This document shows, piece by piece, positions 1-43,031 of a DNA stretch of 43,031 nt (the stretch's first letter is position 1; each line of letters begins with the position of its first letter). The stretch covers positions 1-43,031 of IMG/VR virus record IMGVR_UViG_3300027763_000007; one strand, given 5' to 3'. Both the position numbers and the translations under genes were made by a program. Below the pieces are notes generated by a model, which did not search any database, had not been told where the DNA came from, and saw only the letters and a program-made list of their open reading frames with translations. This DNA comes from a virus.

Positions 1-127
1 CTGTGCTATCCATGTCACCGGATTGCGGATTGAACGTCTTCAAGTTCAAGTTCTGGCATACTTGCAAACAACGATGCCAAAGGTGATCCAATGACGGGGA
101 CACCTGTGATGTTGTTCTTAGCAAGCC
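1..127. repeat. Terminal duplication, copy 1 (circular contig closure)
   Basis: Bases 1-127 are identical to bases 42905-43031. The duplicated stretch lies inside the small terminase gene and the start of its neighbour, and both genes are continuous only if the two ends are joined. This is what an assembler leaves on a circular or circularly closed contig. The length of 127 is also a common maximum k-mer, which suggests assembly overlap rather than a physical terminal repeat. Confidence 0.95.
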
Positions 128-245
128 AGTCTGCTGCTGCCTTGAGGTCTTGGGTAGTTGCTTCACCACTTTTGATACGGGCGATAAGTTCGGTAGTGAC
201 GAGCCCGTGGAGTTCACTGAAGTCCTCCTCAGTTGCTCGTGCCAT
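15..245 (-). CDS. terS: Small terminase subunit (T7 gp18-like, DNA maturase A)
   Basis: This 76-residue protein is the likely small terminase subunit, which recognises concatemeric DNA and hands it to the large subunit. The start MARATEEDF and the middle part (ARIKSGEATTQDLKAAADWL, then a Gly-Ser-Pro-Leu stretch) match what I recall of TerS proteins of T7-like cyanophages. The ATG overlaps the stop of the upstream virion gene by one base (TAATG), so translation is probably coupled. A longer upstream start in the same frame would add a Cys/His-rich stretch that reads as shadow sequence. The next gene begins one base after the TGA stop, but only across the circle junction. The bases encoding its C-terminal part occur again at the other end of the window. 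Confidence 0.8.
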   Translation of the reverse strand: MARATEEDFSELHGLVTTELIARIKSGEATTQDLKAAADWLAKNNITGVPVIGSPLASLFASMPELELEDVQSAIR

Positions 246-586
246 TACTGCAACAGCTCCGAGATGTACAAAGTAGTGCTGGCTCCTGTTCCTTGAATGG
301 CAGCGATGTTGGCTTCCATAGGAACAGCAAGAATAACACGTTCTCCTGTCTTCAAATAATGTGAAGACGAGGTTGCAGTTTGAGCCCCAACACCAATCTG
401 ATAGTGACAATGTGTCCCACCAGTAGCAATGATGGAAATGAAACGACACGTTGTGGTAAGTGCTAGGTTAACGCTGGTTGCTCCAAGCGTAATGGTGCGA
501 GCTGTTCCAGCCTCAAACGCAGTCATACCAGAATTGGTCTGGTAAGATCCGGCAGATGTGCTGCCTCCGGTAGTAATGCTTGCCAT
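245..586 (-). CDS. Small beta-rich virion protein
   Basis: This is a 113-residue protein rich in Thr, Ser, Ala and Gly without charged clusters, typical of phage decoration or fibre-associated proteins. The middle reads RFISIIATGGTHCHYQIGV and the end is IAAIQGTGASTTLYISELLQ, a pattern I recall from small structural proteins of cyanophages. It lies between the endolysin (21 bases upstream) and the small terminase, with which it shares a TAATG overlap. There is no signal peptide or membrane segment. A structural role is inferred from composition and place; no specific function can be assigned. Confidence 0.7.
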   Translation of the reverse strand: MASITTGGSTSAGSYQTNSGMTAFEAGTARTITLGATSVNLALTTTCRFISIIATGGTHCHYQIGVGAQTATSSSHYLKTGERVILAVPMEANIAAIQGTGASTTLYISELLQ

Positions 587-607
587 GAGTAGTAATCCTT
601 TGTTTTG

Positions 608-1168
608 TTAGTAGTCCCAACGAATTTTGGGACGTCCGGCACGAATACCGATGTGAACAAAGCCCCGATACGAGGCCCCATAGCCTACGCTGAAGGGCCA
701 TTCCTTGTCACACCACTTCTCGAACTCCGCACAGCTGGTATTGATGGGGTAGGCATCCACCGCACCACAACCAACACCAAAAAGGTGCTCGCTGTTCGAG
801 GCACCACCTACCGCAGCGTTAACCGCAGCAGGACGATGACCAGAAGTGATCTTCAAAGGGCCAAACTTGTTCCGTGCTCGCTCCAGAAACTCACAAATCT
901 CTGTTGCAATGTCACATTGGCCCTGATTCCGAAACCTACGGGCCTCCTCACAGAGGGTAAGCTCACCATAAGTGAAGTTAGGGGTGATATTCTGACCAAA
1001 AGGAGACGTGGGTTTCAGCTTAGGAGGCCCAGGAGGCACCTTACGGAAGATTTCACCAAAGGTTTGGATGATCTCAGGGCTTACTGCCTTCTGTAAGTAG
1101 GCCCAAGCCTCAAGCTGCTGGGGTTCACCCTTGTCATACTTGGAGGCATCAGCAAAAAGAATGGTCAC
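608..1168 (-). CDS. Endolysin, peptidase M15 family (D-Ala-D-Ala carboxypeptidase-like)
   Basis: This 186-residue zinc peptidase probably cleaves peptidoglycan peptides to release progeny. The M15 core lies at about residues 105-180: ITSGHRP, then NSEHLFGVGCGAVDAY with metal ligands His128 and Asp138, and FVHIGI with His172. The spacing between His128 and Asp138 is three residues longer than the usual SxHxxGxAxD pattern; I recall a GCGAVD variant from other cyanophages. The N-terminal 60 residues may bind the wall. There is no signal peptide, so it needs a holin or similar to cross the membrane. The GTG start overlaps the stop of the holin candidate (GTGA), which supports a lysis pair. Confidence 0.85.
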   Translation of the reverse strand: MTILFADASKYDKGEPQQLEAWAYLQKAVSPEIIQTFGEIFRKVPPGPPKLKPTSPFGQNITPNFTYGELTLCEEARRFRNQGQCDIATEICEFLERARNKFGPLKITSGHRPAAVNAAVGGASNSEHLFGVGCGAVDAYPINTSCAEFEKWCDKEWPFSVGYGASYRGFVHIGIRAGRPKIRWDY

Positions 1169-1365
1169 TTGAGAATGTTCTTTGCTTTTTGAATGGTGTC
1201 ATCCTCCTTGCGGAATGGCTTCAGGTAGTTGGCTACCCGAAACACCAATCCAAGCACGGAGTTGTCTTTCAGCTTGGGGTTAAGACCAATGATCTCAGAC
1301 CCAATGAAGAGACAGAAGAAAAAGGCCACCTCGTAGGTAACCTTCAGACCGAAGATGGTAATCAT
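1165..1365 (-). CDS. Holin candidate, small membrane protein
   Basis: This 66-residue protein has a hydrophobic segment at about residues 8-28 (TYEVAFFFCLFIGSEIIGL) and a charged C-terminal tail (FRKEDDTIQKAKNILK). Size, single membrane segment and basic/charged tail resemble T7 gp17.5 holin, and it sits directly before the endolysin with a GTGA overlap. It starts with ATGA overlapping the stop of the gene before it. The holin role is inferred from architecture and neighbours, not from a recognised motif. Confidence 0.6.
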   Translation of the reverse strand: MITIFGLKVTYEVAFFFCLFIGSEIIGLNPKLKDNSVLGLVFRVANYLKPFRKEDDTIQKAKNILK

Positions 1366-1523
1366 TTTTTCTTACCTTTGTTTGCTTTTGCTTGTTCGGA
1401 CATCGCAATGGCGATTGCCTGCTTGCGTGAGGTCACCATAGGACCTTTCTTGGAACCAGAATGAAGAGAGCCACCTTTGAACTCCTTCATCACCTTGCCA
1501 ACCTTAGCGTTAGCCTTTTTCAC
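1362..1523 (-). CDS. Small basic protein, DUF6496-like
   Basis: This is a 53-residue, Lys-rich protein with the pattern KVMKEFKGGSLHSGSKKGPMVTSRKQAIAIAMSE, which I recognise as the DUF6496 family found in phages and bacteria. It is too short to stand out as an ORF, but the family pattern covers most of it. The GTG start overlaps the stop of the preceding 44-residue gene (GTGA), and its own stop overlaps the holin candidate start (ATGA), so the three are translated as a chain. Function is unknown; a basic virion or DNA-associated role is possible. Confidence 0.75.
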   Translation of the reverse strand: MKKANAKVGKVMKEFKGGSLHSGSKKGPMVTSRKQAIAIAMSEQAKANKGKKK

Positions 1524-1654
1524 TTGCCCTGTCCTCGTAGTTGTTTGCGACCATGATTGGCAAGACTGCGCTTGCCCTGGCCTTGTTTGGTACGTTTGGG
1601 GGGACCAGCACGATGGGTAACGGCGCCAGTCCCGATCTTGCTCTTAACAGCCAT
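1520..1654 (-). CDS. Very basic 44-residue protein
   Basis: The sequence begins MAVKSKIGTGAVTHRAGPPK and ends HGRKQLRGQGK; about a third of the residues are Lys, Arg or His. I recall near-identical small proteins from the same place in cyanophage genomes. Its start shares one base with the preceding stop (TGATG) and its end overlaps the next GTG start. It has no membrane segment. Function is unknown; the strong positive charge would suit binding to DNA or to the inside of the capsid. Confidence 0.7.
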   Translation of the reverse strand: MAVKSKIGTGAVTHRAGPPKRTKQGQGKRSLANHGRKQLRGQGK

Positions 1655-1908
1655 CAGCAATCGGTCGCGTCGGAGAACTCAGGAAGGGTCTTGAGATAAA
1701 GGTAAGCCTGCTGAATGGGGTTGGGACCATCAAGACTCAGGCCAGACTGATAAAAAGTGTCGGAAAAAGAAGGAAGACCCAGTTCTTTGTAGGACCGAAC
1801 CTGAAAGGTTATCTTATCTTTCCCAACAAGAGAGACTCCCTCTACTCGATGGTAGGCATCGGTAGCGATAAATCCTTGAACTGTGGTCGTAGTTTTTTTG
1901 AGTGCCAT
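1654..1908 (-). CDS. Conserved cyanophage protein of the tail/lysis region
   Basis: This 84-residue protein starts MALKKTTTTVQGFIATDAYH and continues VEGVSLVGKDKITFQVRSYK, ending in LPEFSDATDC. I recall this as a common small protein in cyanophage tail regions, probably beta-rich and possibly part of the tail or baseplate periphery. The ATG at 1908 is preferred because the family starts there; the longer in-frame extension upstream overlaps the tailspike gene and looks like shadow sequence. It follows the tailspike stop by ten bases. Function is not established. Confidence 0.75.
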   Translation of the reverse strand: MALKKTTTTVQGFIATDAYHRVEGVSLVGKDKITFQVRSYKELGLPSFSDTFYQSGLSLDGPNPIQQAYLYLKTLPEFSDATDC

Positions 1909-1918
1909 GATAGTGAAG

Positions 1919-3655
1919 TTAGAGGTTTCCTTCTGACACCCAAGTGCCAGGAGTACCAGCAACAGTGCAAATCCAACCCTTAGGACTGCCCACTGCTGGT
2001 TCATTGTTAAGAACGCGATCTCCTTTTCTCCACGTTCCCGTTGTCGGTGCCGCTGTATCTGCACCAATATAAATTACGCCATAGTACGGATCTCCTCTTA
2101 ATCCTTTGAATAGCGTTAAATAAGTTTGGATGGTTTCATCATTTGGGGAAACACCCTTGTACCCACTGTATGCACCAGCCCCGATAGACCAAGAGTTCCA
2201 GTAGAGCTTTGAGTTAGGCGAAGTTACAAGATTACGACCAAAACATTTAGCAGAAGGGGCATAAACAAAGTAGGCATTAGCAGGAGGGTTTGTCGTGATA
2301 TTTTCAATAAACGTATTATCAATTAACGTCGCGTTCCCAAGCACAGCTGCCTCCCCTTGGTTGGGCACAAATCCAGTACCAGCTGTAATGGTCATTTGGC
2401 AGTTTCGGAAGATGCCGTTATTTCCGTAACATAATCTAGAACGAGTTGACACTACGCGACAGCTGTCAAAAAACGCATTAACGGCACCTCCAGTATCAAT
2501 TAGATAATTGCCGTAAGGGGCTCCACCAAAGCTTGCCTCGTCAGTGACTGTGCAACGAATGTATTTAGTAGCAGATGCAGGATCGGTTGCACTTCCATAA
2601 GGATTGACAATGGTTCCAGCAATTAAGCAATCTTCAAATACAAACCTTGGCTTTATTGTCCAAGTTGCATAGTTTGTGGTGCCAACAACTTTGCAGTTAA
2701 TGAAAGTAACATTAGCAGAATCTCCACTGTCAGCAACTACGCCTAAGCCTACGTTATCTTTGAATTCACAATTCAAAAACAAGCCATTTCGGCATACGCT
2801 GCTTTCGGCTTCAATGTCCAAACCGGCACCTGGCGCACTGTTAAATGTGCTACGGCCTGTGTAGTTAAACGCACACCCAATAGCAGTCAAGGATGAACCT
2901 CCCACCCAGGAAAGGCCCTGCCTTGCGTTGTACTCAGACCTAACGTTAGCAAGGACATGCGGGTAGCAATCAGAAGTCTCTGTCAACCCTGCATAGCCAA
3001 TTACTACTCCATCCAATCCGTGATGATGGGTGTAAATGTTCTTGGCGTGGAAGTTTTTGTTACCGTATGCGTAAAGTCCATAAGCCGGAAGTTGCCTACC
3101 TGTGTCGCCCCACAATCCACCAAGGGTAAGGTTTGCAATGTTGCCGTCAATCTCTAAATCTTCAACTGTTACAGAAACACAGTTAGTAAATGCAATAGCA
3201 TTTCCAACTGATGCTGCATAATCAGCATTAGTGAAGGGCAGAGTAGGAGAATGAACTGCTCCTGTTACTGGGTTGAAAGATCCAAACTTTAGTCCACTTG
3301 CAAACTTGAGAATTGCGCCACACCCAAGCACTGAAACTGGTTTTGTGCATCCACTAAAGGAAAGTATTGTAGATGCAGCATACGCATAGCCAAGTCCAAA
3401 TGCACCTGCAAGTGTCTGCTTGCCAATGATGTAAGTTCCTGGGGGAATAACAAGAACTCCTCCTCCAAGAGCGTTAATACGCGCTGATGCAGCGGCAAAC
3501 GCATCAGTGTCATTAGTTACGCCGTCCCCCGCTGCTCCAAAATCTTTAACTGAAACGGTATCTTTTAATTTGTTCTCAACAGTACGCTGGATCGCGCCTG
3601 TGCCGGATTGAGTAAAGCCACCACCAAGGGTGGCTAGGTCGCGTGGTTTTGTCAT
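1919..3655 (-). CDS. Tailspike with pectate-lyase-type beta-helix
   Basis: This 578-residue protein has a short N-terminal attachment part (1-32) followed by the entry motif of the pectate lyase 3 superfamily at residues 34-75: VSVKDFGAAGDGVTNDTDAF, then GGGVLVIPPGTYII. The body (about 75-500) has the repeated Asn/Val/Gly pattern of a right-handed beta-helix. The C-terminal part (about 510-578, GVIYIGADTAAPTTGTWRKG) looks like a compact end domain. Such spikes bind and often cut surface polysaccharide. It follows the tail fibre and a small protein, so the particle probably carries two different receptor-binding proteins. Catalytic residues cannot be assigned by eye. Confidence 0.85.
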   Translation of the reverse strand: MTKPRDLATLGGGFTQSGTGAIQRTVENKLKDTVSVKDFGAAGDGVTNDTDAFAAASARINALGGGVLVIPPGTYIIGKQTLAGAFGLGYAYAASTILSFSGCTKPVSVLGCGAILKFASGLKFGSFNPVTGAVHSPTLPFTNADYAASVGNAIAFTNCVSVTVEDLEIDGNIANLTLGGLWGDTGRQLPAYGLYAYGNKNFHAKNIYTHHHGLDGVVIGYAGLTETSDCYPHVLANVRSEYNARQGLSWVGGSSLTAIGCAFNYTGRSTFNSAPGAGLDIEAESSVCRNGLFLNCEFKDNVGLGVVADSGDSANVTFINCKVVGTTNYATWTIKPRFVFEDCLIAGTIVNPYGSATDPASATKYIRCTVTDEASFGGAPYGNYLIDTGGAVNAFFDSCRVVSTRSRLCYGNNGIFRNCQMTITAGTGFVPNQGEAAVLGNATLIDNTFIENITTNPPANAYFVYAPSAKCFGRNLVTSPNSKLYWNSWSIGAGAYSGYKGVSPNDETIQTYLTLFKGLRGDPYYGVIYIGADTAAPTTGTWRKGDRVLNNEPAVGSPKGWICTVAGTPGTWVSEGNL

Positions 3656-3684
3656 AGTGGTGTGGTGATGGGTAGTGGCGCTGA

Positions 3685-3945
3685 CTACGCTTGCTTGCTG
3701 GCCACTGGAGCCTTTGATGCCTCATAAGCAGCGATCACCTCAGGTGTCCACAATGCAGCAGCAACGGCTTGCAGCTCGGCGCAGTCGTCGCTTACGTCAT
3801 CACCAGGAGCGCGGGTGTGGCGGTGATAGGTCTTGCCTACTTCAGCGCCATCTTTTTCAATGATGTCAGCACGACGGCATTGGATGACGAAATAAGGCGG
3901 GACGATTTCTAGCTGATGCTCATGACGCTCTGTGAATGAAGCCAT
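3685..3945 (-). CDS. Small tail-fibre-linked protein of unknown function
   Basis: This 86-residue protein begins MASFTERHEHQLEIVPPYFV with a second block IQCRRADIIEKDGAEVGKTYH and ends in a helical part LWTPEVIAAYEASKA. I recall related small proteins next to tail fibre genes in cyanophages. It sits between fibre (68 bases upstream) and tailspike (29 bases downstream). It could be a fibre accessory, assembly chaperone or minor tail protein, but the sequence does not decide this. Confidence 0.7.
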   Translation of the reverse strand: MASFTERHEHQLEIVPPYFVIQCRRADIIEKDGAEVGKTYHRHTRAPGDDVSDDCAELQAVAAALWTPEVIAAYEASKAPVASKQA

Positions 3946-4013
3946 TTTAGGAACTGCCGACTGGCAGGAACAGGTTTAATGGGCTTAGTTTTGAGCCGTT
4001 GCGGGCTATTTAA

Positions 4014-6260
4014 TTAAATTGCGTAAACGCCAGCAAATGTGAAAAATTTACCGCTCATGGTTGCATTCGTTACATTAAAACCGGGAGTCAATAAAAACGA
4101 ATTTGTAGTATTGCTACTCAAATAAGTAAAACTAGCAACAGGCGCATCGCTATAAATAACAGACAATACAATGTTGTCAGCGGCAGCAAATGGAAACGAA
4201 GTAAACTGAGCATTATTTGTGTTTGCCGTTGCCGGGTAAGTAATAATTCCTTGAATGGCAACTGCTCTGCCTATTTTTGTGTATCTACAGCTTGCAACGG
4301 TAAAAGATAATCCGGCCCCACTACTGTCTGTTGGCGTCCAGGTTCCTTCCTCGTAATCATCCAGCGTATTAACATCACTTGCTGCTACGGCAGTTGCGGG
4401 GAAGGTGATGCCGCTGCTGAGTTGCAGGATGCCGCCGTTGGCATTTGCCGATACGCCAACTAGAGTCCTGCCACTTGCATCCACAACCACCCGCCCAGTG
4501 CCGCCAGTGCTGATGGCTACCTGATCAGCACCAGGGCTGTAGATGCCGGTATTGGTGTCGCCTGATACAGCAATACCTGGCAGTGCTGCGGTGCCTGCGG
4601 TGACGGCTAAGACGCCGGTCATGGTGTCACCCGCCTTCAGCACATTGCTGGATGCCGCTCCAGTCAACGCAGCGGTGATGGTGCCTGCGGTGAAGTTACC
4701 AGACGCATCCCTGGACACAATCGCGTTTGCCGTATTGGCGCTGGCGGCTGTGGTGGCTGAGTTACTGACCTTACCTGCTGTTGCGATGGTCGCCAATTTG
4801 GTGTCAACAATTGCCGCACTTGCATTCACGTCTGCATCAACAATTACCCCAGCAGCAATAGCAGTTGCATTGCCCACACTGGTAACATCACCGGTTAGGT
4901 TAGCGTTGGTGGTAACGGTGGCTGCGTTTCCAGTAGTGTTTTGGTTGAGTGTTGGGAATGTGCAGTTAGTTAGCGTGCCACTAGATGGTGTGCCGAGTGC
5001 TCCACCGCTCACTAGGTTGCCGGATGCTGTGCCTGTTAGTGCTGCCGTAATTGTTCCAGCACTGAAGTTACCACTTGCATCCCTGGCAACTATTGCCGAT
5101 GCAGTGTTAGCATTGGTTGCAGTAGTTGCACTATTGCTGACCTTGCCTGCCGTAGCGATGGTGGCAAGTTTGGTATCAACAATGTTAGCAGAAGGAGCAA
5201 TCATTGAATCATAAATAGATCCAGGAGTGATTGCTAGTGATGTGTATCCATTGATTGCGTGAACTTCTACAAGATCATTGGCAAGTAATCCTACAGTAAA
5301 AACAACACTAGAACCGGTTGACGCTACATAATCAACACCCCTAGTTTGAAGAGCACCATTTATGTAAACTTGCTCATTACCTGCAATGTAACTTAAAGTG
5401 ACACTCAGATCATCCGTGCCAGTAAAAGTAGTAGCTCCAGCAGTGGCAGTTTTTCTCCAACGAAAAATACTGCCAATAGCTGAAATAATCCAAACAGTGC
5501 CTGTCCAGAATTTCAAGCTATTTGCAGAAGTATTGAAATAGATGTCACCAATTTGAAGTGCAGCACCTCCTGCACGAGTCGTGGGATCTGTTGCATAGGG
5601 ACCAAGGTAGGCGGTATTGATGTACCCATCCACATAGCCCTTGGTAGCGGAATCAGCACTAGCGGCAGGAGCACCAAGACCAGTGATTTTGAACCCACCC
5701 ATGGCAAGGTTGCCAGACATGGTGTCCCCAGCCTTAGCAACCTTCAGCGCGTCTGCTGCGTCAACGTATGTCTTTGTTGCTGCGTCCTGGGCATTGGTTG
5801 GATTACCAAGACCAGTGATCTTGTTGGTGCCCATTGCTAGGGGACCAGACATACTATCACCGGCCTTAGTAACCTTCAGGGCATCAGCATTGTCGATGTA
5901 CGTCTTGTTAACATACAACGGATCATCAAGCTTAACTGCCTTGTTATTGATCTCTTGGACCACATACAATGTCTGGTCAAAGTCAGCATTCAGATCAGCT
6001 GCCTTAATGGAAGAGCCAGGAAAGAACGTTGCAGCAAGAGCACTGTCATCGGTGCTACGATCAATCCGAACAGCAGCACCATTAGCAGGAGCCGCAACAA
6101 ATTCAATGGTAGTAGCGTTGGCAAATGTGTATTGAGTTGTGACCGTCTGAAGAGTGCCATTAAGGTACACATCAATGTCAGCGGTATCGAGATATGGGAA
6201 GGTGATTGAAAACAGCTTGTTACTGCCGTTTCCCGTGTAGTTATTCTGTGTGGTTGCCAT
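4014..6260 (-). CDS. Tail fibre protein with T7 gp17-like N-terminus
   Basis: This 748-residue protein has an N-terminal domain (about 1-115; NNYTGNGSNKLFSITFPYLD, VYLNGTL, DADFDQTLYVVQE) that matches the phage T7 tail fibre attachment domain. Then follow two copies of a collar-type repeat (AGDSMSGPLAMGTNKITGLG...ATKTYVD) at about 125-210. A second domain with the same gp17-N flavour (TFTGTDDLSVTLSYIAGNEQVYINGALQ) lies at about 275-330. Two long Thr/Ala-rich repeats and a C-terminal domain (DTNTGIYSPGADQVAISTGGTGR...GVYAI) complete it. The C-terminus probably binds the host. The gene follows the large internal virion protein by 18 bases. Confidence 0.92.
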   Translation of the reverse strand: MATTQNNYTGNGSNKLFSITFPYLDTADIDVYLNGTLQTVTTQYTFANATTIEFVAAPANGAAVRIDRSTDDSALAATFFPGSSIKAADLNADFDQTLYVVQEINNKAVKLDDPLYVNKTYIDNADALKVTKAGDSMSGPLAMGTNKITGLGNPTNAQDAATKTYVDAADALKVAKAGDTMSGNLAMGGFKITGLGAPAASADSATKGYVDGYINTAYLGPYATDPTTRAGGAALQIGDIYFNTSANSLKFWTGTVWIISAIGSIFRWRKTATAGATTFTGTDDLSVTLSYIAGNEQVYINGALQTRGVDYVASTGSSVVFTVGLLANDLVEVHAINGYTSLAITPGSIYDSMIAPSANIVDTKLATIATAGKVSNSATTATNANTASAIVARDASGNFSAGTITAALTGTASGNLVSGGALGTPSSGTLTNCTFPTLNQNTTGNAATVTTNANLTGDVTSVGNATAIAAGVIVDADVNASAAIVDTKLATIATAGKVSNSATTAASANTANAIVSRDASGNFTAGTITAALTGAASSNVLKAGDTMTGVLAVTAGTAALPGIAVSGDTNTGIYSPGADQVAISTGGTGRVVVDASGRTLVGVSANANGGILQLSSGITFPATAVAASDVNTLDDYEEGTWTPTDSSGAGLSFTVASCRYTKIGRAVAIQGIITYPATANTNNAQFTSFPFAAADNIVLSVIYSDAPVASFTYLSSNTTNSFLLTPGFNVTNATMSGKFFTFAGVYAI
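4650..5195 (-). repeat. Internal duplication in the tail fibre gene
   Basis: Two blocks of about 170-180 bases, roughly 5020-5195 and 4650-4825, encode nearly the same protein segment: IVDTKLATIATAGKVSNSATT, then RDASGNF(S/T)AGTITAALTG. The protein copies are close to identical while the DNA differs at many third positions, so the duplication is not recent or is kept by selection. It lengthens the fibre shaft. Boundaries are approximate. Confidence 0.8.
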
Positions 6261-6278
6261 AGCTAATACAAAAGAATG

Positions 6279-9200
6279 TTAGAACTTAAGAATTGCATCC
6301 AACCGTTTGGATTCCTCTTCCGTCATACCAATCTTGGACGGATTGGTTAGTGCAGCATCAGGGCTGTAATTTCCTTTGGTTTTGATTTGATACTCTTTTT
6401 TATCCAGTCTTAGGCTTTCAGCTTCAAATGATGCATCCGTTTCTTGAAGAACCTTGAACGCATAGTCTTCCGCATCATTCCAAATTTCCTGAACGTTATC
6501 GTACACCCTAGGACGGACTGCTTTGAAGTATTCCTTGTCCTTACCCAAATGGCGGGAATTCCATTCCTTAAGATCGTCCTTGAAATACGGCAACTTCATC
6601 TCGTCTTTCAACCTATCCCACACTTTGAAATCAAACATGGCTTTGCGAACAATTGCCTTTTGATCTCTTGTGAGTGGAATGTTTTTGAACTTGTCGAGAC
6701 GGTCGCCCCACTTGAATTCAATTTCAGCCAGCATGTCTGCTACCTTATCTTCTCCTGGAACACCAATTTCAAACGGAACGTTAGCATTCCAAATGTTACC
6801 ATTAGGGTTCTTCAGGGGCTTACCATCCCTGATGCTAATCATGGCAGGGGCAAAGTTCCGATAAAAGGGAAGAGCATTTTGAAACATACGATCATACTCA
6901 TTTGAATACTCACGCATGTTACCATCAAAGGTATTAGCAACACCCCTACGGAATCCAGAAATAGGCAGCTGGTTATTAACAGCGTTCAATGCAGCTTTGG
7001 TTGCTCCAGCAGAAGTCCAAGTTTCAGGATTGAAAACTTCCGCAAGGTTAGCAAGGCCTTGGAAGTAGCTTTTTTCGGTGAAACTACCAGCAATGGTAAT
7101 GGCCAATGCGGTTGTGAGTTTTTCACCAAAATCTTCTGACATCCCATAGGTTCCCATGACCCTTGCGATGTTAGCCGAAGCGGCAATGATGTTGGACAAT
7201 GGCTCAACCATGCCATAAGAAACTTGGAATCCAGGAAAGTTCAAGGACCGTGGCTTAATGTTAAGATCCTTCCACCGTTGATATTCGGAGGGTTCTTTTC
7301 TTGGATCAGGCATGTCGCCTGTGATCAGGTTGTTGGCTGCCATGTAGGCAGATGCCGTAACGGCCATAACACCGATTGCTTGCCGTCCATTCATTTCTGC
7401 TAACAGCAACTCATCACCACCATCTTTTGCTGCTCTGTAATTCTTAGAGAAAGAGCGAACAACAGGAAGATGCTCAAGTTGGTAGGTAAGGATGTTGGCA
7501 GGAGTCCTGATGAAAGGCACCATCCACGTTCCTCCAGGAATAGCAGAGATGGCTCCAGAAATGTAGTTAGCTACTGCTCCTGGATTGCTTTGGAATGTGC
7601 CAATCTCGGCGTACTCTTTGAAGGCATTGGATTTGATTGTTCCTGTTTGAGGATCCATCACATTAGCATACTTTGTCATCTTCAGTTCCATGAACTTTTT
7701 AGGATCATAGATACCAGATTCCATTGCTTCTAATGTAGCCTTCTCATCAATACGTTGACGCACAAGGATGGTTTTGAAATAATCATCCATCCCCATCATC
7801 AGCTTTTCAGGAAAATCAAAGTAATCTGAGACGGCATAATGCCATTTCAAGAATTTAACAGCAATCTGTTCTGGTTTGTTAGCAGCCACCTGCTCCAGAG
7901 TATCAAGGGCATTCTTTGTTTCCGAACGGCGAACGAATTGGTTGATGGATTGGTTCGCTGGAACACCAGTTTGAATTGTCCTATGAGCTACCTTCCACGC
8001 TTCCCCAGCACTGCCAAGGATAGACTGGTAACCAGCTAATCCAGCTCTCATTTGAGCAGGATCCAGGTTCAAGGCACCACCAACAATGATGCTTGTGGGA
8101 CGTTCAATGAGACCATACACAACACTACCATTCCTGAAAATGGTTTTAACACCAGAAAGAATGGAGTTGTAGAAGTTACGAGCAGCAACTTCCCCTAGGT
8201 TGCTCAGGGCTGTGCGAGTGAAGCTTAGGGTTTTGGATGGGTCACCACCACTCAGCTGAAGGGCTCTGGTCAGACGACGCATAGCCTCCAATCCTTGGGC
8301 ATCCCCCCGACGATAGGCATCCTTGGCCTCTTTGACCAGCTTCTTCATAGCAAAGATCGTCAGGGCTGTGTCGTTGTCATCAACTTCAAAGTCCTTGACA
8401 ATTTGAGCAATTTCTCGGTCATCAAGATTTTGCAAGGCACGGACCCTAAGAGCACCCAAAGATCCACCAAAGAATTGTGTGCTTTCTTTGTACAGTTCCA
8501 GCAGACCAAACAAGCGATCAGCTACCCTTTCGTAGTAATCAGCACCAGCAATTTGAGCCGTGTCGGCCTGTTCCGCTATCTTGGACAGCCGATAAAGGTC
8601 ATTGGCAAAGCTAGCAATGGTGATCTTGGCAGCACCCAGAGTTTCGGCTGTGACACCTACTGTTCCTGTTTTGCTGAGTGTTACGGTTTCCCCTGCCTCA
8701 CTGAGCAGTTTTTTCATCAGACCACTTTCGTCGGCTGTGAACACCTGCTCGTAGGTCTTCAGGGAATCCATGAAATCCTTATTGATGCGGTAAATGTTTG
8801 CCAACACCTCACCATAAGTCTTTCCACTTTCCTTTGCAATTGCCCTAATATCAATCTGCTGTTCAATCTTCTTGAGGCGTTTACGGACCCCATCTGTCAT
8901 GTTCATCTGTTTCACAGCAGACTCAGTAAGCACCTCTCCGGCATTGCCATGGATGGATACCTTGCCAACTCCTGTGAATCCTTCTTCAAGATTGATTTGA
9001 TTGACACCAATGGTATTGATATCATCAGCCTTGATTGTCCCTGTATTTTCAAAATACTCCTTTTGGGTATTTGGATCAAGGGCATTATCAATATCAACAC
9101 GAAGATCAGTCTGCTGCTGCTTCAAATCATCCAGATCAAGTTCAAGCTGTTCAACTTGCTCTGGGTCAGCAGTCGTGTCACGTCGTGCTTCCAGTTCTTG

Positions 9201-10361
9201 TGTCTTAACTTCGAGGTCATTAAGCTCTTGGGTCTTCACTCCAATCATATCAGACGTTTCTTTGCTAGAAGCTTTTGCTACTTTTTTTAAGTTCTTGTCT
9301 GATTCGGTTGTAAGAACCTCAATAGCTTCACGAACAACTTGGTCCTTGTCGTAGCCCTTAGCCAGTAGGCTCCGGGCAAACCGATAAGCCGTTGTGAGCG
9401 CAGGAAGCACCACATTGCCAACAACATTAAGAGGACCACCTTCTCCTACGCTTTTGACAGCATTGAGAATAGGGTCTCCTTTTTTCTGATCAGTTGCCAG
9501 TGCAAACATCCAAGACTTTTGAAGCTCTTCTGGAACCATACCCTTGATAACCTCTGAAAAGTTACCATCCTTGGCATCGGTCAGGAAGAAGTCAGCGATG
9601 GCACTAGGCACAAGACCTTCCGTCAGGATGCGCTTGCCCTTAGCAGCAGCAAACCCAACACCCTTAAGGCCTGCTGGCATTGGTGATGTGCCAAGCTTAG
9701 CACCAGGAATACCACGGAGGGAACGAGCAAGCAGGAAGAAGGAGAGTAGCTTCTCTCCTGCCTGAGCAACTTCGGTGCGGGGGGCTTTTGTTAGCTCGGT
9801 GTATGACCGCTGATAGGTTTCATCTGCTGGAGACTTCCCTTTGTTGACTGTGTTGTTAAGGTAAAATTGATAGCTTTTATCAATCACAGCCTCAACAGGC
9901 TTCACAACAGCACCGATACCAGCACGAATGGTTTCAGTTGCAGCAGCACTTACAGGGTTGGAATAAGATACCTCTTCAAGGGCTTTTTCCGTTCTTTGTA
10001 GTTTTTGCTGACTGGTGGCCCGTTGTTGCTTACGTTCCTGGGCAATCTGGTCTGGTGTTTTTTGATCGCCAGTAACGTTGTCAAAAAAGTCAGCAGCAGG
10101 AATCCCAATCTTTTCTTCAAGGAACTTACCAACACTATCCAACTCACCTGGCGGCTTTGGTTTTGGAGCGAGAGGACTAACAAGAGTTTTGTTGAACTTC
10201 TGTTCTTCTACCTGCTTGGCTTTGGTCTTAGCAACCTGTTGTTGTTGCTGTTTGACTTTGGTTTGTTGTACCGTAGCCTGTTGCTGTTGAACTGCTTTTT
10301 GTTCTGATTGCTTGTTAAGCTTCTTAAGCTTTTCAAGGTCAATAGCCGGGTAACTGTTCAT
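6279..10361 (-). CDS. Large internal virion protein (T7 gp16 position)
   Basis: This 1360-residue protein occupies the place of T7 gp16, the internal core protein ejected into the cell during DNA entry. The first 70 residues are extremely Gln/Lys-rich (QQQQATVQQTKVKQQQQQ), and residues about 360-420 form a coiled coil of Glu/Leu/Asp repeats. The rest is mostly helical with some hydrophobic stretches (AGEKLLSFFLLARSLRG; GRQAIGVMAVTASAYMAANNL). I see no clear lytic transglycosylase motif of the kind found at the N-terminus of T7 gp16, so wall cutting may be done by another protein. It lies between the gp15-like gene (hairpin between them) and the tail fibre. Confidence 0.85.
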   Translation of the reverse strand: MNSYPAIDLEKLKKLNKQSEQKAVQQQQATVQQTKVKQQQQQVAKTKAKQVEEQKFNKTLVSPLAPKPKPPGELDSVGKFLEEKIGIPAADFFDNVTGDQKTPDQIAQERKQQRATSQQKLQRTEKALEEVSYSNPVSAAATETIRAGIGAVVKPVEAVIDKSYQFYLNNTVNKGKSPADETYQRSYTELTKAPRTEVAQAGEKLLSFFLLARSLRGIPGAKLGTSPMPAGLKGVGFAAAKGKRILTEGLVPSAIADFFLTDAKDGNFSEVIKGMVPEELQKSWMFALATDQKKGDPILNAVKSVGEGGPLNVVGNVVLPALTTAYRFARSLLAKGYDKDQVVREAIEVLTTESDKNLKKVAKASSKETSDMIGVKTQELNDLEVKTQELEARRDTTADPEQVEQLELDLDDLKQQQTDLRVDIDNALDPNTQKEYFENTGTIKADDINTIGVNQINLEEGFTGVGKVSIHGNAGEVLTESAVKQMNMTDGVRKRLKKIEQQIDIRAIAKESGKTYGEVLANIYRINKDFMDSLKTYEQVFTADESGLMKKLLSEAGETVTLSKTGTVGVTAETLGAAKITIASFANDLYRLSKIAEQADTAQIAGADYYERVADRLFGLLELYKESTQFFGGSLGALRVRALQNLDDREIAQIVKDFEVDDNDTALTIFAMKKLVKEAKDAYRRGDAQGLEAMRRLTRALQLSGGDPSKTLSFTRTALSNLGEVAARNFYNSILSGVKTIFRNGSVVYGLIERPTSIIVGGALNLDPAQMRAGLAGYQSILGSAGEAWKVAHRTIQTGVPANQSINQFVRRSETKNALDTLEQVAANKPEQIAVKFLKWHYAVSDYFDFPEKLMMGMDDYFKTILVRQRIDEKATLEAMESGIYDPKKFMELKMTKYANVMDPQTGTIKSNAFKEYAEIGTFQSNPGAVANYISGAISAIPGGTWMVPFIRTPANILTYQLEHLPVVRSFSKNYRAAKDGGDELLLAEMNGRQAIGVMAVTASAYMAANNLITGDMPDPRKEPSEYQRWKDLNIKPRSLNFPGFQVSYGMVEPLSNIIAASANIARVMGTYGMSEDFGEKLTTALAITIAGSFTEKSYFQGLANLAEVFNPETWTSAGATKAALNAVNNQLPISGFRRGVANTFDGNMREYSNEYDRMFQNALPFYRNFAPAMISIRDGKPLKNPNGNIWNANVPFEIGVPGEDKVADMLAEIEFKWGDRLDKFKNIPLTRDQKAIVRKAMFDFKVWDRLKDEMKLPYFKDDLKEWNSRHLGKDKEYFKAVRPRVYDNVQEIWNDAEDYAFKVLQETDASFEAESLRLDKKEYQIKTKGNYSPDAALTNPSKIGMTEEESKRLDAILKF

Positions 10362-10408
10362 GATGTGTTAGGGTTCTCCGCAGAGAGATGTTGACGTGGT
10401 TGTTATGG

Positions 10409-10436
10409 GGAAGCTTGTCCCGCAAGATAAGCTTCC
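10409..10436 (-). other. Perfect 8-bp hairpin between two internal virion protein genes
   Basis: GGAAGCTT and AAGCTTCC form a perfect 8-bp stem around a 12-base loop, ending one base before the stop codon of the upstream gene (10437-10439). There is no T run on either side, so it is not a standard terminator. It could slow the polymerase, stabilise the upstream mRNA or be an RNA processing site. Confidence 0.55.
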
Positions 10437-12977
10437 TTACTTTTTCAATTCTCTGGCAATGCGACGCCGAAGCTTATCGAAATTACGATAAGGTTTCATG
10501 CTACCACTTCCTGCTGGGGCTGGTGCCAAGAAATCAATACTAGCAATGGTTCCGTCCGCAGACTGAACATTTCCAGTACCACCTTGGGTGCCTACTAATT
10601 GACCAGCCGTGACAGTTTGACCAATCCTTAGGGGTGTTCTGGAAGCCAAGTGTCCATACAGAACATCAACACTTTCACCTGTGTCTGGATCAATAGATTC
10701 AATAACAACAAGATTACCATAACCACCTTCATACCTAATGTCTTTGACTTTGCCAGGAAGAACAGCAGGGAATTGTTTGTTCTCAAAGAAAACATCTAAC
10801 CCTGGCTGACCGCTTGGAGATTCAAATTCAATTGAGCTGACCTGTGGTTTGAATCTAGATAAGCCTTGAAGCCAGGTTGGTGTTGGTTGTGGTGGTTGTA
10901 CCCTCAGACGTTGAAGTTCAATCTGATACTGTTCACGCATCCGGGACGTGGTCCGTGGATTAGCAATCAGCTCAGCAAGCCTAGGACTAGTAGCTTTGTT
11001 TGCTTGATACACCTTGTTGCCGCTTGCAACTGCATTGGCATCATACGTCCTGCCAAGCTTAGGAGCCTGCCTACGAAGAAACTCGGGGACAGACACACCA
11101 GCTGTTTGGGCATGGAACACAACGTCAGAAGGAGCCTTGGTTCCTGCGCTAAGACTTTCATAGGCAACGTCCCACCGCTCTGGATCAATGCTCGTATCCT
11201 TGACAGCAGAGGTCACACGAGGCACCCTGGACTGAACCAGATTCACCAAGTCACGACCGTTCGTGCTTGCTGCCTTACCAGCAGCTGGCCCAACGATGGC
11301 TCCTTTGATGTTAGGATTTTTGGAAGCTGGAAGAATCTTGGCATCCTTTCCTTTTCCTGATATGTAACCAGGGGCCAATTCTTGAAGATAATCTTCAAGG
11401 CGTTTGCTTACCAAAGAACCTAGGTTAGGAGAGTTTTTGTCAATTTTTCCACTTGCAATGTCGGCAAGCACACTTTGTTTGGCAATGTTGGCCATGCTTT
11501 CAGCAGCAAGCCCACTGGCACTATCAAAGTATTCAGGAACTTTTCCAAGTTCTGTCCCACCTTCTTGCCTAAGGAAGTCTTTGGCCTTACCTTTGATGGC
11601 AGCATCAGATGGCAGCAACTCTTTGGCTGCGGCTTCATCAGCAAACCGGTTGGACTCGCGCTTGAAAATTTCAGTTGAAATGACCCCTTGCTTTTGCATG
11701 GCTTCCAGCTCTGCCAATGTTGCAGCAGCCTTTCCAAGATCATCTGCTCGCTGTGGATCGTAATCAGGACCACTGTCAACAAACTCCTGTTGAATCCTAC
11801 GAACATCAGGTGTTTGTGGGATGTCTTTCAGCAACCTGAGAGCTTCCCGATAATTTCCTGGATTCCTATTGTTGTAGAAACCTTGAACAATACTTTCGGC
11901 TTCCTTTTTGTAACCATCCGTAACATCTTGATCTGCTTGATTTTTTGTGGTTACAATCAGATCAGACATTTCCTTTAGGTTGAAGCGTTGACCGTAGGTG
12001 CCAAGCTCGGGGCTGCCAGGATTAAGAAGGGTTGCCTTGTAATTTTTGAGAAGTTGTCCAGCCAAGGCAGGATCACTATCGTTGACGGTACGGAGAAACG
12101 TCTCCATCATCTCGTTTGTTTCTGTATTGGCTTTGCCTCGGTTTCCCCTATTCAAACCAACCAACTTATCATTCATATCAAACACAACACGACTCATTGC
12201 AGCAGGATCTTTCATAAGAGCGGTTTGCTGTGACAAACTTCCCCTAAGGTCTTCCCGTTCGTTGGCTTCTCGTGTGGTGATGATTTGTTGCATCTGCATT
12301 CCCAGCATCTCGCTGCGAGTACGCATAGCAATAGGAGCCACCTCGGCTGCAACAATCATTGGGTTAACATTACCCAATCCAGCCCTTTTTGTGTACTCGG
12401 TGATTCCTACTTCCCAACTGGCTTCAAGATCAGCACGAGTGCGTGATCTGGCTGGGGCAAATAGCTTTCCATCGGGACCAGGAATGATTGAATCCGTACG
12501 AGCTAAGAAGTCCGACATGAACGCTTCAAGACCGCTAGCACCTTTCCTAGCAATACCGATGGCTTGACCATAAGCCCGCCATCCAGTAGCTGCTGGAGCA
12601 TCTTGGTACAAGTCTTCAGCAAGACTTGGATTGGTTGCACCGACCGCAGCAACGACTTCTTGGTTTGCGCTGTTGGCTGTTTGAAGCAGTGTCTTGTCTG
12701 TGTTGTAGGTAGTTAGTTGTTGTTGGGATGGAACTTTGCGTCCATTAACAATATCGGCAATGCCTAGGTTTTTCTCGTTTTCATTACGTTCCTTTGCCCT
12801 GTCGGTAAGGAAAGATGTCAGTGTTTGACTGAACTCTGAAAACGCCCTCAGGTCTTGCTCCGACTGCTGGAGCATTTGCCGTGAAGGATCAAATGCTTGG
12901 CCTGGTTGAAAGCTAGGTGCTGTCCCAGGACCAGCTAGGACAATCTGTGGACCTGTGGATTCATAAATACTAGCCAT
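10437..12977 (-). CDS. Internal virion protein (T7 gp15 position) with degenerate M23-like domain
   Basis: This 846-residue, largely helical protein lies where T7 keeps internal core protein gp15. The C-terminal part (about 713-825) has the fold signature of peptidase M23 (LytM type): QPGLDVFF, GGYGNLVVIE, VLYGHLASRTPLRIGQTVTAGQLVGTQGGTG. The metal-binding positions are altered: the usual first His is Gln724, Asp728 and the His of YGHL (776) remain, and the terminal HxH motif reads Ser-Ile-Asp (813-815). The domain may be an inactive wall-binding module or use a changed site. The protein is probably ejected and may contact peptidoglycan during DNA entry. Start follows the gp14-like stop by two bases. 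Confidence 0.85.
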   Translation of the reverse strand: MASIYESTGPQIVLAGPGTAPSFQPGQAFDPSRQMLQQSEQDLRAFSEFSQTLTSFLTDRAKERNENEKNLGIADIVNGRKVPSQQQLTTYNTDKTLLQTANSANQEVVAAVGATNPSLAEDLYQDAPAATGWRAYGQAIGIARKGASGLEAFMSDFLARTDSIIPGPDGKLFAPARSRTRADLEASWEVGITEYTKRAGLGNVNPMIVAAEVAPIAMRTRSEMLGMQMQQIITTREANEREDLRGSLSQQTALMKDPAAMSRVVFDMNDKLVGLNRGNRGKANTETNEMMETFLRTVNDSDPALAGQLLKNYKATLLNPGSPELGTYGQRFNLKEMSDLIVTTKNQADQDVTDGYKKEAESIVQGFYNNRNPGNYREALRLLKDIPQTPDVRRIQQEFVDSGPDYDPQRADDLGKAAATLAELEAMQKQGVISTEIFKRESNRFADEAAAKELLPSDAAIKGKAKDFLRQEGGTELGKVPEYFDSASGLAAESMANIAKQSVLADIASGKIDKNSPNLGSLVSKRLEDYLQELAPGYISGKGKDAKILPASKNPNIKGAIVGPAAGKAASTNGRDLVNLVQSRVPRVTSAVKDTSIDPERWDVAYESLSAGTKAPSDVVFHAQTAGVSVPEFLRRQAPKLGRTYDANAVASGNKVYQANKATSPRLAELIANPRTTSRMREQYQIELQRLRVQPPQPTPTWLQGLSRFKPQVSSIEFESPSGQPGLDVFFENKQFPAVLPGKVKDIRYEGGYGNLVVIESIDPDTGESVDVLYGHLASRTPLRIGQTVTAGQLVGTQGGTGNVQSADGTIASIDFLAPAPAGSGSMKPYRNFDKLRRRIARELKK

Positions 12978-12979
12978 GA

Positions 12980-13570
12980 CTACTTACCAGATTTTTTGTC
13001 AGAAGGAGGCGGGGTCGGTGGTGGTGGTGTTGGATTAAGTCCTTTTGGAGCTTTCAAACTCATGTAAGTATTAGCACCAGCCAACCCAGCCTCACCAATG
13101 CCAAGGATCAGACCACCAACACTAGGAGTTGCAAGGCGTTGGGAAGCGGCAGACACGTTGCCTATTTGTTGTTGTTGGAAGATGTTCTCCATCCCAAACC
13201 CATAGTCCTGTTGGGCATAGGCAAGGTTCAATCCAAGAGTACCAAGATCACGACCTTCGGTACGTTGGGCATCGGTAAGCAAGGCACCAACGCTCTGTCC
13301 TGTGCGTCCTGAGGCCATGATGTTGCCTTGGGCCTGGAGGCGTTTGGTGAGTAGTTCCTCGGCCTTCTGGGTGGCCTGATCAAACTCTCCTTTGAACTTC
13401 AGTTGTTGCTGTTGGTAGGCCCTGTTAGCAGCCTGTTGGTTCAGATCACGTTGTTGCTGGTAAGCCTGCTCGGAGGCAGCAGCTGCCTGGCTTTGAGATT
13501 GGTAGCCAGCAATACTGCTTATTGCCCCCATCGCAAAGCTAGCAACACCTAAGGAGATAGCGTCACACAT
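12980..13570 (-). CDS. Internal virion protein (T7 gp14-like)
   Basis: This 196-residue protein begins with a hydrophobic helix (ISLGVASFAMGAISSIAG) followed by a long Gln/Ala-rich helical stretch (AAAASEQAYQQQRDLNQQ), the hallmark of the T7 gp14 family that forms the outer-membrane part of the ejection channel. A second hydrophobic segment lies near 150-170 (GGLILGIGEAGLAGANTYM). The C-terminus is Pro-rich and basic. The ATG overlaps the end of the gp13-like gene by eight bases. Gene order gp11-12-13-14-15-16 is preserved as in T7. Confidence 0.88.
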   Translation of the reverse strand: MCDAISLGVASFAMGAISSIAGYQSQSQAAAASEQAYQQQRDLNQQAANRAYQQQQLKFKGEFDQATQKAEELLTKRLQAQGNIMASGRTGQSVGALLTDAQRTEGRDLGTLGLNLAYAQQDYGFGMENIFQQQQIGNVSAASQRLATPSVGGLILGIGEAGLAGANTYMSLKAPKGLNPTPPPPTPPPSDKKSGK

Positions 13571-14030
13571 GATTAGTTAACTTAGCGAATTGGACATAGG
13601 TAAGATTGGTAGGAGTCACCACATAAGACAATCGCTTGAACCCAAGGATGTGAAGCAACTTCATGTGCATCTTGTTCCGAGGGTCAGCGATGTTATGAAG
13701 CATCTCATACTCTGTCTGTGAGGCCACCCATTTGCGGGCCTTCGAAAGAAATAGTTTGGGGTAGGAACGGACATAGGGCGTGGTAAGCATCCAAATGGCT
13801 CCGCAATGGGCATCTGTTCTGGATACCCCCGCTACCCCGCAAATCATACCATCGGGGTTCCAGAAGGTCACAGGATGGTCTGAAAGGAGGACAGACATCG
13901 TTACCGCATGGGGAAGGTCGGTATGACCAAGACCAAGCAGTTCCTGTCTGTCCTCTTCTTGAAGGTTGTTGGCCACCCAGATTGCATCCAGGTGACCTGC
14001 CTTGTTAATCAGTTTCTTGCAAATACGCAT
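13563..14030 (-). CDS. Internal virion protein A (T7 gp13-like, GNAT-fold type)
   Basis: This 155-residue protein starts MRICKKLINKAGHLDAIWVA. It resembles the gp13 proteins of T7-like phages, which have an acetyltransferase-like fold and assist virion morphogenesis. Blocks FWNPDGMICGVAGVSRTDAHCGAIWMLTTP and MLHNIADPRNKMHMKLLHILGFK fit a GNAT core with the final arm. The ATG at 14030, five bases below the gp12 stop, is chosen over a longer in-frame start that would overlap gp12 by more than 80 bases. Enzymatic activity is not implied. Confidence 0.85.
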   Translation of the reverse strand: MRICKKLINKAGHLDAIWVANNLQEEDRQELLGLGHTDLPHAVTMSVLLSDHPVTFWNPDGMICGVAGVSRTDAHCGAIWMLTTPYVRSYPKLFLSKARKWVASQTEYEMLHNIADPRNKMHMKLLHILGFKRLSYVVTPTNLTYVQFAKLTNHV

Positions 14031-14034
14031 GAAC

Positions 14035-16983
14035 TCAGATAGCTTTGACGCCTTTGGTATTGTAGGTTCCTTCCCATTCAAGTGTTGTGAAGGCTGTTGG
14101 GAAGGGGCTGTCAGCAATCAGTTCAAACTCAAACTGGTTTCCTTTCGCTAGGACAGGGACCGTACTTTGAGCATTACGAATGATTGGAATGTTGTTGGCC
14201 AGGTAGTAGTTGGCATTGATCTGAGGAAGTTCCAAAGAGAACTCATCTCTTCCTTCTGCCCTTACCACTGCCCGATACGGACCAGAGTTGTAGCTATTCA
14301 CAGTGATGCGAGAAACCCTAGGGATGTTGATGGTATCCTTCTTGCCTTCTTCCTTAATGAAATAAAAGGCAGGCAACTGGGCAAGGGCCTCGTACTTGTA
14401 GCCAATGGCAAACTTGCTTGTTGTTTGATTACCATCAGCAGTCAAGAAGTACCGTTGACCCACGGGCTGTGCAAGATCCACCTGAAGGGTTTGTTCTTCA
14501 AAGTATCCCGCAATCTTTGGATCAAGGAACATCAGGACGGGCTGAAGGGTGGTGTCTTGGAAACCATCCTTGAAGCACACATGAGTCAAATCAGCAGCTG
14601 AATCATAAGTAAGGGTTGGTTTGTAGTCAAAGAGATCCAGCCTCACATCCAGATAATCACCTTCAAAAAGAAGAGATTGATTAGGTGTTTCCGTTAGCAG
14701 AGACATCCGACTCAGGACATAGTTGCTACCATGCTTGGTAATGACAAACATGATGTCCTGATAAAAGTCAAAGTATTCAATGGTTCCTGGAAGATTCCAT
14801 TTGAACCAAGAAGATACTCGGGTATCTCCTACCTGAAGAAAGCGATAAAGATACAAGGAGCTGGTATTCTGTTTGCTACTCATTGCAACCGTTCCCGCAG
14901 ACTGCGATACCTTCAGGTTAGAAATAGCAGCTGGGACATAGGTAGGAAGAAACCGTGTCAGTTCAGACACCCTTGGCTTACCACCAATGTTATCACCAAT
15001 GTCCATCTCAAACACGGTAGTGCTCTTGGAACCTTCTTCAATGAAGAGGAAACTAGGACCAATATCAACCGGAGCAATCGTATCCGTTTGATTGTAGGAT
15101 GACAGTAGGTTGATCTCAGCTGTGTTTGGAGCAAAGGCTTCCGTTGTGGTTGTCAGGAAGTACTGTGCATTGTCACCAAACAGAACAAGACCTGTGGGTG
15201 CTGGGATGGCATGTTTCAGACGGATAGGCCTTAGGCTGCTGGCACTAAGATCAACAGGATCGCTAGCAACAATGGTGATAGCCGTGCTCGTGAAGAAACT
15301 GAAGTAGTCTCCTGCCTGTGAGCAGATGACATTTTCACGAGACATGAGTACCAGTCTGTTCTTGTAAAAGGAGATACCATCAATGGATCTTCCAACAAAG
15401 GAAGGCATCGGTGCTGTGATCGTATCACCAACAGTACGGGGCTTCCAGTAGTTCAAACGAGCAGCATCACCCTCAAGGTTCTGTGTGTTCACACTGGTGA
15501 TTGTGAAGGTATCACCCAAGGTGTTTGTTACCACGTTGGTTGCGGCATACCCCTGACCTGCCTGGAGGATACTGATCGCATCAATCACCCCTGTTGTTTG
15601 TTGGATCTGTGTGATGCCAGCACGGGTTTCATTACTGATGCTCTGGAATGCTCCGTTTTGAACATAGGTAGTATCACCCTGAACAAGTTGGGGAATACTG
15701 GTAATACCAATTTGAACACCAGCAAGATACCAATAATAGGTGGTTGTAGTTACTGTGGTTACAGGAGCATACCTAGCTCCATAATTAGTAGTTGTAGTTA
15801 CAACTTGCCTAACATAGCTGCTACTATTGGCAGCATAACTATTGGTAACAGTAACAGACTTCACCTTCTCAACAGTAAGGCGTAAGTTCTTACCAGCACC
15901 ACCAGTCACTGCCATCTCTTCCCCTACCACATGACCACCGCTTGTTGCGGAGGTAATGCTAACAGCAGTAGGAATACCAGTCACCACAGACGTACCAGCA
16001 CTAGCAATGGCTGATGCTTCATCAAGTTTACGGTAGGTGAAGGTTCCATTGGCTTCCCTGATGATGACATGAGGCATGGTCTCCTCATTCAGTCCCAAGG
16101 TAATGCCAGGTGCAATGGTTTCCTCCCAATGACCAATACCAGCAGCACTGCCATCAGCAGTTTTGAAGATCACCCAATAATCATCTTCACCATTGGAACC
16201 AGATCCACCAACCTCAATCTTTACATTATTCAAGAATTGAGGGGGAAGATTAGCAACCGAAGTTACAACACCTTTGTAGGCATTGATGGCTGTACCTGTG
16301 CTGCCACCCTTTGCTTCAATGGTGAAATCAACGTTGGTGTTACGACGGATGTGGATGGTATTGCCAACGGTTGTGGCTACCCAGTTGGCATTGCCATTGA
16401 TGCTAGCAGCCAACCCAGTAACAATGTCAGACACGTTGAGTTGAGTAGCACCGCTGGTGGGAGTAGCATACGAAAACACAGTTCCATTCAACGTGATGAT
16501 GTACGTTGAAGAATACGCAATGGTGTCAATAGTGACAAACGCATAAGGTGTCTGAGCAGCACTGGTGGTGGCACCTTGCGCTACCGCCACATTGCGGTTC
16601 AAAACAAAGATGTAATCGTTGACTTGAAGGATCGCAAGATCGGCTGAGTCGGTGTGGGTTGCATACGTTGTGGATTCAGCAGCAACAGCATTCACTGTTT
16701 GTTGAATACCATTGTTTGCACTCCATATCTTCAAAGCACCTGCTTTGCTGAACTGAATGGCATACCGCTCACTGTCATCACGGAACACCATGAACCATGT
16801 GCCATCTGCTACCACATTAGGAAGAGCAGCAACACCACCAAGACCAGGACGCTTCAGCAAACCAGATGCAGTATCAGGATAGTAGTTATCGCAGACACGA
16901 AGCTGGTTGCTGTATTTGATTGAGTCGGGTTGTTGGGAAACACCACCGATCAGGTTAGGAATTTTCTGAGAGATGGCAGCCAT
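14035..16983 (-). CDS. Tail tubular protein B (T7 gp12-like nozzle)
   Basis: This 982-residue protein forms the tail nozzle in T7-like phages. The N-terminus MAAISQKIPNLIGGVSQQPDSIKYSNQL...YPDTASGLLKRPG is the family signature. Long beta-rich regions follow. Residues about 380-440 contain many Thr/Tyr runs (VVTTTTNYGARYAPVTTVTTTTYYWYL), which look like an inserted beta domain. It is somewhat longer than T7 gp12 (about 794 residues), consistent with that insertion. Its ATG shares a base with the gp11 stop. Confidence 0.93.
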   Translation of the reverse strand: MAAISQKIPNLIGGVSQQPDSIKYSNQLRVCDNYYPDTASGLLKRPGLGGVAALPNVVADGTWFMVFRDDSERYAIQFSKAGALKIWSANNGIQQTVNAVAAESTTYATHTDSADLAILQVNDYIFVLNRNVAVAQGATTSAAQTPYAFVTIDTIAYSSTYIITLNGTVFSYATPTSGATQLNVSDIVTGLAASINGNANWVATTVGNTIHIRRNTNVDFTIEAKGGSTGTAINAYKGVVTSVANLPPQFLNNVKIEVGGSGSNGEDDYWVIFKTADGSAAGIGHWEETIAPGITLGLNEETMPHVIIREANGTFTYRKLDEASAIASAGTSVVTGIPTAVSITSATSGGHVVGEEMAVTGGAGKNLRLTVEKVKSVTVTNSYAANSSSYVRQVVTTTTNYGARYAPVTTVTTTTYYWYLAGVQIGITSIPQLVQGDTTYVQNGAFQSISNETRAGITQIQQTTGVIDAISILQAGQGYAATNVVTNTLGDTFTITSVNTQNLEGDAARLNYWKPRTVGDTITAPMPSFVGRSIDGISFYKNRLVLMSRENVICSQAGDYFSFFTSTAITIVASDPVDLSASSLRPIRLKHAIPAPTGLVLFGDNAQYFLTTTTEAFAPNTAEINLLSSYNQTDTIAPVDIGPSFLFIEEGSKSTTVFEMDIGDNIGGKPRVSELTRFLPTYVPAAISNLKVSQSAGTVAMSSKQNTSSLYLYRFLQVGDTRVSSWFKWNLPGTIEYFDFYQDIMFVITKHGSNYVLSRMSLLTETPNQSLLFEGDYLDVRLDLFDYKPTLTYDSAADLTHVCFKDGFQDTTLQPVLMFLDPKIAGYFEEQTLQVDLAQPVGQRYFLTADGNQTTSKFAIGYKYEALAQLPAFYFIKEEGKKDTINIPRVSRITVNSYNSGPYRAVVRAEGRDEFSLELPQINANYYLANNIPIIRNAQSTVPVLAKGNQFEFELIADSPFPTAFTTLEWEGTYNTKGVKAI

Positions 16984-17582
16984 TATCGTGCAATCGTACG
17001 GAACGGAGTGTAGGAGACATAGTAATTCTGACCACTTTCAACACCAAAGATGTTCACAGCAGAGGTGTCAGTGTCATAAGCAAGGCAGTTGGCTCTGAGC
17101 AGGGCCTCATCCACTTGGTTGAATTGGAACATCTCCTTGGATCCTACCACACTGCCAGCAAAGGTCCTAGCAGCCTTCTGGGTAACATAGTCTTGGAAGA
17201 CCTGGGGAAGATCCTCAAAGTCAAACAACCACACCACGTCGCATAGGAGTGGATTGGCGGTAGGGAAGATGAAACTATGAGCAATTTTATCGTAGAGTTT
17301 GCCACCACGCAAGACGGTCTGGTATGCTTGCACGTTGCTGTTCTTGTTGTCCGAGATCTGAAGGACATTGGATGGTACTGTGATCTCACCATTCGCAGCG
17401 GGTGTGAACGGGTAATTGATCTCAGTATTGAAGTGCCATCCTTCTCCTTGGACCTCTCGGTTCATGGAATCAAGAATACTCAGTGCAGTGGCAATCTCTG
17501 GGTTAGCGATGTCGAGCGACACCACTGGTGCCTGCCCGATGCCAACCAACATCTGGTTAATGGCTTGGAGTTGGGTAGTCAT
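16983..17582 (-). CDS. Tail tubular protein A (T7 gp11-like adaptor)
   Basis: This 199-residue protein begins MTTQLQAINQMLVGIGQAPV and carries EGWHFNTEINYPFTPAANGEI and DLPQVFQDYVTQKAARTFAG, all typical of the gp11 adaptor that joins the portal to the nozzle. Length matches the family. It is the first gene after the terminator behind the capsid gene, so its transcription depends on read-through or a promoter in the 95-base gap. Confidence 0.93.
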   Translation of the reverse strand: MTTQLQAINQMLVGIGQAPVVSLDIANPEIATALSILDSMNREVQGEGWHFNTEINYPFTPAANGEITVPSNVLQISDNKNSNVQAYQTVLRGGKLYDKIAHSFIFPTANPLLCDVVWLFDFEDLPQVFQDYVTQKAARTFAGSVVGSKEMFQFNQVDEALLRANCLAYDTDTSAVNIFGVESGQNYYVSYTPFRTIAR

Positions 17583-17602
17583 TGTTCGGACAGGTGGTTA
17601 TT

Positions 17603-17639
17603 AAAAGAAAAGGACCCAACCCTTAATAGGCTGAGTCCT
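17603..17639 (-). terminator. Rho-independent terminator behind the capsid gene
   Basis: On the minus strand AGGACTCAGCC and GGTTGGGTCCT pair over 11 positions (with G-T pairs) around a seven-base loop, followed by TTTCTTTT. It lies about 40 bases after the capsid stop, the same place as the T7 terminator T-phi. Partial termination here would raise capsid mRNA relative to downstream genes. Just upstream, CCTAATT occurs twice with an 11-base period (17648-17654 and 17659-17665). Confidence 0.85.
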
Positions 17640-17677
17640 AATGAAAGCCTAATTTGTTCCTAATTAGGAGTTGGTTA

Positions 17678-18676
17678 TCAGGTGTTGCGGAAAGCACCAG
17701 CAACGCCAACGCGCACAGCGCCAGCACCGTAGGCCAGACGGCCCACGATCACGTCGCCTTGATAAATCACCTTGGTATCGGCGCCCGTGGTCTGAACCGA
17801 AGGACCGATGGCTTCCACAACGCCAGCAGCGTCACGGTGGAAGATCAGGCCACAGCTGTTGGTGAAGTTGGAAGCAATGCCGTAGGAGTTGTTCTCGCCG
17901 GTCACAGCAGCAGCATCAATGGCGGCGCCAGAGGCGGAACCATACTTGCCCAGGAAGGGGATGTTGTTGCTCTTCTTGATGCTGATACCAGCGATCTCAT
18001 ACAGGCCATCACCGGAGTTCATGGAACCCTGGTTGTTGCCGTACTCACGGTACAGGATGTTGGTATCGACCTGGCTGATCAGGGCGTAATACTGACGGGG
18101 GGACAGCACGGCCACACGACCATCCTTAGGAGCAGCCACTTCGTCAAGACGGGCAGCAGCTTCAAAGAAGCCGTCCACCAGGGCTTGGGCATCATACTCC
18201 TTGTTGGCACCCAGGTTGATCTGGAAACCACCAGGCTCGCCGGTCACGGCAGCAGAGGCAGAGGAGGCACGATCGAGCACACGGAAGATGCGACGATCAT
18301 AGAACTCAGCCAGGCTCTGGCCGATTTGACGGGCGATAGGGCCACGGATGTCATACTGGCTCATCACCTCATCGAGGTCATCCACGAAGGCACTGGCGAC
18401 CAGCAGGTCGTCCATTGCGATGGTGGTCTCGGCAGCAGCAGGGTTGCCGGAACCCAGGATGGGCACACCGGGGGTGTGGTAACCAGCCGAGATACGGCCA
18501 GTGTGGATGAACTGGGCTTGCTTGCCACCACGGAGGGTCCGGTTCATGACCAGATCCTTGGCGATGGTGCTGTTACGGAAGGCCTCGTAAACCTCGCCAG
18601 TGAACAGCTTCAGGAAAAGAGCGGTAGTGCTGCCAGCTTTGTTACTCTGGCCAAGATAGGTAGGTGTTGCAGACAT
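17678..18676 (-). CDS. Major capsid protein (T7 gp10-like)
   Basis: This 332-residue protein forms the HK97-fold icosahedral shell. The start MSATPTYLGQSNKAGSTTALFLKLFTGEVYEAF, TLRGGKQAQFIHTGRISAGYHTPG and the C-terminal VIYQGDVIVGRLAYGAGAVRVGVAGAFRNT match capsid proteins of T7-like cyanophages. Codon use is noticeably GC-rich at third positions compared with the neighbouring tail genes, as expected for a very highly expressed gene. The gene has a 224-base leader with two perfect palindromes and a terminator behind it. No evidence of a frameshifted longer form was seen. Confidence 0.96.
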   Translation of the reverse strand: MSATPTYLGQSNKAGSTTALFLKLFTGEVYEAFRNSTIAKDLVMNRTLRGGKQAQFIHTGRISAGYHTPGVPILGSGNPAAAETTIAMDDLLVASAFVDDLDEVMSQYDIRGPIARQIGQSLAEFYDRRIFRVLDRASSASAAVTGEPGGFQINLGANKEYDAQALVDGFFEAAARLDEVAAPKDGRVAVLSPRQYYALISQVDTNILYREYGNNQGSMNSGDGLYEIAGISIKKSNNIPFLGKYGSASGAAIDAAAVTGENNSYGIASNFTNSCGLIFHRDAAGVVEAIGPSVQTTGADTKVIYQGDVIVGRLAYGAGAVRVGVAGAFRNT

Positions 18677-18900
18677 TGGTCTTAGTAGGTAGGTGTGTTA
18701 TGATCAGTTCCCAAACGTTTGGATTTTCCCCTAGGAGGTAGTATTCAGTTGTTAGGCAATAGTCCCGTCATATTGGGTGTCCACCGCAGCGGGCCAATAC
18801 TCCAGTCATGACTGGGTTTTTTATGAGGCCCAAACCTCAAGAGAAAGGGGGTCCGACAGCTGAGGTGCCCCCAAATCCGGCATTGGATTGTCCGTTTTTC
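18677..18900 (-). promoter_or_regulatory. Capsid gene leader with two perfect palindromes
   Basis: This 224-base non-coding gap between scaffold and capsid is the longest inside the virion module and probably holds a phage promoter. It contains the 14-base palindrome CCAGTCATGACTGG (18802-18815) and the 12-base palindrome CCAAACGTTTGG (18711-18722). The first is followed on the plus strand by GTTTTTT, so it looks like a terminator for plus-strand transcripts, although no plus-strand genes exist here. On the minus strand the same hairpin would sit in the capsid mRNA leader. I cannot place the promoter itself. Confidence 0.5.
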
Positions 18901-19755
18901 CTACATCAGATCATTGCTGTTTGCAAGCTTCTGCTCTACGTCATACCGATAGGCAGGGTCATTGCGGTAGCGTGGATCCGAAATAGCTCGTGCAAGTTCA
19001 GCTTGGCTACGGAAACCCGGTTCTGGGCGAGGTGCCCTGTTGCCACTGACACGCTTACCTTCAAAGCCAACAGCATCCTTGTAACGATTGTTAAGGGCCT
19101 GCACAGCAAAGAAGATAGCATCCTTGTTGCCACTGTTCACCACATTGTCATAGGCTGCGACTTCCTCAGGTTTGAGGTTATCAGCAGCCCATGCAAGGGT
19201 ATCATTGTAAGCATCTTGCCCGCCCACGGAAGTGACTATGGACTGGGCATCAGTGTCAGACAAGGGCTGTGCCTTGGCTACTGGATTGCTCTTCTGAAGT
19301 TCCAGATAAGCATCAATGAGTTGCTCAGATGGCATCTCCTTGAGTTTCTGGATAGTCTCCGGTTTCAAAGCATTGTCATTGGAGTAATACTCCTCCGACG
19401 CATCCTTCAGAAACTGAACCTTTTCAGCAACAGGTGATTTGGTTTCTGATTCAGTTTCTTCAGAAGATTCTTCGGTAGTCTCCTTTGTTGATTCCTCATC
19501 TGCTGATTCAGATTCCTTGGATCCAAGCTTCTTCTGTAGTTCCAGATAAGCCTTTTCAAGGTCCTCAGCAGACTTGAACTTTCCAGCATACTGACCAGCA
19601 TCCTCGGAATCAACCTGACTGCGACGATACTTCTCTTCATTTGCTGATTCTTGGGCCTCAATAATCTTGCTACCAGTCTCCAGATTCTTTGCTTCTGTTG
19701 CCTCGCGGCTAGCAGTCACATCTGGATCGGTGCCATCAAAAATGATTTCAGACAT
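18901..19755 (-). CDS. Scaffolding (capsid assembly) protein (T7 gp9-like)
   Basis: This 284-residue, acidic protein lies directly before the capsid gene, as in T7. The region 75-110 is a run of Glu/Ser/Thr (ESADEESTKETTEESSEETE). FKSAEDLEKAYLELQKKLG and the C-terminal basic helix (FRSQAELARAISDPRYRNDPAYRYDVEQKL) are characteristic: the C-terminal helix binds capsid protein. It guides shell assembly and is then lost from the particle. Confidence 0.92.
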   Translation of the reverse strand: MSEIIFDGTDPDVTASREATEAKNLETGSKIIEAQESANEEKYRRSQVDSEDAGQYAGKFKSAEDLEKAYLELQKKLGSKESESADEESTKETTEESSEETESETKSPVAEKVQFLKDASEEYYSNDNALKPETIQKLKEMPSEQLIDAYLELQKSNPVAKAQPLSDTDAQSIVTSVGGQDAYNDTLAWAADNLKPEEVAAYDNVVNSGNKDAIFFAVQALNNRYKDAVGFEGKRVSGNRAPRPEPGFRSQAELARAISDPRYRNDPAYRYDVEQKLANSNDLM

Positions 19756-19761
19756 TGAGAG

Positions 19762-19968
19762 TTAGTGGATAACAATGGTAACTTTGCCAACGCCAGGTGA
19801 GGTCACCTTAGCATCACCATACTTGAACTGTTCCTTAGGACCAGAAGCAGATGGAATGTTGACAGGAGTGGGAATAGCAGCAGGCAGTTCGTTACTGCTG
19901 GGGGGCAGGGGGTCCTGCTGGAGCTGCGGTTTGGCCACTGCCTGCTTGTTGCGCGGTGTTAACGACAT
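19762..19968 (-). CDS. Small Pro-rich protein overlapping the portal gene
   Basis: A 68-residue ORF starting MSLTPRNKQAVAKPQLQQDP and ending FKYGDAKVTSPGVGKVTIVIH overlaps the last 77 bases of the portal gene in another frame and fills the gap to the scaffold gene. The C-terminal beta-like end (KVTSPGVGKVTIVI) looks like real protein. The overlapped N-terminal half could be shadow. It is probably genuine because it otherwise leaves a 136-base gap in a tightly packed region, but I recognise no family. Confidence 0.5.
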   Translation of the reverse strand: MSLTPRNKQAVAKPQLQQDPLPPSSNELPAAIPTPVNIPSASGPKEQFKYGDAKVTSPGVGKVTIVIH

Positions 19969-21553
19969 TTTGAAGGGCTTCAATAGCGCCAGGGTTTTTG
20001 GTTGGATCCATCATAGGAGCCTTAACAAGTTGTCCGGCTTGTCCCATGAGGTTGTTGGACATGTTAGCCTGCTGCATCTTCTGCATTTCTGCATCACGTT
20101 CCTGAGCAGTCTTGACCAACTTCAAGGTATCAATGCCCTGGGCAGCAGCAAGGCGCTTAACTGCTTCCTCAGGATCAATGTACTTGGCCATTGCCTCAGG
20201 TCCTAAGGCTTGTGAGATTGTGCTTAGGAACATCATGAGAGACTCACGATCTTGCCCACGACCAATGCCCTCAAGACCAGCAATGATGGTTGGGAATACG
20301 ATTCCCTTAGGTAGTTGGGGAAGTTCTTTGGAACGCTGGAGGACAAACAACTTGCGTTGCAGGTACGGACGTACTAGTTCCACAGCGAGGTTGCCATAGA
20401 TTCCACCCAGCTGTTCGTTGAGTTCCTGCTGGGTAGCACGGATCTCCTCAGCAGTGGTCCTCTCAGATTGCCGCACAGACATCACCAGGAAGGCCTCAGA
20501 GAGGCGTTGGGTGAGTGATTGGATCATCTGGTAGGCACTGCTGAAATCAGCCTGCTTGCTGACTTGCACAGCGGTAACATCATCAGCCTTGCCTTGGATG
20601 ATGGCACCATTCCCTGCCTTGGCTAGGGTACTGGGCTTCACTGTGGCAGAAGGGCTGACTAGGAAGACGACCTTAGCAGCAGCTGCTGAGCCCTCCACCA
20701 TGGCTTGCATCAGGCCCTCAAGGCTCTTCAGGTCTCCTAGGTACTCTTCAATACGACCACGACCATAGTCCTCACCATCCACTACGTTGAACCGTAGGGG
20801 CAGCCAGGGGGTTGTGTTCTTTGGAGCTTTGCCGTAGGAGTCAGGAAGGATAGTCCCTTCCACTTCTTGTTTCCATCGCCACTGTCCATCCATGAGCTTT
20901 GCCCAGGTGAACACAGCGACTTCTGATTCTCCAACACTCACGTCTGTGCTAGGAGCACTGGTGTTGTCGGAGGCATCATTGACATTCCTGGTTGCGTTCT
21001 TTTGGAACTCAGGTGGCAGGAACTGTCGGTCAATAGCTTCAACAGTAACGATCTCGGTGGGGTTACCCTCTCCATCACGGACGACCACATAACGGTCAAG
21101 AGGATACAACTTAACACCACTATTTCCCATGAATACCAGGGCATTCCCGGTAACAATGAGGTGCTTCATTGCCTGGTGAAGGATCACACGATCCTGTGAT
21201 TCGGCAATGTTTTGCATGACCACTCGTTCCATTTTGGAAAGAGAGAGATCAATCTCCGACTTAACGGCAGCACTCATTGATGGGTCCAAGCTGAGCTTAC
21301 CATCATTGATCTGAAGCTTGAAGAAAGTTGCATTCACTGGGAACAAACTTAGCATCAGCTTCGAGGCCATGACGTTAACGCCTTTGGCGCCCATGCTCTG
21401 CCAAGGAGTGACGAGCTTCTGTCCATTCACCACACCCGTAGGGGTGAGGAGATAGGGAAGAGAAAGCACAGCACAGTCCCTGGCAGTATCCAAGAAGATC
21501 GTTCTGTCGCTAGCCAATCTTGCGTAACGACTTGCGGCAGATTGATTTTCCAT
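19892..21553 (-). CDS. Portal protein (T7 gp8-like head-tail connector)
   Basis: This 553-residue protein forms the dodecameric ring through which DNA enters and leaves the head. The sequence starts ENQSAASRYARLASDRTIFLDTARDCAVLSLPYLLT and contains LVTPWQSMGAKGVNVMASKLMLSLFPVNATFFKLQI, the classical gp8 signature. It also contains QRLSEAFLVMSVRQSERTTAEEIRATQQEL near 360-390. The C-terminus is Gln/Ala/Pro-rich (GSGQTAAPAGPPAPQQ). Length fits the family (T7 536 residues). It follows a small Pro-rich protein by two bases. Confidence 0.95.
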   Translation of the reverse strand: MENQSAASRYARLASDRTIFLDTARDCAVLSLPYLLTPTGVVNGQKLVTPWQSMGAKGVNVMASKLMLSLFPVNATFFKLQINDGKLSLDPSMSAAVKSEIDLSLSKMERVVMQNIAESQDRVILHQAMKHLIVTGNALVFMGNSGVKLYPLDRYVVVRDGEGNPTEIVTVEAIDRQFLPPEFQKNATRNVNDASDNTSAPSTDVSVGESEVAVFTWAKLMDGQWRWKQEVEGTILPDSYGKAPKNTTPWLPLRFNVVDGEDYGRGRIEEYLGDLKSLEGLMQAMVEGSAAAAKVVFLVSPSATVKPSTLAKAGNGAIIQGKADDVTAVQVSKQADFSSAYQMIQSLTQRLSEAFLVMSVRQSERTTAEEIRATQQELNEQLGGIYGNLAVELVRPYLQRKLFVLQRSKELPQLPKGIVFPTIIAGLEGIGRGQDRESLMMFLSTISQALGPEAMAKYIDPEEAVKRLAAAQGIDTLKLVKTAQERDAEMQKMQQANMSNNLMGQAGQLVKAPMMDPTKNPGAIEALQNVVNTAQQAGSGQTAAPAGPPAPQQ

Positions 21554-21555
21554 TA

Positions 21556-21807
21556 TTATTTACCAATACTAAGGTTGGTTGGATTAGGATTCATACCACC
21601 AATGCTGAGAGGAGACTTCATCGGAGCCATACCACCAGTGCTCAGGGGAATAGCAAGATTGCTAGTACCTTTGCTTGCTTGGGCAATGCTTTCACGAGTG
21701 GTCTTGGTGGGCCTCACTGTGGTGGGCTGGGTGCCAGCCGGAATCACAGGAGCCGGGGGTGGAGCAGGAGGTGCCGGAGCAGACGGCATACTAGGTGCAA
21801 GGCACAT
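21556..21807 (-). CDS. Small Pro-rich virion-associated protein before the portal (gp7.3-like position)
   Basis: This 83-residue protein begins MCLAPSMPSAPAPPAPPPAP and ends with Ser/Gly/Ile repeats (SNLAIPLSTGG, KSPLSIGGM, PTNLSIGK). The place directly before the portal and the SLxIGG ending recall T7 gp7.3, a tail-assembly and host-range protein, and similar short proteins of cyanophages. The Pro run suggests a flexible N-terminus. The role is inferred from position and composition. Confidence 0.7.
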   Translation of the reverse strand: MCLAPSMPSAPAPPAPPPAPVIPAGTQPTTVRPTKTTRESIAQASKGTSNLAIPLSTGGMAPMKSPLSIGGMNPNPTNLSIGK

Positions 21808-21809
21808 GA

Positions 21810-22013
21810 TTACGGATTGCGTTTTGACTTAATGTAACGAATGACAGAAAGAGCACCAGCCATACGTCCTGCTTCCCACGTGGTCATCTCGTGGTCAGGA
21901 TAGTTGTCTGGGTACCTCTGGTCAAGATCCTCAATGAGAAGATCAAGATCCACACGTCCCCCCACCACGTCTGTGAGGGGAATCTCGGTGGCATCAAAGT
22001 AGGCACTAGCCAT
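21810..22013 (-). CDS. Conserved small acidic protein of unknown function
   Basis: This 67-residue protein begins MASAYFDATEIPLTDVVGGRVD and includes LLIEDLDQRYPDNYPDHEMTTWEAGRMAGALSVIRYIKSK. The start at 22013 overlaps the RNR small subunit stop by eight bases; an earlier in-frame start would overlap RNR by nearly 100 bases. I see no membrane segment or catalytic motif. It bridges the nucleotide and the virion modules. Confidence 0.65.
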   Translation of the reverse strand: MASAYFDATEIPLTDVVGGRVDLDLLIEDLDQRYPDNYPDHEMTTWEAGRMAGALSVIRYIKSKRNP

Positions 22014-22731
22014 ACTGGGGAAGGTCAGTGTTGCTGGCTTCAAAGAACGCAGGCATCCTAGCCCGCTGAGTATCGGAAAGGCCAGGGGCCTTGCCACGCT
22101 CATACAGGGAATCAGACTGGCTGATCCAGAAGTCCTTGCTGAGGTACTTGTTGACGGTACTGGTCAGGCCATCCATCATCCATCCAACAGTCGCTCGACG
22201 TAGGCGATTAAGGCTGGGGGTGGACCGGAGGCCAAGCTCGGAGCAGACCATGCTGTGGATGGCAACATGGGTTTGCTCATCTCGGCTGATGTCTGCTGCT
22301 GTGGTTCGTACTCCGATGTCTCCGTTGAATCGGTAGAAGGGCAGTAGGACAAAGAAAACACTCCTCTCAAGAATAGCTGCCTTAAGGATCGGATGCTCCG
22401 GTGCCTCAAGCCAGGTCCTTAGGATGTGACTTCCTTCTGCCTCTGCCTTCGGATCAGAACCATGAGCAGCGACCACATAACGGAAGGCCTGATCATGGCG
22501 CTCTTCATCTTGGATGTTTGAGGTGAGAGCCTCAACAACACCAGCAGTCTTGGGAAGTTCCTTTTCAAGACCTTGCCGAAGGAAATCAGCGACAGGCAAC
22601 TCCAGATGACGCAGAGCAAGAGCACGAAAGAAGGCATCTTCGGAGTCAGGAACTAGGTTACCCTTTTGAACAGCAACAGGAGTCCATTTGCGTTTGCGGG
22701 AAACAACCTGATCATAGGGCGAAACAGTCAC
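22006..22731 (-). CDS. nrdB: Ribonucleotide reductase small (beta) subunit, ferritin-like, class I
   Basis: This 241-residue protein has the four-helix ferritin-like pattern of class I RNR beta subunits: Glu44, DEERH (Glu76 and His79), Glu122 and DEQTH (Glu152 and His155) are the likely dimetal ligands. Four residues after His79, where E. coli NrdB has radical Tyr122, stands Phe83, as in class Ic enzymes of the Chlamydia type. It is short compared with typical NrdB (about 320-375 residues). The GTG start at 22731 is chosen because GGAG stands seven bases upstream; a TTG further up has no such site. It follows the alpha subunit directly. I recall that cyanopodovirus RNRs once called class II were reassigned to class I with such a short beta gene. 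Confidence 0.82.
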   Translation of the reverse strand: MTVSPYDQVVSRKRKWTPVAVQKGNLVPDSEDAFFRALALRHLELPVADFLRQGLEKELPKTAGVVEALTSNIQDEERHDQAFRYVVAAHGSDPKAEAEGSHILRTWLEAPEHPILKAAILERSVFFVLLPFYRFNGDIGVRTTAADISRDEQTHVAIHSMVCSELGLRSTPSLNRLRRATVGWMMDGLTSTVNKYLSKDFWISQSDSLYERGKAPGLSDTQRARMPAFFEASNTDLPQYG

Positions 22732-22733
22732 AA

Positions 22734-24137
22734 TTATTCTCCACAGGGAATACAACGATCATCAGATGGAGGAGCTTCCTCAAGAGGATCCTCATCAAAC
22801 TTGAAGAACTCATGGAACTCTTCATCAAGGGCAGCCAACGCATCATCCTTGGAAAGCACATCAGGCATCACCTGGAGGGAATAGTACAAGGATGTCTGCG
22901 GAGAGATTAGCCACTTCTGAATGAAGTCTTGGTCATAGGTAACCACATCACTCCAACTGTTGTAGGAGTAGCCATGGAATAGCATGGTACTACGGAATAG
23001 TGATACCAAACCATCAACTACCTTGTTGTAGTTGTCCCAGCCAACCTCGGATGCAACCTCCATATCAGGAGGGTAGTGGTAGGCATCAACACCAAAGGTG
23101 CCGCTGTCACGATCCACATTGCGAGAGATGGGTGGGGCAATCTCAGGAGCCGTTGTGAAGCCCCTCAGATCCACGTTGTTGTAGGAGCAGGAGGCAGTGG
23201 GGGCAATAGCAAAGGCACGGACCATGCCAGCCTTACGGGCGATGATGGCAGCCTTCTCAATGCCTAGGGCTAACTGAGATACCAAGCGGTAGGCATCACT
23301 GAAGCTAGGTTGGTGAGTCAGGTACTGCTCAAGAGCTTCACCGAAGCTGGCGTAGGTTACTCCGTTCTGATCAAGGAAATTGGCCAAACCAAGAATGCCA
23401 AGACCAACTTGACGATCAACCTCAGGTGTCAGATACTCACCAGTGTCACCAACACCAGTCTTGCCATGTAGCTCCACAAGAGATGTCATGCCCTCCTCAA
23501 AGGCTTCAACGATGTTGCCACTGGTGCAAGCACCTAGGTTCACATGCTGGAGCAAGCAGGTGCCACGGCTCTTCAGATACACCTCCAGACAGACGTTGCC
23601 ATAAATCCTGGCACCATCAGCATCATAGCGAATCTTGTTCAGCCAGATGTCACCACGCTTGATGCCTTCAATGGTGGCAGCAATCAGTTCAGGATTACCA
23701 TCCTCAAGGAAGTATTGGTCAACATCCAGACAACGCTTCACCCATGGGAGGTCAGAACGGCTAGCATTGACAAACTCAAGAGCATCAGGATGATCGAAGT
23801 CCAGATGACATACCACAGCACCGTTCTTGTAGTGCCCACCTCGGCGGAGTGTTTCATTGAGAGCAGAATAAATGCGGGCAAAGGAGACTGGACCGGAAGC
23901 CGTCAGGCCCTTTCCATTCTCATCACCCTTGGGACGTAGGTTGCTGAGGTGAACAGCAACACCAGCACCATTGCGTAGTGCGTGGGAAACAAAACGCCAG
24001 GAGGACTCAATCCCATCAGGACCCTCCATGCTATCCTGAACCACAAAGACGGTGCAGGACACGGGAAGACGACTGGTAGGATCATTGATCCAGTTCTGGA
24101 CACGACCCGTGCGGGCAATAACATTGGGCGTTTTCAT
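22734..24137 (-). CDS. nrdA: Ribonucleotide reductase large (alpha) subunit
   Basis: This 467-residue enzyme reduces ribonucleotides to deoxyribonucleotides for phage DNA synthesis. Catalytic positions are visible: Cys28 (RLPVSCTVF), Asn181-x-Cys183-x-Glu185 (YGNVCLEV), and Cys194 (GTCLLQHVNLGAC), the partner of Cys28 in the active-site disulphide. The C-terminal tail has the redox pair Cys462/Cys465 (CIPCGE). It has no N-terminal ATP cone and is much shorter than cellular enzymes, so overall activity control is probably lost. The neighbouring beta gene makes it class I rather than the adenosylcobalamin class II often assigned to cyanophages. Confidence 0.9.
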   Translation of the reverse strand: MKTPNVIARTGRVQNWINDPTSRLPVSCTVFVVQDSMEGPDGIESSWRFVSHALRNGAGVAVHLSNLRPKGDENGKGLTASGPVSFARIYSALNETLRRGGHYKNGAVVCHLDFDHPDALEFVNASRSDLPWVKRCLDVDQYFLEDGNPELIAATIEGIKRGDIWLNKIRYDADGARIYGNVCLEVYLKSRGTCLLQHVNLGACTSGNIVEAFEEGMTSLVELHGKTGVGDTGEYLTPEVDRQVGLGILGLANFLDQNGVTYASFGEALEQYLTHQPSFSDAYRLVSQLALGIEKAAIIARKAGMVRAFAIAPTASCSYNNVDLRGFTTAPEIAPPISRNVDRDSGTFGVDAYHYPPDMEVASEVGWDNYNKVVDGLVSLFRSTMLFHGYSYNSWSDVVTYDQDFIQKWLISPQTSLYYSLQVMPDVLSKDDALAALDEEFHEFFKFDEDPLEEAPPSDDRCIPCGE

Positions 24138-24139
24138 AA

Positions 24140-24508
24140 TCAGAGAAGATCCTCAAGGATAGGTGGTTCATAGTTTGGCCCCTTCATAACCTTACCATCT
24201 TCGCGGCGGAGGGGCTTGCCATCCACGAGTTTGCTCATGTTGGAGCGGAAGACACGGTTCATTGCCGAGTCAAGGTCCCAGCCACGAGCAGCGGCATACT
24301 GGTAGCAGACAAAGACGAGATCTGCTAGTTCTTTGAGTTGGTTCTCCAGAGAGCCACCATAGAGTTCCGCCTCATACTCATCACGAAACTCGTTGTATTC
24401 CTCACAAATCAGTTCGTGTTGAAGTTCGTGGACATTCTCATCGACACTGGCCACTGGTTGTTCCATCGCCTGTCGGAACAGGATAGCCTGAGTGAGGAGG
24501 CTGGGCAT
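24140..24508 (-). CDS. mazG: MazG-type nucleotide pyrophosphohydrolase
   Basis: This 122-residue protein has the MazG metal-binding motifs EEYNE (Glu36, Glu37, Glu40) and ELAD (Glu60, Asp63), followed by ARGWDLDSAMNRVFRSNMSKL, the characteristic lower part of the fold. Phage MazG enzymes hydrolyse (d)NTPs and have been proposed to adjust host nucleotide or alarmone pools. The ATG at 24508 gives the family's usual length but overlaps the DUF3310 gene by 71 bases. Longer in-frame starts look like shadow. It precedes the RNR alpha subunit by two bases. Confidence 0.88.
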   Translation of the reverse strand: MPSLLTQAILFRQAMEQPVASVDENVHELQHELICEEYNEFRDEYEAELYGGSLENQLKELADLVFVCYQYAAARGWDLDSAMNRVFRSNMSKLVDGKPLRREDGKVMKGPNYEPPILEDLL

Positions 24509-24707
24509 CACCAATGGCTTTGATTTTTCGGTCAACGTAGGCGCGGACTTTAAGCCAATCATCGAGTTCTGATTCGTGGGGTTTGTAGCCTGCTCGGCAA
24601 ATGTATTTGATGATGTTACCAGATAGGAAGTCAAGATCTTGGTCAACAATGAAGTCCCAAACCTGAATCTTTCCTTGCTGGTAATGAGCTGGATCGTACT
24701 TACTCAT
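24438..24707 (-). CDS. DUF3310 protein (nucleotide kinase-like phage protein)
   Basis: This 89-residue protein begins MSKYDPAHYQQGKIQVWDFI and continues FLSGNIIKYICRAGYKPHESELDDWLKVRAYVDRKI. That is the DUF3310 pattern (HYxxGxxE/QxxDFI, NxxKYxxRxG) common in phage replication modules. It overlaps the preceding membrane protein gene by eight bases. It lies among nucleotide metabolism genes, which suits the common but unproven nucleotide-related annotation. The Pro/Gly-rich tail (QPPHSGYPVPTGDGTTSG) overlaps the MazG start region. Confidence 0.88.
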   Translation of the reverse strand: MSKYDPAHYQQGKIQVWDFIVDQDLDFLSGNIIKYICRAGYKPHESELDDWLKVRAYVDRKIKAIGDAQPPHSGYPVPTGDGTTSGQCR

Positions 24708-24963
24708 GGTCGAAAAACTCTTTGTAGGCTGGGTTTTTCATGATTGCTTTGAGTTGTCGTTGCCTGAAAAACTGCCCCAATCTGGTTTGGTGAAAGGATT
24801 GTCTGTCAAACCAAAGCCTCATACCAATCGTAAGCTGGAACCATAGGGAAGCAATCCGTGTTGGAAGCGCAGTCACTTGAAGATCAAGGTACCGCAGAAT
24901 GTTTGGAGAAACAATGAACAGGGCAACTAGGACTGCGAGGAGTCCAAAATAGGTGGGTTCCAC
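24700..24963 (-). CDS. Small membrane protein with basic C-terminus
   Basis: This 87-residue protein has one clear N-terminal membrane segment (about 5-22, YFGLLAVLVALFIVSPNIL) and then an amphipathic, Arg/Phe/Gln-rich part (MRLWFDRQSFHQTRLGQFFRQRQLKAIMKN). It overlaps the exonuclease end by 37 bases and the DUF3310 start by eight. It is not a high-light-inducible protein, as the ExxNGRxAM motif is missing. Function is unknown. Confidence 0.65.
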   Translation of the reverse strand: MEPTYFGLLAVLVALFIVSPNILRYLDLQVTALPTRIASLWFQLTIGMRLWFDRQSFHQTRLGQFFRQRQLKAIMKNPAYKEFFDHE

Positions 24964-25778
24964 AGGATGGGTTGTTTGATTGTGAAGTTGTACTCAGTAG
25001 GGCGAAGGATCCTGGCAAGTCTAGCATTACGGATGGCATCATCCTCACTAAGACCTGCCTTCTCATAAGCACCTCTGATCACCTCCCACTCCTTCCCCTG
25101 TGCCCCTACGAGCAGCTTCTCAGCACCCTTGGCACCAATACCAGGCACACCCTTGTAGCCGTCCACAGGGTCTCCTGTGAGGCACTGGGTCCAGAACCAG
25201 TAGTCTGCCTGTTCCTTGGTGGTGGTGACCTCTTCCTTTCCATTGAACAACCGACAAGCGATCTGTTTCATGTCTTTGTCGGGACTGACCAGAACAAAGT
25301 GAGAAGGATCATTGTGGCAATGAATGCCAAGAGCATCATCAGCTTCAAGGTTAGGAATGGTTACGGTATCATAATGCTGCCGACACCAATCAAGCAGCCT
25401 ACGATAGCCAACAGGCTTACGCTTGGTGCGATTGCCTTTGTACTCAGGATCAACCGTCTTCCGAAAGTTCTTGGTGTCAGAAAAGTACAGGGTGACATTG
25501 GTTGTGTCAAACTGTGACCTGAGGTTGCTGATGTCCTGCTCAAAGGTTCGGATTACTTCATCCAGATTGCTGACAATCGTGATGATGTCTTCACCCCAAT
25601 CAAGTTCCTCCTCATTGACCTGACAGGAACGGTAGGCAAAGAAATCAGCATCAACCCTAAGGTCAATGGCAGTCTGCCCACGATGCCCCTTCTTTCGCTT
25701 CGGAGGCGAGTGGGACTCTGAGTTTGTAGTACTCACCGGCTTGGACGATTGACCATTCGAGATTGAACTTGAAGTCAT
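24927..25778 (-). CDS. 5'-3' exonuclease (T7 gp6-like, FEN family)
   Basis: This 283-residue nuclease removes RNA primers and degrades host DNA in T7-like replication. Visible acidic residues are Asp43/Asp45 (RVDADFFAYRS), Asp101 (YFSDTKNFRKTVDPEYKGNR), EADDALG (Glu145, Asp147, Asp148), SPDKDMKQ (Asp167, Asp169) and the helix-three-turn-helix TGDPVDGYKGVPGIGAKGAEKLL. The first 35 residues are Ser/Lys-rich and overlap the polymerase end by 116 bases. No start codon lies between that overlap and the catalytic core except a GTG at 25736, which would still give 74 bases of overlap. Confidence 0.93.
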   Translation of the reverse strand: MTSSSISNGQSSKPVSTTNSESHSPPKRKKGHRGQTAIDLRVDADFFAYRSCQVNEEELDWGEDIITIVSNLDEVIRTFEQDISNLRSQFDTTNVTLYFSDTKNFRKTVDPEYKGNRTKRKPVGYRRLLDWCRQHYDTVTIPNLEADDALGIHCHNDPSHFVLVSPDKDMKQIACRLFNGKEEVTTTKEQADYWFWTQCLTGDPVDGYKGVPGIGAKGAEKLLVGAQGKEWEVIRGAYEKAGLSEDDAIRNARLARILRPTEYNFTIKQPILWNPPILDSSQS

Positions 25779-27447
25779 TGACGAGGTGTGGAAGGACGGC
25801 TAATTGAATTTCATCGTGGATCCAGCCAAGCCATTGGTAATCAATGTCCCACTTGTATCCTAGTTTGGTCAGTGACTCATAGGCAATCACATTCCATCGC
25901 TTGCAAACGATAGCACCAGCACTCTGAAGCAGATAGTTCAAAGCAGCGTGTTTCTTACCTTGAAGCTTAATGGGCCGACCATCCAAACCAATCAGGACAT
26001 CACCCTCTGCTCGTTTCTTAACGGCAGTGAGAAGATCATCAAGACCAGGAATGGCAGCAAGGAACTTCTTACGAATGTCCTTACCAAGTCTTAGGGCTTC
26101 CGCATCACCCAAACCCTTGTCCATAGTGAGCCCGATCTTTTTGTCGGAAGCACCGTAAATGAATGCGTAAGTGAGAGACTTGACAGCCTTTCTCGTGCAT
26201 CCAACTCGGTCTGCATTCTGTTGATGAATGTCACCATTAACAACAACGTCAGCGAAAGACCCCCCATCAAAATAGGCAAGGTAATGACCAAGCATCCTAA
26301 GTTCAAGGCCAGAAGCATCAGCACCGACCTGTCGCATTCCCTTACCAGGCAAAAAAAGCGCACGGCATCTTGGATCACTGCTTACCTGTCCGAGGTTTGG
26401 TTTGCTGTGGGCGTTGCGACCCGTGTTGGTTGCAAGCATACACTGGTGATGGATCCTTCCCTGAGGAGTCACCATCTTAAGCCATGCGTTTGCCCCATCA
26501 CTGAGCTGCCCTACCCCTTTCTGGAGTTCCAAGATGCGAGCAAAGGTGGTTGCCTCTGGGGTATCAAGACCCATGAGGATGCCCTCGTCAATCTTAGGAG
26601 TACCAGTATCGGTGAACTGATCCGGCTTCCATCCTGTCCAGGTCATGAAGGCCCAGCCAATATGATGACGGCTGGTTGGGTTGAACTCCTTCAGTTTGGT
26701 GAACGGTGCATCCTTGAAGTATCCCTTGGTCTGGTTAGGACGTTTGGGAGTCATCTGGCCACCATCCACATAGGGAAAGGTCTCCATCATCTGACCAGCC
26801 AGCTGATCCATCTCTGTTCGGAGAGTTGATTCAAGCTGCTGACCTGCCCTAACATCAAAGGGCCAACCAGATGCCTCCTGCTTTGCCATGATCCGGGCAA
26901 GGTCATGTTCCAGACGAATAGAATCTTGGTAGTCGTTCAACTTAGGGGTGAACAGCTGCACAAGTTTCATGCTGACGTGAACATCCTGCTCGCAGTAGTC
27001 CTCCATCTCCTGTGACCAGTCAGACCAGTCTGTGGTCTTACCAAACTCACCCTTGTATTCGGTGAGGCGGTAGCCCCAGGCCTCAAGGCTGTGGCGTCCG
27101 AAGAGCTGCCCAGGCATTGCTGCTGGACGCTTTCGCACATCACGAGCAAGGATGTCAGAGAAGAACATCCGAGACATGATCAGGGTGTCAAAGGTGGTGG
27201 CCTTTGGCTGGAAGAAGGGATAGATCTGTTGAAGAGCAGGGATGTCGTAGCCAACAATGTTGTGGCCCCACAGCTCGTCTGCTTCCAGAAGAAGCGTTAC
27301 CCCTGCGGTCACACTGTCTTCACCACCTTGATCGTTGAAACGAAAGATCTGTTTGGTATCCAGATCCATCGCAACAATGCAATGGACGACACTGAGCTTA
27401 CGCAGCAGGCCGTTGGTCTCACAGTCAAACAGCAACCTCAGTCCCAC
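25663..27447 (-). CDS. Family A DNA polymerase (T7 gp5-like)
   Basis: This 594-residue replicative polymerase carries the 3'-5' exonuclease residues Asp8 and Glu10 (LFDCETNG), Asp68 (HNIVGYDIP) and Asp155 (YCEQDVHVS). Polymerase motif A is GADASGLELR (Asp377). The O-helix motif is RKAVKSLTYAFIYG with Lys423, Tyr427 and Tyr431, and motif C is IHDEI (Asp545). Tyr427 matches T7 Tyr526 (Phe762 in E. coli Pol I), the residue that lowers discrimination against dideoxynucleotides. It is shorter than T7 gp5 (704 residues); whether a full thioredoxin-binding loop is present is unclear by eye. The start overlaps the zinc-ribbon gene by ten bases. Confidence 0.96.
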   Translation of the reverse strand: MGLRLLFDCETNGLLRKLSVVHCIVAMDLDTKQIFRFNDQGGEDSVTAGVTLLLEADELWGHNIVGYDIPALQQIYPFFQPKATTFDTLIMSRMFFSDILARDVRKRPAAMPGQLFGRHSLEAWGYRLTEYKGEFGKTTDWSDWSQEMEDYCEQDVHVSMKLVQLFTPKLNDYQDSIRLEHDLARIMAKQEASGWPFDVRAGQQLESTLRTEMDQLAGQMMETFPYVDGGQMTPKRPNQTKGYFKDAPFTKLKEFNPTSRHHIGWAFMTWTGWKPDQFTDTGTPKIDEGILMGLDTPEATTFARILELQKGVGQLSDGANAWLKMVTPQGRIHHQCMLATNTGRNAHSKPNLGQVSSDPRCRALFLPGKGMRQVGADASGLELRMLGHYLAYFDGGSFADVVVNGDIHQQNADRVGCTRKAVKSLTYAFIYGASDKKIGLTMDKGLGDAEALRLGKDIRKKFLAAIPGLDDLLTAVKKRAEGDVLIGLDGRPIKLQGKKHAALNYLLQSAGAIVCKRWNVIAYESLTKLGYKWDIDYQWLGWIHDEIQLAVLPHLVNDFKFNLEWSIVQAGEYYKLRVPLASEAKEGASWADCH

Positions 27448-27611
27448 GGACCTTCCTCGGCAGCAAATGTGGTCTCAGTGATCACATCAGGGCGACCACA
27501 GCTCGTGCAGAACATGCCAGTGGGAATCATTCTGCTGAAGAAGAACTCCTCATTGTCACACGTCAAACATCGAACTGTGTTGTGATAGCCTGGTTGTCGT
27601 TCAGAAGTCAT
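27438..27611 (-). CDS. Small zinc-ribbon protein
   Basis: This 57-residue protein has two CxxC pairs, CLTC and CTSC, separated by 18 residues (EEFFFSRMIPTGMF in between), a classic zinc ribbon. It is placed between primase-helicase (11-base overlap) and DNA polymerase (10-base overlap). It may bind DNA or a replication protein; no family is recognised beyond the fold. The ATG at 27611 (MTSERQPGYHN) is chosen because a longer frame runs far into the helicase gene. Confidence 0.75.
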   Translation of the reverse strand: MTSERQPGYHNTVRCLTCDNEEFFFSRMIPTGMFCTSCGRPDVITETTFAAEEGPWD

Positions 27612-29211
27612 AGTTGTCTGGGGTTGTGGCATTGGTGTCTCGTTGTTTGAACATTGGAGTTGCATCTTCCAACATGCGACCTGTGTCTCCGTTGTAGCTA
27701 ACAAATCCAGCAGGGCCTGTCTTTCCATTGAATCGGTTCTTTAATACAACCAGCTCTGAGTGACTCTCTCCAGCACTGAGGTTTCGTTGAATAGCGATAA
27801 CCAGATCAGATAACTGGACAATGGCATGGGACCCTCTGAGTTGTCCGAGGGAAACCTTTCCTCCGTCTTCGTGTCCTTTGTCATTCTGTGGTCGGCGTAG
27901 GTGGCTGATGAGAATCATACCAATACCAGTCTCCTCAACAAAGCTGCGGAGTTTGGTCATGGTAACGTCAATGAGTTTGCGCTCGTCCCCCGAATCATTA
28001 CCAGACAGAAGGATGCTGAGGTGATCAAGGATGACCCACCTAACACCCTTTGCCATGGTCATGAAGCGAATGTCACTCAGAATAGCCTCAGGATCCACGG
28101 AGCCAAAGCCGTCACGAAGAAAAACATGGCCAGAGCCAACGGAAGCATCAAACGCTTGGCGGAAATCCTCTTGTGGGATGTCATTGCTGATGTGGAGTGG
28201 TTTGTTGGCCTTGACGGACATGAGACGTAAGGCGGTCCGTTGAAGGCCCTCCTCCAGTCCAATGTAGCCCACCTTATGGCCCTGGTCAACCAACCCCTGA
28301 GCTACTTCTCCGCAGAGTGTGCTTTTGCCGACACCTGAGCCTGCTGTGACTGTGACCAGTTCTCTGAGTCTAAGACCACCAGTAACGGCGTTAAGACTGT
28401 TGAAAGGCCAACTAGCGTCCCGACCAGCCAGGGGGCGACTAGCGATCTCAAAGAGATCAGTTCCGTCGATGACGGTCTTTGGGGCAAACTGTCGTTTGTT
28501 CCAGATTGCTTGCCTGATGGCGTCTTGGTCCTTTGCAACTAATGCTTCATTTGCATCCTTGTATTGGTCAGTGCGGGCGATGAACACCCGCTCATGTGGG
28601 AAGAGGGAAGCACACGATTGTGCTGCCTCCTGGCCAGGACCATCGTTGTCAAAGAACAGGATGATTTCATCAAACTCCAACACCCACTTCAGTTGCTTCT
28701 CCAGTGACTTCCTGGCACCGTTGGCACCATTGGGAACACTGACAACTGGCCAATTAGGACGGGCCTGCCAGACGCTCATGGCGTCCTCCTCACCCTCAGT
28801 AATGACAAGAGTCTTGCCACCACCAAACAACTGCTGGCCAAACAGTTGATGTTCTTCGTTCTTGCCTTTCCAAGAGATGTCCTTGGCAGCAGTCTTTTCC
28901 TTGAACGCAATCACCTGTCCTGAGGAATTGCAGTAAGGAAACCGAAGTGATTGGGAAGTAGTGTCAAACCTGACATTGAACTTCTTGCAGGTATCTTCAA
29001 AGATGGCCCGCTTACGAAGGGGAATGATGTCCCCAGAATAGTCCATGATTGTGCGAGGCTTGTGAGAAGAGAGAACCGATCCATCACCATGTTCGTAGTA
29101 CCCGCAGGAAAAGCAATACGCATCGCCCGCTTGGTAACGAGCGAGCGCATCACTACTACTGCATGAGGGACAGGGTTCATGGCGTATGAACACTGACTCA
29201 GCGTTTTTCAT
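27601..29211 (-). CDS. Primase-helicase (T7 gp4-like)
   Basis: This 536-residue bifunctional protein primes and unwinds DNA at the fork. The N-terminal zinc ribbon has Cys14/17 and Cys33/36 (CPSC, CFSC). The TOPRIM primase centre is LVITEGEEDA (Glu139) and ILFFDNDGPG (Asp188, Asp190). The RecA-like helicase has Walker A GSGVGKST (291-298), the catalytic Glu region GLEEG, Walker B VRWVILDHLS (Asp396) and LISHLRRPQ. The ATG overlaps the endonuclease stop (ATGA). The C-terminus ends in Asp-Tyr-Asp-Phe, an acidic aromatic tail as in T7 gp4 that contacts the polymerase. Confidence 0.96.
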   Translation of the reverse strand: MKNAESVFIRHEPCPSCSSSDALARYQAGDAYCFSCGYYEHGDGSVLSSHKPRTIMDYSGDIIPLRKRAIFEDTCKKFNVRFDTTSQSLRFPYCNSSGQVIAFKEKTAAKDISWKGKNEEHQLFGQQLFGGGKTLVITEGEEDAMSVWQARPNWPVVSVPNGANGARKSLEKQLKWVLEFDEIILFFDNDGPGQEAAQSCASLFPHERVFIARTDQYKDANEALVAKDQDAIRQAIWNKRQFAPKTVIDGTDLFEIASRPLAGRDASWPFNSLNAVTGGLRLRELVTVTAGSGVGKSTLCGEVAQGLVDQGHKVGYIGLEEGLQRTALRLMSVKANKPLHISNDIPQEDFRQAFDASVGSGHVFLRDGFGSVDPEAILSDIRFMTMAKGVRWVILDHLSILLSGNDSGDERKLIDVTMTKLRSFVEETGIGMILISHLRRPQNDKGHEDGGKVSLGQLRGSHAIVQLSDLVIAIQRNLSAGESHSELVVLKNRFNGKTGPAGFVSYNGDTGRMLEDATPMFKQRDTNATTPDNYDF

Positions 29212-29564
29212 TCAATCCAAGAGAGGGGAATATCGGAAGAGGCACACCACTTGAAATCATTCTTGTCGGCCCACATAGCATAGGTGGTTTTGCTTTCCTT
29301 GGAAAGTGTGTTGTGTGGGGCTTGAAAGACAAAACGGATGTCAAGCTCAGGGTTATCATGTTTCACTGCTAACATCTTGCGACGATCAACAGGCTTGAAG
29401 TAACCCTTTGCCTCCAGTATCACTCCATTGGGGAGAACAAAGTCTGGGGTGTACTTTGCGGTGATAGTGTAAGAGAGCTTAAGAGTTTCATATTCAAACG
29501 AAACATCATTAAGCTCCAACCACCGGGCCAACCTTTCTTCAAGGCGGCTCCGGTAGCCCGCCAT
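29208..29564 (-). CDS. Endonuclease I / Holliday junction resolvase (T7 gp3-like)
   Basis: This 118-residue nuclease resolves branched DNA before packaging and helps degrade host DNA. Key positions are RSRLEE (Glu9/10), YTPDFVLPNG (Asp41) and LEAKG (Glu51, Lys53), matching T7 gp3 Glu20, Asp55, Glu65 and Lys67. FKPVDRRKMLAVKHDNPELDIRFVF is also family-typical. It shares one base with the SSB stop and overlaps the primase start by four bases, so all three are likely coupled. Confidence 0.94.
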   Translation of the reverse strand: MAGYRSRLEERLARWLELNDVSFEYETLKLSYTITAKYTPDFVLPNGVILEAKGYFKPVDRRKMLAVKHDNPELDIRFVFQAPHNTLSKESKTTYAMWADKNDFKWCASSDIPLSWIE

Positions 29565-30121
29565 CAGAAGGGAAGATCGTCAGCTGTTTCCGTAGGAGCA
29601 GGCTGGAAGTTGGGACTGCCTACCTTGAACCCATCAACGGAACCAAAGATAGCAACCACATCATCATCGCTGATGTCACCAGAGTCATACCCATTCCCTG
29701 AGGATAAGGAGATGATTTGGGCACCCTTGACTTTGAACGATAGGCCAATCTTGGTCGTGAAGACATACGGCTTAACATCAACAATGAGGCGAACCTTCGT
29801 ACCCTTCCAGATCTGAGTGGTCAGAGGAATGGGTTGACCATCCGTATCCACCCAAGGAAACATCGGGTTGTTGCTGTCACCACCATAGCTCAGCTTCACA
29901 AAGCCAGACTCATCCCATTTGGGAAGTTCTGCTGTGCTACGCTTTCCAGCTAGCTTGTTCTTACCCCACTCCAAGGCATTCTCGTACTGTTCGTCAAACT
30001 TAGGAATAAGTTCGTCGGGAATACGGAAGCCAATGGAGCAGTTGTTGAACTTACCACTGGGAACCAAGGCGTTGATGTAGCCTTCAAGGGTGGTGGCAAA
30101 GACGAAACGATTGTCGCTCAT
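29564..30121 (-). CDS. Single-stranded DNA-binding protein (T7 gp2.5-like)
   Basis: This 185-residue protein has a beta-barrel-like body (FVKLSYGGDSNNPMFPWVDTDGQPIPL; VRLIVDVKPYVF; IGLSFKVKGAQIISL) and a C-terminal acidic tail ending in Asp-Asp-Leu-Pro-Phe. A terminal Phe after acidic residues is the gp2.5 hallmark that contacts polymerase and helicase. Position directly before endonuclease I and primase-helicase copies T7 order. It starts with an ATGA overlap. Confidence 0.92.
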   Translation of the reverse strand: MSDNRFVFATTLEGYINALVPSGKFNNCSIGFRIPDELIPKFDEQYENALEWGKNKLAGKRSTAELPKWDESGFVKLSYGGDSNNPMFPWVDTDGQPIPLTTQIWKGTKVRLIVDVKPYVFTTKIGLSFKVKGAQIISLSSGNGYDSGDISDDDVVAIFGSVDGFKVGSPNFQPAPTETADDLPF

Positions 30122-30297
30122 GAGGTAGCAAGAAGATCGGTGATGTTGGTGCTGGCCACAAGGTCCTCATGCTCACGGAATAGCGCAAGGAGGCTCTCAG
30201 GGGTGTCCCCGAGGTCTTCATCATACCACCGCATGATTTCCAGACCCTCCTCATAGGAAAAGCCGTAGGCAGCAGTCAGTTCCTCGAAGTTAATCAC
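30118..30297 (-). CDS. Small acidic protein between RNA polymerase and SSB
   Basis: A 59-residue ORF starting with GTG (VINFEELTAAYGFSYEEGLEIM) and rich in Glu/Asp/Leu links two genes by GTGA at its start and ATGA at its end. Those exact overlaps and the absence of any other coding frame in the gap make it genuine. It is predicted helical. No family is recognised. Confidence 0.65.
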   Translation of the reverse strand: MINFEELTAAYGFSYEEGLEIMRWYDEDLGDTPESLLALFREHEDLVASTNITDLLATS

Positions 30298-30539
30298 TCG
30301 AATGCCTCGATAACTTGCTCAGCAGCTTCGGTGCATTCCTGAACACCACCACCAGAGGCAGCACAGCACATCCAAGCAGCTGCAACGAACTCATCCTTAA
30401 CGAACTGCTCAAAGGTCAGCTCAGGCTCATCCTTCTGGTACTCGGAGAACTGTTCAAACAGCACACCAGTAATCTCAAGATCCAACTCGTAGTCAGAAGC
30501 AAACTCTGCCACGAAGGCAAGCTTTTCAGCGGGACTCAT
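30294..30539 (-). CDS. Small acidic protein downstream of RNA polymerase
   Basis: This 81-residue protein begins MSPAEKLAFVAEFASDYELDLEI and is strongly acidic (EYQKDEPELTFEQFVKDEF), with a Cys-containing hydrophobic patch AAAWMCCAASGGGVQECTEA. Its ATG shares one base with the polymerase stop (TAATG). It could act on a polymerase (small acidic proteins near phage polymerases often do), but that is only a guess from position. Confidence 0.7.
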   Translation of the reverse strand: MSPAEKLAFVAEFASDYELDLEITGVLFEQFSEYQKDEPELTFEQFVKDEFVAAAWMCCAASGGGVQECTEAAEQVIEAFE

Positions 30540-32872
30540 TAGCAAAAGAAGTAAGGGGAAGCTTGAACATCATTGATGTCCAAAGTGTTTTTCATGATGC
30601 TCTCATCAAAGATAGCACCAATCTGATCAGCCCAATTCCTAAGAACAGGCTGGCTGTAAATCGACACGAACTCATTCCTGACTGCCTTAGCAATCAGATC
30701 CATGTCACAGGAACGGCCTAACACACAGTCATGGATGACAGTGAAGGGACCATCCCAATCTGCAAACACACAATGCAATAACGCAGCATCCAAGGAATGG
30801 ATCACATTAGGAGCCGAAGCACTGACGTGATGATCAATGTCCACTGGTCCTGGCTCTTGCTTAGCGATGTTTGCGGTGAGTGTTGTGCCAAGCAATTTGG
30901 TGGCAATCCGTTCTGTTTGTGTGATCCTTAGGTTTTGAACCACAGGAAATCCAGAAGGTGTCACCCATTCAATAACCTCCTTGCCAGACTTGATCTGCTC
31001 TTTCACTGCCCCTTGGATGAAGTTCATACAAAGCACAGGACCAGAGAAGATCTCCTTAACACCGAAGTCATAGATTGCTTTCACAATCTCGGTGAGTTCA
31101 CCTTTCTCAAGGGACACACCACGAAGCTCTTGTCGGATGTAATCACGAGCAGAGTGACGAGTCACACCATAGGGTGTTGTCATCACGGTCCTCTTGGTTA
31201 CCTTCCTGGTGATGTGCTGATGCAGATGCTCTGGTATCTTCTCCTTGGCCTTGTTAGCCACAATCAGATAGCCATCAGAAGGCTTGGCTGTTGGGACAAC
31301 ATTGACCATCTCAGCTGCCGTGCGGTCAAGTGTAAGGGCAGAGAGGTGTTGAAGACCAGAACAAGTAGCATCAACAGCAATAGGAAGACCAGAGGTAAGC
31401 TTATCACCAACAATGATGCAGTGATAATACTCAAGACACGCAGCCAAGAAACACCAGGGTTCCTCTGCTACGGACCACTCATTGATCATGCCTTTTGGAT
31501 CACTAGCAATCTTGCTGATTAGGGCATGATTGGCATAGGTCCAAGTCAGACGATCATCCATTGTAGCCTTATCCAATCCGTAGGTAGTAGCAACCTGAAA
31601 GGCTAACCACCACTGAACCACCAAGCCTTCTTCCTCAAAGAGAAACAAACTCTTTTCAAAGTCCGTTCCCTGCGGGCTGAGGCTTGTGGGAATTGGATAG
31701 CATCGTCCACGGTAGTCAAAGCTCCATGGAATCCAAAATGGATCACCCTGATACTTGTTCGCAACAAACAAGCATTCTATTGTTCGGTAGTTATTCTGTG
31801 CCAGAAACGAGTTCCTATCTTCAATCTCAGTACGAGCTTTCCGATAGGCTAACTTGTCTTCCTCAGAAGCAGTCTCCCAAGGCTCTGGCTTTGGCGGAGG
31901 AGGTGTTGGATCCTCGGCTCGGAACTTACCCACACTGATGCGGTGTTCCATACAGAAGTTGGCTACGCTCAGAACAACAGGGTTGATCCGATACGGCACC
32001 CGTTGCAGGGTGTTCAGCATGGCGAGGGCCTTACTGTTCCGTAAGATAGTAGACCCCCCATAGTCTCGTACCCGTACCAGGCGACTCAACTTGCGAATGT
32101 CGTTGGTGAGGTATCCACCCGAATGCTGGTCGGTCCAGTCATTGGGTTCGCACAGCATGGGCCACAGGCACCCACAATAGGCCTGAGCTTGCAACAGGAG
32201 GGCCTCCTGTGCCCTTAGGAACTCAGGTAGGTAGGTGAGCACCGAACTCTTCTTGCCCTGCTTGTAGGTCACCTTGGAGCTGATCCAGCCCGTTGCCTTG
32301 GCAAGACGATCAACCAACCACGCACCAACCTTATGGCGGATCGTAGGGGTCCACAGTTGCCACTCAATGTCGTTCTTCCTCATCGCAGCACGATACCGCT
32401 GGACCTTGTACCCATAGCCCTTGTGGGCATGGATGTTGTCAGCGGTGTTGCGAAACAAGTCCTTGTTCTGTGTCTCAAAGCTGTCCAGCATCAGCTGCTG
32501 TTCCACCCTGGTGCCAATCATGGTGGTGATGCTGACGTAGGTAGGATCAGCAGACCCACGACACTTACCAAGACCATCAATGAGTGTCTTGGCAGTAATG
32601 ACAGCAAGCACATAAGGATCAGTCTCCTTGATCAGGACCACAGCCTCTGCATAGGCAGCTGCTTGTCCATTATCAATCAGAGCAACCTTGTCACCAATCT
32701 CCTTAGCAATAGCACCAAGGCCATGCTTAATCAGACTGGTTCCATACACCGTGCTGCTGGCATAACTCCTGTCCTCAGCTGCCCTTGTGCGTTCAGCCAG
32801 ACGAGTCATGCCTTCCTGTTTTGCTTCAAGTTCTCGACGAAACTGTCGATCGAGTTGCTCACTTGTTGCCAT
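30539..32872 (-). CDS. Single-subunit phage RNA polymerase (T7 gp1-like)
   Basis: This 777-residue polymerase transcribes the replication and virion genes. Motifs: DYRGR (386-390), palm motif A DATCSGLQHLSAL (Asp501), finger motif B RKVTKRTVMTTPYG (Lys560, Tyr568, matching T7 Lys631 and Tyr639) and motif C HDC (Asp715, T7 Asp812). The N-terminal about 300 residues are the promoter-recognition part and are more divergent. The C-terminus is YFFC rather than the FAFA foot of T7. A Pro-rich insertion (PTPPPPKPEPWE) lies near 322-333. Codons for residues 271-278 form one copy of a 21-bp sequence repeated after the terminase gene. Confidence 0.97.
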   Translation of the reverse strand: MATSEQLDRQFRRELEAKQEGMTRLAERTRAAEDRSYASSTVYGTSLIKHGLGAIAKEIGDKVALIDNGQAAAYAEAVVLIKETDPYVLAVITAKTLIDGLGKCRGSADPTYVSITTMIGTRVEQQLMLDSFETQNKDLFRNTADNIHAHKGYGYKVQRYRAAMRKNDIEWQLWTPTIRHKVGAWLVDRLAKATGWISSKVTYKQGKKSSVLTYLPEFLRAQEALLLQAQAYCGCLWPMLCEPNDWTDQHSGGYLTNDIRKLSRLVRVRDYGGSTILRNSKALAMLNTLQRVPYRINPVVLSVANFCMEHRISVGKFRAEDPTPPPPKPEPWETASEEDKLAYRKARTEIEDRNSFLAQNNYRTIECLFVANKYQGDPFWIPWSFDYRGRCYPIPTSLSPQGTDFEKSLFLFEEEGLVVQWWLAFQVATTYGLDKATMDDRLTWTYANHALISKIASDPKGMINEWSVAEEPWCFLAACLEYYHCIIVGDKLTSGLPIAVDATCSGLQHLSALTLDRTAAEMVNVVPTAKPSDGYLIVANKAKEKIPEHLHQHITRKVTKRTVMTTPYGVTRHSARDYIRQELRGVSLEKGELTEIVKAIYDFGVKEIFSGPVLCMNFIQGAVKEQIKSGKEVIEWVTPSGFPVVQNLRITQTERIATKLLGTTLTANIAKQEPGPVDIDHHVSASAPNVIHSLDAALLHCVFADWDGPFTVIHDCVLGRSCDMDLIAKAVRNEFVSIYSQPVLRNWADQIGAIFDESIMKNTLDINDVQASPYFFC
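32039..32059 (-). repeat. 21-bp direct repeat, copy inside RNA polymerase gene
   Basis: The plus-strand sequence CCGTAAGATAGTAGA followed by six C is identical at 38602-38622, in the same orientation. Here it encodes polymerase residues Gly-Gly-Ser-Thr-Ile-Leu-Arg after Tyr271. Flanks of the two copies differ. Confidence 0.9.
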
Positions 32873-33204
32873 CAGTCAGTGATCTCCTGGGTAATGGAAA
32901 GGGAATCAAACACACAGTAACGAGCCTTGCGGATCGTGATGATGTTGCTGATAACGCTGATCAGCTTTTGAATCAGCTCAACCTCACCCTCAGCCCCCTC
33001 AAGGCCCAGCTGTGCCCTCAGTAGCTTAGCAGGATGGACATCGGCGGTTGGGGTTTCATTCCCATCCTCATCAACATCAGCCATGGCAAGCACGTCAATG
33101 TGGGCATTGATCTTACCACCAAGTTCGGTGCAATAATCAACCGAGAGAAGTTGAAGTTCTCTCAGCAGATCATCATACCTTAGTGCGCTTACGGTTGGAA
33201 ACAT
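32872..33204 (-). CDS. Small protein directly before RNA polymerase
   Basis: This 110-residue protein starts MFPTVSALRYDDLLRELQLL. An acidic middle (MADVDEDGNETPTADVHP) separates two helical parts. The end LIQKLISVISNIITIRKARYCVF is hydrophobic-amphipathic. It overlaps the upstream SAP-like gene by 32 bases, and its stop shares a base with the polymerase ATG (TGATG), so polymerase translation may depend on it. No family is recognised; an early host-takeover role would suit the position but is unproven. Confidence 0.65.
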   Translation of the reverse strand: MFPTVSALRYDDLLRELQLLSVDYCTELGGKINAHIDVLAMADVDEDGNETPTADVHPAKLLRAQLGLEGAEGEVELIQKLISVISNIITIRKARYCVFDSLSITQEITD

Positions 33205-33403
33205 GGTGTTTTCGTGAGAGTTTGTTGATCATATCCAAAGCAATGATCATTGCCATCTCATCCTTTGCAAGATAGCTGTATTGTCTGATCCTGTGGTGCT
33301 TGCAGAGCTTACGCATCTGCCGGAAGGTGAGCAAACCTTGCAGCTGAGAAGCCACTGCCAGACTGGTTTTGAGGCTTGTGGAAAGGGAAGCATCAGTGGT
33401 CAT
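33173..33403 (-). CDS. Small protein with SAP-like helix-extended-helix
   Basis: This 76-residue protein contains LLTFRQMRKLCKHHRIRQYSYLAKDEMAMIIA (about 25-57). This fits the SAP pattern (helix, basic linker, Tyr-Ser-x-Leu-x-Lys-x-Glu, second helix) known for DNA binding. The C-terminus is basic (SRKHHVSNRKRTKV). The start overlaps the previous stop (ATGA). The SAP assignment is by eye and should be treated as probable, not certain. Confidence 0.6.
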   Translation of the reverse strand: MTTDASLSTSLKTSLAVASQLQGLLTFRQMRKLCKHHRIRQYSYLAKDEMAMIIALDMINKLSRKHHVSNRKRTKV

Positions 33404-33696
33404 TTGCCCCACCTTTCAAGGGCGGCGCGGGCAAAAGCAATAAGTTGTGCCTCGGTCATTTCGTACTGGATAGGATCTCCGGCAGTGGCCTGGAAGCGAC
33501 ACAGCCGAGTATCCATGGCGAGTTGAATCACCTCTCCTTTTGTCGGCCAGTACGGCGGCGGCGGCTCCGGCGGTGTGGTGGCTAGGGCTGCTTTGATTTC
33601 ATCAGTCAAAATGAGTGTTCCGACCGTATTTATCGGCTCAAGGAAATGCAAAGCCTTGGCGCACAATGCGCGAAAGTCGGGGGTGGTGGTGGTCAT
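33400..33696 (-). CDS. Small early protein of cyanophage/cyanobacterial type (MTTTTPDFRALC family)
   Basis: This 98-residue protein begins MTTTTPDFRALCAKALHFLE and has a Pro-rich linker (TTPPEPPPPYWPTKGEV) and a helical end (EAQLIAFARAALERWGK). I recall related proteins with the same start in Synechococcus phages and hosts. Its ribosome binding site GGAGG lies in the end of the upstream gene, and both ends overlap neighbours (ATGA). GC content here is visibly higher than in the virion module. Function is unknown. Confidence 0.65.
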   Translation of the reverse strand: MTTTTPDFRALCAKALHFLEPINTVGTLILTDEIKAALATTPPEPPPPYWPTKGEVIQLAMDTRLCRFQATAGDPIQYEMTEAQLIAFARAALERWGK

Positions 33697-33887
33697 TGGC
33701 CCTCCAGTTCGGCAACAACTTGCGTTCGATGTTCTCTGATGATTAGCTTGTGGGCGCCATTTCGTAAATACTCCATGAGATAGCGAGTGCCTTCTCGCTG
33801 CGCATCAGCTAACTCGTTGCAAGAGCCACCAGCCTGCCACTCGTTTTCAGCATCTTGCAGCTCCCATTCGTAGTGGATGTCAGTCAT
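33693..33887 (-). CDS. Small early protein ending in AELEGQ
   Basis: This 64-residue protein (MTDIHYEWELQDAENEWQAG...LIIREHRTQVVAELEGQ) looks like a compact beta/alpha domain. It begins in an ATGA overlap. The bases for its C-terminal AELEG also form the GGAGG ribosome site of the next gene. Function is unknown. Confidence 0.65.
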   Translation of the reverse strand: MTDIHYEWELQDAENEWQAGGSCNELADAQREGTRYLMEYLRNGAHKLIIREHRTQVVAELEGQ

Positions 33888-34132
33888 TTTCCCTCCAGTT
33901 CGGCGGCGATGGCGAGGAGTTCGGCGCGACATGCGCGACGCTCACCCCAAATACCTTTCAGTATTTCTGGATCGCCTAACTCTGAGTGTGGCAACTCTGG
34001 AGCTGCTTGATCCGCAGCAGCACGAAGGGCGGCGGCAACGCATCGCGGCTTTCCGGGGTGGTTGTACCCACCTGGCCAGTGGTCGAAGACAGCATCCAGC
34101 ACCGCCTGAGCAGCGGGTGATAGGTCAGTCAT
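33884..34132 (-). CDS. Small early protein of MTDLSPAAQAVLDA type
   Basis: This 82-residue protein starts MTDLSPAAQAVLDAVFDHWP, has ALRAAADQAAPELP in the middle and ends RAELLAIAAELEGK. I recall this family from Synechococcus/Cyanobium genomes and their phages, always as short unknown proteins. It overlaps the preceding gene by eight bases, and its end carries the ribosome site of the next gene. Function is unknown. Confidence 0.68.
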   Translation of the reverse strand: MTDLSPAAQAVLDAVFDHWPGGYNHPGKPRCVAAALRAAADQAAPELPHSELGDPEILKGIWGERRACRAELLAIAAELEGK

Positions 34133-34472
34133 CGTCCAGGGCCTCCAGGGCGCGGCGGATGGTGTCTTGCATTTCGCTGTTAAACAGGCGTGGCTCTCCT
34201 GGTTGCAGTAATGCGAGCGCCTGCTCCTTCAAGCTCGGCGGCTTGGGGCGGCGAGCGGCACGGAGTTGGGACGCTTCGGGTGCTGAAATCCAGACGGTCG
34301 TCCACTCACAACACGCCTCCAGCTCCTGGTCGGCGCCCCATTGGGCGGCAGCGGTGGCGATGAAGTCGTAGTAAGAGAGCTGGTTGTCAGGATCGGCAGA
34401 TTCGTGAGCTTGTTTAAACCACTGCCTTATCAACTCAGGCGGTGGTGTGATCGAGTGTTGTTGGTCAGTCAT
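34125..34472 (-). CDS. Small early protein of MTDQxxSITPPPEL type
   Basis: This 115-residue protein begins MTDQQHSITPPPELIRQWFK, then AAAQWGADQELEACCEWTTVWI, and ends in RRPKPPSLKEQALALLQPGEPRL...DTIRRALEALDDD. I recall these blocks from cyanophage and picocyanobacterial small proteins. GAGGAGG stands nine bases before the ATG at 34472, which fixes the start; the first eight bases overlap the upstream ORF. Cys pair ACC lies in a helical part. Function is unknown. Confidence 0.72.
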   Translation of the reverse strand: MTDQQHSITPPPELIRQWFKQAHESADPDNQLSYYDFIATAAAQWGADQELEACCEWTTVWISAPEASQLRAARRPKPPSLKEQALALLQPGEPRLFNSEMQDTIRRALEALDDD

Positions 34473-34629
34473 GCCCAAAATCCTCCTCGTTGGTGATTTG
34501 AATGAACCGATAAAGATTGGGAAGCAGTATCCCAAAGGTAAGCGGTGCTAATCTTGACAAAGGCCAATCCTCGTTGATCCAATCATAGTAGTAGCTTGGA
34601 TACAACCCTTGGTTTGTGGTGCTTGTCAT
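34465..34629 (-). CDS. 54-residue protein after the RlpA-like gene
   Basis: This ORF starts MTSTTNQGLYPSYYYDWINE and ends LYRFIQITNEEDFGHD. It begins one base after the RlpA-like stop and overlaps the next gene by eight bases; its last codons contain the GAGGAGG site of that gene. It has a hydrophobic stretch (LAPLTFGILLPNLY) but hardly a full membrane segment. No family is recognised. Confidence 0.6.
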   Translation of the reverse strand: MTSTTNQGLYPSYYYDWINEDWPLSRLAPLTFGILLPNLYRFIQITNEEDFGHD

Positions 34630-34630
34630 C

Positions 34631-34975
34631 TTAGTAAGAAATCCTCACGCGAGCAATACCATCAGTCGGAACACCAAGCAACACAGCTGCCCGATAACTC
34701 AGATCAAGAGAAGAACACGCACACCTGTCTGTGATACGAACCAAGAGGTTCTTGCCCGTTCTTGGGTTACTAACCCAGACCTTGGTTCCACACCTCAGGT
34801 AAGCATGGGCAGCACTAACCACCGAGTCACGGTAAATCGTTCCACAGGCATCAGGACGACCATTGTACCATTGGTGATACACAGTTGCAGTGATGCTCTC
34901 AGCCTTAGCAGGACTAGGAAGATGAGCAGACAACCACACAATTGTGGCAGTAAGGAATCGTTTGGAAAAAGTCAT
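34631..34975 (-). CDS. Exported RlpA-like / double-psi beta-barrel protein
   Basis: This 114-residue protein has a signal peptide (FLTATIVWLSAHLPSPAKA; likely cut after Ala25) and a double-psi beta-barrel. SAAHAYLRCGTKVWV (His57), GKNLLVRITDR (Asp83) and LDLSYRAAVLLGV match the RlpA/expansin pattern, including the His and Asp needed for glycan cleavage in Pseudomonas RlpA. Four Cys (44, 62, 85, 87) could form disulphides outside the cytoplasm, more like barwin/expansin proteins than bacterial RlpA, where GPF usually follows the Asp-Arg. It probably acts on peptidoglycan in the periplasm. Finding it among early genes rather than with the lysis genes is unusual. Confidence 0.8.
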   Translation of the reverse strand: MTFSKRFLTATIVWLSAHLPSPAKAESITATVYHQWYNGRPDACGTIYRDSVVSAAHAYLRCGTKVWVSNPRTGKNLLVRITDRCACSSLDLSYRAAVLLGVPTDGIARVRISY

Positions 34976-34984
34976 AAGAAACAA

Positions 34985-35230
34985 TCAAAGGGTATTTGGA
35001 AGACGATAACAATACTCAAGATGAGCACAGGTGATCTCGTCTTTCAGTTTGATCACCCGCTTGTCAGCCGTGATGGCTGCTGCCCGGAAGATCTCAACCA
35101 CAGCAAGCCGTTCGGCGGTGCTGAGGGCATCGCTGCCCCCATACTTGATCTTAGCAAGGATCCTGCCAAACATGACCTGGCGAGGGTCACTGTCCTCGTT
35201 GTCGGGACGCTCTGGTGCTTTGGTGGTCAC
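34985..35230 (-). CDS. Small early protein, first gene after the early terminator
   Basis: This 81-residue protein begins with GTG (MTTKAPERPDNEDSDPRQVM) and has a helical body FGRILAKIKYGGSDALSTAERLAVVEIFRAAAITADKRVIKLKDEI. The start is supported by GAGGAGG about ten bases upstream. Its stop is nine bases before the RlpA-like ATG. No family is recognised. Confidence 0.68.
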   Translation of the reverse strand: MTTKAPERPDNEDSDPRQVMFGRILAKIKYGGSDALSTAERLAVVEIFRAAAITADKRVIKLKDEITCAHLEYCYRLPNTL

Positions 35231-35268
35231 AATGGTGGTTCCTCCTCATTGGGGTGGTGGGCCTTGGA

Positions 35269-35277
35269 ATCATAGCA
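35269..35277 (-). promoter_or_regulatory. Possible extended -10 promoter for the second early operon
   Basis: TGCTATGAT on the minus strand is an extended -10 element (TGn plus TATGAT, 5 of 6 to consensus) in the 130-base gap between the early terminator and the gene starting at 35230. No good -35 box is seen at normal distance, which extended -10 promoters tolerate. An inverted repeat AGTAC/GTACT lies about 55 bases upstream (35330-35343). This remains a candidate only. Confidence 0.35.
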
Positions 35278-35359
35278 CAGAAATGGATTAGGGTTCGCTG
35301 GGTCTCATCGGAGGCTTGTGAGGGCTGGCAGTACGTTTGTACTACTGAGAAGTTGGCAC

Positions 35360-35382
35360 AAAAAAAAGCCCCCTAAGGGGCT
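35360..35382 (-). terminator. Rho-independent terminator of the first early operon
   Basis: On the minus strand AGCCCC and GGGGCT form a six-pair stem around a four-base loop, followed by a run of eight T. The hairpin overlaps the stop codon (35381-35383) of the last gene of the operon by two bases. This is the clearest terminator in the window. It separates the first group of early genes from the RlpA-to-polymerase group. Confidence 0.92.
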
Positions 35383-35554
35383 AGTCGTATCTTAGTTTAC
35401 TGTTGTAGTAGTACTTAACACTTACTTTTTTACTTGCCCTAACCTTATCCCTTTCAATCCGTAGCGCGTAGGCTACTGCCAGGTTCAAACACTTTGTTAG
35501 GTTCTGTCCTGATTCTCGCCACCATAGGGTGGCTTGCTGGTTAGTTACCCTCAC
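35381..35554 (-). CDS. 57-residue basic early protein
   Basis: The GTG at 35554 overlaps the stop of the preceding 24-residue ORF (GTGA). It gives VRVTNQQATLWWRESGQNLT...AYALRIERDKVRASKKVSVKYYYNSKLRYD, a basic protein with a Trp pair. A longer frame from a TTG at 35608 exists, but coupling favours the GTG. The gene runs straight into the terminator. No family is recognised. Confidence 0.5.
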   Translation of the reverse strand: MRVTNQQATLWWRESGQNLTKCLNLAVAYALRIERDKVRASKKVSVKYYYNSKLRYD

Positions 35555-35625
35555 CGCATCAGGTGGTTGCGGTATCTGATCAGCCCCACAAGTAGGACTA
35601 GCAGACAAGCATTAAGGGCGATCAT
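35551..35625 (-). CDS. 24-residue membrane peptide
   Basis: The peptide MIALNACLLVLLVGLIRYRN plus HLMR is a single membrane span with a basic tail. Its ATG overlaps the upstream stop (ATGA) and its TGA overlaps the downstream GTG (GTGA). These overlaps and the composition are the only evidence; it is too short for family recognition. Confidence 0.45.
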   Translation of the reverse strand: MIALNACLLVLLVGLIRYRNHLMR

Positions 35626-35786
35626 TGGGACACACTCTGGAGCATGAAGACCAGCTCCTTAAGATTCTGGATGGCAACCTTAGCGCGGATCTTATCGGCT
35701 GGCGCGTCAAGATACCATCCAAAATCTACAAAGTGTTGGAGAGTTTCAATCTCAGAGTTGAGACGCTTGATGGGGTCGGTGATCAT
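35622..35786 (-). CDS. 54-residue early protein
   Basis: The ORF MITDPIKRLNSEIETLQHFV continues DFGWYLDAPADKIRAKVAIQ and ends NLKELVFMLQSVSQ; it is predicted to be two helices. It starts 21 bases after the DUF7178-like gene and ends in an ATGA overlap with the membrane peptide. It has convincing protein-like composition and no competitor frame. No family is recognised. Confidence 0.62.
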   Translation of the reverse strand: MITDPIKRLNSEIETLQHFVDFGWYLDAPADKIRAKVAIQNLKELVFMLQSVSQ

Positions 35787-35807
35787 GGTTCCGTAGGATA
35801 GGGTGGA

Positions 35808-36431
35808 TTAGTTGTAACCTAGCAGGCGCCGATACGTTACCCAGGTAACAGCTTGGACCTGGGTCGGTGTTAGTGTGGTTCCGCAGAGTTCATAGCTACG
35901 CTTAGCTACCAGCTGGTAGGCTCTGGCAATATCAGCGTACAACTTAACACCTATGCTAGGTGTCTGAGTTGTTGGGATACGCTCGCCAATCCAAACAGCG
36001 TAGGCGTGACCATCGACGCAAACAGCATCAGGATCGCCCATAATTGATCTGTAAAATGCAACTACCTTGCGACCGTTCAGGATCTCAGCGATAGTGTCAG
36101 TCTCCAGATCGTCAGCAGTGAGGGCAAGGATAGCAGCCGCCTTAGCCTTGTTAGGATTGAACGTGCACACCTTGACGCCCATAGGGTCGGTGCCCATATG
36201 CCATGCCTTGATCATCGCCTCAGCGTCAACACAGTTACGCGTCCACTTGTTGTTCGGACTGAGGGCAGCGATCACCCCCACAGCTTGCCCTAGTGTCAGT
36301 CCATCGTAGGCGTGAATCAGCCTCACACCTAGTTTGTGGGCACGTTTGTACCAGTCAAGGCCTGACAGGATGTCGGCTTGTGAGGCTAGCTGCAACATGC
36401 CAGAAATGTTGCGGGTCACTGCGCGAGCCAT
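35808..36431 (-). CDS. DUF7178-like early protein
   Basis: This 207-residue protein has the conserved blocks GQAVGVIAALSPNNKWTRNCVDAEAMI, VCTFNPNKAKAAAIL, GRKVVAFYRSIMGDPDAVCVDGHAYAVWIGERI and LTPTQVQAVTWVTYRRL. I recognise these as the DUF7178 family of phages of cyanobacteria and actinobacteria. The helical layout with a VDGHA motif recalls HhH-type DNA glycosylases, but that link is only an impression. GGAG eight bases before the ATG at 36431 fixes the start; a TTG two codons upstream is too close to it. It is the first substantial early gene. Confidence 0.78.
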   Translation of the reverse strand: MARAVTRNISGMLQLASQADILSGLDWYKRAHKLGVRLIHAYDGLTLGQAVGVIAALSPNNKWTRNCVDAEAMIKAWHMGTDPMGVKVCTFNPNKAKAAAILALTADDLETDTIAEILNGRKVVAFYRSIMGDPDAVCVDGHAYAVWIGERIPTTQTPSIGVKLYADIARAYQLVAKRSYELCGTTLTPTQVQAVTWVTYRRLLGYN

Positions 36432-36443
36432 GATCAATTCTCC

Positions 36444-36536
36444 TTAGGATGGGTTGAGTGGATGCCACACTTGGCCACAACTAACTGGCGGTAAATCTCC
36501 TTGATAGGTCTGGACTTCGAACGTTGGGGCTGTCAT
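36444..36536 (-). CDS. Possible 30-residue leader ORF
   Basis: MTAPTFEVQTYQGDLPPVSC continues to HPLNPS and stops in TAAGGAG, where the stop runs into the ribosome site of the DUF7178-like gene. It could be a short translated leader. There is no ribosome site of its own and no family, so this may be chance. Confidence 0.3.
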   Translation of the reverse strand: MTAPTFEVQTYQGDLPPVSCGQVWHPLNPS

Positions 36537-36577
36537 GGGCTTGGTTTGTGATGGTTGGCTTGCTTAGCTTAGGCAGG

Positions 36578-36599
36578 GTTGGGCCCGAGTTGGGCCCGT
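36578..36599. repeat. Tandem 11-bp repeat GTTGGGCCCG(A/T)
   Basis: Two adjacent 11-base units differ only at the last base. Each contains the palindrome GGGCCC, so two symmetric sites lie one helical turn apart. The repeat sits about 150 bases upstream of the DUF7178-like start. Confidence 0.8.
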
Positions 36600-36611
36600 T
36601 TGTTGCAACTC

Positions 36612-36728
36612 TTAACCTTGAGCCAGGCTGAGGGCAGCCAGTACCTGGCAACGGGTCCAATCGTCCATTGCCTCAGTGGCTAGGCGATGCTTGAGCCAGG
36701 CAATGTGGGCGGCGCGGTGTTCGGTCAT
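36612..36728 (-). CDS. Possible 38-residue early ORF
   Basis: MTEHRAAHIAWLKHRLATEA continues MDDWTRCQVLAALSLAQG. The helical, charged composition with MTExxAA start resembles the other small early proteins here, and I have a faint memory of similar short cyanophage proteins. There is no clear ribosome site. Possible but unproven. Confidence 0.4.
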   Translation of the reverse strand: MTEHRAAHIAWLKHRLATEAMDDWTRCQVLAALSLAQG

Positions 36729-36791
36729 TTGTTTGTCGGTGGTTGACTAGCTCATTGTAGTCACAAGGTTGGCAGGGCTGGCAAGGACCTG

Positions 36792-36809
36792 TAACAAAGC
36801 TTAACAAAG
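36792..36809. repeat. Direct repeat TAACAAAG with 10-bp period
   Basis: TAACAAAG occurs at 36792-36799 and again at 36802-36809. The spacing is again about one helical turn. Confidence 0.65.
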
Positions 36810-36834
36810 GGCAAGGGTGAACAGATAAAAAGAG

Positions 36835-36856
36835 CATATGCAGATCATATGCAGAT
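36835..36856. repeat. Exact tandem 11-bp repeat CATATGCAGAT
   Basis: Two exact adjacent copies. On the minus strand they contain TATGAT and lie beside TATTAT, both -10-like, so an operator overlapping an early promoter is conceivable. No matching -35 box at good spacing was found. Confidence 0.85.
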
Positions 36857-36930
36857 AATACCTGCACAACTATCCCACCTAATCCCCACCGATTAACCGG
36901 GGTATGGTGCCTTATGGGTACCGATTGTCC

Positions 36931-36957
36931 GCGTACCTGTTCTCTCAGCAGGTACGC
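36931..36957. other. Hairpin with perfect 9-bp stem
   Basis: GCGTACCTG and CAGGTACGC enclose a nine-base loop. There is no T run on either side. It may be a protein-binding inverted repeat or an RNA structure in the early leader. Confidence 0.6.
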
Positions 36958-36994
36958 AAGGTCCGAGATCGCTTGCTGTGACTGGGTTGGCCAA

Positions 36995-37038
36995 CGGATT
37001 GGACACGGATTGGACAGGACCATGGCGCGGATTGGACA
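36995..37038. repeat. Three copies of 11-mer CGGATTGGACA
   Basis: Copies at 36995-37005 and 37006-37016 are exactly adjacent, and a third exact copy lies at 37028-37038 after eleven other bases, thus two units further on. All three are in phase with an 11-bp period, like iterons or an operator array. Confidence 0.88.
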
Positions 37039-37236
37039 GACACCGGGCGGGCGGGCTTGTTTTTTGGCCAGGGGGTACCCCGATGGGGGGATTGGGCCGC
37101 CGACGCACAGGCGTAACCACCTGAGAAATTTCTGTCATTTTTCACAGGACCCACCAGGATGCCCCTGGAAGCCCTCCTAACCGAAGGGACCCTCCAAGGA
37201 CACCCACCAACCCCCACACAGCCCTTCCAGGCCCTC

Positions 37237-37920
37237 TCAGCCCTCTCTCACGGCCACATAGTCATCCTGCTGCCACTGCAACTGCGGCCACATCGCGTAA
37301 GCAACGGAGGGCAGCTGCTCTTGCATGATGGTCCTGACTTGCTCAGCAATCACCCGATGTTCCTTCTGTGTCCCATTCCCACACCTGAGGTTCACATAGT
37401 GGAGCCAGCTACGGATGGTCCCATTCATGAACAGCTTAGTAGGCGTAGCCAACGGTAACACCTCTCTGGCACACTCCTTAGCCACACCCATGCTGAGTAG
37501 GTCTTGGTAGGTCTTCATGGCAACAGCGATGCTGCTGGCAGTAAGAGCATCACACCGACTCACCACATCATCACCAAGATCATCTGTGCTGTTCTGACGG
37601 TTCTTGGTGTCTTGTCGTCTCATCTCTGGTAGCTCTGGTCTTAGGGTTACCTCGGCATACCGCTGAGAGAACTCCTGAAAGGAGAAGCTACGGTGCCTAA
37701 GGATCTGTGGTGCTATGGCCCTAGTGGTGCTCACCTCCACCACCATGTTAGCCATCTCAAAAGGAGACCAGTGACCATTGGTGATGCAATACCGTAGCAG
37801 CCTAGGTGCTGTGTCGTGGTTCTCCTGGTTCTTAGGATTACTGACTCTGGCACAGTAGGCGATAAGTTCTTCTGCCTTTGGTGTGATGCTGATAAGCTTG
37901 GCTGAGTGTGTCTGAGACAT
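37237..37920 (-). CDS. thyX: Flavin-dependent thymidylate synthase ThyX
   Basis: This 227-residue enzyme makes dTMP from dUMP using FAD and methylene-tetrahydrofolate. The ThyX signature RHRSFSFQEFS (Arg75 to Ser85) followed by QRY is complete, and the C-terminal block AREVLPLATPTKLFMNGTIRSWLHYVNLRCGNGTQKEHR is typical. The ATG at 37920 (MSQTHSAKLISITP) fits the family start; an upstream GTG would add a hydrophobic shadow stretch. It stands alone behind the GIY-YIG gene, away from RNR and MazG. The 82-base leader contains ACCACAG/CTGTGGT arms. Confidence 0.95.
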   Translation of the reverse strand: MSQTHSAKLISITPKAEELIAYCARVSNPKNQENHDTAPRLLRYCITNGHWSPFEMANMVVEVSTTRAIAPQILRHRSFSFQEFSQRYAEVTLRPELPEMRRQDTKNRQNSTDDLGDDVVSRCDALTASSIAVAMKTYQDLLSMGVAKECAREVLPLATPTKLFMNGTIRSWLHYVNLRCGNGTQKEHRVIAEQVRTIMQEQLPSVAYAMWPQLQWQQDDYVAVREG

Positions 37921-38002
37921 CAGTGGGGTGATTGTGGTTGGAGTAAGAAACCACAGGAATACCAACACACAGACGTGATGGCATAGCTGTGGTATCTTTG
38001 GT

Positions 38003-38308
38003 TTACAACTGTGAAAACATTTTCAACGCTTCAGTAAGTAAATAGTCTTGGCGTTTGGTGAAGTTAACTTGACACCAAGCAAAGCCTCTTACAGCAGATA
38101 CACCATACATTTTCATGTATTTTAATGTTAGCTCTCTTTCAAGGTCATCGTCATGAACTTCCAACACAGCAACAGGCTTATGCAACTGAGTCCATTTAGC
38201 ACCACCACTATTAAAATGTTGAAGCAATCGTTTCATTAAATAAGCAGACTTACCAACGTAATACCTATCTTCTTTTAACTTGAGAACATAGGTAGCATAC
38301 TCAGACAT
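38003..38308 (-). CDS. Free-standing GIY-YIG endonuclease
   Basis: This 101-residue protein has the GIY-YIG layout: YATYVLKLKEDRYYVGKS (Tyr-Val-Leu and Tyr-Val-Gly variants at 7-9 and 17-19), KRLLQHFNSGGAKWTQLHKP with Arg27 and His31, and a later Glu (LERELT) as metal ligand. It is only the nuclease domain, with no separate DNA-binding part visible. It lies between terminase and ThyX, behind a non-coding stretch; it could be a homing-type selfish nuclease or a resolvase. The longer in-frame N-terminus does not look like protein. Confidence 0.85.
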   Translation of the reverse strand: MSEYATYVLKLKEDRYYVGKSAYLMKRLLQHFNSGGAKWTQLHKPVAVLEVHDDDLERELTLKYMKMYGVSAVRGFAWCQVNFTKRQDYLLTEALKMFSQL

Positions 38309-38395
38309 AGCGGTAATAGTAGTAATAGTAGTAAAGAAAAGCTGGGCAGTAGTTATCCACCAAGGCCTTGCCTTACAGCTGTAGCGTGTCATGAT

Positions 38396-38417
38396 ACGTT
38401 TTAGACACGTTTTAGAC
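38396..38417. repeat. Exact tandem 11-bp repeat ACGTTTTAGAC
   Basis: Two exact adjacent copies, just upstream (in minus direction) of the GIY-YIG reading frame. The minus strand continues into TATCAT, a weak -10-like hexamer. Confidence 0.85.
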
Positions 38418-38479
38418 TGCGATTTATTCTGTGTTTTATTTCTTTTTATTACTAGTAGTAATCACACCCTTATCGTTAT

Positions 38480-38529
38480 CTTCAGTCTTTATTGTCTGTG
38501 GCTTCGCTGCTAACAATAACTAACTGAAG
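38480..38529. ncRNA. Long imperfect stem-loop
   Basis: Seven outer pairs (CTTCAGT with ACTGAAG) and six inner pairs (TATTGT with ACAATA) are separated by a 3/4-base internal loop and close a 17-base loop. It has no T tail. It could be a structured RNA or DNA element; no known family is recognised. Confidence 0.4.
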
Positions 38530-38601
38530 ACACGTTAAGGTTGGTGTTCTCTTCCTTTTGGTTGTGTGTTTCCCATCCCCCCTCCGTAGGTTCCCCCCTT
38601 C

Positions 38602-38622
38602 CCGTAAGATAGTAGACCCCCC
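38602..38622 (-). repeat. 21-bp direct repeat, copy just after terminase stop
   Basis: Identical to 32039-32059 inside the RNA polymerase gene and in the same orientation. It lies one base downstream of the terminase TAG (38624-38626) in the minus direction. It could be a phage promoter at the right end (T7 has one there), a recombination scar or a nuclease target. Confidence 0.9.
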
Positions 38623-38623
38623 G

Positions 38624-40381
38624 CTAGGTCCAGGTGGGGATTGAGTTTTGGCTTTGTTGGATATCCCGGAAAGAGGTGCCTAAGACAAGGGCATCTGTGG
38701 CCTCCTGTGGGCTGTCCAGAAAGGCGGTGAGCATGACGTTCCAATCGTCCCGTTTGCGGGCGATCATGGCTTCCTTAGCACTGATGGCTAGGATGTCAAG
38801 GAAGTACTTCACACCAAGGGCCAGGGCATCGGCACGGTCATCATGGCGTACGGCTCCTTTCTCACGGCAGAGGCGGGTGAGCTGGTAGGCCAGCATCCGT
38901 GGTAGGCGATCCTCTGGTGCCATGTCTTGGTTACTCTCGTAGTCCCAGCTGATGAGTCGCTGGTCAATGATGAGTTTGTGTTGGTTCAAGACTGGCTCCA
39001 AGGTGTCAATGATCCGTGCTTCCTTCATGGTGTTGCTACGGACCTCCTCAAAGGACATACCAATCTTCATCTCCTGTGCGTGTCTCTTCAGGAGTTCCAC
39101 CACCATACCATCACCGAAGTTGCTTTCCACCAGGCAGGTGGTAGCACCGTAGTGTCTGGCACGGCGTAGGACTTCTCTGAGGGTGGTGTCTGAGTAGCCT
39201 TCTTGTGATGCAAAGATGTCACGGAGAAAGATGAAGCCGTTGATCTGGCTTAGGATGACTGCCACCGTTTCGTCCTTTCCTCGGCCTGATGGGTCCAGAG
39301 CCACGATGGTTTCCCCGTAAGGGACGAACTCAGACACGGCCTTGGGTCTGTGCCACTTGTCACCAGGCAGGGCAACAGCAGGCAGATCCAACACGGTCTC
39401 CTTGTCAGCACCCCAGATGATGTCACTAGGGCCTTTTGCTAGGTCCAAGGGTAGCACGGAGAAGTCACTCAGCTTCAGAGGAAACTTCAGGGCATCACTG
39501 AGGGTGGTGTCAAGTTGGAACTGAAGGGCAAAGTTGCTGCGAGACATACTGCCCTCGCGTTCCAGAAGGGTGATTTCGGAGAAGCGGCTGTCGGTAGGCT
39601 TCCAGGCTAGGTTGCTGATGCCCTCACGTCGGATGTCGGCAAGCAGATCCTTGGCCAGGGTGTCTTCATAGCCGACAAGGTTCTTTGGATACCTCGCAGG
39701 CCACACCATTGGGATGTACTTGCGTTCGTGAAGGGTACGATAAATGCTGAAGGTGTTCTGTGGTGTACCCAAGAACACGATACGACTGGTTGGTTTTGGT
39801 GTTAGGACGGATTCAAACTCCGTCACCAACTGAAGGAGCTTCTCTCGCATCATGTCGGTGGCGCTGTTGTTTGGTGTCTCAATGTCGTCGGCCACGATCA
39901 GGTCAGCACGAGATCCGGTAAGCATACCCGTGATACCAACAGACTTCACGGAGGCGCTTTGGGCTGGTTTGCAACCGGCCACGTCAAAGGACACCCGGCT
40001 CCATCTGGTGTCGTCATCCTGTGGTCGCATGTGTGCCAACCAATCAAACTCCAGGATGCACCGTTGGCAGAAGATGCTGAAGTCATCGGCTCGTTGCTTA
40101 CTGGCAGAGACCACAAGGATCTTCTTGTCCCGATCACAGAACAGCACCCACAGCACAAAGGCAGCCGTAATCCAAGACTTGCCCACACCACGGAAGGCCT
40201 GAAGCATAATGCGGCTGCCACCGTGTTGAAGGTAGCGGGCCATGGCAAGCTGTGCCCTGGTGGGTGGTGGTAGGGCCAGGCTTTTCCAACAAAGGCGGAG
40301 AAAGAGAGAAAAGTCGTTCTTGAGTTTCTGCTCGTAATCCACCATAGGGGGCTGTGAGGCGCTGTGAGGCGTTTTGGTCAT
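38624..40381 (-). CDS. terL: Large terminase subunit (T7 gp19-like)
   Basis: This 585-residue packaging motor has Walker A FRGVGKSW (63-70), Walker B DLIVADDIE (160-168) and coupling motif VFLGTPQN (202-209). The C-terminal RNase H-type nuclease has Asp363 (VALDPSGRGKDET), Glu419 (CLVESNFGDG) and RHDDRADA (Asp514, Asp515, Asp518). It matches T7 gp19 in length (586). It follows the basic-protein group by 76 bases with a weak hairpin in the gap. No clear ribosome site precedes the ATG. Confidence 0.97.
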   Translation of the reverse strand: MTKTPHSASQPPMVDYEQKLKNDFSLFLRLCWKSLALPPPTRAQLAMARYLQHGGSRIMLQAFRGVGKSWITAAFVLWVLFCDRDKKILVVSASKQRADDFSIFCQRCILEFDWLAHMRPQDDDTRWSRVSFDVAGCKPAQSASVKSVGITGMLTGSRADLIVADDIETPNNSATDMMREKLLQLVTEFESVLTPKPTSRIVFLGTPQNTFSIYRTLHERKYIPMVWPARYPKNLVGYEDTLAKDLLADIRREGISNLAWKPTDSRFSEITLLEREGSMSRSNFALQFQLDTTLSDALKFPLKLSDFSVLPLDLAKGPSDIIWGADKETVLDLPAVALPGDKWHRPKAVSEFVPYGETIVALDPSGRGKDETVAVILSQINGFIFLRDIFASQEGYSDTTLREVLRRARHYGATTCLVESNFGDGMVVELLKRHAQEMKIGMSFEEVRSNTMKEARIIDTLEPVLNQHKLIIDQRLISWDYESNQDMAPEDRLPRMLAYQLTRLCREKGAVRHDDRADALALGVKYFLDILAISAKEAMIARKRDDWNVMLTAFLDSPQEATDALVLGTSFRDIQQSQNSIPTWT

Positions 40382-40404
40382 GGTTGGGGGGAATGTACCA
40401 TAAT

Positions 40405-40432
40405 GGGAAAGGAGGCCCCTTGCAGAGCCTCC
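40405..40432 (-). terminator. Weak terminator-like hairpin before terL
   Basis: On the minus strand GGAGGC and GCCTCC pair around a ten-base loop and are followed by TTTCCC. The T run is short, so termination would be weak; an RNA processing or attenuation role is equally possible. Confidence 0.35.
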
Positions 40433-40457
40433 CAGATGTCTTAGGCGTGACGTTACG

Positions 40458-40715
40458 CTAACCGCACTTCCAACGACGTAAGGCGAGGGCCTTGCGGGTT
40501 GGTTTGCCGTTCTTGTCTTTCATCGGGCCTGGGTTACCACCCATCCTGGCGCAGAAGGACTTCTTGCGAGGTCCTCCTTCCGGCTGAGGGGCTTTCAGAT
40601 TGCTGCCGGTTGCAGCGTTGTATTTGGCCCTACCCTTTGCGGTGAGGCCACCCTTAGGGCTTTTCTCACCACGACCCAAAGAAAGGGACACCCCCTTCTT
40701 CTTTGCGGGTGCCAT
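40458..40715 (-). CDS. Basic DUF6321-like protein
   Basis: This 85-residue protein has GLTAKGRAKYNAATGSNLKAP, KKSFCARMGGNPGPMKD and KNGKPTRKALALRRWKC, the pattern of the DUF6321 family seen in many phages. It is very Lys/Arg-rich. The ATG at 40715 follows the previous stop by one base (TAAGATG). Function is unknown; it is probably a virion or DNA-associated protein. A longer frame reading into the upstream gene was rejected. Confidence 0.85.
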   Translation of the reverse strand: MAPAKKKGVSLSLGRGEKSPKGGLTAKGRAKYNAATGSNLKAPQPEGGPRKKSFCARMGGNPGPMKDKNGKPTRKALALRRWKCG

Positions 40716-40716
40716 C

Positions 40717-41403
40717 TTACGCCATCTTGGTGTTGTACTTCTTGCCCTTGAAGGTGAAGCCACTCTTGCCTGCCTTGCGAGCAGCAGCAAAAGCGGAGTC
40801 AAAGGAAGCAGCAACAGACTTCTTAGCACCAAGAACAGGACTGCCCTTAATGCCTTTGGCCTTGGCAAATGCCAGGTCACGAGCATTAGCAAACTTGCCA
40901 GGAGGAAGCGTACCAGCGGCGGTAGGACGAGCCTTCAGGGTTTCGTAGGCAACACCAGCAGGCGTAAGGCCACGACCAACACGGGCAGCGGTCATAGCCG
41001 CCCGACGAAGACCACTTTCAACCTTGCCAGGCATTCCGTAGCCTTTGGCCGTACGGTTGGCAGCATTGCGGGCAGTACGGGCTTCGGTTGCTGTGGGGAC
41101 AGGACCAAAGGCAGGCTTCGGTGCGCGAGGACCAGCAGGATTGCCAGCACCTTTGATGGCAGCTGCACGATCACCGGACATGGTTATGCCGGAAGGTTTT
41201 GCCACACTTGCAGTACGGGTGCCGCCCTGAAGGGGGCCTTTGGTGCCACCAGTTGCCATCGGACGCTGCTTAGGGGCAGGACCAAGGGACGTACGGGCAG
41301 CACGAGTACGGGCTTCCCCTTTGGTTACCACAGGGTTGCTGCCACCCTTAACACGAGCAGAGCGGGTGCTGCTGCTGGTAACGGTAGGTTTCTTAGGAGC
41401 CAT
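40717..41403 (-). CDS. Basic Ala/Lys-rich virion-type protein
   Basis: This 228-residue low-complexity protein (Ala, Gly, Lys, Arg, Thr, Pro) has a conserved-looking C-terminus SFDSAFAAARKAGKSGFTFKGKKYNTKMA. I recall this AFAxARxxGxxxFxxxGKxYxT ending from proteins of several phages. The rest is probably disordered. It starts six bases after the upstream structural gene. It may coat DNA or line the capsid, but the sequence does not prove it. Confidence 0.72.
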   Translation of the reverse strand: MAPKKPTVTSSSTRSARVKGGSNPVVTKGEARTRAARTSLGPAPKQRPMATGGTKGPLQGGTRTASVAKPSGITMSGDRAAAIKGAGNPAGPRAPKPAFGPVPTATEARTARNAANRTAKGYGMPGKVESGLRRAAMTAARVGRGLTPAGVAYETLKARPTAAGTLPPGKFANARDLAFAKAKGIKGSPVLGAKKSVAASFDSAFAAARKAGKSGFTFKGKKYNTKMA

Positions 41404-41408
41404 GATAA

Positions 41409-41960
41409 TCAGCCTTGGGTAATGGTAGCAACAGGAAGAGCGAACAGGGTGCCAGCACCAATCAGTTGGCAGGACAGGGTATCGCTAGTGGTGTACCACT
41501 GACCAGGACGGTTCAGGGTGGCAGCGGTCACAGTTGTACCAACACCAGCAGTACCAACGGTGATGTCGGCAGTAGCGCCATAACCAGAACCACCACTCAG
41601 AGCAACGTTGGTGTAGGTGCCTGGGGTGTAACCAGAACCGTTCACACGGGTGCCGAAGGTAGCAATGGCGCCGGTCTCCTTACGGGTCACAGTGCCGGTA
41701 ACCTTGGCAGTAGGAAGGGTGCTGGGGTTGGTGCGAGCACGACGCACGGTACGGATGGCAGTCTCGGCAGCATCCACGGTGGCACTGGCTGCCACAGCAG
41801 TAGCCGTGGTGCCGTAGGAGGCAGTGATCGTGGTCGTGGTCGTAGTACCACCAGACACGTTGGCCGTGGTGTGGGCCTTGTTGGTCTGTTGGTTCTCAGT
41901 ACGCTTGCCAGGGGCGTTACTGATGGAGCCGTAAGTGGTGCTGTCAGCAGTGGTAGTCAT
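41409..41960 (-). CDS. Structural protein with SGYTPGTYTNVALSGGSGYGA motif
   Basis: This 183-residue protein is Thr/Ala/Gly-rich with hardly any hydrophobic core until the motif NGSGYTPGTYTNVALSGGSG (about 107-127), which is a beta repeat common in cyanophage tail and fibre proteins. The N-terminal 90 residues contain poly-Thr (GGTTTTTTITASYGTTATAV). It is likely a particle surface or decoration protein. It starts 24 bases after the HNH gene. Confidence 0.72.
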   Translation of the reverse strand: MTTTADSTTYGSISNAPGKRTENQQTNKAHTTANVSGGTTTTTTITASYGTTATAVAASATVDAAETAIRTVRRARTNPSTLPTAKVTGTVTRKETGAIATFGTRVNGSGYTPGTYTNVALSGGSGYGATADITVGTAGVGTTVTAATLNRPGQWYTTSDTLSCQLIGAGTLFALPVATITQG

Positions 41961-41984
41961 GATGATAACTTAAAAGTTTTTATG

Positions 41985-42299
41985 TTAAGGGCTAGTCCAG
42001 GAAAGAATCTTGTTGCAGCGAACGATGTCAAAATTGTCGGTACTAAGAAACCAGGATAACCACTGGCTACTTCCCTTGGACTGGTTGCAATTACGGCAAG
42101 CCGGGACAACGTTTGACGTACGATCGCATCCTCCTTTGGTTTTGGGATGGATGTGGTCCAGAGTCAGGTTATGATCAGAGCCACAGTAGGCACAGCGGTT
42201 GTCCCACTGTTCCTTAATGGCAGCCCTCCACATTCTTTTTGCTTCAGAGGAGTTCATGGCAAGCAAATTGAATAAGTAATCCGCAGGCGCTTCGAGCAT
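41985..42299 (-). CDS. HNH endonuclease
   Basis: This 104-residue nuclease has the zinc pairs CAYC (36-39) and CRNC (68-71) around the HNH core TLDHIHPKTKGGCDRTSNVVPAC (Asp48, His49). Adjacent to terminase genes such proteins either assist DNA packaging or are free-standing homing nucleases. The ATG at 42299 is used; an inner ATG at 42257 (MNSSEAKRMW) would remove 14 residues and keep the domain. Neither has a good ribosome site. Confidence 0.88.
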   Translation of the reverse strand: MLEAPADYLFNLLAMNSSEAKRMWRAAIKEQWDNRCAYCGSDHNLTLDHIHPKTKGGCDRTSNVVPACRNCNQSKGSSQWLSWFLSTDNFDIVRCNKILSWTSP

Positions 42300-42323
42300 G
42301 AGGTTAGGTGCTCAGTGGGTCTC

Positions 42324-42473
42324 TTACTTTTTCTTTTTGGGGAATCCTGCTTTCATGTTAGCATACGCCTTTGGAGAGACGGTGCTCTTACTCTTCGGAC
42401 GACTGGTGCCTGCTGCCTTACGGGCATTCATGTTGGCATACAGCCCAGGGGGCTTGGCGTTTCCTTTGTTCAT
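42324..42473 (-). CDS. Very basic 49-residue protein with YANM repeats
   Basis: The ORF MNKGNAKPPGLYANMNARKA continues AGTSRPKSKSTVSPKAYANM and ends KAGFPKKKK. The blocks LYANMNARKA and AYANMKAG are an internal repeat. I recall similar short KPGLYANI-type proteins near phage terminases. Its ATG overlaps the upstream stop (ATGA). Function is unknown; the charge suggests DNA or RNA contact. Confidence 0.72.
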   Translation of the reverse strand: MNKGNAKPPGLYANMNARKAAGTSRPKSKSTVSPKAYANMKAGFPKKKK

Positions 42474-42742
42474 TTTTTGGTACTCTTGCCGTTGTGACCA
42501 TTCCTAGCACGATTGGCCTTGGGTGACTCCAAGACCATCGTACCCTTCTTTGTGTGGCTAAGATCAGGACCTCCTTTGCTAGCAATGCCCCGGCGGCGAC
42601 GTTCCGTCCATCGCTCCTCCGAGGCATTCTTCACAACAGGATCCTTATTCAGTTTTCGTTGGTATGCTGCTTTCTTTGCTGCTGCCTTTGGGTTCTTGGC
42701 ATAATAAGCAGCAGAAGCACCAGGCTTAGGGTTTTTCGGCAT
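42470..42742 (-). CDS. Small basic phage protein (KNPKPGASAAYYAKNP type)
   Basis: This 90-residue protein begins MPKNPKPGASAAYYAKNPKA and has the conserved end LSHTKKGTMVLESPKANRARN. This pairing I recall from small proteins of cyanophages and other marine phages. It is highly basic and probably disordered. AAGGAG eight bases before 42742 fixes the start, which overlaps the upstream membrane protein gene by 17 bases. Confidence 0.8.
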   Translation of the reverse strand: MPKNPKPGASAAYYAKNPKAAAKKAAYQRKLNKDPVVKNASEERWTERRRRGIASKGGPDLSHTKKGTMVLESPKANRARNGHNGKSTKK

Positions 42743-42917
42743 TGGGAGGCTCCTTGAAATAAACAAAGTTCTCAAGGCGTTCAATACGATTGTTACTGAC
42801 TGTCATCTGTTCCACAAGAACATCAACAGACTTTGCAATGTTATGAAGGGTAACCAAATGCCAACCAAACAAACCAAGTGCAGCAGTGGCAATGGCGTTG
42901 CGTACTGTGCTATCCAT
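42726..42917 (-). CDS. Small membrane-anchored coiled-coil protein (spanin or holin candidate)
   Basis: This 63-residue protein MDSTVRNAIATAALGLFGWH continues LVTLHNIAKSVDVLVEQMTV and ends SNNRIERLENFVYF. It has one membrane segment (about 7-25) and a short heptad-like coiled coil (about 28-52). Between small and large terminase genes T7 encodes 18.5, the Rz-type inner-membrane spanin with a similar plan but over 140 residues. The start lies one base after the small terminase stop when the circle is closed. The lysis role is a position-based inference. Confidence 0.65.
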   Translation of the reverse strand: MDSTVRNAIATAALGLFGWHLVTLHNIAKSVDVLVEQMTVSNNRIERLENFVYFKEPPNAEKP

Positions 42918-43031
42918 GTCACCGGATTGCGGATTGAACGTCTTCAAGTTCAAGTTCTGGCATACTTGCAAACAACGATGCCAAAGGTGATCCAATGACG
43001 GGGACACCTGTGATGTTGTTCTTAGCAAGCC
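42905..43031. repeat. Terminal duplication, copy 2
   Basis: Identical to 1-127. It contains the first 13 bases of the membrane/coiled-coil gene and a partial second copy of the small terminase gene, which should not be counted twice. Confidence 0.95.

Follow-up and report, generated by a model that had tools for sequence, protein, structure and literature searches.

A conserved TGTCCAA direct pair in the predicted terminal repeat of a T7-like cyanopodovirus, set among unrelated 11-bp repeats

The tandem 11-mers found around the likely genome end of this T7-like cyanopodovirus are several separate things and not one phenomenon. One of them, the CGGATTGGACA tandem, is the local form of a direct TGTCCAA pair that recurs in related phages inside the predicted terminal repeat, and the 11-mers lacking TGTCCAA are unrelated local features or coincidences. 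From the position, conservation and spacing of this pair, and from the geometry of the end beside it, we infer both binding and function: the pair is probably the lineage-specific counterpart, by analogy, of the CCTAAAG repeats of T7, that is, a putative protein-binding site that serves the processing of concatemers or the completion of the terminal repeat.

The window, as the whole analysed stretch of 43,031 nucleotides will be called (IMG/VR record IMGVR_UViG_3300027763_000007), is a circularly assembled genome with its genes on the minus strand, in the order terL, GIY-YIG ORF, thyX, terminal region, DUF7178 early gene and, further on, RNA polymerase. Its closest relatives in IMG/VR are 3300027969_000183 (L002) and 3300032268_000272 (L098), with which a three-genome alignment was made; together with 26 more distant loci, these three form a working set of 29 homologous regions, which share ancestry, so that counts across them are not independent events. 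The genes and reading frames around the terminal region are the following:

38624..40381, minus strand, TerL (large terminase), PHROG 38
38003 to about 38310, GIY-YIG ORF between terL and thyX
37237..37968, minus strand, thyX (FAD-dependent thymidylate synthase), PHROG 85, last gene before the terminal region
36612..36728, minus strand, conserved 38-aa ORF MTEHRAAHIAWLKHRLATEAMDDWTRCQVLAALSLAQG, near-identical in L002
35808..36437, minus strand, first sizeable early gene past the terminal region, PHROG 3842, DUF7178

The stretch carrying the repeats had been taken to be non-coding, which does not hold for it as a whole, as it contains thyX, the GIY-YIG ORF and the conserved 38-aa ORF (absent from L098 and with no Pfam match). 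The search of the region against Rfam gave no credible match. The C-terminal half of the GIY-YIG ORF and the sequence upstream of it toward terL are near-identical to L002, whereas thyX and terL diverge more, and the ORF is absent from L098; this pattern of similarity suggests recent exchange or homing.

The ends of the assembled sequences were discarded as physical ends. The termini of the window share an identical overlap of 127 bp located at the small-terminase gene, and the record of S-B28 has an end overlap of equal length; thus, the 127 bp look like an assembly overlap and were rejected both as a real terminal repeat and as the place of the genome end. The contig ends of L002 map to positions ~36533 and ~35330 of the window and do not bracket the predicted end. 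It is instead rather likely, judging from sequence features, that the true linear ends lie in the interval between thyX and the early genes; the direct terminal repeat (DTR) would have its left end at ~37114, reading down the minus strand. This interval follows terL and the last genes and precedes the early genes, as is the case for T7-type ends, and the proposal that a genome end lies near the repeats is in this way borne out as a prediction. Two features define it:

37115..37141, minus strand, end box AAAATGACAGAAATTTCTCAGGTGGTT, whose 3' edge is the predicted cut and terminal-repeat boundary
37078..37090, minus strand, C-tract palindrome CCCCCCATCGGGG, at +24 from the predicted end

The end box has 27 nt (consensus ATTTTGACANAAATTTCTGAAGTCCTT) and is present in 29/29 homologous regions, a count obtained with a box defined from the same alignments that were used for scoring, from which only its agreement with recorded ends is exempt. 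This agreement is exact: in Syn5, P-SSP7 and S-TIP37, whose repeats measure 237, 206 and 150 bp, respectively, the homologous box runs up to the first base of the repeat, which in all three starts 27 nt from the box start. The ends of P-SSP7 and its 206-bp repeat were determined by sequencing (Sabehi and Lindell 2012, PMC3350473). The C-tract (C5-6) is found at +24/25 in 29/29 regions and at +23 to +26 in isolate cyanopodoviruses, a comparison that leaves out S-TIP28 and 9515-10a, in which the compared stretch does not include the end region. In T7 it stands at +25 (CCCCCATAGGGGG) and in T3 at about +24 to +26. Thus, the box and C-tract of the window reproduce the geometry of the recorded ends of Syn5, P-SSP7 and S-TIP37, with a C-tract distance common to T7 and T3, and it is from this geometry that the left end of its terminal repeat is predicted. 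Positions 37150-37236, lying between the stop codon of thyX and the end box, form a long stem-loop (-47.1 kcal/mol, z -3.5), and most relatives have a different inverted repeat in this position; the inverted repeat there is likely a terminator.

Inside the predicted terminal repeat lies the element to which the CGGATTGGACA tandem belongs:

36984..37038, minus strand, degenerate array of 11-bp TGTCCAATCCG units (the CGGATTGGACA tandem of the preliminary description)
36931..36957, minus strand, inverted repeat GCGTACCTG-N9-CAGGTACGC, an imperfect form of which is conserved downstream of the pair in alignments of relatives

On the coding strand CGGATTGGACA reads TGTCCAATCCG, which is the local form of the direct pair TGTCCAA...TGTCCAA. 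The units of the window are, in order, TGTCCAATCCG, CGCCATGGTCC, TGTCCAATCCG, TGTCCAATCCG and TTGGCCAACCC, and its TGTCCAA words fall at +76, +98 and +109, all of them within the predicted terminal repeat. When all 6-mers directly repeated at a spacing of 8-14 were counted without bias, TGTCCA came first, in 23/29 regions, the next unrelated ones reaching 7; with GTCCA as the core, a direct pair is present in 25/29. In most relatives the pair starts +75 to +79 inside the predicted end, and a third, inverted word of the CTGKMCAG type, CTGTCCAG or CTGGACAG, in most cases lies ~14 bp beyond it. The stretch separating the C-tract from the pair is hypervariable and aligns poorly, and the persistence of the pair beside it points to selection or maintenance. 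Even the distant marine Prochlorococcus phage P-GSP1 carries TGTCCAATCCGTGTCCA at +65.

When IMG/VR was scanned for the pair by itself, independently of gene homology, 122 sites were obtained, 16 of which lie 54-88 nt after an end box and C-tract, several in contigs that gene homology had missed; the other 106 have no end box, and their number is, by our estimate, about that expected by chance. Among 85,000 bacterial and archaeal genomes (species), the 11-bp-spaced form had 26 matches, about the chance level and none of them cyanobacterial; therefore the pair looks phage-specific, and a host-encoded site was rejected. It is missing in 4/29 homologous regions and in most isolate genomes, which indicates that T7-like ends in general can do without it.

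It had been suggested that a protein binding adjacent sites about one helical turn apart could explain the 11-mers. This fits one array, that of CGGATTGGACA with its conserved pair. The first-pair spacing is 10 bp in one region, 11 in 12, 12 in 12 and 13 in one, mostly 11-12 bp, while the last two units of L098 are at 10 bp and those of L002 measure 11, 10, 11 and 12 bp; this variation from 10 to 13 leaves strict helical phasing unsupported. The CGGATTGGACA tandem is thus the form taken in this phage by a conserved element of the predicted terminal repeat, made of two (in the window, three) direct TGTCCAA words 11-12 bp apart, often followed by CTGKMCAG. In the mechanism we propose, a DNA-binding factor would read neighbouring copies that lie on about the same side of the helix, and would act when concatemers are processed, the second terminal repeat is completed or packaging starts. 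The nearest known arrangement being that of T7, the pair is proposed to play the part of the T7 short repeats. The small terminase was considered as the reader and is not supported, since the presence of the motif does not track TerS similarity: the TerS of P-GSP1, which has the pair, is closest to that of S-TIP37 (81%), which lacks it, and the TerS of the window is closest to that of Syn5 (67%), which also lacks it.

The main rival of a role in end processing is transcriptional: the pair would act in early transcription, as an operator or activator site read by a host or phage regulator, and would lie inside the terminal repeat by chance. The pair is indeed upstream of early genes, an inverted word placed after two direct words at a distance of one turn is a common operator layout, and regulatory-looking boxes of the cyanobacterial LexA type are enriched nearby. 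However, the offset kept in most regions (+75 to +79) is measured from the packaging end, while thyX and the first sizeable early gene are separated by a distance that ranges from ~0.8 to 2.1 kb, and the exact 11-bp-spaced form occurs in no cyanobacterial genome searched, its matches elsewhere being at about chance level. We thus regard a transcriptional role as rather unlikely.

The LexA-type boxes deserve a comment of their own. With the cyanobacterial LexA-operator consensus RGTACNNNDGTWCB (PMC3091678), 16 sites were found in 10/29 terminal regions, against 0.5 expected by shuffling. They are located in the window at 35329-35342 (a copy, AGTACGTTTGTACT, between early ORFs), and in the terminal or early intergenic regions of L103, L104, L114, L118, L125, L127, L129, L130, L131 and L132. 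These sites may link the early transcription of the phage to the LexA of its host.

All the repeats named in the preliminary description exist, including (A)CGGATTGGACA twice at 36994-37016 with a third in-phase copy at 37028-37038, GTTGGGCCCG(A/T) at 36578-36599 and CCTAATT at 17648 and 17659. The remaining ones, together with the true nature of GTTGGGCCCG(A/T), are:

38396..38417, minus strand, GTCTAAAACGT twice (first described as ACGTTTTAGAC, confirmed as an exact tandem), exact in L002 and degenerate in L098
36835..36856, minus strand, ATCTGCATATG twice (first described as CATATGCAGAT, confirmed as an exact tandem), private to the window
36792..36809, minus strand, CTTTGTTAAGCTTTGTTA, a pair spaced 10 bp (first described as TAACAAAG twice with a 10-bp period, also confirmed), conserved only in the three closest genomes
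36581..36597, minus strand, hairpin GGGCCC-N5-GGGCCC with palindromic arms (first described as a GTTGGGCCCG tandem)

The claim that such tandems are very rare by chance was likewise sustained. The 1,116 nt of non-coding DNA contain three exact tandems of period 9-20, whereas 1,488 of 1,500 dinucleotide shuffles had no tandem and 12 had one (mean 0.008), and the remaining 40.8 kb of the window hold a single one; the clustering is therefore real.

These three tandems of differing sequence within ~1.1 kb, far above chance, are what gave appeal to a mutational process acting near the genome end that duplicates precisely one helical turn (11 bp). Nevertheless, an 11-bp indel was found at none of the arrays when the window was aligned with L002 and L098, so no gain or loss of units is seen. 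At the CATATGCAGAT site the two relatives have a different sequence of about equal length, and the L002 stretch around ACGTTTTAGAC is nearly identical overall to the window. Neither is there an excess of period 11: exact tandems of periods 7, 9 and 8 number 25, 19 and 5 in 31 homologous regions, the set used for this count, and those of period 11 only six, all of which are the units already described, an inherited copy of them, or TGTCCAA pairs (the two in the distant relatives L134 and L101 both contain TGTCCAA). With a looser criterion, a repeat distance of 11 is no commoner than 8 or 15 once TGTCCA is removed, and the isolate cyanopodoviruses show no period-11 bias. A one-turn duplication process is thus largely refuted, and we consider it very improbable.

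All the 11-mers could be put down to ordinary short tandem duplications in non-coding DNA under weak constraint, with the common period as a coincidence. Exact tandems of period at least 8 reach 0.57/kb in terminal intergenic DNA against 0.064/kb in the rest of the loci, about nine-fold, and with many periods, and CATATGCAGAT is private to the window. Such duplications give a good account of CATATGCAGAT and perhaps of ACGTTTTAGAC. But they cannot explain the same TGTCCAA pair recurring at the same place across distant phages, for which they are refuted, nor the conserved GGGCCC hairpin; as an explanation of all the 11-mers they are improbable. Other exact tandems, GGGTATG twice and AAGCGAGCG twice, are shared in the gap between terL and thyX of relatives (L113, L121, L073, L118, L134, L103, L115; L110, L104, L117, L109), and are possibly other regulatory repeats.

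The GGGCCC element is of a different kind. An inverted repeat with palindromic arms also reads as a tandem, and the GTTGGGCCCG tandem is therefore this hairpin, whose arms are kept in the window, L002 and L098 around a variable 5-nt loop. The whole window and the L002 genome each have just two GGGCCC sites, both of them in the hairpin, and the hexamer seems to be avoided elsewhere in both.

A more general picture can be tentatively advanced, although we lean against it at present: T7-like phages from enterobacteria to cyanobacteria would share one terminus grammar (end box, cut, ~25 nt, C-tract palindrome), complemented by lineage-specific short-word repeats (CCTAAAG, TGTCCAA, possibly ATTGAGAATC) read by a putative factor that completes the second repeat. 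To our knowledge, the completion of the second terminal repeat in T7 is still not fully understood, and identifying the short repeats makes their role in that process addressable. Assemblers circularise T7-like genomes, so that their real ends are lost. The box-to-end geometry gives the recorded end of three genomes to the base, and, if fixed, would allow ends to be called in silico in many metagenomic cyanopodoviruses; up to now, genome ends must come from experiment (Sabehi and Lindell, PMC3350473). No earlier description of the end box or of the TGTCCAA pair was found in the literature searched, whose scope did not take in the T7 classics or the Syn5 genome paper.

Among known systems, P-SSP7 and Syn5 share with the window the location after the last genes, the end box with the repeat starting from its 3' edge and the C-tract at +24 to +26, and differ in that both lack the TGTCCAA pair. 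In a place similar to that of the pair, the terminal repeat of Syn5 (L087 46020-46055) contains two copies of ATTGAGAATC spaced by 21 bp. With its direct repeats at about one helical turn, the TGTCCAA element also recalls the iteron-type binding arrays of replication and packaging, from which it departs, as a putative binding site, in having only 2-3 copies and in lying at a packaging end. The closest likeness is to the CCTAAAG repeats of T7 and T3. In the T7 record, the terminal repeat has CCTAAAG copies at +16, +40 and +59, to either side of the C-tract palindrome, and arrays of the word with 12-13 bp spacing follow just beyond the repeat; T3 is similar. As there, the element is a 7-bp direct word repeated inside the terminal repeat near a C-tract palindrome at +25, with a spacing of about one turn plus 1-2 bp. 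Unlike them, it uses TGTCCAA in place of a CCTAAAG-like word, in 2-3 copies rather than many on both sides of the terminal repeat, with a spacing of 11-12 bp, an inverted CTGKMCAG companion and no long arrays seen outside the repeat. Thus, we do not class the TGTCCAA element as a homologous member of the T7 short repeats, and propose that it works like them.
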